This document shows, piece by piece, positions 1 to 64,000 of a stretch of DNA of 64,000 bases (its first letter is position 1; each line of letters opens with the position of its first letter). Below the pieces are notes generated by a model. It saw only the letters and a program-made list of their open reading frames with translations, ran no database searches and had not been told where the DNA came from. Location: the NCBI RefSeq assembly GCF_007990635.1, contig NZ_AP019846.1:1364001-1428000 (forward strand), given 5' to 3'. The stretch is from Leptotrichia hongkongensis (lineage in GTDB: Bacteria > Fusobacteriota > Fusobacteriia > Fusobacteriales > Leptotrichiaceae). Made by a program: the position numbers and the translations under genes.

Positions 1-1143
1 ATTTTCAGCAAGTGTATCAAATATTTCGGCAGTAGTTTCATAGTGACTTTTTAATCCGATTCCAACAACAGAGACTTTTGCAATTTTTTCTTCATATGAA
101 ACACCTTCAGCCCCAATATTCTCTTTTATCTGTTCCGAAATAGCCACAGCTTCCTTTAAATCATCACTTTTTACAGTAAATGATATATTATTTAATTCTT
201 TGTTTACACTTGAACTTTGCAAAATTATGTCTGTATTAATTTTTTCCTTAGCAAGTCTAGAAAATACTTTTGCTGCAATTCCTGGCTTATCAGGTACTCC
301 AAAAAGTGTTATTTTTCCTTCATTTTTAGAAGAGGTAATACCAGCGATTTTTACTTTTTCCATAGCTTCTCCTTTTATGTCAATATTTTGATTTCCTATT
401 TCATCAAATCCTTCTTCCCTTTGCACAATCGTTCCTTCAGAATCGTCAAATGATGAACGTAAATGTATTTTTATACCATATTTTGCTGCAATTTCAACTG
501 ATCTTGGATGCAGGACTTTTGCTCCTGAGGCAGCCAGTTCCAGCATTTCCTGATAAGAAATTGTTTCTAATTTTTTTGCATTTTTTACAATTCTTGGATC
601 TGCTGTATAAACTCCGTCAACATCAGTGTAAATCTCTACTTCATCAGCATTAAGAGCTGCTCCTAATGCAACAGCGGTTGTATCGGAACCACCACGTCCA
701 AGCGTAGTAATTTCATTATTTTCAGTAATTCCTTGAAATCCAGCAAATACCACTACATTTCCATCATTTAGTTTTTCCTGTATAATTTGTGTATCAATGT
801 CAATAATTTTAGCTTTTGTATGCACAGATGTCGTTTTAAAATTAACTTGAAAAGCATTTAACGAAACAGCCTTTTCCCCCATATCAGCTACAGCAATCGC
901 AAGTGATGCAATCGAAATCTGCTCTCCTGAAGTCAAAAGCATATCAAATTCACGTTTATTCGGCGAATCTGACAACTCATAAGCTCTTTTTATCAGCTCG
1001 TCAGTCCTCCCAGCCGGTGCAGAAACAACAACGATTACATCGTGTCCAGCCTTTTTATACTTTACAACTCTTTTAGCCACTTCCTTTACCCTCTCGGCAT
1101 TTGCAACGGAAGTTCCGCCATATTTCTGTATAATTAAAGCCAT
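1..1143 (-). CDS. lysC: Aspartate kinase, C-terminus cut off by window edge
   Basis: Translating the minus strand from the ATG at 1143 gives 381 codons without a stop, running off the window at position 1. The start MALIIQKYGGTSVAN carries the K-x-GGTSV motif of aspartate kinases at residues 7-13. GRGGSDTTA and DGVYTADPR follow in the amino-acid-kinase domain, and the C-terminal part (VKIAGITSS, GKITLFGVPDKPGIA) looks like paired ACT regulatory domains. The family is about 400 residues long, so only the last few are missing. The enzyme phosphorylates aspartate, the first step toward lysine, threonine, methionine and diaminopimelate. A Shine-Dalgarno AGGAGG lies just upstream of the start. No lysine riboswitch was recognised in the leader. 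The gene diverges from the FAD protein at 1527. ACT domains suggest feedback by an end-product amino acid, but which one cannot be told from sequence. Confidence 0.95.
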   Translation of the reverse strand, partial: MALIIQKYGGTSVANAERVKEVAKRVVKYKKAGHDVIVVVSAPAGRTDELIKRAYELSDSPNKREFDMLLTSGEQISIASLAIAVADMGEKAVSLNAFQVNFKTTSVHTKAKIIDIDTQIIQEKLNDGNVVVFAGFQGITENNEITTLGRGGSDTTAVALGAALNADEVEIYTDVDGVYTADPRIVKNAKKLETISYQEMLELAASGAKVLHPRSVEIAAKYGIKIHLRSSFDDSEGTIVQREEGFDEIGNQNIDIKGEAMEKVKIAGITSSKNEGKITLFGVPDKPGIAAKVFSRLAKEKINTDIILQSSSVNKELNNISFTVKSDDLKEAVAISEQIKENIGAEGVSYEEKIAKVSVVGIGLKSHYETTAEIFDTLAEN

Positions 1144-1181
1144 ATTACCTCCTATTTTTTCATAAAATTTAACTACTCTAT

Positions 1182-1210
1182 AATATACTATTTTTTTTCA
1201 TAAATTTCAA
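1182..1210 (-). promoter_or_regulatory. Predicted sigma-70 promoter of the aspartate kinase gene
   Basis: On the minus strand TTGAAA (1210-1205) and TATATT (1187-1182) are separated by 17 bp. This gives a short untranslated leader of roughly 30-40 nt before the ATG at 1143. Prediction by eye only. Confidence 0.55.
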
Positions 1211-1260
1211 TATTTTCATAAGCAAAGAATAACATATTCTAAATAAAAAAGCAAGGTAAA

Positions 1261-1284
1261 TTCCAATATTTGTAAATATTGGAA
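1261..1284. promoter_or_regulatory. 24-bp palindrome between divergent promoters
   Basis: TTCCAATATTT and AAATATTGGAA form an 11-bp perfect inverted repeat separated by GT. It lies about 50 bp upstream of the predicted -35 of lysC and about 55 bp upstream of the predicted -35 of the rightward promoter. No T-tract follows on either strand, so a protein-binding operator is more likely than a terminator. The regulator is unknown. Confidence 0.4.
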
Positions 1285-1338
1285 GTATAAATTTTAAATA
1301 TTTACAACAAAAAATTAATTTTGAATTTTTTTAGAATA

Positions 1339-1367
1339 TTGACAAATATACATATATGTGATATAAA
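1339..1367 (+). promoter_or_regulatory. Strong sigma-70 promoter facing a hairpin-terminator unit
   Basis: TTGACA (1339-1344) and TATAAA (1362-1367) are spaced by exactly 17 bp. Transcription would begin near 1374, just at the first hairpin, and would reach a terminator at 1424-1446 before the FAD-protein gene at 1527. Confidence 0.6.
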
Positions 1368-1371
1368 TAAC

Positions 1372-1447
1372 TGTCTAATAGAGACGCCCCATCTCTACAT
1401 TTAGACTTCTTTCATACAAAAAAACGAGCACACGGCTCGTTTTTATT
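1372..1447 (+). ncRNA. Candidate small RNA or attenuator leader of about 75 nt, unknown class
   Basis: Between a good promoter and a terminator lies a strong hairpin. GTCTAATAGAGA (1373-1384) pairs with TCTCTA (1392-1397) and TTAGAC (1401-1406), with a CAT bulge and the loop CGCCCCA. The unit then runs through an A-rich linker into the terminator stem ACGAGC/GCTCGT. Promoter, folded domain and terminator make either a free small RNA or a riboswitch-like attenuator of the gene at 1527. It was compared from memory with preQ1, fluoride, lysine and guanidine classes and matches none. There is no direct evidence of transcription. Confidence 0.4.
1424..1446 (+). terminator. Rho-independent terminator
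   Basis: The stem ACGAGC (1424-1429) and GCTCGT (1435-1440) has loop ACACG and is followed by TTTTATTTTA. Because A-runs precede the stem, it could also act leftward. Neither flanking gene ends here, so it ends the short leader transcript. Confidence 0.7.
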
Positions 1448-1526
1448 TTATAAATTAGCATTTAAACAAAAAATTAATAAAATTTAAAAAATTTATCATA
1501 AATATTTAGGAGAATGGAATTATAAG

Positions 1527-2762
1527 ATGAAAAGAGAAATAGCCATAATTGGTGGTGGTGCGTCAGGTTTTCTGACAGCGATTACTGCAAAGAAAAACGG
1601 AAGGGATGTTGTCATTCTGGAAAGAAAGGACAGAGTTCTGAAAAAAGTACTTACAACTGGAAATGGACGATGCAACTTGACAAATGTAAATGCTTCCAAT
1701 AGAAATTATTTTGGAATTGAGAAAATGAAGCAGCCTATTGAGAAAATTTTGGAGAGTTTTACTTCAGAAGATGCAATGAGATTTTTTGAAGATGAAGTTG
1801 GGATTATTTGTAATGAAGAAAACCGTGGTAAAGTTTATCCTCTTAGCGGACAAGCTGCATCAATTGTAGATGGACTTAGATTTTATGCACAAAGTCTTGG
1901 AATAGATATAATTACAGACTTTTATGTTACAAAAATTGAGAAGGAAATGTTTGATTTTAAGATAATTTCTGAAGATAAAAAACAAATAATTACCAAAAAG
2001 ATAGTGCTTGCAACTGGTGGGAAATCGTATCCTGAACTTGGTTCGAACGGAAGCGGCTATGAGCTGGCAAAGACCTTTGGGCATACTGTTACCGAATTAA
2101 CGCCTGTTATTGTACAGCTAAAGGCAGAAAAAGAAAAAATTAAAGGTCTAAAAGGAATTAAGTCAGATGTGGAAATTACAGCTTTTGGAGAAAATAGAAA
2201 CGGTGAAAAGGAAAAAATCTGTACTTATGATGGTGAACTGCTGTTTACTGATTTTGGCATTTCTGGAAATGTAGTTTTTAATATTTCGTATGTTTTCCCA
2301 ATTTACAGAAACGTGGAATTTGAAATTGATTTTATGCCAAAATTTACTTATAATGAAATTTTTGAAATTTTGAAAAAACGTCGGACAATATTAAAGGATT
2401 TTACAATGGAACAATTTTTTAATGGAGTTGTCAATAAAAAACTGGGACAATTTTTGACAAAATCGGCAGGAATTGAAAAATTATCGAAAAGTATAAATAA
2501 ACTTACAGACAACGAAATTCGCAAAATTTGTACAACTTTAAAAAAATATAGAATAAAAATTATTGATACAAATGGCTTTAAAGCAGCTCAGGTTACCGCT
2601 GGCGGTATTCCTTTAAGTGAAGTAAATCTAGAAAATTTAGAATCAAAAAAAATTAAAAACCTTCATTTTGCTGGTGAAATACTGGATGTTTATGGTGAAT
2701 GCGGCGGATTTAACTTACAATGGGCTTGGACATCTGGATATTTTTTAGGAGAAAATCTTTAA
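1527..2762 (+). CDS. HI0933/BaiN-family FAD-dependent oxidoreductase
   Basis: This 411-residue protein has an N-terminal Rossmann FAD-binding motif (IIGGGASGF, residues 7-15) and an acidic residue at the end of the second strand (VVILERK). It also has the diagnostic TTGNGRCNLTN segment and the C-terminal GE-x-LDVYGECGGFNLQWAW segment of the HI0933-like flavoprotein family (PF03486; BaiN/RdsA in current naming). Length is normal for the family. The substrate is not known for most members and cannot be inferred here. AGGAG lies about 14 nt before the ATG. The gene sits behind a promoter-hairpin-terminator unit (1339-1446) that may attenuate it. It is followed after 161 bp by a second, unrelated FAD protein on the same strand, but they may be separate transcripts. 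Confidence 0.9.
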   Translation: MKREIAIIGGGASGFLTAITAKKNGRDVVILERKDRVLKKVLTTGNGRCNLTNVNASNRNYFGIEKMKQPIEKILESFTSEDAMRFFEDEVGIICNEENRGKVYPLSGQAASIVDGLRFYAQSLGIDIITDFYVTKIEKEMFDFKIISEDKKQIITKKIVLATGGKSYPELGSNGSGYELAKTFGHTVTELTPVIVQLKAEKEKIKGLKGIKSDVEITAFGENRNGEKEKICTYDGELLFTDFGISGNVVFNISYVFPIYRNVEFEIDFMPKFTYNEIFEILKKRRTILKDFTMEQFFNGVVNKKLGQFLTKSAGIEKLSKSINKLTDNEIRKICTTLKKYRIKIIDTNGFKAAQVTAGGIPLSEVNLENLESKKIKNLHFAGEILDVYGECGGFNLQWAWTSGYFLGENL

Positions 2763-2923
2763 AAAAAATACTAAATGTTGCTAAATTAAATATATTAATA
2801 ATAAATTTTATAAATTATTTACTTTTAACTCTATTGCTAAAATAGATTTATAGCAAATTTACTATTTAAAATGAAAAATAATGTTAAAAACTTTTAAAAA
2901 CAACTAAACTAATAAGGAGAAAA

Positions 2924-4573
2924 ATGATTAGAATAAATAATATAAAAATGCCTGTAAAACACAACGAAAATGATTTAAAAAAAACAGTTTACAAACTTTA
3001 CAAAATCAATGAGAATGAAGTAAAATCATTTGAAATAGCAGGACAGGCGATTGATGCCAGAAAAAAAGATAATGTTGTATTTGTTTATGCAGTCGATATT
3101 TCTTTTAATTTTGATGAGGAAACAGAAAAGAAAAGATTTGAAAATGTGAAAAATGTGCGAAAAATTGAGAAAAAACCTTATTCTGGGGATAAAATTGAGA
3201 ATTTTACAGAAAATGAAAATGTGAAACGTCCTGTTGTTGTGGGTAGCGGTCCTGCTGGAATTTTTGCTGGACTTGTGCTTGCTGAAGCTGGACTAAAGCC
3301 AATTATCATTGAGCAAGGAAAAAATGTAGATGAGCGTGAAAAGGATGTTTATAATTTTTTCAAAACTGGAAAACTTGATAAGTATTCAAATGTACAGTTT
3401 GGAGAGGGAGGAGCCGGAACATTTTCAGATGGGAAGCTAAACACGAATACAAATAATTTTCGGATTCAAAAGGTTTATGATGAATTAATTCTCGCTGGTG
3501 CTGATCCAAAAATAAATTATATGTCCAAACCCCACATTGGAACCGATAAATTAATCGAAATAATGCGTAAAATCAGGCATAAAATCGAAAGTCTTGGGGG
3601 AGAATACAGATTTAGCACAAAATTAACAAAAATAAATTATGAAAAATCTAATTCTGAAAATAACAAAATAAAAAGCATTTTAGTTGAAAATGTAGAAAAT
3701 TCTGATGAAAATAAAATTTATGAAATCCCAACAAATATTGTAGTTCTCGCAATTGGACATAGCGCAAGAGAAACTTTCTTTATGTTGAACGAAGAAAATG
3801 TGGCAATGGAACGGAAAACTTTTTCGGTAGGAGTCAGAATTGAGCATCTTCAAAGTATGATAAATTATTCGCAATATGGAAAATTTACTGATAAATTGCC
3901 AGCCGCAGAATACAAATTAAATGTAAAGACAAGCAATGGACGTGGAGTTTATACTTTCTGTATGTGTCCTGGAGGTGTCGTTGTACCATCTTCAAGTGAA
4001 GAAGGCAGACTTGTCGTAAATGGAATGAGTTATTCACAGAGAGATTTAGAAAATGCAAATTCAGCAATTTTGGTAAATGTATTTCCCGAGGATTTTCCAG
4101 GAGAAAGTGTTCTGGCTGGAGTTGAATTTCAAAGAAAATTGGAAGAAAAAGCATTCGAGCTTGGTGGAAAAGATTACAAAGCCCCTATTCAGCTATTTGG
4201 TGATTTTGTAAATAATAAAATCTCAACAAAATTAGGAAAAGTAAAGCCAAGCTACCTAGCAGGCTACAAATTTGCAAACTTAAATGAAATTTTTCCACAA
4301 TTTATAAACGATTCTATAAAAGAAGGAATTACCTTAATGGATAAAAAAATAAAAGGTTTTGCCAGTTATGACGCAATTTTGTCAGGTGTTGAAAGCCGTA
4401 GTTCATCTCCAGTGAAAATTCCTAGAAATGAAAGATTTTTCTCAAATATCGAAGGACTTATGCCTTGCGGAGAAGGCGCAGGGTATGCTGGCGGAATTAT
4501 GTCAGCGGCAGTTGATGGAATAAAATGTGCAGAATATGTGATTGAATATTTTCTAGAAAATTTATTAAGTTAA
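2924..4573 (+). CDS. COG2509-type FAD-dependent dehydrogenase, function unknown
   Basis: The protein has 549 residues. The first 100 form a mixed N-terminal domain. A dinucleotide-binding motif VVVGSGPAGIFAGLVLAEAG then ends in an acidic residue (IIIEQG), typical of FAD binding. VQFGEGGAGTFSDGKLNT and a C-terminal MPCGEGAGYAGGIMSAAVDG segment are typical of the uncharacterised FAD-dependent dehydrogenases of COG2509. That C-terminal segment resembles the second FAD-contacting motif of flavoprotein oxidoreductases. AAGGAG lies directly upstream of the ATG. No transmembrane segments or signal peptide are seen, so the enzyme is cytoplasmic. The physiological reaction is not known for the family. 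Its nearness to the HI0933-like flavoprotein is suggestive only. Confidence 0.88.
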   Translation: MIRINNIKMPVKHNENDLKKTVYKLYKINENEVKSFEIAGQAIDARKKDNVVFVYAVDISFNFDEETEKKRFENVKNVRKIEKKPYSGDKIENFTENENVKRPVVVGSGPAGIFAGLVLAEAGLKPIIIEQGKNVDEREKDVYNFFKTGKLDKYSNVQFGEGGAGTFSDGKLNTNTNNFRIQKVYDELILAGADPKINYMSKPHIGTDKLIEIMRKIRHKIESLGGEYRFSTKLTKINYEKSNSENNKIKSILVENVENSDENKIYEIPTNIVVLAIGHSARETFFMLNEENVAMERKTFSVGVRIEHLQSMINYSQYGKFTDKLPAAEYKLNVKTSNGRGVYTFCMCPGGVVVPSSSEEGRLVVNGMSYSQRDLENANSAILVNVFPEDFPGESVLAGVEFQRKLEEKAFELGGKDYKAPIQLFGDFVNNKISTKLGKVKPSYLAGYKFANLNEIFPQFINDSIKEGITLMDKKIKGFASYDAILSGVESRSSSPVKIPRNERFFSNIEGLMPCGEGAGYAGGIMSAAVDGIKCAEYVIEYFLENLLS

Positions 4574-4578
4574 AATTT

Positions 4579-4607
4579 TTGATTTTTACCAATAAATATG
4601 CTATAAT
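4579..4607 (+). promoter_or_regulatory. Predicted sigma-70 promoter of the carbonic-anhydrase-like gene
   Basis: TTGATT (4579-4584), a 17-bp spacer and TATAAT (4602-4607) lie immediately after the preceding stop codon. They leave a leader of about 80 nt before the ATG at 4692. Confidence 0.6.
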
Positions 4608-4691
4608 TTCAACATCTTTAAGATATTTTTCAAGCAAATTCAAATTTGTAACAATTTAAAATCTATAGTTGTTTGAATGAGGGAGGATATT

Positions 4692-5084
4692 ATGTTTTGT
4701 ACTTTAGTATGCTGTATGGATGGTAGATTTATTCATATTTTGAATGAATATATCAGAAGTAATTATAGATATACTTTTGTTGATACCATTACTGATGCAG
4801 GAGCTGTAAATAAAATTGTTAGTGATGAGGAGTATTTAAAAAAAATAGAAGATAAGGTTGTTTTAATTTCAGTTAATAAACATAAATCTGACCATATCTT
4901 TGTGGCAGGGCATAGCGACTGTGCTGGTTGTCCTACTGATGATGAAACACAAAAAGGATATATTCGTAAAGCAGCCGAGAAAATGCATAGTGACTTGCCT
5001 CACGAAGCTGTTACTGGACTTTTTGTTTATGAAAATGGAGAAATTGAAATTTTAGTGGATTATGATATAACAGATACTAATTAA
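4692..5084 (+). CDS. Short beta-carbonic-anhydrase-like zinc protein
   Basis: The ATG at 4692 is preferred over the in-frame ATG at 4677 because GGGAGGA (4681-4687) sits correctly in front of it. That gives 130 residues. Visible motifs are C-M-D-G-R (Cys8, Asp10, Arg12) and GHSDCAGC (His74, Cys77). Together these reproduce the Cys/His/Cys zinc ligands and the Asp-Arg dyad of beta-carbonic anhydrases. True beta enzymes are usually about 170-220 residues and have more helix after the second motif. This protein may therefore be a minimal member or a related zinc protein with another activity. It has its own promoter and a terminator directly behind, so it is monocistronic. Confidence 0.65.
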   Translation: MFCTLVCCMDGRFIHILNEYIRSNYRYTFVDTITDAGAVNKIVSDEEYLKKIEDKVVLISVNKHKSDHIFVAGHSDCAGCPTDDETQKGYIRKAAEKMHSDLPHEAVTGLFVYENGEIEILVDYDITDTN

Positions 5085-5105
5085 TTAAGTCAATAAAAAA
5101 ATAAA

Positions 5106-5136
5106 GGAACTGTCTTTGAATGATAGTTCCTCTTTT
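5106..5136 (+). terminator. Terminator of the carbonic-anhydrase-like gene
   Basis: GGAACTGTC (5106-5114) pairs with GATAGTTCC (5122-5130), followed by TCTTTT. It lies 22 bp behind the stop codon and just before a dispersed R1 element. Confidence 0.75.
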
Positions 5137-5140
5137 AATT

Positions 5141-5464
5141 TATACTAAACCTCATTTAAACAACGGATAAAAGCCTAATATTGCTAAATGATTAAAATAT
5201 AATTTAATACTGATGGAGCTTTTATTTGTTCAACTACGACTGTTTGACGACTGCAAGGAGGAGTTTCGGAGTTGGACAAATAAAAGTCGTAGTCTAGCCA
5301 TAGGTGCAGGATTTGCGGCAATGAGCAATCCTGCGAAAAAAAGAAAAAAACGAATAAAAATAGTAAAAAACTGATATTAAATAAAATAATCCAATATTAA
5401 ATCTTCTTATAAAATAGAAACTATGTTAAGAACCAAAAGTTTTAATTCCTTACTAAATAGTATG
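5141..5464 (-). repeat. Dispersed element R1, copy c (reverse orientation)
   Basis: The outer end starts exactly with TATACTAAAC, as does copy a at 28081. The other end, around 5435-5464, matches copy b (GGAATTAAAACTT and following). The core at about 5211-5337 is nearly identical to copies a and b when reverse-complemented. It contains AGGATT...AATCCT (hairpin, 5309-5334) and the overlapping inverted pairs CTTTTATTTG/CAAATAAAAG (5219-5228, 5277-5286) and ACTACGACT/AGTCGTAGT (5233-5241, 5285-5293). No open frame of substance was found. It fills nearly all of the 443-bp gap between two genes that end toward each other. It is MITE-like but has no transposase. Confidence 0.8.
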
Positions 5465-5527
5465 TAATTCAAAATTTGTTAAACATTTGCTATTTAAACG
5501 GGAAATAGTATTAAAGAAAAAATATTC

Positions 5528-6226
5528 TTAATGTTTAGCATTTAGCATTTTTTCAGCAATTTTGTAATTTGGCATATATCTTTCGATATAATTGTAAAAA
5601 CCTTTCCCATGATTTGGATATTTTAAATGAGTCAATTCATGTAAAACCACATATTCTATCTCAAAAGGTGTTCTTTTTATAAGCTCCGTATTAAGATTTA
5701 TATACTTTTTTACATAATTACACGAACCCCATCTAGTCTTCATAGGCTTTATTGATACTTTTTCCACATGTTCATCCAATATTTTTAGCCATTTTTCCAT
5801 AATTTTCGGAAATAATTTTTTTGCATTTTCAAAATACCATTTTTCCATAATTTTTTTCTTTTCGTCAATATTTTCCAAAATATTTTCATTAACTGTTAAA
5901 ATTATACTCGGCTTTTTTTCATTATTTACCAAATTCACTCCATTAAAGTTTCCTAGTTTCACAGTTAAATAGTATTCTTTTCCCAAAAATTTATGAATTT
6001 CACCAGTTTTGTATTCAAAGCCCTTCTGTTTTTCCTTAACATCTTCAACTTTTTTCAAAACACTTTTTATCCATCCTTCTTTAGAACGGATAAAATTTTC
6101 GATGTGATCACGATGTAAATTCATTGGCACAGAAATATAAACCTCCATATTGGGCTTTATTCGTAAATTTATATTTTTTACTTTTTTTCTGTGAACTTCA
6201 TAACCTAAAATTTTCTCTGTTTTCAT
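5528..6226 (-). CDS. YgjP-type zinc metallopeptidase (DUF45/M48-like)
   Basis: The 232-residue protein has HELTH in the segment EYVVLHELTHLKYPNHGKGF, where the two histidines and glutamate form the HExxH zinc site. A following NHGxxF supplies a likely third ligand, as in the YgjP/DUF45 (PF01863) group. Upstream the conserved TRWGSCN segment, also typical for YgjP, precedes the active site. No signal peptide or membrane segment is seen, so the protein is probably cytoplasmic. Substrates are unknown for the family. The gene is followed 41 bp upstream by the CCA enzyme gene on the same strand, and both may share a transcript. The Shine-Dalgarno is weak (GAGG about 15 nt from the ATG). Confidence 0.85.
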   Translation of the reverse strand: MKTEKILGYEVHRKKVKNINLRIKPNMEVYISVPMNLHRDHIENFIRSKEGWIKSVLKKVEDVKEKQKGFEYKTGEIHKFLGKEYYLTVKLGNFNGVNLVNNEKKPSIILTVNENILENIDEKKKIMEKWYFENAKKLFPKIMEKWLKILDEHVEKVSIKPMKTRWGSCNYVKKYINLNTELIKRTPFEIEYVVLHELTHLKYPNHGKGFYNYIERYMPNYKIAEKMLNAKH

Positions 6227-6267
6227 TTTTTTACTTTATTTTCCTCATACATTTATTTTTCTAAACT

Positions 6268-8025
6268 CTAACCTGTCTTCGACTTTACAAATACTTTTCT
6301 TGCCTTTTCCAGTACATCCTTCTGTAATTTATAAGTAACTAGCTTTAATGCTTCTTCATAAGTACACCACTGAAAAGCCTCAATTTCAAAAGTATCAATC
6401 TTGACATCTTCATCTTGTGTAATTCCTGCAAAAATCGTAACTTTCTTAATAGTTTTTTCATTTGGAATATACTTTATTTCACGTTCAAAATTTGGAATAA
6501 TTTTTATATTTACATTTGTTTCTTCCTGAACTTCACGAATTGCTGTTTCTTCCTTTGTTTCATTGTTTTCGATATGCCCTTTTGGAAATCCCCAGTTACC
6601 ATTGTGCATTTTCACAAGCAAAATTTTCTCAGTATTTTCATTAAATACAATTGCACCGCACGAATTTTCATACTCAAATTTATCATTCAGGTTATAATAC
6701 TTTACAATATATTTTAACAACGCTTCCTTTTCATTCTCAATTTCATCCCCTAACACAAGTTCATACAGTTTATTTTTGACTTCTCCAATTTCGCGATTGC
6801 TAAATTTAAGATTAATCAAATCAATTCCAGTTATATCCAAATCATTAAACTGTGGTATTTTCCCCTGTTTTTTTATATTTTCAATTTTATCCCAAAAATT
6901 TTGCAAAATCTTTTCATTTTCTTTTTTTCTGCTAATTCCTTTAGAATTTAAATCTGCATAAAATAAATTGAAAAGTCTTTTCAAATTTTTTTCTTCCATT
7001 TCTATAATCAGCTTTTTCAATGTCTTATCTGAAACGTCCTGATAAATTAACATATGATTTCTTACAATTTTTTTTACTGAATTTGTAAAATCATTAGAAG
7101 CTTTAAGCTCTCTCAACTCTTCTTCCGCGATTAATGCACTTTCCTTTTCATGTCCATAAAAATGAAAAATACCTTTTGCATCAATAATTTTAACATTTAT
7201 TTTTCCTAAATCGTGAAAAAGTGCGGCAAATCTCGTTATCAAATCGTAATCACAAAGATGAATAACTTTTATAATGTGGTTAAACAAGTCATCAGTATGA
7301 TTGGGATTATTCTGATTAAAATTATAGGTATAACGAAATTCTGGAATTATTATTTCTAAAACTCGTAATTTTTTCATTTCGATAAAAGCTTTTTTTGAAT
7401 ACTTCCCCATTAAAATTTTACTTAATTCGTCAAAAATTCTCTCTTTAGATATTTTTGACAAAAATTTCCTTTTTTTATAAATAGCTTCTGATGTTTTTTT
7501 ATCCAAATTAAATCCTAACTTTGAAACAAATCTAAAGGCCCTCAAAATTCTAAGTGCATCCTCTTCTATCCTTAACTTAGGTTTTCCTACAAATCTTATA
7601 ACTTTCCTTCTAATATCCTGCCTTCCGCCATACAAATCAACTATTCCAGTTTGTTTGCTGTAAGCAAGTGAATTTATTGTAAAATCACGTCTTGCTAGAT
7701 CTTCTTCAATTGTTTTTACAAATTTTATTTCCTTTGGGTATCTGCTGTTGTAAACTCCTGTTTCTTTACGAAATTTTGCTATTTCATAACTTTTTCCATT
7801 GACATTTATCATAAGAATCCCAAAATGGGCTCCCATTTCTTTTGGGCTATAATCTGCAAAGATTCTTTTTAATTCTGAATAACCTATATCAGTTGCGAAA
7901 TCATAATCACCGGGATCCTTATTTAGAATTTTATCTCTAACTGCTCCACCAACAAGAAATCCTGTTCCGTTTTTATTCAGTTGTTCCAATATGAATTTTA
8001 CATCATCATCCAAATCAAATCGCAT
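6268..8025 (-). CDS. CCA-adding tRNA nucleotidyltransferase with HD and C-terminal Nudix domains
   Basis: This 585-residue fusion has three parts. Residues 1-230 are the class II nucleotidyltransferase head with GGAVRD, the metal-binding DYDFATD, RRDFTINSLAY and EEDALRILRAFRF, which matures or repairs the CCA end of tRNAs. Residues about 240-370 contain an HD phosphohydrolase domain (ALFHDLGK). Residues about 450-570 hold a complete Nudix box, GHIENNE...REVQEETNV, preceded by GFPKG. Nudix domains hydrolyse nucleoside diphosphate derivatives. This one has the GFPKGH form seen in diadenosine-polyphosphate hydrolases, but the substrate is an inference. The start is supported by AAAGGA nine bases upstream. 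The frame is continuous, so the fusion is not a frame artefact. Confidence 0.88.
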   Translation of the reverse strand: MRFDLDDDVKFILEQLNKNGTGFLVGGAVRDKILNKDPGDYDFATDIGYSELKRIFADYSPKEMGAHFGILMINVNGKSYEIAKFRKETGVYNSRYPKEIKFVKTIEEDLARRDFTINSLAYSKQTGIVDLYGGRQDIRRKVIRFVGKPKLRIEEDALRILRAFRFVSKLGFNLDKKTSEAIYKKRKFLSKISKERIFDELSKILMGKYSKKAFIEMKKLRVLEIIIPEFRYTYNFNQNNPNHTDDLFNHIIKVIHLCDYDLITRFAALFHDLGKINVKIIDAKGIFHFYGHEKESALIAEEELRELKASNDFTNSVKKIVRNHMLIYQDVSDKTLKKLIIEMEEKNLKRLFNLFYADLNSKGISRKKENEKILQNFWDKIENIKKQGKIPQFNDLDITGIDLINLKFSNREIGEVKNKLYELVLGDEIENEKEALLKYIVKYYNLNDKFEYENSCGAIVFNENTEKILLVKMHNGNWGFPKGHIENNETKEETAIREVQEETNVNIKIIPNFEREIKYIPNEKTIKKVTIFAGITQDEDVKIDTFEIEAFQWCTYEEALKLVTYKLQKDVLEKARKVFVKSKTG

Positions 8026-8155
8026 TCCAAATATGTCCTTTCAATTATTTTTTCGGTACTTTTATAGAATATTTCGTTTCCAAATTTATTTCTATTTTAT
8101 AAACTAGCTCTAAAAAATTTAATTTCATTTTTAGTTTACTATACTCAAAAATTTT

Positions 8156-9463
8156 TTATTTTTTTCTTAATTTTGCAATATAAAACCCATCTAAATATTT
8201 ATTTTTATATGAAATATAAATTCCCCCAAATTCATCTCTTATATTGTCAATATTTTCAGGAATCTCTACTTCCATAATTTCCAAATCCTCATATTTTTCG
8301 AGAAAATACTGAATATTATTAGTATTCTCATTTTTAGAAAATGTACAAGTGCTGTAAACTATTTCTCCACCATTTTTCAAAGATTTATATGCACTTTCAA
8401 ATATTTTTTTCTGAAGTTTCTTTAAATTTTTTATATCATTTGCTGTCAAATCATATATTTTTTCAGGCTTTTTCCGAAGAACTCCAAGTCCGCTGCAGGG
8501 CATATCCAAAAGTATCTTGTCAAACATTGTATCTAAATTCTCAATTTGTGTAGCATCATTTAAGTTCACTTCAAAATTGCTGTAACCATATTTACTTTTA
8601 AGTTCATTCAATAATTTCACTTTATGCTCGTGAATATCAGTGGAAATCAGTTTTTTCGGATTAAACAGCTGTAAAATCGCAAGGGATTTTCCACCAGGAG
8701 CAGAGCAGGCATCAAGTACAGTTTCTCCATCTTCCACGCCTAAATTTCTCACAGCCAGATAAGACGATGCATCCTGAATCACAACATCCCCATTCTTATA
8801 AATTTCCGTATCAAAAATATTCGCATTTGATAAATAATAAACTTCCCCAACAGAAAATAAGACATCTGTCTTAATATTTTTCAGCAATTCCTGAAATTTC
8901 TCACTCGTAATTTTATTCTTATCAAATCTAACTGACAAATAACTTCTTTTTTTATAAGATTTAAGCATTTCCAAATAATCATTAGGATAATCAATTTTCA
9001 TCTTATTCACAAACCATTGCGGATATGACAAAACAATACTTTCCCTGTTATCTTTTGGAATTTCCTCATCAAATTTTTCTTTATTTTTCAAAATCGTCTG
9101 CAAAGTTGCATTCACAAATCCAGCTTGATGTGCATTCAAAATTTTTGCAATTTCCCCAGCCTCAAAAATAACTCCCACATTATCCGATTCCATGAAAAAT
9201 AATTGAGCAACCGAAATTCTCAAAAGTTGCTTTATTTTGCGTTTTTTCACATTTCTAACACTTTTCCCTATCAGATAATCAATATAAATCAAATTTTTTA
9301 TCACAATATTTATTACATTTGTAATAAACATTTTTTCTTTTTTTGTATAATTATTTTTAGAAAAATAGTAATTCAACTGGATATTACTGTATTTTCCATT
9401 CTGAATCTCATCCAGTAAATTTACTATGTCTAATTTTATATTATTTCTATTTTTCTCTACCAA
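8156..9463 (-). CDS. rsmB: 16S rRNA m5C967 methyltransferase RsmB
   Basis: An N-terminal NusB-like RNA-binding domain (KYSNIQLNYYF) precedes a class I SAM methyltransferase domain. The methyltransferase part shows DACSAPGGKS (SAM binding), DMPCSGLGVLRKKPE (motif IV Cys) and YSTCTFSKNEN (motif VI, catalytic Cys). This is the Fmu/Sun/RsmB architecture that methylates C967 of 16S rRNA. The frame is open up to a TTG at 9526, but that codon has no ribosome site. The TTG at 9463 is preceded by GAAGGGAAG and starts right before the normal RsmB N-terminus, so it is chosen (435 residues). No canonical ATG is available near the start. R2 repeat copy a lies upstream. Confidence 0.88.
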   Translation of the reverse strand: MVEKNRNNIKLDIVNLLDEIQNGKYSNIQLNYYFSKNNYTKKEKMFITNVINIVIKNLIYIDYLIGKSVRNVKKRKIKQLLRISVAQLFFMESDNVGVIFEAGEIAKILNAHQAGFVNATLQTILKNKEKFDEEIPKDNRESIVLSYPQWFVNKMKIDYPNDYLEMLKSYKKRSYLSVRFDKNKITSEKFQELLKNIKTDVLFSVGEVYYLSNANIFDTEIYKNGDVVIQDASSYLAVRNLGVEDGETVLDACSAPGGKSLAILQLFNPKKLISTDIHEHKVKLLNELKSKYGYSNFEVNLNDATQIENLDTMFDKILLDMPCSGLGVLRKKPEKIYDLTANDIKNLKKLQKKIFESAYKSLKNGGEIVYSTCTFSKNENTNNIQYFLEKYEDLEIMEVEIPENIDNIRDEFGGIYISYKNKYLDGFYIAKLRKK

Positions 9464-9560
9464 TTTCTTCCCTTCTAATTTATTAAACAATTTATAACAA
9501 TATTTTTTATAAATATTTTTAAACAATCTAAATTTATTTTATATTTATATTAGTTTTTAC

Positions 9561-9802
9561 GCAGAGGTATCAGACGCCATACCTCTGCACACCCGCTTTA
9601 CGCAAAACTTTCTTATAAAGAAAAGATAAAACTCGATTTTGAAAAAAGATTATTTTAACATTAATAACTGAACGTAATTTAAAATATATTCCAAAATCTC
9701 AAACAGTTATTTTTTCTTTAACGAAATTTTGCTTGATATTTATTTAAGAATCTGTTGCACTAAAATTAAAATGTCGTGATTTTTTTTGGAATAAAAACGA
9801 CT
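9561..9802 (+). repeat. Dispersed element R2, copy a
   Basis: The element begins with the hairpin GCAGAGGTAT (9561-9570), loop CAGACGCC, ATACCTCTGC (9579-9588). It runs through ACCCGCTTTACGCAAAACTTTC, AACGAAATTTTGCTT and GTCGTGATTTTTTTTGG to AAAACGACT. The whole stretch aligns by eye with 61414-61661, with scattered substitutions and small indels. It occupies most of the 308-bp gap upstream of rsmB. No coding frame and no transposase are present. Confidence 0.8.
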
Positions 9803-9820
9803 AAACACATTTATGTGTTT
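9803..9820 (-). terminator. Possible terminator behind the sucrose hydrolase gene
   Basis: AAACACAT and ATGTGTTT form an 8-bp stem with a tiny loop 15 bp after the stop. In the gene's direction it is followed by AGTCGTTTTTATT. The stem is AT-rich and the T-tract is offset, so support is moderate. Confidence 0.4.
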
Positions 9821-9834
9821 CTTTCGCCATAACT

Positions 9835-11295
9835 TTATTTCCATTCCCATTTTTCTATTTCCACATTTACATCCTTATCTGCAAATACACTTATTCCATC
9901 TGCATTTTTTTCAGGGAATATTCGTGAAGAAAATACTTCCTGTCCGCCGTTAATAAACACTTCCACAGAAGAATTATCAACAAATATAGTAAGTTCCAGC
10001 TCCGAAATATCTCCTAAATAGACTTTTCTTAATCTTTTATCAGGCTGTTCTCCCTTTGTTCTATCCAATACGAATTTTTTATCATTATAGTCAAATTTTA
10101 AAACTGTTTCACTATTTTTACCAGTTCGCAATTTTAATCCAAAATCAGAATTAAAATCAGTAAATTTAGCTTTTAATTCATAAGTTACTCCTGTTCCAAC
10201 TTTCACTTCTCCAGTAACTTTTCCACTAAACTCAATTTTTTCTCCACGGATACTTTCCATTTCATTTATAGGCACTTGATAAAGTTTTCCATCTATTACT
10301 TTAAGTTCTCTTGGTAAAGTTAGGCAGTGAAGCCATTTATTTTTTACAGTTGGAAAATCTTCTTCTTCTGGAATTCCCATCCAGCCTACAATAAGCCTTC
10401 TTCCTTTATCATCTTCCATTGACTGTGGTGCATAAAAGTCATTCCCTCTGTCAATTTCCACAAAGTTTGATGAGATTTCAAATTCAGGGTTTTTATAATC
10501 TAATTTTCCAAATAAATATCCTGTCTGATATTTATTGTTGTATAAATCTCCTTCTGGCTCTAATCCTTGCGGTGAAAAGACCAATAAATCCTTTATTTCT
10601 CCTGTCTTTTCATCTTTTAACTGAAAGTAATCAGGACATTCCCACATAAATCCAAAGTCTTTAATTTTTCCATGATTTGCTCCTGCAATTTCCCCTTCAA
10701 ATTTCCAGTCTTTTATATTTTCTGAACTGTATAAAACTGCTTTTCCTTCCAAATCTTCACTTTGAATACCAATTACCGCATAAAATTTCCCATCTTTTTT
10801 CCAAATTTTTGGATCTCTTATATGTCGAGTGTATCCGTCAGGCTGATTTACAATGCTTGGCTCCCATCTCTCAAAATTTTCTCCGTCACTTGAAACTGCT
10901 AAGCATTGGTAAGATTCCCTATTTCCATCAGAATCTTTCACATTTCCTGTATAAAACAAATAAAGTTTTTCATCATCTACAATCGCACTCCCAGAATAAA
11001 CGCCATCCTTAGAATACCTGGTATTAGGTCGCAAAGCCGTTTTTAGCCTTTTCCAATGTAGCAAGTCATCACTTACACTATGAGCCCATGTCTTATTTTT
11101 ATGATCGGTTCCTAATGGATTCCATTGATAAAACATATGATATTTTCCTTTAAACTGTGAAAATCCGTTTGGATCGTTGATTAACCCCACAATTCCTTGA
11201 ATATGATATTTTTGTCGCCAAAAATCCTTTTCAACAATTTCTTTTTTTTCTAAAATTGCTTTTTCCTCATTTTCTTTGACTTTTGTAAAATCCAT
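9835..11295 (-). CDS. Sucrose-6-phosphate hydrolase / beta-fructofuranosidase (GH32)
   Basis: The 486-residue protein opens the catalytic domain with GLINDPNGFSQFKGKYHMFYQWNP. NDPNG contains the nucleophile (Asp41). RDPKIW holds the transition-state stabiliser and WECPDYF the acid/base Glu, the three GH32 signature sites. A beta-sandwich C-terminal domain follows (LTIFVDNSSVEVFINGG, typical of GH32). There is no signal peptide, so the enzyme is intracellular and probably cleaves sucrose-6-phosphate delivered by a PTS into glucose-6-phosphate and fructose. No sucrose PTS or ScrR-type regulator is adjacent, so the exact substrate (sucrose, sucrose-6-P, fructan fragment) stays open. GGAAGGTGG precedes the ATG. 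Confidence 0.9.
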   Translation of the reverse strand: MDFTKVKENEEKAILEKKEIVEKDFWRQKYHIQGIVGLINDPNGFSQFKGKYHMFYQWNPLGTDHKNKTWAHSVSDDLLHWKRLKTALRPNTRYSKDGVYSGSAIVDDEKLYLFYTGNVKDSDGNRESYQCLAVSSDGENFERWEPSIVNQPDGYTRHIRDPKIWKKDGKFYAVIGIQSEDLEGKAVLYSSENIKDWKFEGEIAGANHGKIKDFGFMWECPDYFQLKDEKTGEIKDLLVFSPQGLEPEGDLYNNKYQTGYLFGKLDYKNPEFEISSNFVEIDRGNDFYAPQSMEDDKGRRLIVGWMGIPEEEDFPTVKNKWLHCLTLPRELKVIDGKLYQVPINEMESIRGEKIEFSGKVTGEVKVGTGVTYELKAKFTDFNSDFGLKLRTGKNSETVLKFDYNDKKFVLDRTKGEQPDKRLRKVYLGDISELELTIFVDNSSVEVFINGGQEVFSSRIFPEKNADGISVFADKDVNVEIEKWEWK

Positions 11296-11456
11296 ATTTT
11301 AAGCCACCTTCCAAATTATTAAATCTAAATTAAGTATTTTATTATTTATATTTTGTTATTTTTGTTTTTCATTACATTTTACCATATTTTATTGCTTTTT
11401 CCAAATTTTTGAAATATCTTCACTTTAATTTTGCTCTAATCAATACTCTTTACCAT

Positions 11457-11669
11457 TTAATATTAAACTCCATTTAAAAATACGAATAAGTTTCTATAAT
11501 AAAATTGTTTGATAAATAATTTATAATCATTCAACTAAATTATTTTTAGATATTTTTATAAATAAATATTTTTTTGTATTACTATGTTTTTCTTTTTATT
11601 TCACAAAATTTTTTCATTGACATAAATTTTTAAAAAAAGTTTATAATTTAAATAAATTTTAGTATTAAA
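11457..11669 (+). repeat. Dispersed element R1, copy e (core deleted)
   Basis: The left end TTTAATATTAAACTCCATTTAAA and the right end TTTAAATAAATTTTAGTATTAAA are inverted relatives of each other. They match the ends of R1 copy a. The left AT-rich arm (AATAAGTTTCTATAATA, CTTTTTATTTC) also matches copies a and d. The structured core is absent, as if deleted internally. It occupies the middle of the 444-bp gap between clpB and the GH32 gene. The rest of that gap is plain AT-rich sequence. Confidence 0.55.
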
Positions 11670-11670
11670 C

Positions 11671-11696
11671 AAAAGAAACACCATTTTTGGTGCTTC
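11671..11696 (-). terminator. Terminator of clpB
   Basis: GAAGCACCA / TGGTGTTTC on the minus strand (stem CACCA 11679-11683 with TGGTG 11688-11692, extended by GAA/TTC) is followed by TTTTGTTT. It lies about 45 bp behind the clpB stop. Confidence 0.65.
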
Positions 11697-11739
11697 CTTC
11701 TAAAAAATTATTTTTTGATTCCGCTGTACAAACATCAAT

Positions 11740-14310
11740 CTATTTCTTTACATTATAAATTAATTTTTCCCCATCGCTATCTAGCACAACTGTACTATTT
11801 TCAGGTACTTCGTTGCTCAAAATCATTTTTGATAAGTTAGTTTCTATATCTTTTTGAACAAAACGTTTTAGAGGTCTTGCTCCATAAGCTGGGTCATAAG
11901 CCTCGTTTACAATATAATCTAGAGCTTTGTCTGTAAATTCAATTTTTATATATTGTTCCTTTAATTTATCGTTTATTTCATCAAGAATAAGTGAAATAAT
12001 ATTTTTCACACTTTCTTTTCCTAATGCTTTAAATACGATAATATCATCAATTCTGTTTAAGAATTCTGGCTTGAATCTATGTTTCATTTCGTTTAACACA
12101 GCTTCTTTTGTAGACTCTGAAACTTGCGGATCTTCCAATATGATTTCACTTCCAATATTTGAAGTCATAATGATAATTGTATTCTTAAAGTCTACAACTT
12201 TTCCTTTTCCATCTGTAAGCCTTCCATCATCAAGTAGTTGCAACAGAATATTAAATACATCTGGATGAGCCTTTTCGATTTCGTCAAATAAGATTACTGA
12301 ATAAGGTTTTCTTCTTACAGCTTCTGTCAATTGCCCACCTTCTTCATATCCTACATACCCTGGAGGTGCTCCGATTAATCTTGTGGTACTGAATTTATCC
12401 ATGTATTCACTCATATCAATTCTAATAATATTACTTTCATCGTCAAACAGGTTAAATGCAAGAGTTTTTGTCAAATAAGTCTTACCTACTCCTGTTGGTC
12501 CTAAGAAGATGAATGAACCGATTGGACGGTTTGGATCTTTTAATCCAGCACGTGAACGGATTATTGTATCACTTATTGATGTAATCGCTTCATCTTGTCC
12601 GATTACTCTTTTCATCATTTGTTCTGCAAGATGTAAGATTTTTTCACGTTCTCCCTGTAATAATTTTGAAACTGGTATTCCAGTCCATTTTCCAACAATT
12701 TCTGCTATTTCTTCACTGTCAATTTCCTGTTTTAATAATTTATTTGCACTTGGATTTTGATTTTTGGCTTTTTCTTCTTCATCTGCTCTTTGTTTTTCTA
12801 GTTCTGGCAGTTTACCGTATTGCAGTTCAGCCAGTTTGTTATAGTCATTTTTTCTTTGTGCATCAGCAATTTGAAGTTTAATTTTCTCAATTTCTGTATT
12901 AATATTTTGAATTTTTTCAACTTCCTGCTTTTCACTTTCCCATTGTGCCTTAAATGCGGCTTTTTTCTCGTTAAGTTCTGCCAATTCTTTTTCCAATGTA
13001 ACAAGTCTATCTTTAGAAGCCTGATCTTTTTCCTTCTCAAGTGCCACTTTTTCAATTTCAAGCTGCATAACACGTCTTGTCACTTCATCCAATTCTGTCG
13101 GCATTGAATTAATTTCAGTCTTAACTTTCGCAGCTGCCTCATCAATCAAGTCAATCGCTTTATCTGGCAAAAACCTGTCATTTATATATCTGTCACTCAT
13201 TGTAGCCGCTGTAACTATCGCATTATCCGTAATTCTGATTCCATGGAAAATCTCAAATTTTTCTTTCAATCCACGTAAGATTGAAATTGTATCTTCCACA
13301 GTCGGCTCATCTACCATTACAGGCTGAAATCTACGCTCAAGTGCCGCATCCTTTTCAATATATTTTCTATATTCGTCAATTGTAGTAGCTCCGATAACCT
13401 TTATTTCCCCACGTGCAAGCATTGGCTTCAAAAGGTTTCCAGCATCCATAGATCCCTCTGTTTTTCCTGCTCCCACAATATTATGTACTTCATCAATGAA
13501 AAGAATTATTCTTCCTTCACTTTTTTCAATTTCTTCCAATACCGCTTTTAATCTTTCCTCAAATTCCCCACGATATTTCGCCCCTGCAACCAAGGCACCC
13601 ATGTCAAGCGAGAAAATTGTCTTATCCTTCAAATTTTCAGGCACATCGCCCTTTAGTATTCTTTGTGCAATCCCTTCTGCAATAGCTGTTTTCCCAACTC
13701 CAGGCTCACCAATCAGAATCGGATTATTTTTATTTCTTCTTGATAAAATCTGTATAGCCCGTCGGATTTCATTATCTCTTCCAATAATTGGATCAAGTTT
13801 ACCTTTTCGAGCCAGTTCAACAAGATCTTTTCCAAATTTATCTAATGCTTCATATGTACTTTCTGGATTATCTGTCATAACTTTTCTACCTCCTCTTACA
13901 TTTTCAAGTACAGTTTCAAACTGTTTCTTATTTATTCCATAATCTTTTAAAAAGCTGTTATTATCATAACTTGCCAAAAACAAATGTTCTGTACTAATAT
14001 AGCTGTCTCCCATTTTCTTTGCAATATCTCTTGCTCCAACGAGAACTCTATTTAATTCACTATTCGCTCTTGGCTCACTATTTCCGCCTTCAATCTTAGG
14101 AAAACTTTCCAGTTTGCTTTCAATTTTCCTAATCATATCAGTCGTATCAATTCCCATTTTCTTAAGCACGCTAGGAATCAATCCATCCATCTGCCCCACA
14201 AGTGCAAGCAACAAATGTTCCACCTTTATATCAGAATGTCTATATCTAATCGCAAAGTTATTAGCCTCTGAAATAGCCTCAATACTTTTTTGCGTAAAGT
14301 TCTGTTCCAT
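11740..14310 (-). CDS. clpB: ATP-dependent chaperone ClpB
   Basis: The start is the ATG at 14310 (MEQNFTQKS), with AGAAGG eight bases upstream; GTG 14319 and ATG 14316 overlap the ribosome site. The 856-residue protein has an N-domain (residues 1-140) and NBD1 with GEPGVGKT and [11 protein letters not shown] long charged M-domain coiled coil follows (about 390-520, many K/E/Q repeats), then NBD2 with GPTGVGKT and [11 protein letters not shown], and the GARPLKR sensor-2 segment. This is the disaggregase that works with DnaK, not a ClpA/C protease subunit, since it has the M-domain and lacks a ClpP loop. A sigma-70 promoter with an overlapping CIRCE operator lies upstream, implying HrcA repression and heat induction. 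Monocistronic. Confidence 0.96.
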
Positions 14311-14351
14311 ACACATCACCTTCTTTTTTTAGTTTAAATTATTTTTATTTA

Positions 14352-14378
14352 TTAGCACTCTTCTTATATGATTGCTAA
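14352..14378. promoter_or_regulatory. CIRCE operator for HrcA
   Basis: TTAGCACTC (14352-14360), nine bases, GATTGCTAA (14370-14378). This matches the CIRCE consensus TTAGCACTC-N9-GAGTGCTAA with a single mismatch. It overlaps the expected transcription start of clpB, the normal position for HrcA repression. Confidence 0.9.
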
Positions 14379-14385
14379 CAGATAT

Positions 14386-14414
14386 AATATATCACTATTT
14401 AATAGTTTTGTCAA
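14386..14414 (-). promoter_or_regulatory. clpB promoter
   Basis: TTGACA (14414-14409), a 17-bp spacer, TATATT (14391-14386). A consensus -35 and correct spacing place the start next to the CIRCE element. Confidence 0.85.
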
Positions 14415-14540
14415 CTCTTTTTTGAAAATTTTTTTAAATTTTTTCAAAAAATTTATAATATACTCAACAAAGACTGTAATTACGGTATTTAGAAAATATA
14501 AAATATTTTTTAAAATTTATAATAATATAAAAATCAGAGC

Positions 14541-14666
14541 CAAATTTCTAATTATCTAAACTTTTTGTATAGCAAACAAAATTTGGAACGTCTAAATCAA
14601 TCAATCCAAAATGTAAAAGAGGGAAAAACTACATTAAAAGAACACGAATTAATTGAGGTGGAATAG
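14541..14666 (+). pseudogene. Remnant of a YefM/Phd-family antitoxin
   Basis: The frame ending at TAG 14664-14666 reads FLYSKQNLERLNQSIQNVKE followed by GKTTLKEHELIEVE. It resembles the C-terminal half of YefM antitoxins, which typically have YLLSN-x-NxxRLxxSI-x-xxxxG-x-xxx-HxLIE. No start codon or N-terminal DNA-binding half is found upstream; the sequence merges into AT-rich DNA. The stop overlaps the GTG of the toxin remnant by one base, as in intact yefM-yoeB operons. It is inferred to be a decayed locus. Confidence 0.6.
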
Positions 14667-14860
14667 TGAAAAAAGTATGGTCTGATGAGATATAGGAAGA
14701 ATATCTCTATTGGCAAACTCAAGACAAAAAAATTATAAAAAAAAATCTAATTAAAGATATAGATATCATTGTACAGAAACCTGAACAATTATCGGGAAAT
14801 CTTGCTGGATATTGGAGTGTCAGAATTGATACAGCAAACCTAATTGTTTTTAAAATTGTA
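14666..14860 (+). pseudogene. Remnant of a YoeB/Txe-family mRNA interferase toxin
   Basis: From GTG 14666 the frame reads KKVWSDEI-stop-EEYLYWQTQDKKIIKK, then KPEQLSGNLAGYWSVRID. YoeB toxins have W-S-x-x-x-W-x-x-Y-x-x-W and KPEPL-x-x-x-LSG-W-SRRI. An in-frame TAG (14693-14695) stands where the conserved Trp would be. The usual catalytic SRRI is changed to SVRI. The residues between IKD and KPE are too few, and the C-terminal catalytic end is missing because repeat R3 copy a begins there. It is therefore inactive by several independent lesions. Confidence 0.7.
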
Positions 14861-14970
14861 AATATGCTCAAACCTATTTTAAATTAAACTGCTAAAATTA
14901 TATAAATTTATGGTTTGAGTAAATAGTCATAGCTTTTGAGTTTGGTTTTAAATAAGTTTTACTATAATAC
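14861..14970 (+). repeat. Dispersed element R3, copy a
   Basis: AATATGCTCAAACC is followed by AAATTAAACTGCTAAAATTA, TATAAATTTATGGTTTGAG, TAAATAGTCATAGCTTTTGAG and AGTTTTACTATAAT. It aligns with 23400-23510, 46250-46360 and the reverse complement of 48068-48175. It begins exactly where the yoeB remnant stops matching, so insertion probably truncated the toxin. It is AT-rich and non-coding. Confidence 0.7.
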
Positions 14971-15020
14971 ATTAGAAATATGGCAATGTGGTTCACATTA
15001 TCGAGATAAATAAAAAATTT

Positions 15021-15044
15021 AGGAGCATCAAAGGCTCCTTTTTT
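15021..15044 (-). terminator. Terminator of mgtC, bidirectional form
   Basis: GGAGC (15022-15026), loop of seven, GCTCC (15034-15038), flanked by A- and T-runs on both sides. It touches the mgtC stop codon. Confidence 0.7.
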
Positions 15045-15798
15045 AGTTATAGTTCTCTTTCACAACTTCCACAGTCTTAATCGCTGAAAGTGATACAATT
15101 ACATCAGAAATATCAATTTTTTCATCCATATTTACAGTAAAAATTACTGTATTCTCAGGTTGATTTTTATCTATTTGTGTTATTTTTATCAATTTCTGAT
15201 TAAATACTTCGTATGTTGCCAAAAGCCCTTTGGCATAATTTTGATTTTCCATGAATTTTACTTCAAATTTTAAAACTTTTATTTTTTTTACAATTTTAGG
15301 TTCAAATTTTTTAAATATCACTATTATTACAAGCATAAATACTATTGCTGGAATTGCTAAATTATAAAATCCCCATCCTATTCCAAGTCCTGCACAGCCT
15401 GTTGCCCATATTCCAGCAGCAGTTGTCATACCTCCAACAGTTTCCCCTTTTTCTTTCATTATACTTCCTGCACCTAAAAATCCTATCCCACTTACAACTT
15501 GAGCACCTAGCCTTCCCAAGTCTGTTTTTATAACCCCAGATAATTTTAAATTTACTCTGGCAAGTTCCAGAATATTAAGTCTCAACTGATCCTGTACCAT
15601 AGAAATAACCGCCGCTCCAAAACATACCAATATATGCGTTCTAAATCCTGCAGGTTTATTATCTTTTTCACGTGTATATCCAACAATTCCACCAAAAATA
15701 ACTGCCAGCAGCAATCTAAGAGAAACAACTTCTACAGTTAATTTATTTACAAAGCTATTTTTAAAAAGTTCATTTGTTATTTCAATAAAATTAATCAT
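15043..15798 (-). CDS. MgtC/SapB-family inner-membrane protein
   Basis: The 251-residue protein has an N-terminal MgtC domain: RLLLAVIFGGIVGYTREKD, AGFRTHILVCFGAAVISM, GIGFLGAGSIMKEKG and GMTTAAGIWATGCAGLGIGWG. About four to five hydrophobic segments are followed by a soluble C-terminal domain of about 90 residues with an ACT-like strand pattern. MgtC proteins are linked to growth at low magnesium and to control of the F-type ATPase in some pathogens. In non-pathogens the role is less clear. AAGGAG precedes the ATG. The start overlaps the end of the upstream gene by 8 bp, so the two are translationally coupled. Confidence 0.88.
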   Translation of the reverse strand: MINFIEITNELFKNSFVNKLTVEVVSLRLLLAVIFGGIVGYTREKDNKPAGFRTHILVCFGAAVISMVQDQLRLNILELARVNLKLSGVIKTDLGRLGAQVVSGIGFLGAGSIMKEKGETVGGMTTAAGIWATGCAGLGIGWGFYNLAIPAIVFMLVIIVIFKKFEPKIVKKIKVLKFEVKFMENQNYAKGLLATYEVFNQKLIKITQIDKNQPENTVIFTVNMDEKIDISDVIVSLSAIKTVEVVKENYN

Positions 15799-16492
15799 TA
15801 TGTATCGTCTCCTTTTTATCTTTTACTAAAAATGATACCTGTAATTTTAAGCAAAGAATTAATATAACTAACCATAAAATTCTTCTTCTCTTTATTCTTT
15901 TTTCAATATTCTTTGCGTTTTTTATATCTTTCTTATCCTTTAATTTACTTTGTGGCAGTTCATAAGTATATTTATGCCAATTTGACAATTCTCTATCCGT
16001 CCCAAATTTATCTACAAAAAATTTAGGATTTTTTAAACTTAATACTTTTAAATTAAATTTTCTCATTACTTCTTCTTTTGTTAAATGATATTTAGTCTCA
16101 TTTGAAGTTACATAAAAATATCCTGAATGTTTATTTACGTATTCTTCCACTACCAATTCATCTCCATTTGGTGGATTGCTAGCATAAGCTGGACTTTCTT
16201 TTATAATTTCATCAAAAGAGTAAACATATCCTATCCACACATCTCCTTTTTTCATCAATCCTTTCACATACGCTCTTCCTACATCATCCTGCTCTTCCCC
16301 GCCAAAATTAATATTAAATAATAAGTCATTTTTATCTTTAACAAGCGAATCAATTGTATTAAATATCAGCCTTCTATAAATTTTTTTATTGTGCAGAGAC
16401 AAACTCATATTTTCAGTTATTGGAAATCTATAAAAATGCCAAATCGTGATCCACAATAAAATTATATTTACTCCTATGAATACTTTTTTCAT
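15791..16492 (-). CDS. Putative membrane protein with two terminal membrane segments, unknown
   Basis: This 233-residue protein is not recognised. A hydrophobic segment at residues 5-20 (FIGVNIILLWITIWHFY) could be a membrane anchor or uncleaved signal. The middle 160 residues are polar and Tyr/Asp-rich (DDVGRAYVKGLMKKGDVWIGYVYSFDEI). They are followed by a very basic stretch (KNIEKRIKRRR) and a second membrane segment (ILWLVILILCLKLQVSFLV). This topology would place the middle domain outside the cytoplasm. AGGAGGG lies at the correct distance before the ATG. The 8-bp overlap with mgtC suggests a joint function, possibly as a regulatory partner, but that is inference from position only. Confidence 0.7.
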   Translation of the reverse strand: MKKVFIGVNIILLWITIWHFYRFPITENMSLSLHNKKIYRRLIFNTIDSLVKDKNDLLFNINFGGEEQDDVGRAYVKGLMKKGDVWIGYVYSFDEIIKESPAYASNPPNGDELVVEEYVNKHSGYFYVTSNETKYHLTKEEVMRKFNLKVLSLKNPKFFVDKFGTDRELSNWHKYTYELPQSKLKDKKDIKNAKNIEKRIKRRRILWLVILILCLKLQVSFLVKDKKETIHND

Positions 16493-16651
16493 AATATCCC
16501 TCCTAAAAAATATGCAACACTTTCTATTTAAAATAAAAATAAAAGATTATTGTGTTTTTTAACAACTACAACGATTTTTACATATTTTGACTTCAATTTT
16601 AAATGAATTATCTATATTTTTATCCTTATAAATATTATACCTTTTTTTTAT

Positions 16652-16692
16652 CAAAAAAAGAACAGCAAAACCTAAGTTCTACTGTCCTCTCT
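16652..16692 (-). terminator. Terminator of autotransporter 1
   Basis: On the minus strand AGGACAGTAGAAC pairs over 13 positions, including G-U pairs, with GTTTTGCTGTTCT, followed by TTTTTTTG. The same hairpin with one compensating change stands behind autotransporter 2 (48190-48224). Confidence 0.85.
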
Positions 16693-16718
16693 TTTTTATT
16701 CTACATTTTATCTTCGTT

Positions 16719-19700
16719 CTAGTAAATAGCTCTGAATCCTATTCCAGCTCTTACGTTCTTACCTTTAGTATCATATCCTCCATTTACTGTTACTCCGAAT
16801 CTTGTGTTGTCCACTCCGATATTCAAGTCAAACTTACCGTTTCCTTTTCTATCGTCTTTTTCTCCTCTGATTCCAAACCAGTCTGCTGTAGTATATCTAA
16901 CTCTTCCTTTGTTATTTACATCTCCAACTTTTCCTAGTTCATTCTCATAAGCTGCAGTCAATCCTACTGATAAGTTAGTTCTTACTGCTAATGGTTGAAC
17001 AAATTTGAATTCCATTCCTACTTCAGGCTTAACAGAGAAGTAATCATTTCCTTTAACTTCTAGTCTCATTTCCCCTCTGTCTTCCTTGATGTTGTTGAAT
17101 CTTCCATATTCCATTTTCAATGCTCCGTAAGGACGGAAATGTGTTCTTTCGCTTAATCTTATGTCGTATCCTAAATCTGTTTTCAACGCTGCTCCATAAG
17201 AATTGTAGTTAGATTTAGCTTCGAATATTTCGTCTACAACAAGGTATCTACGTTTCATTTCGTTTATACCTGCAAACACGTCTCCACCAATTGTCCATTG
17301 TAATGATCCGTTATGATCGCTGCTAGGTGACATCTTTTTGAATACCCCTAATTTAATCATAGTTTGATTTTCTTTTGATTTACCAATATCTTTGAATTTA
17401 AATCTGTTATTTACAACCCCTGCATACCATCCATCAGAGTTACCCATCTTAATTTTTTCATCTTCGTGAACATAAGCTACTCCAGTAACATTACTTGTAT
17501 AGTCAATAATTCCTGCAGTATCTGTGCTATATTCATCTCTCATACCAAATACTTTGATTTTGTTATTTTGTTTAGATGGATTTCTCCAGTCTCTTTGAAG
17601 GTGATTCAACTCTTTATCCAGCAAGTTTCCTGTAGAGTTAATTCTTTGTTGAAGGTTTCCGTATTGGTGTCCCATCATTTCATCTGCTGCTTGATAGAAT
17701 AATGCAGCTTCATTTTTTCCAATGCTATTTAATTTACTAAATAATGTTCTTTCTCTTGTTCCAAGATTTTCAACACCGTATCTTTGTTCCAATCCATCTA
17801 AGAAGTTGTAAGTATCAGAACTGTTTATTGGTGTTTCTTCTCTTCCAGCCCAAGCTGTATATGGTATTTTAACCATATAAATACTTGTCATTGTTCCATC
17901 ATTTGGATTCAATGTTGGTGTTGCAAGCCAGTTTAATCCTCCAGAATAAATATTCCAGTTAGCAACTCCACTTGTTCTAATTGCATTGTTATATGGATCT
18001 AAGATTCTAGGATCGTTTATTAAAATTGATTTACTATTTGTCATTTCTGTTGCTTCTGTACCAATAATCAAATCAGCTTCTTGAGTTAAGTTTCCTAATC
18101 CATTAATTGAATTTGTGAAGTCTTTTCCTGATGTATTTACATAAAGACCAATGCTTGATGCTGATACATCAATTGGATTTGTAGCAAATGTATTTACTAC
18201 AACCGGTGTTTGTTGCACTCCATTTATTGTTACTGTTGCAGTTTGAGCTCCTGCAGGTGCGTCTATTGCTGCTCCACCTACTGCTTTACCTGTTGGAGGT
18301 GTAGTGAATTCTTGCACAGTATCGGCTTGGTTACTACTTCCATTTACTGTTATATTACCGTAGTTAGCAATTGTTCCACCTTTTAAGTATACTCCAACTC
18401 CACTTGCTCCATCTATATTAATAGAACCTGTATTATTAAGTGTTGATCCTCTTCCTAAGTACACACCAACAACTTTTGAATAGTTTCCTGAAGCTGTTGA
18501 AATATTACCTGTATTTGTTACAGTTGCTCCGTTATCAGCATAAATACCTGTTGTATTATTTGCATTTAGTACTATGTTTCCTCCATTTGTTGCTGTACTT
18601 CCTGCTCCACTTGCGTACATACCGATACTGTATTCACCATTTACGTTTATTGTTCCGTTATTTATAACATTACCAGTGTCACTGTTTTGGTATCCTGCTG
18701 CCATACCTATTCCAAATGCGTTTGTTGCTGCATCTGAAGCACCAATTGTGATTGTACCTGTATTTGTTGCTGTACCTCCACCAATTGAATAGATACCTAC
18801 ATTTCCGATACCGTTTCCAAAGTCCATATTACCTGAATTTGTTACAGTTCCTGCTGAGTAAATACCGTAGTTTCCACTACCTGTTGCTGACAAGTTAGTA
18901 GAGTTAGTAACTGTACCTGCAGCATCATTTGAGTAAACATAAATATTGTTATTTCCTAATCCAACATTTGCTACTGTTGAATTAATTGTATTTCCAGTAC
19001 CTGAATTTGCAATTGCAACTGATGAGTTTCCTAAGTTAAATGTTGTTCCACTATTTGTTATAGTTTGTCCATTTCCTACTGTATATACACCTACTGCTTC
19101 AGAAGCTCCTGTAGCAATTGTTCCTCCAGTAAGGTTTACATTTCCACCTTGAGAATATACACCTACACCTTTATCTCCTACTGTAATTATTCCTCCTGAT
19201 ACATCAGAAGCATATCCGAACATACCAATACCATTTTGACCTACTGTTATATTTCCTGAGTTAGATGTAGTATAATTTGTAGCTGTACTGTCTCCATATA
19301 AACCTACACTGCTATCTCCTAATGTTATATTTCCAGTATTTCCAAGAACTGCACCCGCTGCAAGAGTTGCCGCTGGTTTAAATAGAACACCTACTGAAGT
19401 TGTTCCGGCACTTGTTATAGTACCCGCATTTGTTACACCCTGAGTTGTTGAACCTTCAGAGTACATAGCTGTTGAATTACTTCCCATTGTAATTGTTCCT
19501 GTATTTGTTAAGATACTATCTCCTACTCCATAAAGACCTGTTGATGTATCTCCTAGTGTAATTGTTCCTGTTGCATTATTATTAAGAACTCCAAACTTAG
19601 CATACATACCTGTTGAGTTTGCACCGCTAAGGTTGATTGAACCATCATTGTTTAATGTAACGGCATTTCTGTTAGTTGTTAAGTTTTCTTGTGCAATTGC

Positions 19701-22499
19701 AGTTTGTCCTGCTTGAGTTCCTGTTATTGTGTTACTATTGTTGTTATCAATTGATGAATTTGAAATTTCTAATTGATTATATGCATCATTTGCATTATCT
19801 AAATCAATTGATTGGTTTAATGCTAATTTACTTAAATATAGCATAAATGTTTTATAGTCATTTCCTACTATATTTGCTCCTAAAGAACTTGCTAATCCAC
19901 TACCTGCTGTATCCGATAAGTTCATAGCTACATCAGAAGCTATGAATAATCTTGATCCGCTTGCCATATTAAGTGTTAAATTATTTATTGTACCACTAAA
20001 TGTATTTGCCGCCCAAGTTCCTATATCAGATGCTGTAAATGGAGAATATCCACTACCTTTATAATAGAACGCAGTACCTCTTGTATTAGCATCAGTACCA
20101 CCTGCTATATTTGCAGTAGTTGCACCTGTGAAATTAATTTTCCCTGTTCCACCTGTATTATCTGCATAGAATGCCAATGATTTTTGTTCTGTATTAATTG
20201 TTGTACCATTTAATTTTACTGTACCACCTTGTGCATATGTATTAAATGCACCTCCTGTAGCTTTTATAGTACCACCTGTAATGTCAACAGTACCTCCACT
20301 TTGACCTAATGCACCAATTGAAGCACTTCCATCAACTGTTATGTCTCCACCACCAGTTTGAGTTAAACTTCCTCCATTTGTTGCAACTAATCCAACTGCA
20401 CCATCACTATCACTTAAAGCTGTACCTGTTACATCTACTTTACCACTACTTGTTATTGTTGAAGCATCTGCAACTATAGCTTTTACTGATTTCCCTGTAG
20501 CTTTTATTGCACCTGTATTAGTTACTGCACCAGATGATTTTGCATAAATTCCTACTGAACTATCAGAATTAGCTATAGATATTGTCCCTTTATTTGTGAA
20601 AGCATCAGAAGCTTTTGTATAAATTCCAACATTATTTTTACCGTCTTTTATCTCAATCTTACCAGCAGTAGTTGCATTAAGATTTACTACACCATCTTCA
20701 ACATATACTAAAGTATTTTTTGTACCATTAGTAGATGTCAAGTTAAAGTTATTAAGAACAAATGGTGTTGATCCATTATTATTAAAGTATAATGCTGTAG
20801 ATTTTTCATTATCTTTCAAATCTACATTTAATACAGATTCTCTTGAAGTAGTAAGAAGTGGAATAACTGCATTGTTTGCAGATTTACCATCATTATATGC
20901 TTTTCCCCCTTCAAGTTCTGCATAGCCTAAGAATCCTACCCCAACTGAATTGTTTCCTGAGATTTCCATTGGTTGATTTAATAATATCTCAGAACTTAAA
21001 TAATTATGTCCAGATTTTACTAGTATTCCTTTATTATTTGCTCCTTTAAGTTGAAGAGTTCCATCATTTATAAATGTGAAACCTCCTGTATTTTGATATT
21101 CTGCTCCTAAAAGGACAAGAGTGTCATTTGTACCATTTAATGCGATAGTACCTTTATTTTCGAAAGCCATAACCCTTGTTGCAGGCCATGCTCCAGCTTC
21201 CAGTGTCATCCATATGTAGTTGTCACTTCCAGTAGCTGATGTAGTTATATTACCACTGTTTGTCATCCCTACTGTTGTATTTCCACTACCATGATACTGA
21301 GAAGTATACATTACCAATTTAGTTCCATCTATATTAATATTTGATCCACTTCCTATATTCCAAGTAGAGTTTCCATTATCATTATGACCATCTGTGTGGA
21401 ATAACCATCTTTGATAGTTTGTTCCTGTTCCTTTAAAATTAATAGTTGTATTGTCTATTTTTATTTCGTGACCACCTACTAATTTCATTGCAGCATAACC
21501 AGGATATCCAGTCGTGTTTAAATCTGTCGAATATGTACTTCCACCATTATGGCTAGGACCTTTATGTCCTGTAAACGTTACTCCTGAAGTACTTATATCC
21601 ATTGTAGAACCATTGTTTACATTTACATTCATTGTACCACCAGATGTACTGTACTGACCAATCATCCCTACGTCTGAGTTAGAAAGGCTTCCTGCTAAAG
21701 CAGTCATGCTTGCCCCATTTCTAATATACATATCATCACCATTTCCAGTTCCAGGAACTGTTATCGTTGGTATTGTTATTGCATCCACTGTTGGTGGCAC
21801 TAAAACTGGCGTTACCGGTGTAAAGTTTATAGCCCGTGGTAAGTTAGGCTGTGTAGCTGAAAGCGGAGTAACTGTTGGAGCTGTAAATACTCTTGGGTTA
21901 ATTCCTGCACTTACTTCAAACGCTACAATTGGTTCATTTACTTTTCTAAAACTTGCTATACCGTAACCTGACAATCCCTGTCTATTGTTTGATGAAGCTG
22001 AACGAGGATTGCTGCTTGTGCTAAGTAATGAATAATTTTTACTTTCAGGTGATACAGATCTCTCATAAGGATCAGTACTTCTTTCAAGTATTCCTTCATA
22101 AGGATATTTTTCTTTCTTGTCTCCTCTACCTTTATAAGTTCCGTTCCAATTATTATTGAAATAATTTATACCATATTGCCAGCTGCTCCAAGGCGATTTA
22201 ACTACATGGTCTCCTTGTTCTGTTAATTGTATTAATTCTAATGTTGTATCTTTTACTAATTTATTATTTTCTTTTCTAGCTTTTTTAAATTCTGTACGTA
22301 TTTGATTTATTGAAGAATTTATTTGAGTAACTTGATTTTTAATACCTGAATCTTCACTTGCCCCAAATATATTCATTGCAGTAAAAATCATACCTGTCAT
22401 TAAGAAAGTTATTAACGCAGAATCAGTATATTTAAAATCTTTTGTTCTTTTCGCAAATGTACGTAATTCTTGCGAAATTTTTCTAAGATTATTTGTCAT
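16719..22499 (-). CDS. Giant type V autotransporter adhesin 1
   Basis: The start is the ATG at 22499 (MTNNLRKISQ), matching the paralogue at 54542; AAGGAG lies nine bases upstream. The protein has 1926 residues. Residues 1-50 form an extended signal (FAKRTKDFKYTDSALITFLMTG...IFGA). It is followed by a short coiled coil and the conserved GDHVVKSPWSSWQYGINYF block of the fusobacterial autotransporter-associated N-terminal domain. Next comes a Gly/Asn/Thr-rich passenger of more than 1,400 residues built from degenerate repeats (NTGTI-x-x-G-x-xS-x-G-x-Y) that predict a beta-helix. The last 280 residues are an outer-membrane barrel ending in GIGFRAIY, an aromatic C-terminal signal. The likely role is adhesion or aggregation. 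No protease triad was recognised. The C-terminal half closely resembles autotransporter 2. Confidence 0.9.
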   Translation of the reverse strand: MTNNLRKISQELRTFAKRTKDFKYTDSALITFLMTGMIFTAMNIFGASEDSGIKNQVTQINSSINQIRTEFKKARKENNKLVKDTTLELIQLTEQGDHVVKSPWSSWQYGINYFNNNWNGTYKGRGDKKEKYPYEGILERSTDPYERSVSPESKNYSLLSTSSNPRSASSNNRQGLSGYGIASFRKVNEPIVAFEVSAGINPRVFTAPTVTPLSATQPNLPRAINFTPVTPVLVPPTVDAITIPTITVPGTGNGDDMYIRNGASMTALAGSLSNSDVGMIGQYSTSGGTMNVNVNNGSTMDISTSGVTFTGHKGPSHNGGSTYSTDLNTTGYPGYAAMKLVGGHEIKIDNTTINFKGTGTNYQRWLFHTDGHNDNGNSTWNIGSGSNINIDGTKLVMYTSQYHGSGNTTVGMTNSGNITTSATGSDNYIWMTLEAGAWPATRVMAFENKGTIALNGTNDTLVLLGAEYQNTGGFTFINDGTLQLKGANNKGILVKSGHNYLSSEILLNQPMEISGNNSVGVGFLGYAELEGGKAYNDGKSANNAVIPLLTTSRESVLNVDLKDNEKSTALYFNNNGSTPFVLNNFNLTSTNGTKNTLVYVEDGVVNLNATTAGKIEIKDGKNNVGIYTKASDAFTNKGTISIANSDSSVGIYAKSSGAVTNTGAIKATGKSVKAIVADASTITSSGKVDVTGTALSDSDGAVGLVATNGGSLTQTGGGDITVDGSASIGALGQSGGTVDITGGTIKATGGAFNTYAQGGTVKLNGTTINTEQKSLAFYADNTGGTGKINFTGATTANIAGGTDANTRGTAFYYKGSGYSPFTASDIGTWAANTFSGTINNLTLNMASGSRLFIASDVAMNLSDTAGSGLASSLGANIVGNDYKTFMLYLSKLALNQSIDLDNANDAYNQLEISNSSIDNNNSNTITGTQAGQTAIAQENLTTNRNAVTLNNDGSINLSGANSTGMYAKFGVLNNNATGTITLGDTSTGLYGVGDSILTNTGTITMGSNSTAMYSEGSTTQGVTNAGTITSAGTTSVGVLFKPAATLAAGAVLGNTGNITLGDSSVGLYGDSTATNYTTSNSGNITVGQNGIGMFGYASDVSGGIITVGDKGVGVYSQGGNVNLTGGTIATGASEAVGVYTVGNGQTITNSGTTFNLGNSSVAIANSGTGNTINSTVANVGLGNNNIYVYSNDAAGTVTNSTNLSATGSGNYGIYSAGTVTNSGNMDFGNGIGNVGIYSIGGGTATNTGTITIGASDAATNAFGIGMAAGYQNSDTGNVINNGTINVNGEYSIGMYASGAGSTATNGGNIVLNANNTTGIYADNGATVTNTGNISTASGNYSKVVGVYLGRGSTLNNTGSINIDGASGVGVYLKGGTIANYGNITVNGSSNQADTVQEFTTPPTGKAVGGAAIDAPAGAQTATVTINGVQQTPVVVNTFATNPIDVSASSIGLYVNTSGKDFTNSINGLGNLTQEADLIIGTEATEMTNSKSILINDPRILDPYNNAIRTSGVANWNIYSGGLNWLATPTLNPNDGTMTSIYMVKIPYTAWAGREETPINSSDTYNFLDGLEQRYGVENLGTRERTLFSKLNSIGKNEAALFYQAADEMMGHQYGNLQQRINSTGNLLDKELNHLQRDWRNPSKQNNKIKVFGMRDEYSTDTAGIIDYTSNVTGVAYVHEDEKIKMGNSDGWYAGVVNNRFKFKDIGKSKENQTMIKLGVFKKMSPSSDHNGSLQWTIGGDVFAGINEMKRRYLVVDEIFEAKSNYNSYGAALKTDLGYDIRLSERTHFRPYGALKMEYGRFNNIKEDRGEMRLEVKGNDYFSVKPEVGMEFKFVQPLAVRTNLSVGLTAAYENELGKVGDVNNKGRVRYTTADWFGIRGEKDDRKGNGKFDLNIGVDNTRFGVTVNGGYDTKGKNVRAGIGFRAIY

Positions 22500-22657
22500 A
22501 AACATGTTCTCCTTTTAATTTTTTTTGTGATACTTCTCTTTAATTATTCCTCTGAGATAACAATTTTTTCTAATTTTTGCTTGAACTAGCATTATAATTT
22601 CAAAGTTTATTTAAAAAAATATAAATTTTAAATATATCAAAAAGTATTTTTTTAAAG

Positions 22658-22683
22658 TGTGATTTTTAGTGATTTTAGTGATT
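22658..22683. promoter_or_regulatory. Cluster of three AGTGATT-type motifs upstream of autotransporter 1
   Basis: GTGTGATT (ending 22664), AGTGATT (22668-22674) and AGTGATT (22677-22683) recur at nearly one helical turn. The cluster is about 160-185 bp upstream of the start codon. Similar clusters stand at 54753-54778 and 34163-34194 before the two other surface-protein transcription units. A shared regulator is inferred; it is not identified. Confidence 0.4.
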
Positions 22684-23399
22684 CAAAACTTTAATAATTT
22701 TATACTCTAAATTAATTGATTATTTTAAACATTTATATTTTTTATGCACTATGATTTTTATAATACTTAGTTAAAACTAAAAATTAAGAATTTGATTCAG
22801 AAAAGTTATGTTATTTTAACTAATTCTCTATATATTAAGAAATGAAGATATATCACGAAAATATATCTTCGTACAAAGGAAATGAGTAAAATCTCTTAGA
22901 AATTTTATCACCCATTTAATATATCAAATTTAAAAAAATGTCAATAGTATTTACAAAAAAATATTTTACATAAATTTGTATTAATTATAATTTAAATACA
23001 CCTATGAAAAACTATTGTTTTAGTTGGATTTTGCAAAATTGATGTTAGAACCTTTAATTTGAATTTCAAGTCAATTAAAATAAAAATATAGTTCCTATTT
23101 AATAAATAAAAACTTCTCAATTTCAATTATTTTAATTAATTTCAGTCTATTATTGACAGCTGGATTCTTCTTTACAAATTCTATATTAATTTTTAAAACA
23201 TTTTCATAATTCTAATATTTTAGTCTATTCACATAATTCTTATCTTTTATCTTTTTAAATTACCTTTTATTTCTGTTCTTATGTTTCTAAACTCCATTTT
23301 TCAAAAATTCTTAAATTAAAAATAAACCTATTTTCTCTCATTTTCATACTTTAAAAAATATAAAACCAGATTCCTACATATGTTTTTACTATTTTTAAA
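22684..23399. other. Long AT-rich non-coding stretch
   Basis: Part of the 1.4-kb gap between autotransporter 1 and the ABC operon. There is no convincing ORF and no RNA gene. The only structured item is a perfect hairpin, GAAGATATAT (22844-22853), CACGAAA, ATATATCTTC (22861-22870), without a T-tract on either side. The gap is larger than others here and may hold regulatory sites of the autotransporter. Confidence 0.5.
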
Positions 23400-23510
23400 T
23401 ATATACTCGAACCCATTCAAAATTGAACTGCTAGAAATTATATAATTTAGGTTTTGAGTGAAATAGTTATAATTTTTGAGTTCTGTTTTAAACTAGTTTT
23501 ACTATAATAT
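23400..23510 (+). repeat. Dispersed element R3, copy b
   Basis: It begins with TATACTCGAACCCATTC and contains the palindrome AAATTATATAATTT. It ends with TTTTAAACTAGTTTTACTATAAT. It is almost identical to the reverse complement of copy d (48068-48175) and clearly related to copies a and c. The remaining DNA up to 23812 is AT-rich with nothing recognisable. Confidence 0.75.
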
Positions 23511-23812
23511 TCTTCATATATAGTTTTTAAAAAATATTCAAAATAGTTCTATGTTTAAAATTTCTAAAATTAATCTGATTTTTCAATAAAATATTAACTT
23601 ATAACTATCTCTATAATAATGTAATTTAACTAAATATTTTTTTAATAATAAGTATTTATAGTATTATCTCCAAATTTTTTACAAAAAACAAATTTAAGAA
23701 TATAAAAATATTTTTTATTGAATTATTTAAATCATAAATGTTTTTCGATAGTTTTATGAATTATTACAAATATTTTTATTTTTTATACAAAACTATTCTA
23801 AAAATAATAAAA

Positions 23813-23868
23813 AAAACATAACCCAAAATCTTTGAATTTCCATTATCAATTTTTTTAGGTTATGTTTT
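23813..23868 (-). terminator. Terminator of the ABC importer operon
   Basis: AAAACATAACC (23813-23823) and GGTTATGTTTT (23858-23868) form an 11-bp stem with a long loop of about 34 nt. On the minus strand it is followed by a run of T. It lies 15 bp after the ATPase stop. Confidence 0.65.
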
Positions 23869-23882
23869 GAAATTGTTAAATT

Positions 23883-24668
23883 TTAAAAGATATCTTTGTC
23901 TGATAACTTTGCATCTTTTGTTTTAAACATTTCAAGCAATTTTTCCACTGTCAATCTTTTCTTTTCTTCACCCTTTATATCAAAAATTATCTCTCCCGCG
24001 TGAAGCATAATAAGTCTATTTCCATAAGTTATAGCATCTTGCATATTATGTGTTATCATAAGACTTGTTATATTATTTTTTTCAATAATTTCCTTTGTTT
24101 TTTCCAAAATTATTTCTGAAGTCTGAGGATCAAGTGCTGCTGTATGCTCATCCAGCAGTAATATATCTGGACGATTTAGAGTTGCCATTATTAATGATAA
24201 ACATTGTCTTTGCCCACCAGATAGAAGTCCTACCTGTGTAAACAATTGATTTTCCAGTCCAAGTCCTAAACTTGCCAATTGTTTTTTATAAAATTCGATA
24301 TTTTTTACATCTAATCCAAAAGTAAAGTTAAAACGCTTTCCTTTATTTTTAGCCATTGACAAATTTTCCAGCACTGTCATTGATGGAGCTGTTCCCATTG
24401 TTGGATTTTGGTAAACTTGTGAAATCCATTTTGCTCTTTTATGCTGTTCTACATTTGTTATATCATTTCCGTTTAAAACAACATTCCCTCCATCTGGTAT
24501 GATTTGTCCATTTAATACATTCAAAAGTGTAGACTTTCCAGCACCATTACTTCCAATAATTGTTATAAAATCCCCGTCATTTATTGTAAAATTCAAGCCT
24601 TTAAATACTTGTTTTTCTGTTCCCAGTTCAGAGAAGAAAGTTTTATGTAAATTTTTTAACTCTATCAT
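23883..24668 (-). CDS. ABC importer ATP-binding protein (COG1101 type)
   Basis: The 261-residue ATPase has Walker A GSNGAGKST, signature LSGGQRQ, Walker B ILLLDEHTAALDP and the switch histidine in MITHNMQDA. The HTAALDP form of the D-loop region is typical of the ATPases that pair with COG4120 permeases and COG2984 receptors. Some of these systems (TrpXYZ of streptococci) are proposed to import tryptophan; others are uncharacterised. It energises the permease encoded directly upstream, whose stop codon overlaps this ATG (TAATG). It is the last gene of the four-gene operon and is followed by a terminator. Confidence 0.92.
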   Translation of the reverse strand: MIELKNLHKTFFSELGTEKQVFKGLNFTINDGDFITIIGSNGAGKSTLLNVLNGQIIPDGGNVVLNGNDITNVEQHKRAKWISQVYQNPTMGTAPSMTVLENLSMAKNKGKRFNFTFGLDVKNIEFYKKQLASLGLGLENQLFTQVGLLSGGQRQCLSLIMATLNRPDILLLDEHTAALDPQTSEIILEKTKEIIEKNNITSLMITHNMQDAITYGNRLIMLHAGEIIFDIKGEEKKRLTVEKLLEMFKTKDAKLSDKDIF

Positions 24669-25813
24669 TAATTTGCCTCTCCCTTCTCAATTAATTTTAC
24701 TTTTTTCTTACCTTTTTTAGTTTTTTGAATTAATTCATTCCATAAAATTACTGCAAGAATTATCGCTGTTATAACTTTTACATCTGTTGGTTTAACTTCC
24801 AGTATCTTTATAACATTATCACTAAAATGAAGTCCTTCATACATATTTCTTGTCCAGCTGTTTGACATTAGAGCTAGATTTATTATGAAATAATACATTA
24901 AAGAGCCGATTGTAACAATGGAAATTTCGTTTATTACTTGTGATTTTTTCAATACTCCAAGTCCTAAAATAATTGCCGCAAGACCAATAACAATTGTTCC
25001 TACTCCAGACTGCAAATCTGCAACTTTAATATTTTGTGCAAATAATGCACCTGCTAATGCCACGACTCCATTTGCCAGCATTAATCCAAATATTTTTAGC
25101 CTTTTTTCATTTACCCCAAGACTGACTACAAGCTGCTCATTATTACCTAATGCTCTTAATGCAAATCCAAATTTTGATGTCAAGATATAATCAATAATCA
25201 TTTTTATAATAAATGCGATAAGTATTGTAAGCATAAGTTTTACATCTTTTGTATTTGCAACATAAATTATAAGTCCAATTACAAAAATAGTATAAACAGC
25301 AAGACTTCTAACCATATATTTATTTTCTTTAATTTTATAGTCATAAAGCCCTTTCAATACAAGTAAAATTACAAATATAATTGAAAAAGGTATAAAGTTC
25401 TTTTCATAAGAAATTATTTCATAAATACTTCTTTCTGGCGATATAAATACATTAGGCATTCCAACAATTCTGGAATTTATACTATAAAGTCCCGTCATTA
25501 CTAAAATTCCTGAAAGCAGTCCGTTAATTTTTAAATAAACGTGCAAGGCTCCTGTCACATATCCTGCAATCATTCCACATATAACCGCAAGAATCAGTCC
25601 CATAATCGGACTTGTTATTCCAAAAAAACCATTTTTAGAAAGTGCAAATGCCGCAAATACAAATCCTCCAAGTGGAAATGTCCCATCCACCGACATATCT
25701 GGAAAATCGAGTATTTTATAAGTCAAATACACTCCCATAACCATTATCGAATATATAAATCCAGTTTTAAAAGCCTCTGGAAGACTTTGTAAAAATACTA
25801 ATAATTCATTCAT
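24668..25813 (-). CDS. ABC importer permease (COG4120, BPD_transp_2 fold)
   Basis: A 381-residue polytopic membrane protein with about eight to ten hydrophobic segments. The N-terminus GVYLTYKILDFPDMSVDGTFPLGG is characteristic of COG4120 permeases. The GxxRALGNNEQLVVSLGVN segment is the cytoplasmic coupling region seen in the LivH/BPD_transp_2 superfamily. It forms the channel for the ligand delivered by the two lipoproteins encoded upstream. The C-terminus is strongly basic (KKGKKKVKLIEKG), consistent with a cytoplasmic tail. It overlaps the ATPase start by one base and lies 50 bp after the second receptor gene. Confidence 0.92.
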   Translation of the reverse strand: MNELLVFLQSLPEAFKTGFIYSIMVMGVYLTYKILDFPDMSVDGTFPLGGFVFAAFALSKNGFFGITSPIMGLILAVICGMIAGYVTGALHVYLKINGLLSGILVMTGLYSINSRIVGMPNVFISPERSIYEIISYEKNFIPFSIIFVILLVLKGLYDYKIKENKYMVRSLAVYTIFVIGLIIYVANTKDVKLMLTILIAFIIKMIIDYILTSKFGFALRALGNNEQLVVSLGVNEKRLKIFGLMLANGVVALAGALFAQNIKVADLQSGVGTIVIGLAAIILGLGVLKKSQVINEISIVTIGSLMYYFIINLALMSNSWTRNMYEGLHFSDNVIKILEVKPTDVKVITAIILAVILWNELIQKTKKGKKKVKLIEKGEAN

Positions 25814-25863
25814 TTAACTTTTTTCTCTCTTTCTTTTCTGTTCTGTTTTCTCTGATTTGTTAT

Positions 25864-26835
25864 TTATTTACCTACAAATTCAGCTCCATTAAACAATGGA
25901 TTTTTTATATCCAGTCCTAATGCCTGTGCTGTTTTTTGGTTTACGTACAGTTTCATTTGTTTTGAAGTTTCAAAAGGAATTTGAGAAATAGGTTTTCCTT
26001 TAAGAATTTCGATTGCCATTTCTCCAGTACGTTTTCCTAATGCGTAGTAGTCAAGCCCCATTGTGAACAATGCTCCCAGTTCTACAGAAGAGTTTTCACT
26101 TGCAATTACAGGTTTTTTAGCTGCAATCGCTTCGGAAGCGACAAAGTTTGCCCCTGATACAACAAGATTATCTGTTGGTAAATACAATGCATCAGTTACT
26201 CCCAATAAATTTTTAGTAGCCTGTGCCAGTTCACCAAAATTGCTTATTCCCTGCAACACAACTTCTATATTTTTTTCCTTAGCAACTTTTTGAATTTCTT
26301 GAACTTGCACAACTGAATTTTGCTCTGATGGATTATACAAAACTCCAACTTTTTTTACATCAGGTTTTATTTTTAAAAGTAAATCTAGTTGTCCTGCTAC
26401 ATTTTCGACTTTATCACTTGTTCCTGTTACATTTGGATTCAAAAGTTTTGCACTTGCAGGATCAGTTACCGCTGAAAATAGCACTGGTATGTCTGAAATA
26501 TTGTTTACCAATGCTTGTGCAGATGGTGTTGCAATACCAAATACTAAATCTTTTTTATCCGCTTTATAATTTGTGGCAATAAGATTAGCATTTGTTACTT
26601 CCCCATTTGCATTCTTTTCATCAAAATCAGCATTTATTCCAGCTTCCTTGAATGCATCTTCAAATCCTTTCTTTGTTAAGTTAAGTGACGGATGTTCCAT
26701 AAATTGAGTTATTCCGATTTTATAGCTTTGTTTATTTTCTGATGATTGTGAATCTTTATTTCCACTCACTGTATCGTTGCTGTTTCCACATGCCAGCATT
26801 AACATACTTATTATTATTAACAGTATTTTTTTCAT
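25864..26835 (-). CDS. ABC substrate-binding lipoprotein, second tandem copy
   Basis: A 323-residue receptor with a lipoprotein signal (MLMLACGNS, lipidation Cys at about 16), a Ser/Asn linker, then two Rossmann-like lobes of the PF04392/COG2984 family. Visible family features are KIGITQFMEHPSL, DEKNANGEVTNANLIA, PVLFSAVTDP, GVLYNPSEQNS and ALYLPTDNLV. Closely similar to its neighbour at 26879-27850 along the whole length, so the pair arose by tandem duplication. Ligands of this family include tryptophan in TrpX-type proteins; here the ligand is unknown. The two receptors may widen or split the substrate range of a single permease. Confidence 0.9.
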   Translation of the reverse strand: MKKILLIIISMLMLACGNSNDTVSGNKDSQSSENKQSYKIGITQFMEHPSLNLTKKGFEDAFKEAGINADFDEKNANGEVTNANLIATNYKADKKDLVFGIATPSAQALVNNISDIPVLFSAVTDPASAKLLNPNVTGTSDKVENVAGQLDLLLKIKPDVKKVGVLYNPSEQNSVVQVQEIQKVAKEKNIEVVLQGISNFGELAQATKNLLGVTDALYLPTDNLVVSGANFVASEAIAAKKPVIASENSSVELGALFTMGLDYYALGKRTGEMAIEILKGKPISQIPFETSKQMKLYVNQKTAQALGLDIKNPLFNGAEFVGK

Positions 26836-26878
26836 TCTTTTTCCTTTCTTTCTTAAACATATTTATTTTTTATAAATT

Positions 26879-27850
26879 TTATTGAACCAGCTTAGCTTTG
26901 GATTTTACATCTTCAGGTAATGAAATTCCAAGTGCTGCAAGTGTTTTTGCATTTACTACAATTTCATTAAGAGGCATAGTCTTAAATTTAATTTCATTCG
27001 GCTTTTTGCCATTTTTCAAAATATCAATTGCCATTTTACCAGCTTCTTTTCCTATTTCGTAATAACTAACACCTTGTGTAATCAAAGCACCACCTTTTAC
27101 ATGGGCCGCTTCACCGCCAAATACTATTTTTTTAGCAGTAGTTGCTTTTTCTGTAATCAGACTTACTACTGATGCTACAAGATTGTCTGTTGGCAAATAA
27201 ACTGCATCTGCTTCTCTTACCAGGCTATCTGCTGCCTGTGGTATTTCATTTGCCTGAACAATACTTTTTTCAACCACATTGATTCCTAATTCTTTTGCCG
27301 CTTTTTTCAAATCTTCTACTTGAATTTTTGAATTTTGCTCTGATGAATTATAAATTACTCCAAGATTTTTTATATTTGGATTTAATTTTAATAACAATTC
27401 TATTTGCTGTTTTACATCCATTCTATCACTTACACCAGTCACATTATCCTTTAAAATCCCAGCAGCCTGTGGATCTGTAATCGCTGAAAATACAACTGGT
27501 ATTTCATTCGTTGCCTGTGAAGCTGGCTGAGCTGCATTTGTCGCAATTGCAAAAATCAAGTCTTCTTTTGAACTAACAAAGTTATTAGCAATCAAATTTG
27601 CATTAGCTGTTTCACCATTGGCATTTTTCTCATCAAAATCAGCCTCAATCCCTGCCTCTTTAAAAGCATCCTTAAATCCTTCTCTTGCACTGTCAAGTGC
27701 TGGATGTGATGCAATCTGTGTAATTCCAATTCTATACTTCTTAGAGCCTGTACCAGCTCCATCACTACTTTTACTTCCACTCCCAGAATTACCACAACTC
27801 AAAATCATAAGTGCCAAAGCACTCATCAAAATCAATAATTTTTTCATCAA
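26879..27850 (-). CDS. ABC substrate-binding lipoprotein, first tandem copy
   Basis: Also 323 residues, with lipobox ALMILSCGNSG (Cys at about 20) and a Gly/Ser linker. The rest is the same PF04392 fold: YRIGITQIASHPALD, DEKNANGETANANLIA, PVVFSAITDPQAAG, GVIYNSSEQNS, AVYLPTDNLVAS. It differs from the second copy in the C-terminal lobe (HVKGGALITQGVSYYEIGKEAG), which helps form the ligand cleft. First gene of the operon, preceded by an AT-rich region with a 9-bp hairpin at 27939-27972. No tryptophan T-box was recognised upstream. Confidence 0.9.
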   Translation of the reverse strand: MMKKLLILMSALALMILSCGNSGSGSKSSDGAGTGSKKYRIGITQIASHPALDSAREGFKDAFKEAGIEADFDEKNANGETANANLIANNFVSSKEDLIFAIATNAAQPASQATNEIPVVFSAITDPQAAGILKDNVTGVSDRMDVKQQIELLLKLNPNIKNLGVIYNSSEQNSKIQVEDLKKAAKELGINVVEKSIVQANEIPQAADSLVREADAVYLPTDNLVASVVSLITEKATTAKKIVFGGEAAHVKGGALITQGVSYYEIGKEAGKMAIDILKNGKKPNEIKFKTMPLNEIVVNAKTLAALGISLPEDVKSKAKLVQ

Positions 27851-27938
27851 TTTTTCCTCTCTTTCCTACTATCCTACAAATTTTCCCAAAACATTCAAAA
27901 TAATTTTCAAATATATTCTTAAAGTTTTGAGTTAACAA

Positions 27939-27972
27939 AATATTATCCTTTCAACGAATTTTAGATAATATT
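27939..27972 (-). promoter_or_regulatory. Hairpin in the leader of the ABC importer operon, possible attenuator
   Basis: AATATTATC (27939-27947) pairs with GATAATATT (27964-27972) across a 16-nt loop, about 90 bp upstream of the first ATG. On the minus strand it is followed by TTTG and on the plus strand by TTTTTT. An attenuator or a leftover terminator are both possible. Confidence 0.35.
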
Positions 27973-28080
27973 TTTTCCTACTATGAAATAATAACATTTT
28001 TTTCTCTTTAAAGCAATATTATTATTTCCTTTATAACAATTTTTTTTGATTTATTTTTTGCTTTTTCTCTCTAAACATTT

Positions 28081-28468
28081 TATACTAAACCCTTTTTGAA
28101 AATAGAAATAAATTTTTATAACAGGGATATTTCTTAGCTAATTTATAATTATTAAACTAATCACTATATTTTTTCTTTTCGTAGGATTGCTCATTGCCGC
28201 AAATCCTTATCTTGCAATAAAGATTTATCCTGAAAATCAAAATGTATGGCAAGATTGCTACGCAACACCTATGGCTAGACTACGACTTTTATTTGCCCAA
28301 CTCCAAAACTCCTCCTTTCAGTCGTCAGACAGTCGTAGTTGAACAAACAAAAGCTCCGTCGCTTTATTTAGACTAAAAATCATATTTTAATTGTTTTGAA
28401 ATGTTGAATTTTTATCCTATATTGAAAAAACTTATAATAATTTCATTATTTAAATGAAGTTTAGTATA
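28081..28468 (+). repeat. Dispersed element R1, copy a (most complete)
   Basis: The ends TATACTAAAC (28081-28090) and GTTTAGTATA (28459-28468) are perfect 10-bp terminal inverted repeats. The element carries an AT-rich left arm and the conserved core from about 28182 to 28372. The core has AGGATTGC...GCAAATCCT, GACTACGACTTTTATTTG, ACTCCTCCTTTCAG and CAGTCGTAGTTGAACAAA. An AT-rich right arm follows. About 55 nt are inserted after AAATCCTT compared with copies b and c. No transposase. It lies between the ABC operon start and the HU gene end, filling half of the 751-bp gap. Confidence 0.82.
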
Positions 28469-28530
28469 ATATCCCTGTAAAAATTAGATTTAATATAATT
28501 AAAATAACTATAAATCAAAATAAAATGATA

Positions 28531-28572
28531 TAAAAAAAACTATCTTGAAAAAATAAATAATCTTCAAGATAG
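28531..28572 (-). terminator. Terminator of the HU gene
   Basis: CTATCTTGAA (28540-28549) and TTCAAGATAG (28563-28572) form a perfect 10-bp stem. On the minus strand it is followed by a run of eight T. Confidence 0.9.
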
Positions 28573-28601
28573 CTTTAATTTATAAAAAATAAAATATTTT
28601 A

Positions 28602-28883
28602 TTACTTAGTTCCAGCAACTTTATCAGCTAATTTTTTTCCAACTTTGAATTTTACAACTTTTTTAGCTTTTATTTTGATTGGTTTACCAGTTGATGGATT
28701 TCTTCCTTCTCTAGCAGCTCTTTTTTTCACTTCAAAAGTTCCCCAACCTACAAATTGGATAGTTTCACCTTTTACTAAAAATTCTTCTGTTGTTCCTAAA
28801 AAAGCGTTAACTAATTCTTCTGCTCTTTTTTTAGTTTCTCCTGTTGCTTTTGCATAAGCATCTACAAATTCTTTTTTTGACAT
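28602..28883 (-). CDS. hup: HU-family nucleoid DNA-binding protein
   Basis: This 93-residue protein has the usual HU length. It opens with SKKEFVDAYAKATGETKKRAEELVNAF (helical dimerisation part). It contains the DNA-binding arm signature GWGTFEVKKRAAREGRNPSTGKPI, including the intercalating-proline segment RNPSTG. It binds and bends DNA without strong sequence preference and compacts the nucleoid; being AT-tolerant, it is a candidate binder of the phased AT-rich regions in this window. It has its own promoter (28929-28956), a strong GGAGG site and its own terminator, so it is monocistronic. IHF-type assignment is less likely given the single-gene homodimer form. Confidence 0.95.
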   Translation of the reverse strand: MSKKEFVDAYAKATGETKKRAEELVNAFLGTTEEFLVKGETIQFVGWGTFEVKKRAAREGRNPSTGKPIKIKAKKVVKFKVGKKLADKVAGTK

Positions 28884-28928
28884 TGTATCTCCTCCAAATT
28901 TAAATTTATAAACTAAATCATTTACTAT

Positions 28929-28956
28929 ATATTACCACATTTTCAGCATTTGTCAA
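28929..28956 (-). promoter_or_regulatory. Promoter of the HU gene
   Basis: TTGACA (28956-28951), a 16-bp spacer, TAATAT (28934-28929), followed by a roughly 40-nt leader with GGAGG just before the ATG. Confidence 0.75.
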
Positions 28957-28993
28957 GGTTTCTTGAAATTAAAACTTAACTTTTTATAATTTT

Positions 28994-31690
28994 TTACTTA
29001 CTTTTCTTTCTTGAAATTAGCTTTATTACTTCATTAACTGCGAATGGTATTAGTGCAAACAGCAAGACAATATCCCAATTTTCAAATGAAATTTTTGTTA
29101 CTTTAAATACTTGTGCAATTGGTGCAAATGAAGTCAATCCTATTTGTAATGCAATTCCAATTATAATTGAATAAATTAAATATTTATTCTTGAAAATTCC
29201 AATTTCAAATACTGTTTTTTGGCTATTTCTCATTGTTAATGAATAAAATAACTGCGACACCGTAAGCACGATAAACGCCATTGTTCTACCTTGTGTCAAT
29301 GCGTGTTTTGCAGCTTCATTTCCATTTTTTGCCATTGCTTCCAGCTGTCCTAAGTTCCCAATCATTCCAGTTTCGTTAATTCCAATATAAAATGCAGCTA
29401 ATGTCAGCAAACCAATTAATGTTCCACCAATTACTGCCCGCATTCCTGCACCTTCAGAAAAGAAACTTTCCTTAGGATTTCTTGGCTGACGTTTCATTAC
29501 ATCCTTATCCCCCGGATCAATTCCAAGTGCTAACGCTGGTAAAGTATCAGTAACTAAGTTTACCCATAATAATTGTGTTGCAATAAGCGGCAAATCCCAA
29601 TTTAGCAATGTTGAAAGAAAAATACAGATTATTTCTCCCAAATTACATGAAAGTAAGAAAATTATCGTTTTTTTGATATTGTTATAAATGTTTCTTCCTT
29701 CTTCAATCGCATGAACAATTGTAGTAAAATTGTCATCTGTTAAAATCATATCACTTGCACCTTTGGAAACATCAGTTCCTGTAATTCCCATAGCGACACC
29801 AATATCGGCAAATTTAAGCGACGGCGCATCATTTACTCCATCTCCTGTCATTGAAACAATATTACCTTTTTCCTTAAACGCTCTTACGATTTTTACCTTA
29901 TGTTCAGGAGAAACCCTTGCAAAAACTCTATATTTACCAATATTTTCAGAAAATTCCTTATCTGAAAGCTCATCAATTTCAGTACCAGTCAAACTTTGAC
30001 TTATATCTGTAGCAATTCCTAATTCTTTCGCAATAGCAACTGCGGTATTTTTATGATCTCCTGTAATCATAATCGGAGTAATTCCAGCATTTTTCGCTTC
30101 TGTTATCGAATCTTTTACTTCCGTTCTTGGAGGATCAATCATTCCAACAATTCCAACTACAACCAGATTTTTTTCCATCTCCTCTGGAGCAATCACAGCA
30201 TCCACATCTTTAAAAGCCACTCCAAGCACACGAAGCGCATCATCCGACATTTCTGTCGCAACTTTTAATATTTTTTCCTTCATTTCTTCTGTCAGTTCAA
30301 TAATTTTTCCATCTAACAGAATTTTATCCGCTCTTACCAGAATATTGTCAATAGCACCTTTTGTATGGACTCTATACTTGCCATCCCCTTCTTCATTTAA
30401 GGTTGACATTAATTTTCTGTCTGAATCAAATGGATTTTCACTAATTCTTTTATACTCTGTATTCAAAGTATTTTTTTCAAGATTAAACCTGTCTCCCAGT
30501 ACAACCAGTGCTACTTCTGTCGGATCTCCAATATCCTGTCCGCTGTCAATTGAAGCGTCTGAACAAAGAACAAACGAACGGATTAACTCAGTTTCATCCT
30601 TATTTGCCACAAAATCTCTACCTTCTGAAGGTATATCTCTCAAATTATCAAATGTGTAAGTTTTTACAACTGTCATTTTATTTTGAGTCAATGTTCCTGT
30701 TTTATCTGAACAAATTATATTTACTGCTCCTAATGTTTCAACAGCAGGCAATTTTCTTACAATCGCATTTTTCTTTGACATTTTATTTACACCCATCGCA
30801 AGTACGATTGCAACAATTGCAACAAGCCCTTCAGGAATAGCAGCAACTGCCAGACTTATTGACGTCATAAACATTTCTAAGATAGGACGTTTTTGAATAA
30901 TTCCAACAATAAATATTACAGCACAAATTCCCATTGCAATATAACCAAGAGTTTTACCAAGTTCATCTAGCTTTATCTGAAGAGGAGTTAATGTATTTTC
31001 ATCTTCATCAAGTATTTTTGCAATTTTACCAATTTCTGTTTCCATTCCTGTTGCAACTACAACACCTTCACCACGTCCATAAGTAGCCATGGTTGACATA
31101 AATGCCATATTTTCCTTATCTCCAACAGGAATTTTTTCATCTTTGGTAATAAAATCAGCATTTTTTTCACTTGGTACTGATTCTCCCGTAAGTGCCGACT
31201 CTTCAATTTGTAAATTGGCACTCTCTATAAGCCTTACATCTGCTGGAATAAATCTACCAGCATCTATTATCAAAATATCTCCTGGAACCAAATCTTCTGA
31301 ATTAACCTCTATAACTTCTCCATTTCTTCGAACCAAGCTCTTAGGAGTTGTCATTTGCTGCAGTGCTTCAAGTGCCTTTTCAGCCTTAGACTCCTGTACC
31401 ACTCCAACTATAGCATTTATAAGTACTACCGCCATTATAATCAAAGCATCTGTCCAGCCGTGCTTAATATCCACTATCAGATTTATCACAGCTGCCGCAA
31501 TTAATACATAAATCAGCATATCCTGAAGCTGTGCAATAAATAATTGCATCAATGTCTTTTTGGCTTTTCCTTTTAATTTATTCTGTCCATATTTTTCAAG
31601 CCTTGCATTTACTTCATCTTTTGTCAATCCAACCTTAGGATTTACATTTAATTCTTTCAAAACTTCATTTTGTGATTTTGTAAACCACAT
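28994..31690 (-). CDS. P-type cation ATPase, calcium-transporting type
   Basis: The 898-residue pump has an N-terminal cation-ATPase domain and the actuator loop LTGESVPSEK. Transmembrane helix 4 carries AAIPEGLVA, as in SERCA/PMCA pumps, where PEG-type motifs coordinate Ca2+. The phosphorylation site is CSDKTGTLT. A nucleotide domain (NPFDSDRKLMSTL) is followed by the hinge GDGVNDAPSLKFADIGVAMG. The C-terminal six-helix cation-ATPase domain includes NLVTDTLPALALGIDPGD. About ten membrane helices are expected, and the length fits bacterial P2A calcium ATPases. It exports Ca2+ from the cytoplasm; Mn2+ or other ions cannot be excluded. GAGGTG precedes the ATG. The gene stands alone. Confidence 0.93.
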   Translation of the reverse strand: MWFTKSQNEVLKELNVNPKVGLTKDEVNARLEKYGQNKLKGKAKKTLMQLFIAQLQDMLIYVLIAAAVINLIVDIKHGWTDALIIMAVVLINAIVGVVQESKAEKALEALQQMTTPKSLVRRNGEVIEVNSEDLVPGDILIIDAGRFIPADVRLIESANLQIEESALTGESVPSEKNADFITKDEKIPVGDKENMAFMSTMATYGRGEGVVVATGMETEIGKIAKILDEDENTLTPLQIKLDELGKTLGYIAMGICAVIFIVGIIQKRPILEMFMTSISLAVAAIPEGLVAIVAIVLAMGVNKMSKKNAIVRKLPAVETLGAVNIICSDKTGTLTQNKMTVVKTYTFDNLRDIPSEGRDFVANKDETELIRSFVLCSDASIDSGQDIGDPTEVALVVLGDRFNLEKNTLNTEYKRISENPFDSDRKLMSTLNEEGDGKYRVHTKGAIDNILVRADKILLDGKIIELTEEMKEKILKVATEMSDDALRVLGVAFKDVDAVIAPEEMEKNLVVVGIVGMIDPPRTEVKDSITEAKNAGITPIMITGDHKNTAVAIAKELGIATDISQSLTGTEIDELSDKEFSENIGKYRVFARVSPEHKVKIVRAFKEKGNIVSMTGDGVNDAPSLKFADIGVAMGITGTDVSKGASDMILTDDNFTTIVHAIEEGRNIYNNIKKTIIFLLSCNLGEIICIFLSTLLNWDLPLIATQLLWVNLVTDTLPALALGIDPGDKDVMKRQPRNPKESFFSEGAGMRAVIGGTLIGLLTLAAFYIGINETGMIGNLGQLEAMAKNGNEAAKHALTQGRTMAFIVLTVSQLFYSLTMRNSQKTVFEIGIFKNKYLIYSIIIGIALQIGLTSFAPIAQVFKVTKISFENWDIVLLFALIPFAVNEVIKLISRKKSK

Positions 31691-31930
31691 AATTTTTTCA
31701 CCTCTTTCTGTAATTACATTTACTTTTTTATTTAGATATATAAAATTCGAATATATTTTAAAATTATACTAAAATTAATTTTATAATTTATATATTTTTC
31801 ATTCTATTAAATAATATAAATTTACATAAGTTTAGTACATTTTCTATCAGACTCCTTTATATAAAAATATTTCCTATATTATACACTAAAATTAAATTTA
31901 TTTCACTATAATTCTAAAACTTTTCCAAAA
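31691..31930. other. AT-rich intergenic DNA, nothing recognised
   Basis: Between the P-type ATPase start and the OmpA operon terminator. No clear promoter, repeat copy or ORF was found by eye. Confidence 0.5.
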
Positions 31931-31974
31931 AAAAATTGCCTAATTATTTCAATATCGAAATAACTAGACAATTT
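31931..31974 (-). terminator. Terminator of the FadA-like/OmpA operon
   Basis: AAATTGCCTAATTATTTC and GAAATAACTAGACAATTT form a long stem with two mismatches and the loop AATATC. It is followed on the minus strand by a run of T. Confidence 0.85.
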
Positions 31975-32005
31975 ATAAAAATATTTTTATTAATACTGGT
32001 TATTA

Positions 32006-32530
32006 CTATTTTGTAGCTTTGAATTCGATTCTTCTGTTTTCAAATCTTCCTTGATCAGTATCATTTGGAGCGATTGGTTCAGATTCTCCTCTTGATTCTA
32101 CACCTAGGATTCTTGCAGGATCTAATCCAAATTCTATCAATTTATCTCTAACTGCTACTGCCCTTCTCATACCTAAAGCCATATTATAAGCATCTGATCC
32201 TTTAGAATCTGTATGTCCTATAATTGTAAGTTTCAAGTCTTTTTGTTCAGCATAGTCTTTAACGTTTCTTAATAATTCGTAGTATTGTGGTTTAACTACA
32301 GATTTATCAAAGTCAAAGTTCAATCTTCCAGAATCGAACACAAATGTTTCTTCTTTTGGTGGTTCTGGAGTTGGTTCTGGAATTGGTTCTGGAGCTGGCT
32401 CTTCTAACTCAAGAGCGTTAATTCTAATTGTATTTTCTCTCATTTGAGTAGTTGTCAGCCTTCTTGCCATCAATGGTGAAGCAACTAACAACCCTAATGC
32501 AATTATTGTTGTTGTTGTTCGTCTACCCAT
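32006..32530 (-). CDS. OmpA-family peptidoglycan-associated outer-membrane protein
   Basis: A 174-residue protein with a signal peptide ending near PLMA (residue 22). A short polar region and a Pro/Glu-rich linker (about 46-65) follow, then a C-terminal OmpA domain. That domain holds NFDFDKSVV, IIGHTDSKGSDAYNMALGMRRA and RFENRRIEF, and includes the Asp and Arg that hold the diaminopimelate of peptidoglycan. There is no eight-strand barrel, so it is a Pal-like periplasmic anchor or a short OmpA relative rather than a porin. It begins inside the last 28 bp of the upstream lipoprotein gene, in another frame, with AGAGAGG as ribosome site. Last gene of a five-gene envelope operon. Confidence 0.9.
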   Translation of the reverse strand: MGRRTTTTIIALGLLVASPLMARRLTTTQMRENTIRINALELEEPAPEPIPEPTPEPPKEETFVFDSGRLNFDFDKSVVKPQYYELLRNVKDYAEQKDLKLTIIGHTDSKGSDAYNMALGMRRAVAVRDKLIEFGLDPARILGVESRGESEPIAPNDTDQGRFENRRIEFKATK

Positions 32531-32700
32531 TTTTCAGCCTCTCTTTCTAATGATCTATATTTTTGGCTACCTGGATTTGGTCTGTTTTCATCTAAGTAAT
32601 CTTCAATATGATTTAATCTAGTTGTGTTATAATCTACTAATTTTGCATTTGTACAAGACAAAGCTCCTAATCCTACTAATAATAATGCTACTTTTTTCAT
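32503..32700 (-). CDS. Small lipoprotein of the FadA/OmpA operon
   Basis: Only 65 residues: a lipoprotein signal MKKVALLLVGLGALSC with lipidation Cys16, then a highly charged, probably helical stretch rich in Glu, Arg and Asn ending in four Gln. The last 28 bp overlap the OmpA gene, and the CAA repeats that encode the Gln run also encode the Thr run of the OmpA signal peptide. Being a lipid-anchored peptide next to an OmpA domain protein, it may help envelope attachment, as Lpp does in enterobacteria. That is an analogy, not homology. Confidence 0.75.
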   Translation of the reverse strand: MKKVALLLVGLGALSCTNAKLVDYNTTRLNHIEDYLDENRPNPGSQKYRSLEREAEKWVDEQQQQ

Positions 32701-32760
32701 ATTTCTTATTTCCTTTCTAATTCATCCAAATTTATTTTTTTAAAATTTTTTAATTTACTC

Positions 32761-33252
32761 TTAGTTCATTTTATCTTGAATAGCGTCTAATCTTTGTTCC
32801 ATTTGATCTAACATTTCGTTTGTTTTATGGAATTTTTCAATGTTACCGTTGATTTGATCTACTCTTTTTCTAATTCTTTGAATTTCTACGTCCATCATTT
32901 TACTTTCAGACATATTTCTTCTTTGAGCTCTTAAATCTCTTGTTTTTGTTTTTCTTTGTCTAGCCGCTTCTCTTGCTTTTTCTGCTCTTTCTTTTGCTTG
33001 TAATCTAGCAGTTTCTGCTTTTTGACGTGCTTCTGGGCTCATACCAGGTGTTTCTACAGTTTCTTCAACTGGAACTACGATAACTTCTTCTTCTACAACA
33101 CCTTTTGCTGCTTCTTTAGCTTGTTGTGCCTGTCTTTGTTTAGCCACTTTAACTAATCTTTGTACTGCGGCATCAGTATTTGTTGGAGCTGAAAATGATA
33201 CTTGACTCATTGCTAGCACCATTACAGCTGCTAATCCTAATATTTTTTTCAT
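32761..33252 (-). CDS. Secreted coiled-coil protein of unknown function
   Basis: A 163-residue protein with a clear signal peptide (MKKILGLAAVMVLAMSQVSFSA). An acidic low-complexity region (VVEEEVIVVPVEETVETPG) follows. Then comes a long helical, Arg/Glu/Ala-rich stretch with heptad character (ARQKAETARLQAKERAEKAREAARQ) and a second coiled coil near the C-terminus (IEKFHKTNEMLDQMEQRLDAIQ). Not recognised as a named family. It lies third in the envelope operon between another small secreted protein and the lipoprotein, so a periplasmic or surface scaffold role is plausible. The sequence gives no catalytic hint. Confidence 0.7.
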   Translation of the reverse strand: MKKILGLAAVMVLAMSQVSFSAPTNTDAAVQRLVKVAKQRQAQQAKEAAKGVVEEEVIVVPVEETVETPGMSPEARQKAETARLQAKERAEKAREAARQRKTKTRDLRAQRRNMSESKMMDVEIQRIRKRVDQINGNIEKFHKTNEMLDQMEQRLDAIQDKMN

Positions 33253-33317
33253 CGATTTTCCTTTCTAACATATTATTTAAAATATTGTTTTGTTTAAAAT
33301 AACTGAATTAGCTTGTT

Positions 33318-33704
33318 TTATTTAGCTGTTCTTCTAGTTTTTTTAGCACTATTTTTAACACCATCTCTTCCAAGAACGCTGTCAAATTCTCCTAATTCTT
33401 TTTCTTCTCTTTGCACACTTCTTACTACTCTTTCATAGAAGTCCACTCTTGCTGCTGCCTTAGCTGCATTATATTCAAGCTTTTCAATTGGTGATTTAGG
33501 TTTAACTCTCTCTTTTTCTTCTACAACACCGTCTTCATCAATTGTTACTATTTTTTCTGTTGTCATTTCACGTTCTTTAGGTGCTTTCATGCTTTTATAG
33601 TAATCGTCTCTAGCTTGTCTCAATACTTCCTGTGGAGAAGCTGCCATCATTGGAACAGATAATGCTGCTACTATCCCACACAATAATAATTTTTTCGCTT
33701 TCAT
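33318..33704 (-). CDS. Small secreted basic protein, unknown
   Basis: A 128-residue protein with a signal peptide (MKAKKLLLCGIVAALSVPMMAAS). A helical, charged body has a predicted coiled segment (LEYNAAKAAARVDFYERVVRSVQREEKELGEF) and a very basic C-terminus (KKTRRTAK). No family recognised. Second gene of the operon, 23 bp behind the FadA-like gene, so it is co-transcribed. The combination of signal peptide and helices matches the style of its neighbours. Conservation next to fadA/ompA in other fusobacteria would be the best clue to its role. Confidence 0.7.
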   Translation of the reverse strand: MKAKKLLLCGIVAALSVPMMAASPQEVLRQARDDYYKSMKAPKEREMTTEKIVTIDEDGVVEEKERVKPKSPIEKLEYNAAKAAARVDFYERVVRSVQREEKELGEFDSVLGRDGVKNSAKKTRRTAK

Positions 33705-33727
33705 CTTTTAATTACCATTCCTTTCCA

Positions 33728-34114
33728 TTAATTCATTACTGACAATAATGTATCCAATTCTGCAATTTTTTTCTCTTTTTCTGCTATGCTTTTGTTAATG
33801 TTTTTGTAGATAGTTTCGGCATTGTTTAATATTTTTTTATATTTGTCTCTATGCCATCTTACTTCTGAATCTACTTTTAATTTTTCTAATAATTTTTCTC
33901 TACTTGTTTGTTTAGATTTCAAATCTTCTACTTCAGCTTCCAATTGTGCTTTTTGCTGTCTATAGCTTTCTTTTTGTGCTTCTTCTTTTTTGATTAATTC
34001 ATTGAATTGGTTTTCAATTGAACTTAAGCTACTTTCTAAGCTCTTTTTTTCAGCAGAGAAACCTATTGACGAAACCATCATTATTCCAACCAAAAAGAAT
34101 ATTGTCTTTTTCAT
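33728..34114 (-). CDS. FadA-like adhesion protein
   Basis: 128 residues, the same size as FadA of Fusobacterium nucleatum. A signal peptide (MKKTIFFLVGIMMVSSIGFSA) is followed by an almost entirely helical mature part with heptads (SLSSIENQFNELIKKEEAQKE). The C-terminal pattern RWHRDKYKKILNNAETIYKN, ending IAELDTLL, parallels the FadA RFYKSQYQDLASKYEDALKK region. FadA forms helical hairpins that assemble into surface filaments binding host cadherins; whether this relative does so is not known. It is the first gene of the operon, with GGAGGA in front, a TATAAT promoter at 34202-34230 and a cluster of AATCACT motifs in the leader. Confidence 0.78.
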   Translation of the reverse strand: MKKTIFFLVGIMMVSSIGFSAEKKSLESSLSSIENQFNELIKKEEAQKESYRQQKAQLEAEVEDLKSKQTSREKLLEKLKVDSEVRWHRDKYKKILNNAETIYKNINKSIAEKEKKIAELDTLLSVMN

Positions 34115-34162
34115 TCGATCTTCCTCCTAATTTTTTAATTTCATAACAATAATTGAATATGA

Positions 34163-34194
34163 AATCACTATTAAATCACTTACCTATCATCACT
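34163..34194. promoter_or_regulatory. AATCACT motif cluster in the leader of the FadA/OmpA operon
   Basis: AATCACT (34163-34169), AATCACT (34174-34180) and CATCACT (34188-34194) lie between the predicted -10 box and the start codon. It is the reverse complement of the AGTGATT motif clustered before both autotransporters. It is interpreted as possible operator sites of a shared regulator. Confidence 0.4.
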
Positions 34195-34201
34195 TACCCT
34201 T

Positions 34202-34230
34202 ATTATACCAAATTATATAAAAAAATACAA
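34202..34230 (-). promoter_or_regulatory. Promoter of the FadA/OmpA operon
   Basis: TTGTAT (34230-34225), a 17-bp spacer, TATAAT (34207-34202), leaving an 85-nt leader to the ATG at 34114. Confidence 0.65.
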
Positions 34231-34320
34231 TTAATTTTTCAAATAAAATACAAAAATTGTTTTTTTTATATAAAAATTCCTTTAAATTCAATACGAAAAC
34301 TTCTTTTTTTTATGATTTTA

Positions 34321-34776
34321 TTAACTTTTTTTTAATTTATTTGTAATTTCTTCTATTGTTGAAGCAGTTTTTAATTCTTCTACTAATTCTTCCTCATAAG
34401 ATAATTTTGAAATCTCCGCCAATAAATCTAAATGTTCTTTTTTTGTTTCTTCTGGAGCCGCAATCATAAAAATTAATTTTGAAGGTTCTCCATCCATACT
34501 TTCAAAATCTACTCCTTCATGAGAAATTCCTAGAGCAAGGGAAAGTTCTTTTACAAGTGGTGTTCTGGCATGCGGAATAGCTATTCCGTCTTGCATTCCA
34601 GTTGGTGTCAATTTTTCTCTTTCATTTATTTCCTTTACAAATTCTTCCAGGTCTTCTGGCTTAAGAACTTCACTTTTCACAAATAATTGTGCCATTTCCT
34701 TAATAATTTCTTCCTTTGTTTTACCTTCTAAATTTACTTTTATTCTTTCTGGTACCAAATATTCTAATATTTTCAT
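34321..34776 (-). CDS. PTS EIIA component, fructose/nitrogen type (PtsN-like)
   Basis: A 151-residue single-domain EIIA (PTS_EIIA_2 fold). The phospho-accepting histidine stands in GIAIPHARTPLV (His about 70), the standard motif of the fructose/mannitol/Ntr class. No EIIB or EIIC lies nearby. A stand-alone EIIA beside miaA and obg favours a regulatory PtsN-like role over sugar uptake. Last gene of a run of genes on the minus strand, 34 bp behind miaA. No strong terminator is visible behind it. Confidence 0.87.
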   Translation of the reverse strand: MKILEYLVPERIKVNLEGKTKEEIIKEMAQLFVKSEVLKPEDLEEFVKEINEREKLTPTGMQDGIAIPHARTPLVKELSLALGISHEGVDFESMDGEPSKLIFMIAAPEETKKEHLDLLAEISKLSYEEELVEELKTASTIEEITNKLKKS

Positions 34777-34810
34777 GTTTTTTTTACAGGATTTTCCTGT
34801 ATTCTCCTTT

Positions 34811-35728
34811 CTAAAATTTTTCCCATTTTTTCAAAATATCATCTAGCACTTGCTTTTCAGACATTTCTGATAAATTATAAGTAATATAGTTTTTTTCTTT
34901 TTTGAACCATGTCATCTGTCTTTTTGCATATCTTCTGCTCTCCATTTTTATTTCATCAATCGCTTCATCCAGCGTGATTTTCCCTTCAAAATATTTAAAT
35001 AGTTCCTTATATCCGATTGAAGATATTTTATAAAGACTTTCTGTATATTTATTATATACTTTTTTTGCTTCTTCTACAAGTCCTTTTGCAATCATAATTT
35101 CAACTCTTTTATTAATCCGTTCATAAAGTTCTTCTCTATTTCTAGTAAGAAATATCTTTAAGAACTCATAATTATTATTTCTTATATTTTGTATACGTAG
35201 CTCACTAAATTTTCCGCCGGTCAAAATACAAACTTCAATTGCTCTAACCAATCTCAATTTATTAGACAAATCAATTTCATTATACGATTTTTCGTCCATT
35301 TCTTTGAGAATTTTCTGTAACTCCTCAATACTTTTGCTTTCCAAATCAGCTCTGATTTTTGCATTTTTTGATGGCAGTTTTGCAAATCCATCTGTAATTG
35401 ATTTTATATAAAGTCCTGTTCCGCCTGTAATAATAATATTTTTCTCATTTTTTTCACCATTTTCATTCAAAATATTATTTACAGTTTTTTCAAAATCTCC
35501 CACAGAATAGTCTTCATCAGGGTTTATAACATCAATCATATAATGCTGTATTCCCTGCATTTCATCACTTGTTATCTTAGCTGTTCCTATATCCAGCTCC
35601 TTATAAATCTGAGAAGCATCTGCTGATATAATTGCTGAATCTATCTTTTTAGCAAGCTTTATCGATAAGTCTGTTTTTCCTACTCCAGTTGCACCTGCGA
35701 TTACAATTCCTTTTTTCCTTACTGCTAT
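34811..35728 (-). CDS. miaA: tRNA dimethylallyltransferase MiaA, probable AUA start
   Basis: The enzyme adds dimethylallyl to A37 of tRNAs reading U-initial codons. The open frame contains the P-loop GIVIAGATGVGKTDLS, SADASQIYKELDIGTAKIT, GGTGLYIKSI and AKRQMTWFKKE, all MiaA hallmarks. The first canonical start is the ATG at 35560, which would delete the P-loop and the substrate-binding SADASQ. Upstream in frame there is no ATG, GTG or TTG before the stop. GGGAGG (35742-35737) lies eight bases before an ATA codon at 35728-35726. Initiation there yields 305 residues, the family length, beginning (I)AVRKKGIVIAG. AUA initiation is rare. A sequencing error or mutation of ATG is the alternative. 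Confidence 0.85.
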   Translation of the reverse strand: MAVRKKGIVIAGATGVGKTDLSIKLAKKIDSAIISADASQIYKELDIGTAKITSDEMQGIQHYMIDVINPDEDYSVGDFEKTVNNILNENGEKNEKNIIITGGTGLYIKSITDGFAKLPSKNAKIRADLESKSIEELQKILKEMDEKSYNEIDLSNKLRLVRAIEVCILTGGKFSELRIQNIRNNNYEFLKIFLTRNREELYERINKRVEIMIAKGLVEEAKKVYNKYTESLYKISSIGYKELFKYFEGKITLDEAIDEIKMESRRYAKRQMTWFKKEKNYITYNLSEMSEKQVLDDILKKWEKF

Positions 35729-35793
35729 CTTCTTTACCTCCCATTATAAGTAAACCACATCTTTACTGAAAATCTTTTAAAAAAAATTTATTA

Positions 35794-37077
35794 CTAAACT
35801 ATATATTCAAATTCATACCCAGCAATAATTATAATATCTCCTTCTTCAACCCCAGCTTTTTCAAGCTCTGTTTCCATTCCAAGACTTCTCATCTTCTGAA
35901 GGAAATTTATTATTCCTTCTTCTCCAATAAACACATACTTTTTAAGCACATCATCCACAATACGTCCATCTACTTCAAATACATTGTCAGATGTTTTCTT
36001 AACAATCCAGTCATCTTTTTTATTATTTTCCTGAATCAGCTCTTCAACAGAATGAACTTCTTCCAGTTCTTCCCTAGGTATTTCCTGAATTAATTCCCAT
36101 GCCTTTGATAAAACCGGCTTTAGTCCCTCATTTGCAATTACAGAGACTGGGTAAACATATCTTATACCTTTTTCTTTAACAAATTTTTCAAATTCATCAT
36201 ATTTTTCATCTTCATAAAGCATGTCAATCTTATTAGCCACAACAATTTGAGGTTTATTTGCCAATTTTTCACTGTAATTTTTTAATTCGTGATTTATTTT
36301 TACAAAATCTTCCTTAGGATCACGTCCATCTAATCCTGAAATATCCACAATGTGAATAATCAATTTACATCTTTCAATATGCTTTAGGAATCTATCCCCA
36401 AGCCCTACTCCTTCATGAGCTCCTTCAATAAGACCTGGCACATCCGCCACAACAAAACTTTCCTCATCTCCCATTCTTACAACTCCCAATTTAGGCTTTA
36501 ATGTAGTAAAATGGTAACTTGCAACTTTTGATTTGGCAGCTGATACTTTATTAATAAAACTTGATTTTCCTACGCTTGGATAACCCACAAGAGCCACATC
36601 AGCCAGCAATTTTAATTCCAGCTTTATTTTTAATTCTACACCTTCACGACCACTTTCTGCTATTCTTGGAGCTTTTTTTACTGATGACTTGAAATGGATA
36701 TTTCCACGTCCGCCATCTCCACCTTTTAGAAATATTACTTTTTCATTTGGATTGTCCAAGTCAAGCAGCAGTTTATTTGTTTCAAAATCTCTAATCATTG
36801 TTCCAACTGGAACTTTTATAATCAAGTCTTCACCTGATTTTCCAGTAGAACGTGCAGCAGCCCCTTTTGTTCCGTCTTGTGCCTTAAATTTTTTACTGCT
36901 CTTAAAATCTACAAGCGTGTTAATATTTGGATCAGCGATAAAGACGATATCTCCACCTTTTCCGCCATCTCCACCGTCAGGCCCTCCAAACTGAACAAAT
37001 TTTTCACGTCTGAACGTAGCTGCTCCATCTCCTCCATTTCCAGAAATTACTGTAATTACACTTTCATCTATAAACAT
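35794..37077 (-). CDS. obg: Obg/CgtA ribosome-associated GTPase
   Basis: The 427-residue protein has the glycine-rich Obg fold first (GGDGAATFRREKF, GGPDGGDGGKGGDIVF). The GTPase domain follows with G1 GYPSVGKSS, G3 DVPGLIEGAHEG and G4 NKID. A C-terminal OCT domain ends the protein (about 340-427, IINFLQKMRSLGMETELEKAGVEEGD). It is an essential GTPase in 50S assembly and stringent control. Normal length. It lies 65 bp upstream of miaA and 59 bp downstream of the nuclease gene on the same strand. Confidence 0.96.
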   Translation of the reverse strand: MFIDESVITVISGNGGDGAATFRREKFVQFGGPDGGDGGKGGDIVFIADPNINTLVDFKSSKKFKAQDGTKGAAARSTGKSGEDLIIKVPVGTMIRDFETNKLLLDLDNPNEKVIFLKGGDGGRGNIHFKSSVKKAPRIAESGREGVELKIKLELKLLADVALVGYPSVGKSSFINKVSAAKSKVASYHFTTLKPKLGVVRMGDEESFVVADVPGLIEGAHEGVGLGDRFLKHIERCKLIIHIVDISGLDGRDPKEDFVKINHELKNYSEKLANKPQIVVANKIDMLYEDEKYDEFEKFVKEKGIRYVYPVSVIANEGLKPVLSKAWELIQEIPREELEEVHSVEELIQENNKKDDWIVKKTSDNVFEVDGRIVDDVLKKYVFIGEEGIINFLQKMRSLGMETELEKAGVEEGDIIIIAGYEFEYIV

Positions 37078-37136
37078 TTCATCACCTTTTCTTTATTATA
37101 GTTCTTTTTTTCATTTAATACAATTACTTAAACTCA

Positions 37137-37823
37137 TTATCTGTTTTTTGTTCTACTTGTTGCCGCCGCCTTTTTCTCTCTTCTGTAATTCCACGGCTCT
37201 ACATATCCTTTTTTTCCAAACAGGCCAAGTTTATTCTTTTTGGCATTTTCCTGGTAAGCCTGCATTCTAGCATCATTTTTGTCGTATTCCTGATACCACC
37301 ACGCATTTCCATTTTTTACCATTTCCTCATTTACATTTTTCCCGTCAGCATAGACTACAGCCACCGTTCTGCCATATCTATCCCTATTTTTCTCCTCAAT
37401 TTCAAGTGTCTTTCCATTTACCATCTTTTCCAACGCCTGCTTACTCTCGCTCCCATAATCCTGCGACTTTTCAGGAGCATCAATTCCAAACATCCTGATT
37501 TTTATAATTTCTCCAGTAAATTTCCCATTTTCCACTTTCTGAACGTTCATGGTATCTCCATCACTTACTTTTATAGCTTGATAACCTTTCAGAATAGTTG
37601 GATTCTGCACAGCTGCACTATTTGAATAATTAGTATTTGTACTTCTTGAAGCTGTATTTTTTTTAGAATTACTTGTTTTTGATCTTTTTTTACCAAATCC
37701 TAAATTCACTCCATTGTATGCAAATCCAAATATTGCTAATAACACAGTAATTATTGCAGCAATCAGTTTTTCATTTCCAGCTTTCGAACTTCTTCCAGTT
37801 TTTCTTCTTCTTTTTGTTGCCAT
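37137..37823 (-). CDS. Membrane-anchored thermonuclease-family (SNase) nuclease
   Basis: A basic N-terminus (ATKRRRKTGRSSK) precedes one hydrophobic segment (residues about 20-40), which should tether the protein to the inner membrane or act as an uncleaved signal. A Ser/Asn-rich linker leads to a staphylococcal-nuclease fold: KVSDGDTMNV, RMFGIDAPEKSQ and NRDRYGRTVAVVY. These carry the counterparts of catalytic Arg35, Glu43 and Arg87. Calcium-dependent cleavage of DNA and RNA outside the cytoplasm is likely, perhaps for nutrient recovery or against extracellular DNA. 228 residues. It is 18 bp behind the transsulfuration gene. Confidence 0.88.
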   Translation of the reverse strand: MATKRRRKTGRSSKAGNEKLIAAIITVLLAIFGFAYNGVNLGFGKKRSKTSNSKKNTASRSTNTNYSNSAAVQNPTILKGYQAIKVSDGDTMNVQKVENGKFTGEIIKIRMFGIDAPEKSQDYGSESKQALEKMVNGKTLEIEEKNRDRYGRTVAVVYADGKNVNEEMVKNGNAWWYQEYDKNDARMQAYQENAKKNKLGLFGKKGYVEPWNYRREKKAAATSRTKNR

Positions 37824-37841
37824 CTGTTTTTCCTTTATTCT

Positions 37842-38975
37842 TTATTTTTCCAACGCCTGTTTAAAATCTTCAATCAAATCATCAATATTCTCAAATCCAA
37901 CAGCTATTCTTATCAATGAATTTGTAAATCCTCTAGCCTCTTTTTCTTCATCAGGCATTTCGGCATGCGTAATTGTACTTGGATGAGTTACTAATGTTTC
38001 TGCTCCACCAAGACTCGCTGCAAATAATGCCACTTTCAAGTTTTCAAAAAACATTTTTACTTTTGAATCATCCTTTAAAGTAAATGAGAATACTGAACCT
38101 CCACCTGTTGCTTGACTTTCATGAATTTTTTTACCTTTATTTGTATCCAAAGTAGGATAGTAAATTTTATCAACCGCATCATGGCTTTGAAAAAATTCTA
38201 TTAGTTTTCCCGCATTCATTTGTGCCGCTTCCACTCTAAGTTTCAATGTTTTAAGACTTCTCATCAAAAGCCAGCTGTCAAATGGAGAAATTAAAGCTCC
38301 AGCCGCAACTTGTGAAAATTTAATTTTTTCCGCAAGTCCCTCATCATTTGTAATCGCAACTCCAGCCAGCAAATCATGATGCCCAGATAAAAATTTAGTT
38401 GCACTATGAATTACAATATCAATCCCAAAATCAAGCGGTTTTTGCAAATATGGAGTCATAAAAGTATTGTCTGCAATTGTTATCAAGTTATGCTCTTTTG
38501 CAATCTCTACAACTCCTCCCATATCCGTAACATCAAGCAATGGATTTGACGGAGTTTCAATAAAGATAGCCTTTGTATTTTCTTTAATAGCATTTCTAAT
38601 ATTATCCAAATCAGTTGTATCGACAAAAGTGTATTCCAATCCAAATTTTGAATAAATATCATGAACAATCCTATAAGTCCCACCATAAATATCCTGACCT
38701 AAAATAATATGATCTCCAGCTTTAAACATTGTAAATACAGACGTTGTAGTCGCCATTCCCGATGAAAAGGCATATCCATATTTACCATTTTCCAATGCGG
38801 CAAGTATTTCTTCAAGCTCATTTCTCGTAGGAGCCGAAACTCTTGAATATTCAAATTCCTGCGTCACTCCAAATTCCGCAACAGGAAAAGTTGAAGCAAA
38901 ATTAACATTTGTTCCCCAAAGTTCTCTCTTTTTTCCATTTCTTATTCCATGTATTGTTTTTGTTTCAAATCTCAT
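37842..38975 (-). CDS. PLP-dependent transsulfuration enzyme (cystathionine gamma-synthase/beta-lyase type)
   Basis: The ATG at 38975 (MRFETKTIHG) is chosen because family members begin this way; an in-frame ATG exists at 38993. 377 residues. Hallmarks are YSRVSAPTRNELEEILAALE, SSGMATTTS, ETPSNPLLDVTD and the PLP lysine in IVIHSATKFLSGHHD (Lys194). The C-terminal part (ATGGGSVFSFTLKDD, SLGGAETLVTHPS) also fits. Enzymes of this fold make or split cystathionine or use O-acyl-homoserine with sulfide. The sequence alone does not separate MetB, MetC and MetY-like roles. The GGAETL-type C-terminal segment fits gamma-synthase or beta-lyase. Cytoplasmic, probably first gene of the run to the PTS gene. 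Confidence 0.9.
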   Translation of the reverse strand: MRFETKTIHGIRNGKKRELWGTNVNFASTFPVAEFGVTQEFEYSRVSAPTRNELEEILAALENGKYGYAFSSGMATTTSVFTMFKAGDHIILGQDIYGGTYRIVHDIYSKFGLEYTFVDTTDLDNIRNAIKENTKAIFIETPSNPLLDVTDMGGVVEIAKEHNLITIADNTFMTPYLQKPLDFGIDIVIHSATKFLSGHHDLLAGVAITNDEGLAEKIKFSQVAAGALISPFDSWLLMRSLKTLKLRVEAAQMNAGKLIEFFQSHDAVDKIYYPTLDTNKGKKIHESQATGGGSVFSFTLKDDSKVKMFFENLKVALFAASLGGAETLVTHPSTITHAEMPDEEKEARGFTNSLIRIAVGFENIDDLIEDFKQALEK

Positions 38976-39165
38976 AACAATCTCACACTCCATTTCTTTT
39001 TTTACTATTTTACAATCTAAACTTTTGATACTGTTCTAATCTTATAAATATTTAATTTTTATTTTTTATTATGCAAATTAATGATTTTTTATACTTCTTA
39101 TGTTATAAGTTGTTTTTATTAATATTTGTTTTTTTATCTCTTTTAATATCTTTTTATTTCAAAAA

Positions 39166-39415
39166 AACACTCCATTTCATAATGTTTAGCAAGGAATTAA
39201 AACTTCTTGTCCTCAATATAGTTTATATTTTAAATGTTAGTTTATTTAATAACAGTTTTACTATTTTTATTATTTTTTTCGCAGGATTGCTCATTGCCGC
39301 AAATCCTTCACCTATGGCTAGACTACGACTTTTATTTGCCCAACTCCGAAACTCCTCCTTCCAGTCGTCGAACAGTCGTAGTTGAACAAATAAAAGCTCC
39401 GTCGATTTATTTTAT
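39166..39415 (+). repeat. Dispersed element R1, copy b
   Basis: The left arm (ACTCCATTTCATAATG, GGAATTAAAACTTCTTG) matches the end of copy c. The core from about 39280 to 39412 is nearly the same as copies a and c: AGGATTGCTCATTGCCGCAA, CACCTATGGCTAGACTACGA, ACTCCTCCTTCCAGTCGTCG and TTGAACAAATAAAAGCTCC. The right arm is missing. An ORF through it (MARLRLL...) is judged spurious. It fills half of the 499-bp gap; the rest (38976-39165) is AT-rich. Confidence 0.8.
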
Positions 39416-39474
39416 AGATTGAATATATCAAAAAATATAAAAAATGTTTCATTTGAAGGTTTAAAAACAAATAA

Positions 39475-40044
39475 TTAAAATAATTTATGCGATATTTTTA
39501 TTATTTTCTCATAAGCAATTCTCTTTTCACCAACGTCAGGCTCTCTATCTAAATAAATAACACCGCAATAACTGAATCCATTTTTTTCAAGAAACTTTTT
39601 CATTGGCTCATTGCTTTCATGCGTATCTGTTTTTATACTGAGTATTTTGTTTTTTATGCATTCTTTTTCCGAAAATTCTAATATCTTTGTTGCAACTCCT
39701 TTATTCTTTATTTCAGAATTAACTGCCAGCCTGTGGATTACGATATAATCATCATCTGATATCCATTTCCCTTCAATCTTGGAATACGGTTCTTCCTTTT
39801 CAGGCGATAAAACAATTGTTCCTAAAATTTTTTTTAAATTTTCTGATTCTAATTCATTTCTATTTTTTTCAATATCTTCAAGAACATAACTAATTCCCAA
39901 CTTTATATCATTTTCAATAACTTCCCTATTTGGATATCCATTTTGCCATTGATCCAGCCCTAACTTCTTCAATTCAATTTTTGCCTTTTCAATGATTTCC
40001 AAAATTCTGTCCACATCATCAAAAGTTGATTTTCTAAAATTCAC
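39475..40044 (-). CDS. GNAT-family N-acetyltransferase
   Basis: A 189-residue single-domain acetyltransferase. The acetyl-CoA-binding stretch VIHRLAVNSEIKNKGVATKILEFSEKEC contains the Q/R-x-x-G-x-G/A type loop (KNKGVA). It is followed by MKKFLEKNGFSYCGVIYLD, the usual last strand pair of GNAT enzymes. A GTG start is used, with GGGAGGAG six to seven bases upstream. The substrate is unknown; such stand-alone GNATs can acetylate amines, amino acids, antibiotics or proteins. It lies between R1 copy b and ung with no evident operon partner. Confidence 0.85.
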   Translation of the reverse strand: MNFRKSTFDDVDRILEIIEKAKIELKKLGLDQWQNGYPNREVIENDIKLGISYVLEDIEKNRNELESENLKKILGTIVLSPEKEEPYSKIEGKWISDDDYIVIHRLAVNSEIKNKGVATKILEFSEKECIKNKILSIKTDTHESNEPMKKFLEKNGFSYCGVIYLDREPDVGEKRIAYEKIIKISHKLF

Positions 40045-40186
40045 AAAAACTCCTCCCTTTCATAAAATTTAAATAATTATTTTAAAAAATTCTGTAGAAT
40101 CTGGTTGATACAGTAACTTTATATTTTTAAATATAAGAGAACTTGACTCATATAGCAATGTTACTCTAATTTTATAGTTTTTATTT

Positions 40187-40858
40187 TTATATTTGCCAGT
40201 CAATTTCTTTTTTTCCCAGCTTTTTCAAGACATCATTAGCTTTCTTAAAATGTCCACAGCCAAAAAAACCACGGCTTGCAGATAATGGGCTTGGATGAAC
40301 ACTTTCCAGAATATAATGTTTATTTATATCAATAAAGGCTTTCTTGCTTTTGGCGTTATTTCCCCAAAGTATGAAAATTATTGGCTCTTCACGTTCATTC
40401 AAATATTTTATCACATTATCTGTAAAAATTTCCCAGCCTATTTTTGAATGTGAGTTGGCATTTCCAGCGACTACAGTAAGTGCTGTATTTAAAAGTAATA
40501 CTCCCTGTTTTGCCCATTTTTCAAGAAATCCATTTTTACTCATTTTATACCCAAATTCATTTTCAATTTCTTTATAAATATTTTTTAGGGAAGGTGGCAA
40601 GGCAACTCCCTGCTTTACAGAAAATGCCAGTCCATGTGCCTGATTTTCGCCATGATACGGATCCTGTCCTAAAATTACAACTTTGCAGTCCTTATAACTA
40701 GTTAGCTTAAATGCAGAAAAAATCTCATTTTTATCAGGATAAATTGTTTTTGTCTTATATTCTTTCATTAAAAATTTTCTCAAATTTAAATAGTAATCTT
40801 TTTCAAATTCTTTCTCTTTTTTAAAAATTTCATCCCAGTCATTTCCAATATTAACCAT
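40187..40858 (-). CDS. ung: Uracil-DNA glycosylase, family 1
   Basis: 223 residues. The catalytic motif is VVILGQDPYHG (Asp66 activates water, His69 nearby). The uracil pocket includes GLAFSV and FILWGNNAKSKK. The DNA-intercalation loop is HPSPLSASRGFFGCGHF. This is the standard UNG that removes uracil from DNA in base-excision repair. AAGGAG precedes the ATG. Cytoplasmic, with no partner genes visible. Confidence 0.96.
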   Translation of the reverse strand: MVNIGNDWDEIFKKEKEFEKDYYLNLRKFLMKEYKTKTIYPDKNEIFSAFKLTSYKDCKVVILGQDPYHGENQAHGLAFSVKQGVALPPSLKNIYKEIENEFGYKMSKNGFLEKWAKQGVLLLNTALTVVAGNANSHSKIGWEIFTDNVIKYLNEREEPIIFILWGNNAKSKKAFIDINKHYILESVHPSPLSASRGFFGCGHFKKANDVLKKLGKKEIDWQI

Positions 40859-40913
40859 TTTCCAATCATTCCTCTCCTTAAAAATTCAAATCTTATTTCA
40901 CAGTCAAATTTTC

Positions 40914-41750
40914 CTAATTTACAAAAGGATTATAGAATCTTCCACCATTTATTTTTATAAGTACAATTGAAATAATTACGAATATTACTGTTACAAAGAT
41001 TGCTATAACATCTGGCATTTTCATTTTTCTTGCCTGATACCACGTTCGCTTTTTTCTTTTTCCAAATCCTCTTAAAATCATTGCATTGCTTATAATATCT
41101 ATTTTTTCAATGCTTGAAAATATTAACGGCATTAATGTATAGGATATATTTTTTATTCTTGTTATTAATTTTACATTTTTGGAAATATCTATTCCTTTTG
41201 CCTGCTGTGCCTTACTAATGGTTATAAAATCTTCCTGCACAGTTGGAATATATCTAAGTGCAATCGAAACTGCATAAGAAAATTTGTACGGCACACCTAT
41301 TCTGTTTAATGAAGAGGCGAATTCACTTGGATTTGTTGTAATTATAAACAGTAAAGCGACAGGAATAACCGAAAAATACTTTATAAATATATTAAACTCA
41401 TAAAATAGCTGTTCCTTCGTTATCACATAATTTCCAAAAATTTTTAAAATATCATGCCTTGTTCCATAAATTTTTGTTCCTTCAAGAGGAGAGAATAAAA
41501 AAATCATAATTAAATTTAATACAAGAAAAATAGTAATTAGATAAAATACAATTTTTATTTCATTAAACTTTATTTTGGAAATTCTAAAAAGTACAAATCC
41601 TAAAAATGTCAAAGCTAAAAGAAGCCTCGTATCGTAAGTAAACATAATTGCAACAGTCCATAATATGAAACAAATTAGTTTTGTCGCTCCATTTAGTCTA
41701 TGAATCACAGAATCCTTTTCGATATATTCCAGTAAAAATGTACCTGCCAT
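40914..41750 (-). CDS. ecfT: ECF transporter transmembrane coupling subunit EcfT
   Basis: A 278-residue membrane protein with about five to six hydrophobic helices. It carries the two coupling motifs of EcfT: KAQQAKGID and NAMILRGFGKRKK, where Ala-Arg-Gly-type sequences dock into the grooves of the ATPases. Its ATG directly follows the TAG of the ATPase gene with no gap, and the ribosome site lies inside the last ATPase codons. It links the energising ATPase to exchangeable S components. Confidence 0.93.
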   Translation of the reverse strand: MAGTFLLEYIEKDSVIHRLNGATKLICFILWTVAIMFTYDTRLLLALTFLGFVLFRISKIKFNEIKIVFYLITIFLVLNLIMIFLFSPLEGTKIYGTRHDILKIFGNYVITKEQLFYEFNIFIKYFSVIPVALLFIITTNPSEFASSLNRIGVPYKFSYAVSIALRYIPTVQEDFITISKAQQAKGIDISKNVKLITRIKNISYTLMPLIFSSIEKIDIISNAMILRGFGKRKKRTWYQARKMKMPDVIAIFVTVIFVIISIVLIKINGGRFYNPFVN

Positions 41751-43463
41751 CTAATCACCTGCCTTTTTCTGCTCTTTTTCATAATGCACAAATGTTCTTA
41801 TAAGCTCTTCGGAATTTATCCCGGTCTTTTCCGCCACATAGTGAAGTGAAGTTTCCTTCAAATTTGCCTGTTCCAATACATTTCTATCTGCCAAAATCTG
41901 TGCTGGATTTCCTGATTTTATAATTTTACCTTCATTAAAAACGTATGCCTTGTCAGTATACTCTAGCATCAAATGCATATCATGCGTTATAAATAAAATT
42001 GTAATCCCTAATTCATTCAGCTGTTTCAAAAATTCCATTATTTCCCTATAATGAAATAAATCCTGCCCTGCTGTCGGCTCATCCACTATTATCATCTCAG
42101 GCTGCAATACAAGGACAGATGCTATTGTAACCCTTTTTTTCTGCCCATAGCTAAGTGCTTTTATAGGCCATTTTCTAAATGGCTTTAATTTACATATTTC
42201 CAAAATTTCAATAACTCTTTTTTCTATTTCATCTTCTGAAGCTCCTCTAGTTTTTAGCCCTAATGCAACTTCATCAAAAACTGTAACTTTTGAAATCATT
42301 GTATTCGGATTTTGCAACACAAAACCTATTTTCTCAGCTCTTTTTGTTATATTTTCATCACTTATGTCCAAATTTTTATAAAAAATCTTTCCTTTGTCCT
42401 GCTTTTCAAATCCTGCGATAACCTTTGACAGCGTCGATTTTCCCGCTCCATTTGAACCAACTATGCTTATCATTTCACCTTTTTTTACATCTATATCTAT
42501 GTTTTTTAATATTTTTCTTTTCTCATTGTATGAAAATGAGATATTTTCAAGTTTTAATAATGTTTCTTCAGATTTTTCCCTTGCCTTGGGAGAATTATAT
42601 TTTATCCAGTTTAAAATGCCGTCTTCTGCTTCGGAAAAGTCAATCTTTTCAATATTAGAAATACTGCTATATTTCTCAAGGTTGACATTACTGTATTTTA
42701 GCAAGGAAATATACAAAGGCTCTCTTATATTCATCTTACTTAACAAATTTCCGTTCAAAATATTGTCAGGCGTGTCATCAGCAACGATTCTTCCTCCATC
42801 TACAACAATAATCCTGTCAATTCCCCTGTGCAATACATCCTCAAGTCTATGTTCTATAATTATTGTAGTCAATTTTTTATTATTATGAAGCTCATCTATA
42901 AGTTCAATCGCATATTTTCCGCTCAAAGGATCAAGATTTGCAAGCGGTTCATCGTAAAGAACAATATTGGTATCGTCCACCATTATTCCAGCGAGTGACA
43001 CTTTCTGCTTCTGTCCCCCAGATAAATCATGCGGCTTCAAGTCAAGCAGTGTTTCAATTTTTACAAATTTTGCTATTTTCTTTACCTTCTCTTTCATAAT
43101 CTGTGTCTTTACTTCATCATTTTCCAGAGCAAACGCTATATCTTCCGCAACAGTAAGCCCAACAAACTGTGCATCCGAATCCTGAAGAACAGTTCCCACA
43201 TATTTAGAATGTTCAAATACTTCCTTGCACTTTTTCCCATAAATCTCAAACTTTCCTGTTATTTCCCCCTTGTAAAAATAAGGAACAAGTCCATTTATAC
43301 AATGTCCCAAAGTACTTTTCCCAGAGCCTGACGGCCCTATTATAACGACTTTCTCCCCTTCATAAATTTTCAAATTTATATTATGTAATGTAGGTTCCGA
43401 CTGACTTTCGTACTTAAATGTAAAATTTTCAAAATTTACAGCAATTTTTCTATTTTCGTCCAA
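41751..43463 (-). CDS. ECF transporter ATPase, two ATP-binding domains fused
   Basis: 570 residues hold two complete ABC domains in one chain. Domain 1 has GPSGSGKST, LSGGQKQ and IVLYDEPLANLDP. Domain 2 has GSNGAGKST, the altered signature LSYGQKK and MIIVDEPTAGQD. Most ECF systems use separate EcfA1 and EcfA2; here they are fused, as in the YkoD/HmpU-like branch. A TTG start is preceded by AAAGGAGGAG. The products power vitamin uptake with EcfT and the S subunit encoded upstream. The fusion fixes a 1:1 pairing of unlike domains, with the second signature degenerate. Confidence 0.93.
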   Translation of the reverse strand: MDENRKIAVNFENFTFKYESQSEPTLHNINLKIYEGEKVVIIGPSGSGKSTLGHCINGLVPYFYKGEITGKFEIYGKKCKEVFEHSKYVGTVLQDSDAQFVGLTVAEDIAFALENDEVKTQIMKEKVKKIAKFVKIETLLDLKPHDLSGGQKQKVSLAGIMVDDTNIVLYDEPLANLDPLSGKYAIELIDELHNNKKLTTIIIEHRLEDVLHRGIDRIIVVDGGRIVADDTPDNILNGNLLSKMNIREPLYISLLKYSNVNLEKYSSISNIEKIDFSEAEDGILNWIKYNSPKAREKSEETLLKLENISFSYNEKRKILKNIDIDVKKGEMISIVGSNGAGKSTLSKVIAGFEKQDKGKIFYKNLDISDENITKRAEKIGFVLQNPNTMISKVTVFDEVALGLKTRGASEDEIEKRVIEILEICKLKPFRKWPIKALSYGQKKRVTIASVLVLQPEMIIVDEPTAGQDLFHYREIMEFLKQLNELGITILFITHDMHLMLEYTDKAYVFNEGKIIKSGNPAQILADRNVLEQANLKETSLHYVAEKTGINSEELIRTFVHYEKEQKKAGD

Positions 43464-43553
43464 ACTCTCCTCCTTTCGAGTTGAAAATATATTTTTATTT
43501 AAATCTATTCAGTAATCTAAATTGTAAACTTTTTATTTTATAAAGATTAAACA

Positions 43554-43613
43554 AAATACCCGCCTAATCTTCTCATAGCCATCTAAAACTATTTTGAAAA
43601 ATGCGGGTTATTT
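43554..43613 (-). terminator. Long-loop hairpin between S component and ATPase genes
   Basis: ACCCGC (43558-43563) and GCGGGT (43603-43608) with AT-flanks close a loop of about 39 nt, immediately behind the S-component stop. In the minus direction it runs into ATTTTGTTT. It probably attenuates transcription so that the S component is made in excess over the ATPase. A small structured element in the loop is possible. Confidence 0.5.
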
Positions 43614-43616
43614 GTA

Positions 43617-44159
43617 TTATTCCTGTTTTAAGCTTCCTTTGCTTACTATTGTTTTTGAAAATGCAAATATTAAAATTGTACCTAAAATTGCTACAACTAT
43701 CATATTTCCAAGTGCCGCTGTAACTCCTTGTGCAAATGCTTTTGCCTGCGGTTCCTTATATATTGCAATATCAATAATTGGAGCTAGAACTACCCAGCTT
43801 ATCAAGCTTATAATTACTTCTCCCACTATAAATTTTACAATTTTTGCTCCATTAAAATTCTCGATTTTAACAATTTTTCCTAAAAATCCAGTTGCCAGTC
43901 CAAAAAATGCCGCCGCTGCAACCCAGCTGAACCACACATTTCCATATCCTGAAATATCATTAAGCGTATGCCCAATAAATCCAATTCCTAGACCAACTGC
44001 AGGACCATATATAAATGCCATCAACGCTACAAAAGCAAATGTCACTTGTAATGTCGTATTAGGAATTGGTGTCGGAATTGCTACAAATCTTGATAATACA
44101 ATATAAATCGCTGCACCGATTCCCATTGCTACCACTTTTTTAATTGCTGTTGCTTCCAT
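43617..44159 (-). CDS. ECF transporter substrate-capture (S) component, UPF0397/COG4720-like
   Basis: The start at ATG 44159 (MEATAIKKVV) is supported by AGAGGTGAG; the longer frame to 44240 lacks a site. 180 residues with five to six membrane helices. The profile AIKKVVAMGIGAAIYIVLSR, IPTPIPNTTLQVTFAFVALM and GLGIGFIGHTLNDISGYG matches UPF0397/COG4720 proteins. NCBI labels these ECF-type riboflavin transporters; others link such S units to hydroxymethylpyrimidine. The vitamin is therefore unsure. No FMN or TPP riboswitch was recognised in the short upstream region. It forms one gene set with the fused ATPase and EcfT. Confidence 0.82.
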   Translation of the reverse strand: MEATAIKKVVAMGIGAAIYIVLSRFVAIPTPIPNTTLQVTFAFVALMAFIYGPAVGLGIGFIGHTLNDISGYGNVWFSWVAAAAFFGLATGFLGKIVKIENFNGAKIVKFIVGEVIISLISWVVLAPIIDIAIYKEPQAKAFAQGVTAALGNMIVVAILGTILIFAFSKTIVSKGSLKQE

Positions 44160-44270
44160 TAGTCTCACCTCTTTTAAAATTTTCAAAAGTTTAAATACAT
44201 TATATACTAATATTACTTTTTTCTCAACTAAAAATAACAATACTTTTTCACAAATTTTATTAAATTGTAT

Positions 44271-44756
44271 TTAATCTTTAAACTGAATATTTATTGCTTT
44301 TTTCTCAATTTCAAGATGTATCGTTTCTACCTGTGCATTTTCAAAAATCCTTTTTGAAGCCTTTGTAGAATCAAGCGACTTGTGTTTATCGGAAAAATAT
44401 ATTACCTTTTTTATTCCCGACTGTACGATTGCTTTTGCACATTCATTACATGGAAAATGTGTCACATAAATAGTACAGTTCTTCAATGATTTTATACTAT
44501 TAAGAATAGCATTCAGTTCAGCATGCACAACATAAGGATATTTCGTATCCAAAAATTCTCCTTCTTTATCCCAAGGCATACTATCATCAGAACTTCCCAT
44601 TGGAAACCCGTTATATCCAATTCCTATTATTTTCTTATCTTCATCAATAATACATGCTCCCACCTGTGTAGACGGATCTTTACTTCTCATTCCAGACAAA
44701 AATGCAATTCCCATGAAATATTCATCCCATGATAAATAATTATCTCTTTTAGACAT
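44271..44756 (-). CDS. Deoxycytidylate (dCMP) deaminase family protein
   Basis: A 161-residue zinc-dependent deaminase with [10 protein letters not shown] (His78 ligand, Glu80 proton shuttle) and [14 protein letters not shown] (Cys103, Cys106). The N-terminal [26 protein letters not shown] is the dCMP/ComEB-type opening, and [11 protein letters not shown] is typical of dCMP deaminases. It converts dCMP to dUMP for thymidylate synthesis. GGTG site before the ATG; it lies 40 bp behind xseA on the same strand. Confidence 0.9.
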
Positions 44757-44796
44757 TCTTCATACACCACTTTCTAAAGTATTCAATATTTCTGAA

Positions 44797-46137
44797 TTAC
44801 TTAACAACCACTTTCTTCTTAACATCTGAAAACTCTATCTCCAGCTTATCTTCCTTGCTAAGCTCAATCCCTCTCTTAACAATCTTCCCATTTTTTCGAG
44901 TTATTGTATAACCTTGTTTCAAAATATCACTTACTGAATATTTCGAAAGCTGTGCCTTTTTATATTTGAGTTCCTTTTTTCGATTTTCAAAAAATTCCAG
45001 TATTATTTGATTAAGCTCGGCTGATTTTTTCTTTAAATTTTCTTTTTCACTTAAAATTATTTTTTGCAAATTAATTCTGTCAAATCTCTGTTTTCGATAA
45101 TCCAGCTGTTCTCGTGATTTTTGTACAATTCTTCTAAGTTCTCTTGATAATTTCTGTTCTTTTTCCATCAAGTCAAATTTTTTATTATCCAGAATATTTG
45201 CAAAATTCTTTATATAATAATTATTTTTTCTGTATTCCAGCTCTTTTTTCATCATTGTAACTTTATTTAAAAGTAATTTACTCAAAAGATTCTTTTTACT
45301 TTCCAGTTCATCTGTTAATTTATCTTTTTCAGGAATCAAGATTTCTGCTGCCTGAGTTGGTGTAGCTGCCCGTTTATCAGCGACTAAATCTGAAAGAAGA
45401 TTGTCAATTTCATGCCCTACCGCTGAAATTACAGGAATCTCAGACTTATAAATGGCTTCTATCACAGCTTCCTCATTAAATGCCCACAAATCCTCAATGC
45501 TTCCTCCACCACGTCCAACAATAAGCGTATCTATTTCAAGCTGTTTCTCTTCATTCATTCTATTAAAAAACTCAATCCCTGCCGAAACTTCCCGTGCTGA
45601 GCCTTCTCCCTGAACTTTTGCTGGATAAAGGTAAATATTCACATTTGGAAATCTTTTATGCGTTGTATTTATAATATCTCTGATTGCTGCTCCTGTATCA
45701 GCCGTTACAACACCGATATTTATAGGTAATTTGGGTAACTGTTTTTTTATTTCATCAGAAAAATACCCCTTTTCAAAATACAACTTTTTAAGCATTTCCA
45801 TTTTCTCATAAAGCAGCCCAAGAGAATTACTTTTTTCAAGAAAATCTGCTACAATCTGATAACTTCCATTTGCTTCATAAAGCGTAACGCTACCTCGAAT
45901 TTTTACTAAATCCCCTTCCTTTAAGTCTTCAGGCACTCCTCTATATTTATAACGAAAAATAGCACATTTCACACTTGCACTTGCATCTTTTAACGTAAAA
46001 TACAAATGTCCCGAACGATAATATGTAATATTAGAAAGCTCCCCTTCAATAAAAATGTTCTTAAAAGTACTTGTCCCCTCCAAAAACATTTTAACTTCCC
46101 TATTTATATCACTTACGGAAAATACTGTCTGTTCCAT
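44797..46137 (-). CDS. xseA: Exodeoxyribonuclease VII large subunit
   Basis: The ATG at 46137 (MEQTVFSVSDINREVK) is preceded by GGGTGA; an upstream in-frame ATG at 46149 overlaps this site. 446 residues. An N-terminal OB fold (FKNIFIEGELSNITYYRSGHLYFTLKD) is followed by a catalytic domain with the GVVTADTGAAIRDII and IVGRGGGSIEDLWAFNEE segments and HEIDNLLSDLVADKRAATPTQAAE. A long coiled coil (about 270-400) and a C-terminal region end the protein. The small subunit gene xseB is not next to it, unlike in many genomes, so it must be elsewhere. Confidence 0.95.
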   Translation of the reverse strand: MEQTVFSVSDINREVKMFLEGTSTFKNIFIEGELSNITYYRSGHLYFTLKDASASVKCAIFRYKYRGVPEDLKEGDLVKIRGSVTLYEANGSYQIVADFLEKSNSLGLLYEKMEMLKKLYFEKGYFSDEIKKQLPKLPINIGVVTADTGAAIRDIINTTHKRFPNVNIYLYPAKVQGEGSAREVSAGIEFFNRMNEEKQLEIDTLIVGRGGGSIEDLWAFNEEAVIEAIYKSEIPVISAVGHEIDNLLSDLVADKRAATPTQAAEILIPEKDKLTDELESKKNLLSKLLLNKVTMMKKELEYRKNNYYIKNFANILDNKKFDLMEKEQKLSRELRRIVQKSREQLDYRKQRFDRINLQKIILSEKENLKKKSAELNQIILEFFENRKKELKYKKAQLSKYSVSDILKQGYTITRKNGKIVKRGIELSKEDKLEIEFSDVKKKVVVK

Positions 46138-46249
46138 AATTTCACCCATTTCTTACATTTTTTGTTCTTTAATAATAACATATTTCATCTCTTTTCTCAA
46201 CTGATGAAATTTTTTTATACAATTAATTTAAATAATTTCTAAAATTTTT

Positions 46250-46360
46250 ATAATATATCCTAAAATCTATTTTAAATTAAACTACTAAAATTATATAAAT
46301 TTAAAGTTTAAGTAAAATAGTCATAACTTTTGAGCTCAATTTTAAAACTACCTCAACATA
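46250..46360 (+). repeat. Dispersed element R3, copy c
   Basis: ATTTTAAATTAAACTACTAA, AATTATATAAATTTAAAG, TTTAAGTAAAATAGTCATAA and CTTTTGAGCTCAATTTTAA align with copies a, b and d. It sits between the xseA start and the broken regulator gene. It is non-coding. Confidence 0.65.
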
Positions 46361-46392
46361 TATAACTACAAAACTATAATTCTTTACTTAAA

Positions 46393-47110
46393 CTATATTT
46401 TAAGCTCAAAATTTATCATATTGCAATCATGAATTTTATACATATCTGAATTTAAATTAACAAACTTTTCAAAAGAAATTGGTTCAAATTTATCATCTTC
46501 TGCCAAATGGATAATTTTATCACATTGAAAATTTTTAATTTCCCTATCCTCAAAATCATATCCTGAAGCAAGCCATTGCCCGTAAGCAGATGATATTTTG
46601 AAAAACTGAACAAAATAATATTTATCTTTCTTTTCTTCTTTATACAAAATTTTACAAACTTTTTCTTCTATTGAATTTTCAAGAATTTTCTTTAAAAGCG
46701 GACTTTCCTTTTGATGCTTTGAAACTTCAAAATTTAATATTGCCTCCATTTTATTAATTTCTTCCATTTGATTTTGTGGAAGACAGCTTTTAAATTTTTC
46801 TTTCAATTTTTCAATATCTAAATGAAAAGGTGTTGTTTTATAGCCTTTTAACGTAAGCATAGTGAAGTATAACGCATATATTTCATTTACATTGAACAAG
46901 ACAGGAGAGAGCAATTTATTTTTAAAATTTTATACCTTCCATTTCTCCCGCTAAAAGAATAAATTGGCATTCCAATTTCCTCAAGAGATCTTATGTCTCT
47001 TAAAGCTGTATTTTTGAAATACTATATTTTTCCATAATATCTTTTAAATTAAAAGTCTCTTTATTATTAAGATACATCATCATATCATTAATCCGTTCTG
47101 ATTTTTTCAT
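46393..47110 (-). pseudogene. WYL-domain transcriptional regulator with two frameshifts
   Basis: The intact C-terminal part (46393-46914) reads like a WYL regulator (LFNVNEIYALYFTMLTLKGY, FFKISSAYGQWLASGYD). The N-terminal part starts at ATG 47110 behind GGGAGA: MKKSERINDMMMYLNNKETF, then NLKDIMEKYSISK, a winged-helix start. After that the frame reads Q-L-stop. Adding one A in the run at TTCAAAAATAC restores ALRDIRSLEEIGMPIYS and NGRYKILK. Adding one A in a second A5 run (TTAAAAATAAA) restores the junction to the WYL part. Both lesions are single-A losses in short A-runs. Either the gene is dead, or both are sequencing errors. It diverges from the PPOX gene and may have controlled it. Confidence 0.75.
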
Positions 47111-47137
47111 TTTTCTCCCAATTTTTTTATTTTAATA

Positions 47138-47154
47138 GTATCATATTTTGATAC
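47138..47154. promoter_or_regulatory. Inverted repeat in the divergent WYL/PPOX control region
   Basis: GTATCA (47138-47143), TATTT, TGATAC (47149-47154). It lies just upstream of a TATAAT (47165-47170) that would serve the PPOX gene. A typical place for an operator of the divergent regulator. Confidence 0.45.
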
Positions 47155-47197
47155 CATTTTGAAGTATAATTTAAAATATAAATTTAAGGAGGAAATT

Positions 47198-47620
47198 ATG
47201 GATATAACAAATAACTTTTTAGAAATCATGGAAAAAACTACTGATATGGCAATAGCTTCTTCAGACTCCAGCAATCAGCCTAATGTAAGAATTGTAAGAT
47301 TTTATTATAATCCTGAAGAGAAAATTTTATATTTTTTAACACTAAAGAATAGTCAAAAAACAGTAGAATTTGAACAAAATAACAAAGTAGCTTTTACAAC
47401 AATCCCCATAGATGGTCTAAAACACGTTAAAGCTAAAGGAATTATAAGAAAAAGCCAAAAAACTGTTCAAGATTTAAAAAACAAATTTATAGAAAAAATA
47501 CCAGAAGTAAAAAAGAATATTGATGAAGGAGAAAACTTTATGGCATTATATGAAGTATCTTTTACAAAAGCAACTGTTACTCTTGATGTTAAAAATACTA
47601 AGGAATTTGAGATTTTATAA
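47198..47620 (+). CDS. Pyridoxamine 5'-phosphate oxidase-family (PPOX) flavin-binding protein
   Basis: The ATG at 47198 (MDITNNFLEIMEKTTDMAIA) is preferred because AAGGAGG is seven bases upstream; the frame is open to 47159. 140 residues with the split-barrel pattern of PPOX/FMN-binding proteins: MAIASSDSSNQPNVRIVRFYYN, KILYFLTLKNSQKTVEFEQN and KVAFTTIP. Such small proteins bind FMN or F420 and reduce small molecules; the substrate is unknown. It is divergent from the frameshifted WYL regulator with an inverted repeat between them, and a strong terminator follows. Confidence 0.82.
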   Translation: MDITNNFLEIMEKTTDMAIASSDSSNQPNVRIVRFYYNPEEKILYFLTLKNSQKTVEFEQNNKVAFTTIPIDGLKHVKAKGIIRKSQKTVQDLKNKFIEKIPEVKKNIDEGENFMALYEVSFTKATVTLDVKNTKEFEIL

Positions 47621-47710
47621 TCAATCATAAAATAAGTTTAAAATCTATGATTATTTTTCAAATTTCTATTTTATTTAGTTTTCTAAAAACCGATTTGAAT
47701 ATAAGTTAAA

Positions 47711-47738
47711 AGGGTATCACTCAGTATACCCTTTTTTT
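47711..47738 (+). terminator. Terminator of the PPOX gene
   Basis: AGGGTAT (47711-47717), loop CACTCAGT, ATACCCT (47726-47732), then TTTTTT. Confidence 0.9.
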
Positions 47739-47821
47739 ATAATAAGTTATTCTTCCTATATCAAAATCTTCACTCATTTCAAAACTTGATTTTTGCACTT
47801 CATATATTTAATGATTTTTTA

Positions 47822-48070
47822 TATTGTACTATCGCTTAAAAATAAAAAAGAATTTTATAATAGGGGTGTTTAATAGCTAATCCATAGTCATTTAATTTAA
47901 TTATTTTTTACTTTTTTTATATTACTATATTTTTTCTTTTTATTTTCGCAGGATTGCTTATTGTCACAAATCCTAAAACTTCTATTTTAATTATTTGACG
48001 ATATTAGTTTTATCCCCCTATAAAAAAAGTTTCTAATAATTTCATTTCTTAAATGGAATTCAGTATTATT
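47822..48070 (+). repeat. Dispersed element R1, copy d (core degenerate)
   Basis: The left arm with AAAAGAATTTTATAATAGGGG and the TTTTCGCAGGATTGCTTATT stretch matches copy a. After CACAAATCC the core is replaced by unrelated AT-rich DNA. The right end TTTCTTAAATGGAATTCAGT resembles the right arm of copy a. It merges directly into R3 copy d, so the two elements abut or overlap by a few bases. Confidence 0.6.
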
Positions 48071-48175
48071 TATAGTAAAACTAGTTTAAAATAGAACTCA
48101 AAAATTATGACTATTTTACTCAAACCCTAAATTATATAATTTCTATCAGTTCAATCTTAAATTCGAGTATATTAT
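48068..48175 (-). repeat. Dispersed element R3, copy d (reverse orientation)
   Basis: Its reverse complement, TATACTCGAATTTAAGATTG to ACTAGTTTTACTATAA, is almost the same as copy b (23400-23510) throughout. It includes AAATTATATAATTT and TTTTTGAGTTCT. It lies between R1 copy d and the autotransporter 2 terminator. Confidence 0.78.
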
Positions 48176-48189
48176 ACAATCTATGAGGA

Positions 48190-48224
48190 AAAAAAGAACA
48201 GTAAAACCTAAGTTCTACTGTCCT
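48190..48224 (-). terminator. Terminator of autotransporter 2
   Basis: On the minus strand AGGACAGTAGAAC pairs with GTTTTACTGTTCT, then TTTTTTCC. It is the same hairpin as behind autotransporter 1, with a compensated base pair. Confidence 0.88.
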
Positions 48225-48254
48225 CTCTTTTTTATTCTGTATTTTATCTTCGTT

Positions 48255-51200
48255 CTAGTAAATAGCTCTGAATCCTATTCCTGCTCTTACGTTCTTACCT
48301 TTAGTGTCATATCCTCCATTTACTGTTACTCCGAATCTTGTGTTGTCCACTCCGATATTCAAGTCAAACTTACCGTTTCCTTTTCTATCGTCTTTTTCTC
48401 CTCTGATTCCGAACCAGTTGGCTGTAGTATATCTAACTCTTCCTTCGTTGTTTACATCTCCAACTTTTCCTAGTTCATTCTCATAAGCTGCAGTCAATCC
48501 TACAGATAACTTAGTTCTTACTGCTAGCGGCTGAACAAATTTGAATTCCATTCCTACTTCAGGCTTAACAGAGAAGTAATCGTTTCCTTTTACTTCTAGT
48601 CTCATTTCCCCTCTGTCTTCCTTGATGCTGTTAAATCTTCCGTATTCCATCTTCAATGCCCCATAAGGACGGAAATGCGTTCTTTCGCTTAATCTTATAT
48701 CATATCCTAAATCTGTTTTTAAAGCTGCTCCATAAGAATGATAGTCAGACTTCGCCTCAAATATGTCATCCACTACAAGATATCTACGTTTCATATCGTT
48801 AATACCTGCAAATACATCTCCTCCGATTGTCCACTGCAGTGCTCCGTTGTAATCTTTCTTAGGTGACATTGTCTTGAATATTCCAGCCTTAAATAATGTC
48901 TGATTTTCTTTTGATCTACCGATGTCCTTGAACTTGAATCTGTTAGTTACAACTCCTGCATACCATCCATCAGAATTACCCATCTTAACTTTCTCATCTT
49001 CATGAACATAAGCCACTCCATAGCCATTGCTTGTATAGTCAATAATTCCTGCCGTATCTGTATTGTATTCATCCCTTATGCCGAATACTTTAATCTTGTT
49101 GCTTTGTTTAGACGGATTTCTCCAGTCATGTTTCAGGTACTTGAACTCTTTATCAAGCAAGTTTCCTGTCGCATTGATTCTTTGCTGAACATTTCCATAC
49201 TGATGTCCCATCATTTCATCAAATGCTTGATACAGCAGCACTTCCTCGTTGTTTCCAATTCCATTTAGTTTTTGGAATAGTTCACGTTCTCTTGTTCCAA
49301 GAGTCTTGACACCGTATCTTTGTTCCAATCCGTCAGCAAAGTTGAATGTGTCAGTGCTGTTTACTGGAGACTCTTCTCTTCCTGCCCATGCTGTGTATGG
49401 AATTTTAGCCATGTACAGGCTTGTTATTACTCCATCTGAGTCAAGTGTCGGAGTTGCTATCCATCCAATCGATCCAGAATATACGTTCCATTTGATGTTA
49501 GGGTTGCTTAGCATTGCCTGTCTGTATGGATTTATGATATTAGGGTCATTTACAAGGATATATTTGCTATCTGTAGAGCTTGTCGCTTCAGCACCGATAA
49601 TCAGGTCAGCCTCGCTTGTCAAGTTTTGAAGCCCTTCTATCGATCTTGTGTAGTCAACTCCTGAAGTGTTTACATACAGACCGATGCTTGAAGCTGAAAC
49701 TGTTATAGGGTTTCTTCCTGCTGTATTTACTACTACTGGCGTTTGCGGAACACCATTCAAGGTAATTGTAGCTGACTGTGCTCCCGCTGGCGCGTCAATC
49801 GATACGCCTCCTACACCTTTTCCTGTATCAGGTGTTGTAAACTGGTATATTATATTTCCATCTATATCGTTGTTGTTCGTCTTGGAAGCTCCATTTACTG
49901 TAATAGTTCCATAGTTTGCTATCGTTCCACCTTTCAAGTAAACTCCTACACCGTTTCTGGCATTTATGTTAATTGTTGCCCCATTACTGTTTATCAGCTT
50001 AGAGTCTTTTCCAAGATATACCCCTACTGCATTCATATAGCTTCCTGAACCAGTCGTAATTGATTTATTATTAACTGCAGTCGCTCCATTATCAACATAG
50101 ATTCCTGTAGTGTTGCTTGCATTCAGTACAATATCTCCATCATTTGTTGCCGTACTTCCTGCCCCGCTCGCATACATTCCGATACTATGTTTTCCGTTTA
50201 CATTGATTGTTCCTCTGTTTACGATGTTCCCTGTGTCAGTTGTAGAGTATCCTGCACCCATTCCTATTGAATAAAGGTTATTTGCAACATCTGATTCTCC
50301 CACTGTAATTGTCGCATTATTTGTTGCAGTTCCGCCTTTTATACTGTATATTGCCACGCTTCCTTTTCCGCTTGATAAATCAATGTTTGCATTGTTCGTT
50401 ACAGTTCCTGCTGAATAGATACCGTAATTTTGTTCACCAGTAGAAGTTATAGCCGTAGAGTTTGTGACTGTACCTGACGCATCATTTGAGTAAAGGTACA
50501 CATTGTTGTTTCCAAGCCCCACGTTTGCAATGCTTGAAATTATTGTATTTCCTGTTCCCACGTTTACAAACCCAAATGAGTTGTTTCCAATGTTAAACGC
50601 TGTTCCATTATTTATTACTGTCTGTCCGCTTCCTACTGTGTAAACTCCGACAGCCTCATCTGTTCCAGTTGTGATTGTTCCTCCATTAAGGTTTACATTT
50701 CCGCTTTGCGAATAAATTCCAACAGCCGCATTTCCTATCTTAAGGTCTCCCGCATTGTCTACATTATGTCCATAGATTCCAATTGTATTGTTTCCAGACT
50801 CTATTGTTCCTGCATTCTGCAATGTTACAGTATTGTGGTCTGTATAAAGTGCCACATTAGGGCTTGTAATTGATGCAGAATCTCCCAATGTGATAGTTCC
50901 ACTGTTCTTAGCTATGTATCCAGGTGTCCCTGTTGCATAAATTGCCGTATTTCTGTCACCTGTCATAGTTATTTTACCTGTGTTTTCAAGTACAGTTCCT
51001 GAAGCAAGCGCCGCATCAGGCTTGTATGAAATTGCAACCGAATCATTTCCAGCTGATTCAATAGTTCCTGTATTTGCTATTGTCTGTGTCTTAGCCCCTT
51101 CTGAATACAGCCCTGTCGAATTTGAACCAATCGTAATCTTTCCTGCATTCTCAATCAATGAATCCTCAATTCCATAAATAGCCGTCGATTTATCACCAAT

Positions 51201-54200
51201 TGTCATAACTCCTGTAGCTTTGTTGTGCAATTCTCCAAATTTGGCATACATTCCTGTAGAGCCTGTTCCACTCAAGTTGATTGTTCCCTCGTTTGATAAT
51301 GTAACTTCATTTCTTGCATACAACTTGCTGTCATTTTCTTGAGCCATTGCAACTTGGTCAGCCTTTGTTCCTGTTATTGTCTTAGTGTTTGCATTTGTTA
51401 TTGATGAATTTGATATTTCAAGCTGATTATATGCATCAGTTGTGTCATCTAAATTTACATCCTGATTAATTGTTAATTTACTCAAGTATAGCATAAATGT
51501 CTTGTAGTCAGTTCCATTTATATGTGCACCTGTAGCAGATGAAACTGTATTTCCAGTCGTATCAGATAAGTCCATCTTAACATTTTGTGCAATAAATAGT
51601 CTTGATCCTTGATTCATGTTCAATGTAAGATTGCTTAAAGTTGTCTTTGTTCCATCTCCAAAGTTATTCTTCGCCCAGTTTTCAATTTGAGATTTTCCAA
51701 AGTCTCCACCATTTCCAACATAAAGAAAAGCGTTACCTCTAGTATTAGGAGTAGTTCCTCCTTCAATAGTTGCCGTCATAGTTCCATTTATAAAGACTTT
51801 TCCTTGGTTTGTATTGTCTGATCCTGTATAGAATAGCAATGATTTTTGTCCTGTAGTTGCAGTTCCTGTTCCTTTCAATGTCAATGTAGAACCTTTTTCA
51901 GCATCATAGTTTACTGCTCCTTCGTAGGCTTTTACTGTATGATTACCAACTTCTAGCTCAGCATTTTCTCCAGAATATAGCCCTATGGATTCAGCTCCCG
52001 TAACATTTACATCAACATTAACATTATTTGTTCCACTACTTACAAGTTTTGAATTTTTCCCAACAACAATACCATAAGAACCTTTTTTAACTGTACTTTT
52101 ACCTTGTGTATACGAATAAATTCCAGCGGATGTTGAAGTTCCATTATTTACAGTAACTGTTCCTGTCTTTGCGGCCGTTACAACAGCAGTATTCGTAGCA
52201 GTATTGTCTCCTATGATTAATCCTGTAACTCCATTTCCTTCGACAGTTGTATCTCCTCCATAATTTAATGTTCCATTCTTAACTAATACACCAGTAGAGT
52301 TGTCTCCTTTTACCTTAACAGTACTATTTGCTCCAAGAGTTCCAGATGGATTAGTTCCAGTTGTTGTGTTTTTTTCCAAATAAACACCAATATTTGTTGC
52401 AGTTCCTGTTCCTTGTAAATCAATCGTTCCATTATTTTCAAGTTTTCCACCACTAGTTGCCATACCAATTCCATTAATAATTGTCTTACCGCTAGTAGTT
52501 CCTATTGTTTTATTAGCATTATTTACAACGTCAGCATTTGTTCCAACCATTCCTATTGATGAGTTTCCATCCAGATTGATTGTACCATCATTTATTGCTT
52601 TAGGAGTTCCAGGAGCATCTGTTGAAACTGTTCCTTTATCTACTCTCATACCAATATTTTGTCTTTTTTCTGTACTGCTGACTGTAATTGTTCCTTTTGT
52701 ATCATTAGTTATATCATCAGCGGCATTTACAATCAATACCATACCAGTGTTACCCTTACCACCTGATACTTTAATTGTTCCATTATTTTTTACTTTTCCT
52801 GTATAGGCTCTTATTGCATTTGCCCCTTGATTATCTCCGTCTTCAACAACTGCAATTCCTGAAGATAAAGAATTTCCTATAACTGGAGTACCACCTGGAG
52901 GCGTTGTTGTCCCATCACCTGAAACTTCAATATTTCCAGTATTTTCCATTGTACTATTATTTGAAACTCGTGATGACCATTTCATACCATAACTTTCAAT
53001 TCCACCTACAGATATGGTTCCATTTGCATTATTTGCAACTTCAACATTAGATGCTGAACCAGGAGCATATACTTGTATTCCTATTGATTTTTCTCCTGTA
53101 AATTTAATTGTCCCATCATTTGTCAATTTATATAGGCTAGCTGCTCTTGTGTCATCGTTTTCATATGTCATTATTAATCCAACTTTATATCCTGTAAAAC
53201 CTTCTGCAGTTCTTTTTACTTTGATTTTTCCGCCGCCAGCATAAGGAGGCAAATTAAGTTCTATTTCAGATCCTTTAGCTAAAACTGCATCTAATGCAGT
53301 ACTTGTTTTTTCAGCCTCATCTGTTATAGTTTTAGCATTTTTTAGCTCTCTTGTACCACTTCCAATTGTATCTGATTGTGCTTCAAACCCTGTAACTAAA
53401 GGTCCAACTAAGTTAACTACAGCATTATTTACTATTCCTCCATTAGGCGCATTATCTAATGTCGCTATTCTCGAACCACCAACCAAAAATGGCTGTGAAT
53501 TCCACGATCTACTATCTGTAATTGATGAATCTCGTATTGAATCAATTGTTAAGTCAGCGTCTAATGTAGCAGTTCCACCTCCTGTTACATCAAAATATAT
53601 TTTTAATAGTGTAGAATCAAACGAACCATAACCACTAGGTCCAGGAGTTGCCCAAGAGTGAACAACTCCAGGTTGTCCAACTACTAAACTTCCGCTTGTT
53701 ATAGAACCATTAGAAAATGATCTTGCATTTCCTGAATGAAGTCCCCCTTGTTCTCCATTACCTACACAGCCTGTTATGTTATTACAAAATGAACCTAATT
53801 TTATATTAAATGTTGGAGGAGCAGGTAATGTTGGCAATTCAGGCACACTAATAACTGGACTTGGCGGTGTAAAACTAATTGCCTCTGGTAATGTAGGTGT
53901 AACTGCTGTTTTATCGGCTATTGTAATTGCTGATTTGTTAATATTTCTTGGTCTGATGCTTGCATTCACTTCAAATGGAATGATTGGCTCTTTTACAGGT
54001 TTGAAACTTGCTATACCATATCCTGCTGCTGAACCTGAAGCGAAATTTGGTCTTCTATTTCTTCCTAATAATCCATAGTTGCTACTATCTGGAGAAATTG
54101 ATCTTTCATAGACATCAAGGCTTCGTTCAAATATTCCTTCATAAGGGTACTTCGCCTTTTTATCTCCACGCCCTTTATAAACTCCATTCCAATTATTATT

Positions 54201-54542
54201 GAAATAGTTTATTCCGTATTGCCAACTGCTCCAAGGCGATTTAACAACATGGTCTCCTTGTTCCATTAATTGAATTAATTCTAAGTTTGTATTTTTAACT
54301 AATTTATCATTTTCTTTTCTTGCTTTTTTAAATTCTGTACGTATCTGATTTATTGATGTGTTTATTTGGCTAACTTGATTCTGAATACTGGAATCTTTTT
54401 TTGTTGCAAAAAGATTATTTGTTGTGAAAACTAGTCCTGTCATTGCAAAAACAATCAAGGCAGCTTCTGTATATTTAAAGTCTTTTGTTCTTTTCGCAAA
54501 TGCACGTAATTCTTGCGAAATTTTTCTAAGATTACTTGTCAT
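48255..54542 (-). CDS. Giant type V autotransporter adhesin 2
   Basis: 2095 residues. It starts with MTSNLRKISQELRAFAKRTK, almost the same extended signal region as autotransporter 1, then FKYTEAALIVFAMTG...LFA. The same coiled coil and GDHVVKSPWSSWQYGINYF block follow. Residues about 150-1000 of the passenger differ from autotransporter 1 (KLGSFCNNITGCVGNGEQGG, with a Cys pair, is unique). From about ATIEGGTTPNTRG on, the two proteins are alike. The passenger is made of NxGTI-x-x-x-G-x-xS-x-GMY type repeats expected to fold as a beta-helix. The C-terminal 280 residues form the barrel and end in GIGFRAIY. AAGGAG lies in front of the ATG. Surface adhesion is likely; the receptor is unknown. 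Confidence 0.9.
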   Translation of the reverse strand: MTSNLRKISQELRAFAKRTKDFKYTEAALIVFAMTGLVFTTNNLFATKKDSSIQNQVSQINTSINQIRTEFKKARKENDKLVKNTNLELIQLMEQGDHVVKSPWSSWQYGINYFNNNWNGVYKGRGDKKAKYPYEGIFERSLDVYERSISPDSSNYGLLGRNRRPNFASGSAAGYGIASFKPVKEPIIPFEVNASIRPRNINKSAITIADKTAVTPTLPEAISFTPPSPVISVPELPTLPAPPTFNIKLGSFCNNITGCVGNGEQGGLHSGNARSFSNGSITSGSLVVGQPGVVHSWATPGPSGYGSFDSTLLKIYFDVTGGGTATLDADLTIDSIRDSSITDSRSWNSQPFLVGGSRIATLDNAPNGGIVNNAVVNLVGPLVTGFEAQSDTIGSGTRELKNAKTITDEAEKTSTALDAVLAKGSEIELNLPPYAGGGKIKVKRTAEGFTGYKVGLIMTYENDDTRAASLYKLTNDGTIKFTGEKSIGIQVYAPGSASNVEVANNANGTISVGGIESYGMKWSSRVSNNSTMENTGNIEVSGDGTTTPPGGTPVIGNSLSSGIAVVEDGDNQGANAIRAYTGKVKNNGTIKVSGGKGNTGMVLIVNAADDITNDTKGTITVSSTEKRQNIGMRVDKGTVSTDAPGTPKAINDGTINLDGNSSIGMVGTNADVVNNANKTIGTTSGKTIINGIGMATSGGKLENNGTIDLQGTGTATNIGVYLEKNTTTGTNPSGTLGANSTVKVKGDNSTGVLVKNGTLNYGGDTTVEGNGVTGLIIGDNTATNTAVVTAAKTGTVTVNNGTSTSAGIYSYTQGKSTVKKGSYGIVVGKNSKLVSSGTNNVNVDVNVTGAESIGLYSGENAELEVGNHTVKAYEGAVNYDAEKGSTLTLKGTGTATTGQKSLLFYTGSDNTNQGKVFINGTMTATIEGGTTPNTRGNAFLYVGNGGDFGKSQIENWAKNNFGDGTKTTLSNLTLNMNQGSRLFIAQNVKMDLSDTTGNTVSSATGAHINGTDYKTFMLYLSKLTINQDVNLDDTTDAYNQLEISNSSITNANTKTITGTKADQVAMAQENDSKLYARNEVTLSNEGTINLSGTGSTGMYAKFGELHNKATGVMTIGDKSTAIYGIEDSLIENAGKITIGSNSTGLYSEGAKTQTIANTGTIESAGNDSVAISYKPDAALASGTVLENTGKITMTGDRNTAIYATGTPGYIAKNSGTITLGDSASITSPNVALYTDHNTVTLQNAGTIESGNNTIGIYGHNVDNAGDLKIGNAAVGIYSQSGNVNLNGGTITTGTDEAVGVYTVGSGQTVINNGTAFNIGNNSFGFVNVGTGNTIISSIANVGLGNNNVYLYSNDASGTVTNSTAITSTGEQNYGIYSAGTVTNNANIDLSSGKGSVAIYSIKGGTATNNATITVGESDVANNLYSIGMGAGYSTTDTGNIVNRGTINVNGKHSIGMYASGAGSTATNDGDIVLNASNTTGIYVDNGATAVNNKSITTGSGSYMNAVGVYLGKDSKLINSNGATININARNGVGVYLKGGTIANYGTITVNGASKTNNNDIDGNIIYQFTTPDTGKGVGGVSIDAPAGAQSATITLNGVPQTPVVVNTAGRNPITVSASSIGLYVNTSGVDYTRSIEGLQNLTSEADLIIGAEATSSTDSKYILVNDPNIINPYRQAMLSNPNIKWNVYSGSIGWIATPTLDSDGVITSLYMAKIPYTAWAGREESPVNSTDTFNFADGLEQRYGVKTLGTRERELFQKLNGIGNNEEVLLYQAFDEMMGHQYGNVQQRINATGNLLDKEFKYLKHDWRNPSKQSNKIKVFGIRDEYNTDTAGIIDYTSNGYGVAYVHEDEKVKMGNSDGWYAGVVTNRFKFKDIGRSKENQTLFKAGIFKTMSPKKDYNGALQWTIGGDVFAGINDMKRRYLVVDDIFEAKSDYHSYGAALKTDLGYDIRLSERTHFRPYGALKMEYGRFNSIKEDRGEMRLEVKGNDYFSVKPEVGMEFKFVQPLAVRTKLSVGLTAAYENELGKVGDVNNEGRVRYTTANWFGIRGEKDDRKGNGKFDLNIGVDNTRFGVTVNGGYDTKGKNVRAGIGFRAIY

Positions 54543-55149
54543 TTTACTCTTCTCCTTTGCTCTGAATATAAAATTTTGTGATAATTACAAAAAACTTTAA
54601 AATTAAATTAAACAATAAAAACTAAAAATACAGAACTTGAGTAAAATAGTTATAATTTATCTAAATTTAAAGTTATTTTGTATTAGAAATTTTTAAAGAA
54701 AATTTTCACATTGACTATATAAAAAAATAACTCAAAAAAAAGAATATATAGAAATGATTAGGTGATTTTTAAGTGATTTTTATTTTTCAAAACAAATTTA
54801 CTTATTTTTTATATCATCAAATAATTTTCAAAATTTCAATACATTTGTATACTGAATTTTTATCACATTTTCATTGTACCAAACAAATTCTAAAAATCAA
54901 CTTAATTTCATCTTTTTTATTTATATAAAAACTTATTATCATTAAAAATTAATCAAATAAAATAGACATTTAAACTGATTTATAAAAAGTTTTTCTAAAA
55001 CTTACCCAAAATTTTCATTTTTACATAGGTTAATTAAAAATTATATTTGATTTCTATTGGTATTTTAATTTACTAATTTATATTCTAAAACTTAAGATAG
55101 TAATCATTGAAATAATCTTTTGAAATTACTTATTTTATTAATTTTTATA
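54543..55149. other. Non-coding control region upstream of autotransporter 2
   Basis: AT-rich, no gene. It contains a GTGATT cluster (54753-54778) and a partial R3-like segment at about 54598-54684 (TTGAGTAAAATAGTTATAAT matches the middle of R3). The rest shows nothing clear. The size resembles the gap upstream of autotransporter 1. Confidence 0.5.
54753..54778. promoter_or_regulatory. GTGATT motif cluster upstream of autotransporter 2
   Basis: AATGATT (54753-54759), GGTGATT (54761-54767) and AGTGATT (54772-54778), about 211-236 bp before the start. Counterpart of the cluster upstream of autotransporter 1. Confidence 0.4.
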
Positions 55150-55180
55150 TAAATAAAAAAGCACTTTACATAAAGTGCTT
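55150..55180 (-). terminator. Terminator of the radA-disA-DUF1385 run
   Basis: AAGCACTTTA and TAAAGTGCTT (55159-55180) form a perfect 10-bp stem with a two-base loop, followed on the minus strand by TTTTTATTTAT. Confidence 0.88.
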
Positions 55181-55201
55181 ACAAATTTTATTTTCAAATA
55201 T

Positions 55202-56110
55202 CTATTCAAAGACTTCTGTCGCATTCGTAACTTCATTTCCTAATGCCACATTTAATGCTACAATCGCAACTTCCAATTGACTTTCATCAGGTTCGCTTGT
55301 AGTAATTTTTTGTAGCCACATTCCTGGAACAGCTATCATTTTAGCAAAAACATTATCCAAATGATAACTTGTCCAACGCTGTATTTCGTAAGAAAGTCCA
55401 GCAACAAATGGTACAAACAGTATTCTTGTCACTAATTTATAAAGAAGCATCGTAAAATGTCCAGTTGGAACTTTAAAAAATAAATCAACTGTTGAAAATA
55501 CTAAAATACTTATAAACATTACAAGTAAAAGAAAGCTTGTACCACATCTTGGATGAAATCTTGTGCATTCTTTTGCATTTTTTGGTGTTAATTCCTTTTC
55601 CATTTCGTAATTCATAATACTTTTATGTTCTGCTCCATGATATTCAAAAACTCGCTGTATATCCTTCAAAAATGAAATTCCATAGATATATCCTAAAAAA
55701 AGAATTAACTTTATAACAGCCTCAACAATATTTGCCATCAAAACATTATCTTTAAAGAAAAATCCTCCAATAGCAGATGGCAACCACATAAACACTGCAA
55801 TTCCCATCAAAACTGAGGTCAAAACAGTAAATCCAACTTGTTTATCTGTCAATTTCTCCTCTTCCAGTCCAGCCTGATTTGATGCAAAAATAAGCTCTTT
55901 CGTCCCAACTACCATTGCATCATAAAGTGCTATAACTCCCCTAACAAAAGGCACTTTTAACCATTTATTATTTTTCTCAGTAAGTGTTATTTTTTTATAA
56001 ACAATACTTCCATCCTGCTTACGAACAGCAGTTGCGATTGCTTTAGGTCCTCTCATCATAACCCCTTCCACAACAGCCTGCCCTCCAACAGTTACTCTTT
56101 TATCTTTCAT
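55202..56110 (-). CDS. DUF1385 (YqhQ-like) membrane protein
   Basis: 302 residues. The opening VTVGGQAVVEGVMMRGPKAIATAVRK is the DUF1385 signature. About four hydrophobic segments follow, with RVFEYHGAEHKSIMNYE and RFHPRCGTSFLLLVMFISI, both highly conserved in the family; their His and Cys could bind a metal. Function is unknown; YqhQ is thought to be a membrane protein. It is last in the run after disA, spaced 59 bp, and is followed by a strong terminator. Confidence 0.88.
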   Translation of the reverse strand: MKDKRVTVGGQAVVEGVMMRGPKAIATAVRKQDGSIVYKKITLTEKNNKWLKVPFVRGVIALYDAMVVGTKELIFASNQAGLEEEKLTDKQVGFTVLTSVLMGIAVFMWLPSAIGGFFFKDNVLMANIVEAVIKLILFLGYIYGISFLKDIQRVFEYHGAEHKSIMNYEMEKELTPKNAKECTRFHPRCGTSFLLLVMFISILVFSTVDLFFKVPTGHFTMLLYKLVTRILFVPFVAGLSYEIQRWTSYHLDNVFAKMIAVPGMWLQKITTSEPDESQLEVAIVALNVALGNEVTNATEVFE

Positions 56111-56169
56111 TTTTACCTACCTTCTTAATTTTTCTATTTTTATAATTCTTCTTAGTTTCGATTAATATT

Positions 56170-57243
56170 TTATTCCCTGTCAATTACAGTTCTATTTTTT
56201 ATACGTTTTAGTGATTTATTAATGTGTTCAGCCTTATATTTACTAACTCCTTTTATTTTCGCAATATCTGAGGCTGTTGACATCAAGATCGAATGAACGT
56301 TTGAAAATTCCTTTACAAGAATTTCTCTATCCTTTTTGCTTATTTTTGTTATATTGCTCAAAAGTCCGTAACCACGAGGCTCTATCTTTTCATCAAAATT
56401 TATAATATTTGTATCAAATCCAAGTAAACACACGATTTTTTCATCATCCAGCAATTCCTCTTTCGTTAAGGATTTCACTCTTAAACCAATTTTTTCTGCT
56501 GTTTTCTCACTTATTTTATAGTCCTTTATAAGAGCATCAAAACTTTCATTTTTATTTAACATTATTTCTTCATACTGAATTTTTATAAGCCGTCCTTCAC
56601 TTCCAAGCTCTGCCATGTATTCAATCAATTCTTCCGACATTCTGAAAAGCAGTCCATACATTCTAACACATTCTACAATATCATAAAGTGTTACCATGTT
56701 GTCAAACTCAAGAATTGACAAGTTCACGTGATTTTTTTCAATCGCAATGGAATATTTTTCAAGGGCCGTTATTGCCTGTGAAGATTTTGTCAGCAAATCT
56801 CCAATTTCATTTAGCAAATATCTGAATTTACCATAATACACTGTTATTTTATTTCTTCTCTCAGAAACTGCTACAACTAAATTTCCTTTTTGTTGAGCGA
56901 TTCTATGTGCTGCCTGATGTCTTGTTCCGCTTTCATCTGTTTCTATGGAATAATTTGGCTGTAATTGAATATTTGCTCCATAAATTGTTTTTATATCCTC
57001 TGACAAAATAATCCCACCATCCATTTTGGACAGTTCATAAACTTTTTGTGGCGAATATACAGTATTTAGCTCAAATCCACCTCCCATCACATCTTTCAGA
57101 TCGCTAGGATTTCCCAGTACAATCAATGCTCCCAACTTTGCTTCCTGAATTTTGTCTATTGCTTCTCTTAAAGCTGTTCCCGGTGCTACCCTATCAAATA
57201 TATGCTCCAATATTTTCTTCTTATTAACTGCCTTTTTTATCAT
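56170..57243 (-). CDS. disA: DNA-integrity scanning diadenylate cyclase DisA
   Basis: 357 residues. The N-terminal DAC domain has GALIVLG, MDGGI (the DGA-type motif) and GTRHQAAHRIAQQ (RHR-type motif) for converting two ATP into c-di-AMP. A helical linker follows, and the C-terminal helix-hairpin-helix (about 320-350, IAKIKGVSKYKAEHINKSLKRI) binds branched DNA. It scans DNA and lowers c-di-AMP output at recombination structures. It lies 35 bp behind radA, the classical radA-disA pairing, in which RadA modulates DisA. Cytoplasmic. Confidence 0.96.
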   Translation of the reverse strand: MIKKAVNKKKILEHIFDRVAPGTALREAIDKIQEAKLGALIVLGNPSDLKDVMGGGFELNTVYSPQKVYELSKMDGGIILSEDIKTIYGANIQLQPNYSIETDESGTRHQAAHRIAQQKGNLVVAVSERRNKITVYYGKFRYLLNEIGDLLTKSSQAITALEKYSIAIEKNHVNLSILEFDNMVTLYDIVECVRMYGLLFRMSEELIEYMAELGSEGRLIKIQYEEIMLNKNESFDALIKDYKISEKTAEKIGLRVKSLTKEELLDDEKIVCLLGFDTNIINFDEKIEPRGYGLLSNITKISKKDREILVKEFSNVHSILMSTASDIAKIKGVSKYKAEHINKSLKRIKNRTVIDRE

Positions 57244-57278
57244 CTTTATTATCCTTTCGCCTTTTTGCTCCGTTTGGC

Positions 57279-58637
57279 TTACCTTACCCTCTCAACAAGT
57301 TCACTTATGTTACTTATATAATTAAGTTTTATTTTTGTTTTCTCCTTCTCAAAGTCTGCCTGATGGCTTTTTGGAAGATACACTCCTGAAAATCCCATCT
57401 TTTCTAGTTCATTCACTCTATTTTTAATAAAAGAAACCTTTCTTACCTCTCCTCTCAGACCTAATTCACCAATAGCCGCTATTTTCTGGCTTATCGGCAC
57501 TCCCTTTACTGAGGATAAAAGCGAAAAAACCACTGCTAAATCAGAACTTCTATCATTCAAGTCAATTCCGCCTGGAATATTTATATAAATATCTTTTGAA
57601 TTTACATCTACCTTCAAGGAACGTGACAGCACCGCACTCAATATCTCTACACGAGTTTTGTCGTATCCTTCTACTGTTCTTCGTGGCATTCCAAAATTCG
57701 GAGTTCCTAGCAACGACTGCACTTCAAATAAGAACACACGGCTTCCTTCAAAAATTGGTACAATAATACTTCCAATATTTTTTTCATCTCTATCACTTAT
57801 AAAAAATTCAGACGGATTTTTTACTTCACTAATTCCATTTTCTTTCATATCAAAAATTGAAATTTCATTTGTAGATCCATAACGATTCTTTATTGAACGG
57901 ATAATTCTGTAGTAATTGTTTTCTTCCCCTTCAATCTGCAATACTGCATCTACCATATGTTCCAATAGTTTTGGTCCCGCTAGTTTCCCATCCTTTGTAA
58001 CATGTCCCACAATATAAAATGCAATTTCATTTTTTTTAGCAATTTCAATGATTTTTAAAGTTGTTTCACGAATTTGAGTTACACTTCCAGGAATGGAATT
58101 AACATTTTCTGAATAAAGTGTCTGAATCGAATCAATTACAACAACTTTTGGCTTATCCTTCAAAATTACACTTTCAATTTTTTCAATATTTGTGTCATTC
58201 AAAATATACAAATTTTCACTTTTTACATTGACACGTTCTGCACGCTGCTTTATCTGTCGTGGTGATTCTTCTCCAGAAACATAGAATACATTTCCAATTT
58301 TTGCATATTCTTGCGATAATTGAAGTAGAAAAGTTGATTTTCCAATCCCTGGACTTCCTGTAATTAATACAACTTCTCCCTTTATCAGCCCGCCTCCCAG
58401 GACTCTGTCAAATTCCTCAAAAGGCGTTACCATCCGAAATTCCTTTTCTATTTCAATTTCTGTTATCTTGCTTATCGAAACTTCCTTTGATTCCACATTC
58501 CTAAATGTACTTTTTATATCAATTTCCTCTTCGAATGTTCCCCACGAATCACAGTTAGGACATTTTCCAAGCCATTTTAGTGAATTATATCCACACTCTG
58601 AACATATATATTTTGTTTTCTCCTTTTTTACAGCCAT
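57279..58637 (-). CDS. radA: DNA repair protein RadA
   Basis: 452 residues. N-terminal zinc finger CSECGYNSLKWLGKCPNC; RecA-like ATPase core with GSPGIGKST; the RadA-specific KNRYGSTNEI motif; and a C-terminal Lon-protease-like domain without protease residues (LNDRSSDLAVVFSLLSS, GELGLRGEVRKV). It drives branch migration of recombination intermediates. AAGGGG precedes the ATG. Coupled with disA downstream. Confidence 0.96.
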   Translation of the reverse strand: MAVKKEKTKYICSECGYNSLKWLGKCPNCDSWGTFEEEIDIKSTFRNVESKEVSISKITEIEIEKEFRMVTPFEEFDRVLGGGLIKGEVVLITGSPGIGKSTFLLQLSQEYAKIGNVFYVSGEESPRQIKQRAERVNVKSENLYILNDTNIEKIESVILKDKPKVVVIDSIQTLYSENVNSIPGSVTQIRETTLKIIEIAKKNEIAFYIVGHVTKDGKLAGPKLLEHMVDAVLQIEGEENNYYRIIRSIKNRYGSTNEISIFDMKENGISEVKNPSEFFISDRDEKNIGSIIVPIFEGSRVFLFEVQSLLGTPNFGMPRRTVEGYDKTRVEILSAVLSRSLKVDVNSKDIYINIPGGIDLNDRSSDLAVVFSLLSSVKGVPISQKIAAIGELGLRGEVRKVSFIKNRVNELEKMGFSGVYLPKSHQADFEKEKTKIKLNYISNISELVERVR

Positions 58638-58733
58638 TTTGAGTTCCCCTTTTATTTTTTACGTTTTTATCTTATCAAATTTTTTTAACAAAATTATGTT
58701 TTTTTTCTTTTTATTAACTGTGAAACACCAATT

Positions 58734-59237
58734 TTAATGTTTTTCCAGTTCTTTAACCTTCTCAATCAAACGTTGTTCTACATTCTTTGTCACAAAAAAT
58801 CTCAAATTTCCCTTATTTAAAGCCACTTCTTTTACAAGGCTCGAACTTAAATATAAATATTCTCTTGAAGCTGTCAAAAATATCGTTTCAAATTCACTTT
58901 TTGCAAGTGTTTTATTTGTCAAGGTAAACTGCAGCTCATACTCATAGTCTGACAATGCTCGTAATCCTCTTATCAGAATATTTACATTTTCTTTGCACAT
59001 AAAATCGACTAATAATCCCTTAAAAATTTTTATTTCAGCATTAATATTCTCTTTTTTTAAGATTTCCTGTATCATTTCAACTTTTTCTTCATCAGAAAAC
59101 CAAGCCTTTGATTTTGTAGAATTTTTAAAAATTCCTATTATTAACTTGTCAAATAAATTTGAAGAACGCTTTATAATATCAATATGCCCCTTCGTTATTG
59201 GATCAAAACTTCCTGGATATAACGCTACTTTTCCCAT
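58734..59237 (-). CDS. coaD: Phosphopantetheine adenylyltransferase
   Basis: 167 residues with ALYPGSFDPITKGHIDIIKRSS (nucleotidyltransferase T/HxGH motif), LIRGLRALSDYEYELQF and SREYLYLSSSLVKEVA (the ISSS/T-K-type second motif). It converts 4'-phosphopantetheine and ATP into dephospho-CoA, the penultimate CoA step. It lies next to acpP/fabF/rnc in the same run, fitting supply of the phosphopantetheine used by ACP. AGGAG before the ATG. Confidence 0.96.
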   Translation of the reverse strand: MGKVALYPGSFDPITKGHIDIIKRSSNLFDKLIIGIFKNSTKSKAWFSDEEKVEMIQEILKKENINAEIKIFKGLLVDFMCKENVNILIRGLRALSDYEYELQFTLTNKTLAKSEFETIFLTASREYLYLSSSLVKEVALNKGNLRFFVTKNVEQRLIEKVKELEKH

Positions 59238-59267
59238 CCTGTTCTCCTATTTTTTGATTGCATTTTT

Positions 59268-59981
59268 TTACTTTTCTGATTTTTTTAATCTTGCGAGAGC
59301 TTCTCTTGCAGCATGTTTTTCTGCCTCTTTTTTACTTTTTCCAGTTCCTATACCATGAATTCTATCATTCCAGCTTACAGACATTTCAAAAACTTTGTCA
59401 TGGTCAGGTCCACTAGTTTTAATCAAATTATATTCAGGCATTTTTCTGTACTTTCCTTGTACAAATTCCTGCAAAACTGTTTTATAGTCTCCTGTTCCTT
59501 CTATTTCTTCAAGTTTATTTATTTTTCCAAGTAAAAATTTTAATGCAATATTTTTCGCAGTATAATAATCGGAATCCTTAAAAATCGCACCAATCAAAGC
59601 TTCAAAAGCATCCCCTAGAATAGATCTTCTGTGTCTTCCGCCAGACATAATTTCACCATTACTCAAGTATAAATACTCTCCTAGCTCAAGTTCACTCGCA
59701 ATAGTTGAAAATACAGGTTCACTTATAATCTGACTTTTAAGCTTTGCAAGTTCTCCTTCTGTCTTTTTTTCATAAAGTTCATAAATATACTCCGTTGTTA
59801 TAAGATTCAAAATCGCATCTCCTAAAAATTCGAGCTTTTCATTATTAAATCTTCTATCCTTCTCGCTTTCATTGGAATACGATCTATGTGTCAACGCTTC
59901 TTCCAAATACTCTTTATTTTTAAATTCGTATCCTATTTTTTTCATTAATTCATCAGCGTTTCTATTCCTATTTATTTCCAT
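59268..59981 (-). CDS. rnc: Ribonuclease III
   Basis: The ATG at 59981 has AGGAGGT eight bases upstream; the GTG at 59990 in the same frame lies inside the site and is less likely. 237 residues. The RNase III domain (NNEKLEFLGDAILNLITTEY, with catalytic Glu and Asp) is followed by the dsRNA-binding domain (DYKTVLQEFVQGKYRKMPEY...SKKEAEKHAAREALARL). It processes rRNA and other double-stranded RNA. It lies downstream of fabF, an order common in bacteria, and 30 bp before coaD. Confidence 0.96.
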   Translation of the reverse strand: MEINRNRNADELMKKIGYEFKNKEYLEEALTHRSYSNESEKDRRFNNEKLEFLGDAILNLITTEYIYELYEKKTEGELAKLKSQIISEPVFSTIASELELGEYLYLSNGEIMSGGRHRRSILGDAFEALIGAIFKDSDYYTAKNIALKFLLGKINKLEEIEGTGDYKTVLQEFVQGKYRKMPEYNLIKTSGPDHDKVFEMSVSWNDRIHGIGTGKSKKEAEKHAAREALARLKKSEK

Positions 59982-60036
59982 CCGTCTCACCTCCTTTTAT
60001 TTTCTATTATTCTATCTTATTTTTTATTGTTTAATC

Positions 60037-60066
60037 AAGGGGAAAATTAATATTTATTCTCCCCTT
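60037..60066 (-). terminator. Hairpin behind fabF
   Basis: AAGGGGA (60037-60043) and TCCCCTT (60060-60066) with a 16-nt loop, followed on the minus strand by GATTAAAC. The T-tract is poor, so it may only weaken read-through into rnc. Confidence 0.5.
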
Positions 60067-60087
60067 AGTTATTTCAAAATATTTTTA

Positions 60088-61320
60088 TTATTTATATTTT
60101 CTAAATGCTAAAACGGCATTGTGTCCACCAAATCCTAGTGAGCTTGACATTCCTACTTCAATATCTCTTTTAACTGGTTTGTTTGGTACATAATCTAAGT
60201 CACATAATGGATCTGGATTTTCATAATTTATTGTTGGAGGCATGATTCCTTCTGAAATCGCAAGTGCCAAGAATGCTGCCTCAATTCCACCTGCTCCACC
60301 TAATAAATGTCCTGTCGCACCTTTTGTAGAACTTACAGCAAGTTTGTACGCATGTTCTCCAAATGCTGTTTTTATTGCTTGTGTTTCATTTTTATCATTT
60401 GCAGGTGTTGATGTTCCATGTGCATTAATGTATCCAACTTCCTCTGGTTTAATATTTCCTTGCTCCAAAGCCATTTTAAACGCTCTTGCCGCTCCTTCTC
60501 CACCATCAGATGGAGCTGTCATATGAAAAGCATCTCCTGTTTCTCCATATCCAACAACTTCTGCATAAATTTTTGCTCCACGTTTTTTAGCGTGTTCCAA
60601 TTCTTCCAGCACTAGCACTCCAGCACCTTCCCCAAGTACAAATCCATCTCTATCCGCTGTAAATGGACGTGATGCAGTTTTAGGATCCGGATTAGTTGAC
60701 AATGCTTTCAAGTTTGCAAATCCTGCTATTCCCGATGGAGTTACAGTTGCTTCTGTCCCTCCAGCTACCATTGCATCAGCTTTTCCTAATAAAATTGCTT
60801 GAAAAGCATCTCCAATTGAGTTTGTTCCTGAAGCACAAGCTGTAACAACAGTCTTATTAGGACCTTTTGCTCCAATATAAATTGAAGTATTTCCAGAAGC
60901 CATATTCAAGATTGCCGCTGGGATATAAAATGGTGATACTCTTTTAGGCCCTTTAGTAACAAGCTTTTCCACTTCCTGCTCAATTACATCCAGTCCCCCT
61001 ATCCCTGAACCGATAATCACTCCAATTCTATCAGCATTTTCTTCTGTAATTTCAAGTTTAGCATCTTCCAACGCTTCTTTAGAAGCCGCAATCGCAAATT
61101 GCGAAAATCTAGCTATTTTTTTCAATTCTTTTTTTTCAATATAATTTTCAGGCACAAAGTCTTTCACTTCCGCTGCAATATGCACTGAATGTTCCGAAGT
61201 ATCAAACTGTGTAATCTTATCAATTCCACATTCTCCAGCCAACAAATTTTTCCAAGCCTTATGTTTTCCAGTTCCCAACGGAGTTACCAGTCCTATTCCT
61301 GTAATCACTACTCTTCTCAT
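60088..61320 (-). CDS. fabF: Beta-ketoacyl-ACP synthase II
   Basis: The ATG at 61320 ([10 protein letters not shown]) has AGAGGTG upstream; the ATG at 61335 would overlap it. 410 residues. The nucleophile is in [13 protein letters not shown] (Cys about 162), and the catalytic histidines are in [11 protein letters not shown] and TGHLLGGAG. The enzyme elongates acyl-ACP with malonyl-ACP in fatty-acid synthesis and, in the FabF type, cis-vaccenate formation. It is separated from acpP by a 635-bp gap carrying an R2 element. Confidence 0.95.
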
Positions 61321-61413
61321 TAATACACCTCTCATCTTTTATTTTTTTTATTTTAAATATATTTAATTTATTGAGATAATATTTTAATTTTTCTCTTATA
61401 TTATTTATTTTAA

Positions 61414-61661
61414 GCAGAGGTATCAAACGCCATACCTCTGCACTCCCGCTTTACGCAAAATTTCTTATAAAAGAAAAATAGAACTCGCTTTTGAATATAG
61501 ATTATTTTTAATTTAAATAACTTTATCCAATTTAAAATTTACTGCAAAAGCTCAAACAACTATTTTTCTTCTAACGAAATTTTGCTTATTATTTGTTTTA
61601 GTTAAATTAACTGTTTTAATTAAACTAAAATTGTCGTGATTTTTTGTAAATAAAATCGACT
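61414..61661 (+). repeat. Dispersed element R2, copy b
   Basis: It opens with the hairpin GCAGAGGTAT (61414-61423), CAAACGCC, ATACCTCTGC (61432-61441). A distant inverted pair GCAAAATTTC (61455-61464) and GAAATTTTGC (61576-61585) brackets a 111-nt AT-rich part. It closes with GTCGTGATTTTTTGTAAATA. It aligns along its length with copy a at 9561-9802. It lies in the acpP-fabF gap. Confidence 0.8.
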
Positions 61662-61729
61662 GTTTGAGCGTAGTTTTACGTAGCGAGTTTCGATTTTGTT
61701 TTCAAAAAATGCTTAGACGAGCTGGGTTT

Positions 61730-61759
61730 GCAAAGGGGATAGCGACTGTTCCCCTTTGC
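61730..61759. other. Perfect 10-bp hairpin downstream of R2 copy b
   Basis: GCAAAGGGGA (61730-61739), TAGCGACTGT, TCCCCTTTGC (61750-61759). In plus direction it is followed by TTAAAAAAAG and not by T, so it is not a classical terminator there. On the minus strand AAACCCAGC follows. It may be the far end of a longer R2 version lacking in copy a. Confidence 0.45.
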
Positions 61760-61912
61760 TTAAAAAAAGAAAAAACATAAATATTATAAAAAAAGTATTT
61801 ATTAATAGTAATCTTGTTTTTATAAAAATTACAAACAACTACTTATTTATTTTATTATTTTAATAATAACTTTTTTACAATAAGATTATTTTAACATTTT
61901 TTCATTTTTTTT

Positions 61913-61940
61913 TCAATAAAAAAAGGGGGGAAAGTCCCCC
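61913..61940 (-). terminator. Terminator of acpP
   Basis: GGGGG (61926-61930) and CCCCC (61936-61940) with loop of five. On the minus strand it is followed by a run of T. It lies 16 bp behind the acpP stop. Confidence 0.85.
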
Positions 61941-61955
61941 AAAAGTTTTATCTAT

Positions 61956-62177
61956 TTATTTAGATTCGATGTATTCAATTACATCTTTAACTGTTTTAAT
62001 TTTTTGTGCATCTTCATCAGGAATTTCAATGTCAAATTCTTCTTCAAAAGCCATGATTAATTCAACTGTATCTAACGAATCTGCTCCTAAATCATCAACA
62101 AAAGATGCATCTTCAGTTACTTGATCTTCATCTACTCCTAATTGATCTACTACTATTGATTTAATTTTATCTAGCAT
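61956..62177 (-). CDS. acpP: Acyl carrier protein
   Basis: 73 residues, acidic, four-helix ACP with the phosphopantetheine attachment serine in [18 protein letters not shown] (Ser34 of DSL). It carries growing acyl chains in fatty-acid synthesis. GGAGGTGG precedes the ATG. It has its own terminator, so the nearby fabF is likely expressed from another promoter or by partial read-through. Confidence 0.97.
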
Positions 62178-62275
62178 TATAATGCCACCTCCATATTAAT
62201 TTTCTAGAATTATTATACCAAATGAATGTAAAAAATGCAACTAAAATTTACTAATAATAATGTAAATTTTTTAGT

Positions 62276-64000
62276 TTAGCTTAATAATTCCATTAATTCC
62301 TTATCACTCATTTCAAAAAGGACTTTCTCTCCGTCTTTACTTTCTAGTAAATTCTCGCTTAATTGACGTTTATTTTCTTGAATTTTTATGATTTTTTCCT
62401 CAATTGTCCCTTCTGTCACAAGTTTTATAACTTGCACACTTTTTTTTTGTCCAATTCTATATGCTCTGTCACTTGCTTGGTTCTCCACAGCAATATTCCA
62501 CCATGGATCATAATGGATTACAACGTCCGCTCCAACAAGATTTAATCCTGTTCCACCTGCTTTTAGAGAAATTAAGACAGCTTGTCTTTGTCCAGCGTTA
62601 AATCTGTTACAAATCTCAACTCTTTCCTTAGACTTTACGTTTCCATCAATATAAAAATATTCAATCCCCATACTTACAAGCTCTTGTTCAATTTCCTTCA
62701 AAGTACCTACAAATTGTGAAAAAATCAATAATCTATGCCCATTTTCTGTAATATCTGGAAGTAAATACCGAAGTACTTCTATCTTTGCTACCTCACCTTT
62801 ATAGTCTTGCTTGAATAAAGTTGGCGAATTACAGATTTGTCTAAGTTTTGTCAAGATTGCAAGTATTTTCATTCTATTGTTGTCATTTTTGTTGAATTTC
62901 TTCATTTCACTCTTGGCCTGCTTAATATAGGACATATATAGCTGCTTTTGCTCCTTACTTAATGTTACAACCATATTTGATTCAATCTTGTCTGGCAATT
63001 CAGTCAGCACTTCCTTCTTTGTTCTTCTTAACAAAAATGGAGCTATGATTTCACGTAGATTATTTATTTTAGAAGAATTTGGATTTGCAATGGCTTCCTT
63101 ATAAGTTTTTTTAAATTTTGTCAAATTATCGAGATAACCAGGTATTACAAAATCAAAGATTGACCATAATTCTAAAATATTGTTTTCAACTGGCGTTCCC
63201 GTCAATGCAAAATTAACTTTGCTATTGATTTTCATAACCGCCTTCTTTATTTGAGATGTCGTTGTCTTTATATTTTGAGCCTCATCTAGCACTACTACGT
63301 CAAATTCTCTGTTTTTATATTCCTCTATATCATTTCTCAAAGCCTGATAAGTTGTTATCATAAATCCTTTTGATTTTCTTAAAATAATTTCTTTTCTTTG
63401 AACTGCCGTTCCTTCAATTAGAGTTGGACTTATCCCTGTAAACTTGATAATCTCTTCCTTCCAATTATATAATAATGAACTTGGTACAATAATCAATGCC
63501 GAAAAATCTCTGTTTTCCTGATAAATCTCATTTAATAGCGAAATTGTCTGCAAAGTCTTACCAAGACCCATATCATCGGCTAAAACTCCACCAAATCCAA
63601 TATCATACATATTTTTTAACCAGTTAAATCCTAATTTTTGATATGGAAATAATTTTACATTTATGTTATGTGGCTCAATTTCCTGCCGATTTTTTATTTT
63701 ATGGAACAAATCCTTAAATTCATCCATTTTTACAAGTTCTTCCTGAATATTTTTTGAAACTTGAGCAAGCTGCAATGCCTTTATTTTAGAAATTTTATTT
63801 TCTCCTACTTTCAGATTGGAAATAGAATCTGTAATTCCAACTAATTCCTCAATACTTTTGTTGGCAATTTTTACAAGTTCTCCACTTGAAAGCGTTATGT
63901 ATTTTTGTTCATTTTTAATGGCTTCCATCACAATTTCCACATCTTCAGTCTTTATTCCCTCAATATTAAAACTGATATTCAAGAAATTATGCTCCACTTT
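62276..64000 (-). CDS. SNF2-family helicase, N-terminus cut off by window edge
   Basis: The open frame continues through the window edge at 64000; the visible part is the last 574 residues. Motifs are GGVLADDMGLGKTLQT (Walker A of SNF2), VVLDEAQNIKT (DEAQ box), ALTGTPVENN and APFLLRRTK. The C-terminal helicase lobe has LLIFSQFVGTLKEIEQEL, SLKAGGTGLNLVGADVVIHYDPWWN and DRAYRIGQKK. Bacterial SNF2 proteins of this kind often have an N-terminal SWIM zinc domain, which would lie outside. ATP-driven DNA translocation is likely; the role is unknown. It ends about 98 bp upstream of acpP on the same strand. Confidence 0.9.
   Translation of the reverse strand, partial: KVEHNFLNISFNIEGIKTEDVEIVMEAIKNEQKYITLSSGELVKIANKSIEELVGITDSISNLKVGENKISKIKALQLAQVSKNIQEELVKMDEFKDLFHKIKNRQEIEPHNINVKLFPYQKLGFNWLKNMYDIGFGGVLADDMGLGKTLQTISLLNEIYQENRDFSALIIVPSSLLYNWKEEIIKFTGISPTLIEGTAVQRKEIILRKSKGFMITTYQALRNDIEEYKNREFDVVVLDEAQNIKTTTSQIKKAVMKINSKVNFALTGTPVENNILELWSIFDFVIPGYLDNLTKFKKTYKEAIANPNSSKINNLREIIAPFLLRRTKKEVLTELPDKIESNMVVTLSKEQKQLYMSYIKQAKSEMKKFNKNDNNRMKILAILTKLRQICNSPTLFKQDYKGEVAKIEVLRYLLPDITENGHRLLIFSQFVGTLKEIEQELVSMGIEYFYIDGNVKSKERVEICNRFNAGQRQAVLISLKAGGTGLNLVGADVVIHYDPWWNIAVENQASDRAYRIGQKKSVQVIKLVTEGTIEEKIIKIQENKRQLSENLLESKDGEKVLFEMSDKELMELLS

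Follow-up and report, generated by a model that had tools for sequence, protein, structure and literature searches.

The miaA locus

The window analysed here, a stretch of 64,000 nucleotides from the chromosome of Leptotrichia hongkongensis (NZ_AP019846.1, positions 1,364,001 to 1,428,000), carries on its minus strand a miaA gene for the tRNA A37 dimethylallyltransferase. It lies between obg upstream (35794-37077, minus strand; Pfam GTP1_OBG) and the gene for a PTS EIIA type 2 protein downstream (34321-34776, minus strand; Pfam PTS_EIIA_2). The miaA frame is closed upstream by an in-frame TAA (35744-35746) and runs on for 310 open codons beyond it (35743-34811), giving a match of 269.5 bits to Pfam IPPT when read from the stop. 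As a previous sequence-only reading had stated for the range 35558-35742, which proved right, there is no ATG, GTG or TTG between this TAA and an internal ATG at 35558-35560. A start at that ATG would lose 56 residues, and the translation places both the P-loop GATGVGKT (35672-35695) and the SADASQ motif (35609-35626), which pairs with SGDSMQ of 2qgn, on its 5' side; hence the P-loop and the substrate motif are part of the product only if translation begins upstream of the ATG. A Shine-Dalgarno sequence, GGGAGG (35737-35742), precedes by 8 nt an ATA at 35726-35728, as that reading had also described; the 3' end of the 16S rRNA, GGATCACCTCCTTT, is found in three places of the genome. This ATA is the putative start codon, from which miaA would extend over 34811-35728 and encode 305 residues.

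The ATA-started product reaches 270.5 bits against TIGR00174 (cut-off 148.65), from profile position 2 to 281 of 288, and thus clears the curated threshold along the full profile; it aligns with the solved MiaA 2qgn/3exa such that residue 4 of the query faces residue 2 of the chain. The family match alone is not decisive for the start, since the shorter product of 249 residues initiated at ATG 35560 also passes the cut-off, with 192.4 bits and a match that begins at profile position 51. Along the 45 codons between the P-loop and the first ATG, compared in pairs with the present genome (G000), dN/dS is approximately 0.04-0.16 in seven of eight pairs (dS could not be computed for the pair with G006), and it is approximately 0.04-0.15 after the ATG. 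Values of dN and dS against G000 are, for instance, 0.093 and 1.38 (G011), 0.061 and 1.59 (G012), and 0.111 and 0.91 (G010). Such low ratios 5' of the first ATG indicate that the region is selected as protein and, therefore, that the gene is alive.

Start codons of miaA in Leptotrichia and Flavobacteriaceae

The miaA gene is present in all 13 Leptotrichia genomes of our sample, and its start was read in each of them. Six have ATA 7-8 nt past GGAGG (G000, G004, G011, G012, G006 and G001), four have ATG about 15 nt past GGAGG (G010, G008, G002 and G003) and three have GTG (G005, G007 and G009). Locus L014 comes from Leptotrichia sp. oral taxon 879 F0557, the nearest relative with a name (98% protein identity); it shows the same gene as L002 of G004, and the two were counted once. 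Before the P-loop, G000, G004 and G011 contain no ATG, GTG or TTG, and the sole canonical codon of G012 is a GTG three codons ahead of the P-loop. G006 and G001 each have a single canonical codon there, at which they could in principle start: in G006 it is a GTG, 20 nt past GGAGG, and in G001 a TTG at a distance of 25 nt. The codons 3' of the ATA vary and bear indels, and the ATA and its spacing from the Shine-Dalgarno sequence are constant. In the present genome miaA has no usable canonical codon at the gene start, as expected of a near-cognate start, and conservation at Shine-Dalgarno spacing extends to 6 of the 13 genomes, the other seven having ATG or GTG.

The sequence-only reading had proposed an alignment with relatives as a check. 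This now finds ATA in the nearest relative and four more distant ones, with ATG (four species) or GTG (three) in the rest, and consequently strengthens the case for an AUA start, the more so as three of the six genomes lack any canonical codon before the P-loop. The alternative offered in the same reading, a mutated gene yielding a fragment devoid of the P-loop, finds no support in the comparison, because relatives have the same ATA and dN/dS is about as low 5' of the first ATG as 3' of it. Among 30 loci read in the whole family, the P-loop pattern failed in three, and the other 14 outside Leptotrichia all have ATG, GTG or TTG before the P-loop. A tree built from 18 miaA genes requires at least two changes when ATA is set against all other codons and at least three when three states are considered. 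The four species with ATG and the three with GTG show that the weak codon is dispensable. In the ATG clade the long spacing may represent another route to the same low output, on the evidence of one event, and the persistence of ATA elsewhere could partly reflect the AT-rich genome.

Our survey covered, besides Leptotrichiaceae, 79 other loci, mostly from Bacteroidota, and one family in depth. According to the alignment, 73 of the 79 have a canonical start, and six lack any canonical codon at least 10 codons before the P-loop lysine: those of three Hyunsoonleella, Mangrovimonas aestuarii, an Algicola MAG and a Mediterranea MAG. The Mediterranea gene (L026) has no ATG, GTG or TTG before the P-loop and an ATC near the expected start, a single case in which an assembly fault is possible.

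The family examined in depth is that of Flavobacteriaceae, represented by 159 genomes spread evenly over it; 157 have miaA, of which 150 were read and seven weak matches left out. In the interval of 10-24 codons before the P-loop lysine, 119 of the 150 genes have ATG (in three of these the frame extends beyond the fetched stretch) and 14 have GTG or TTG. The remaining 17 are without a near canonical start, comprising 13 with none at all and four with only a farther one, 25-35 codons out. Codon -18 is ATA, ATT or ATC in 14 of these 17 genes; in the 12 columns around it (-24 to -12) such a codon fills 12 of 188 cells. All 17 have such an ATH codon within -18 to -21, with L261, L267 and L048 having it at -20 or -21. 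When the canonical codon nearest the P-loop is assumed to be the start in genes that have one, column -18 serves as start in 30 genes, with ATG in 10, ATA in eight, TTG in five, ATT in three, ATC in three and GTG in one; L399, with TTG at -18, has an additional ATG at -21. The majority of the ATG genes of the family start at -15 or -16.

Two other genes with an N-terminal P-loop served as controls. For gmk, 30 of 30 genes are canonical (29 of 30 genomes, with 5 of the 30 having an AUH miaA, i.e. one starting with AUA, AUU or AUC), and the same is true for 30 of 30 coaE genes, 29 with ATG and one with GTG, in 30 genomes of which 20 have an AUH miaA; the coaE count excludes nine weaker second CoaE matches. 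In evolutionary terms, a rapidly built tree of 94 rows requires at least 14 changes between AUH and other codons, but 48 of its 91 inner branches are open, and we do not rely on independent gains.

The infC parallel and the supply of MiaA

To our knowledge, few natural genes start at AUA, AUU or AUC. The rarity of such starts in the present genome was estimated from the window plus 400 kb of the same chromosome (20 stretches), altogether 464 kb with 407 dominant ORFs of at least 100 residues, after removal of positions that lay close to, or downstream of, a canonical start preceded by a Shine-Dalgarno sequence. The scan flagged 19 positions, among which miaA is, by eye, the only clear AUH gene start, together with one CTG candidate. 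The other positions lie mostly inside genes or behind another start, and a flagged ATA at L174:19384 resembles an antisense frame. The CTG candidate (L189:18758-19615; G000:C1, about 2208758) concerns a secreted-looking protein (LKRNKYKLLILASITAFSIISFG...), without NCBIfam match, in which CTG follows AAGGAG and the first ATG, GTG or TTG comes 28 codons past the CTG.

The gene for IF3, infC, which lies outside the scanned sample and is the textbook case of a near-cognate start, offers the closest parallel. In all 13 Leptotrichia genomes (L117-L129), TAGGAGGTG is followed after 6 nt by ATA; the alternatives are a GTG that lies three codons upstream of the ATA, inside the Shine-Dalgarno sequence, and an ATG 11 codons past the ATA, present in 11 of 13 genomes. 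Gene callers limited to ATG, GTG and TTG are consequently forced to the GTG within the Shine-Dalgarno sequence or, in those 11 genomes, to the later ATG. In Flavobacteriaceae, infC begins with ATA-GCN in 30 of 30 genomes (L340-L369). In 27 of these the stretch that was read contains no canonical codon; the remaining three have one about 30 codons into the gene. The infC gene of Escherichia coli starts with AUU. A special initiator tRNA for AUA was considered and rejected, for no UAU anticodon occurs among the 46 tRNA genes of the genome, which include three with anticodon CAU.

As start codons, AUA, AUU and AUC form a near-cognate match with the initiator anticodon and are discriminated against by IF3. 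We therefore consider, with a probability of about 0.75, that miaA has a genuine, recurrent AUH start which keeps MiaA low and which is probably discriminated by IF3 as in the case of infC. According to this explanation, a working miaA would be translated from the AUA at 35728-35726, positioned by the strong Shine-Dalgarno sequence, and the ordinary fMet-tRNA with anticodon CAU would initiate there with a mismatch at the third position. Such a mismatch should render initiation inefficient and hold MiaA low, and a weak start behind a strong Shine-Dalgarno sequence should supply the enzyme at a low level that depends on IF3. The start is kept among relatives, and some of the Flavobacteriaceae show it again as AUA, AUU or AUC. 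Discrimination by IF3, probable by analogy with the AUA start of infC in the same genomes, would tie the supply of MiaA to the balance between IF3 and 30S subunits. The sequences themselves establish the codon and its conservation, the lack of other start codons in this genome, selection on the N-terminal part, the recurrence and the behaviour of the controls; from them we infer initiation at AUA, low output, sensitivity to IF3 and selection for low MiaA, the IF3-sensitive low output following from the class of the codon. The gene is neither a sequencing artefact nor dead; more probably it is intact and its expression kept low. The proposal of the sequence-only reading that a weak start keeps MiaA low is plausible.

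This explanation has to be weighed against other accounts of the AUA. The codon could be a real start without regulatory meaning, if the strong Shine-Dalgarno sequence gives enough enzyme and the weak codon simply drifts in and out, a possibility that we regard as doubtful yet serious. It would agree with the variation of the start codon among Leptotrichia clades and the mixture of ATG, TTG, GTG and ATH in Flavobacteriaceae, as well as with a possible need for MiaA in small amounts only. However, it sits uneasily with the recurrence in two phyla, given that gmk and coaE are canonical in all 30 genes each, and with the retention of ATA between species at dS near 1; moreover, the ATG of Leptotrichia comes with a Shine-Dalgarno spacing of about 15 nt as if to compensate, although this point derives from a single event. 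A single-codon oddity in one assembly might suggest an error of sequencing, or a mutation that has recently inactivated the gene and left only the fragment from ATG 35560, but this is most improbable: purifying selection acts 5' of that ATG and the identical ATA occurs in assemblies of other species, including Leptotrichia sp. oral taxon 879 F0557, a conservation that refutes the idea for the group. It is equally hard to credit that ribosomes shift frame from a mini-ORF into miaA, or that A-to-I editing, which is known for bacterial mRNA, makes the AUA read as AUG. A short ATG frame does overlap the Shine-Dalgarno sequence, but no obvious slippery site was seen by eye, and we have discarded the frameshift from an upstream mini-ORF because G001 and G010 do not share the arrangement; as to editing, the ATT and ATC of Flavobacteriaceae are not convertible to AUG by A-to-I changes.

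The preferred reading, a genuine AUH start of low output, finds its nearest known counterpart in infC, another translation gene of these genomes in which AUA follows a strong Shine-Dalgarno sequence with a similar spacing. The two differ in that the product of infC, IF3, discriminates its own start directly, whereas we know of no role of MiaA in start selection. Initiation of infC at AUA has been detected by profiling in Staphylococcus aureus (PMC13009471). The same paper gives reporters of ccpN (AUA), citZ (AUA) and cvfC1 (AUU) at about 10% of AUG in S. aureus, with ccpN rising up to 30% of AUG in rich medium. The AUA of ccpN resembles that of miaA also in being conserved between genera, S. 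aureus and B. subtilis, with an extended Shine-Dalgarno sequence (PMC13009471); it differs in gene and function, and in that its output of about 10-30% of AUG comes from reporters whereas miaA is known here from sequence. Dosage of MiaA is tuned after transcription in E. coli, too: miaA is adjusted post-transcriptionally via CsrA/CsrB (PMC12249760) and in response to stress (PMC9303304), and in strain UTI89 both lack and excess of MiaA raise frameshifting and cause harm, the excess being harmful under stress (PMC9303304). These controls operate by mechanisms other than that suggested for Leptotrichia, and the excerpts of both papers mention no unusual start codon (PMC12249760; PMC9303304).

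In the open-licence PMC literature we found no paper, by title or abstract opening, dealing with a near-cognate start of miaA. A second translation gene repeatedly having AUH starts in unrelated bacteria suggests selection for a low or IF3-gated level of MiaA, and the miaA start provides a ready test of the tie between tRNA modification and initiation capacity. In practical terms, a gene caller restricted to ATG, GTG and TTG will, in these genomes, call miaA too short or not at all.

A conserved 15-mer upstream of miaA

Upstream of the start lies a conserved 15-mer, TGTGGTTTACTTATA (35745-35759, minus strand), which occurs in exact form once per genome in 6 of the 13 Leptotrichia, always 5' of miaA, with no occurrence of the reversed control in any genome. 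A version with three degenerate positions, TGTSGTYTAYTTATA, is found once per genome in 10 of 13, again always 5' of miaA (reversed control 0-2 a genome), and is absent from G005, G007 and G009. The exact 15-mer being single in every genome that carries it, we have rejected a dispersed promoter motif. The A preceding it completes an ATG, giving the reading AUG UGG UUU ACU UA(U) and, in the present genome, a possible mini-ORF ATG TGG TTT ACT TAT AAT GGG AGG TAA (35734-35760, minus strand) with its stop 5 nt before the ATA.

Since the tRNAs that MiaA modifies read UNN codons, a feedback leader can be imagined: poor i6A modification would slow the ribosome on the mini-ORF (MWFTYNGR) and alter initiation at the AUA 5 nt past its stop. 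We consider such a leader rather improbable, even if the TG-UGG-UUU-ACU-UA of the 15-mer stands 5' of miaA once per genome, exactly in 6 and degenerately in 10 of 13 genomes, and the eight UNN-reading tRNA species, all with A36-A37-A38, are candidate substrates of MiaA. The three substitutions all fall at second codon positions, with U kept first in codons 2 and 3, but three substitutions are little proof. The mini-ORF is, furthermore, without a Shine-Dalgarno sequence of its own, in G001 its motif is separated from the Shine-Dalgarno sequence by about 100 nt, three species lack the motif, and the fold of the leader RNA in this genome is no better than in shuffled sequences (z of 0.60 and 0.14). 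The same bases also hold a TATAAT (35748-35743), which could make the 15-mer a promoter of miaA, likewise an unlikely possibility. A scan gives TTTTCA-18-TATAAT on the miaA strand, with 10 of 12 matching bases, and a promoter would account for the displaced motif in G001; yet four promoter-like sites were found against 2.3 expected in shuffles, other species have TATAGC or TATAGT as final bases and no common -35 was seen among them. A promoter at this TATAAT would, besides, place the mRNA start near or inside the Shine-Dalgarno sequence, and the transcript of this genome would then drop that conserved element.

Combined with the parallel of infC, these elements allow a bolder and less probable reading: miaA would stand beside infC as a recurrent AUH-start gene in at least two phyla, by which the capacity for tRNA hypermodification would be wired to the availability of IF3 and 30S subunits, and in Leptotrichia a mini-ORF of UNN codons sensing i6A may add a feedback loop on MiaA.

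The organisation of the upstream region is different in G001. There, the 15-mer is found at locus L007 within an ATG frame of 21 codons, seven of them UNN, between obg and miaA, and inverted repeats (AACTCATA / TATGAGTT) lie between the 15-mer and the Shine-Dalgarno sequence about 100 nt downstream.
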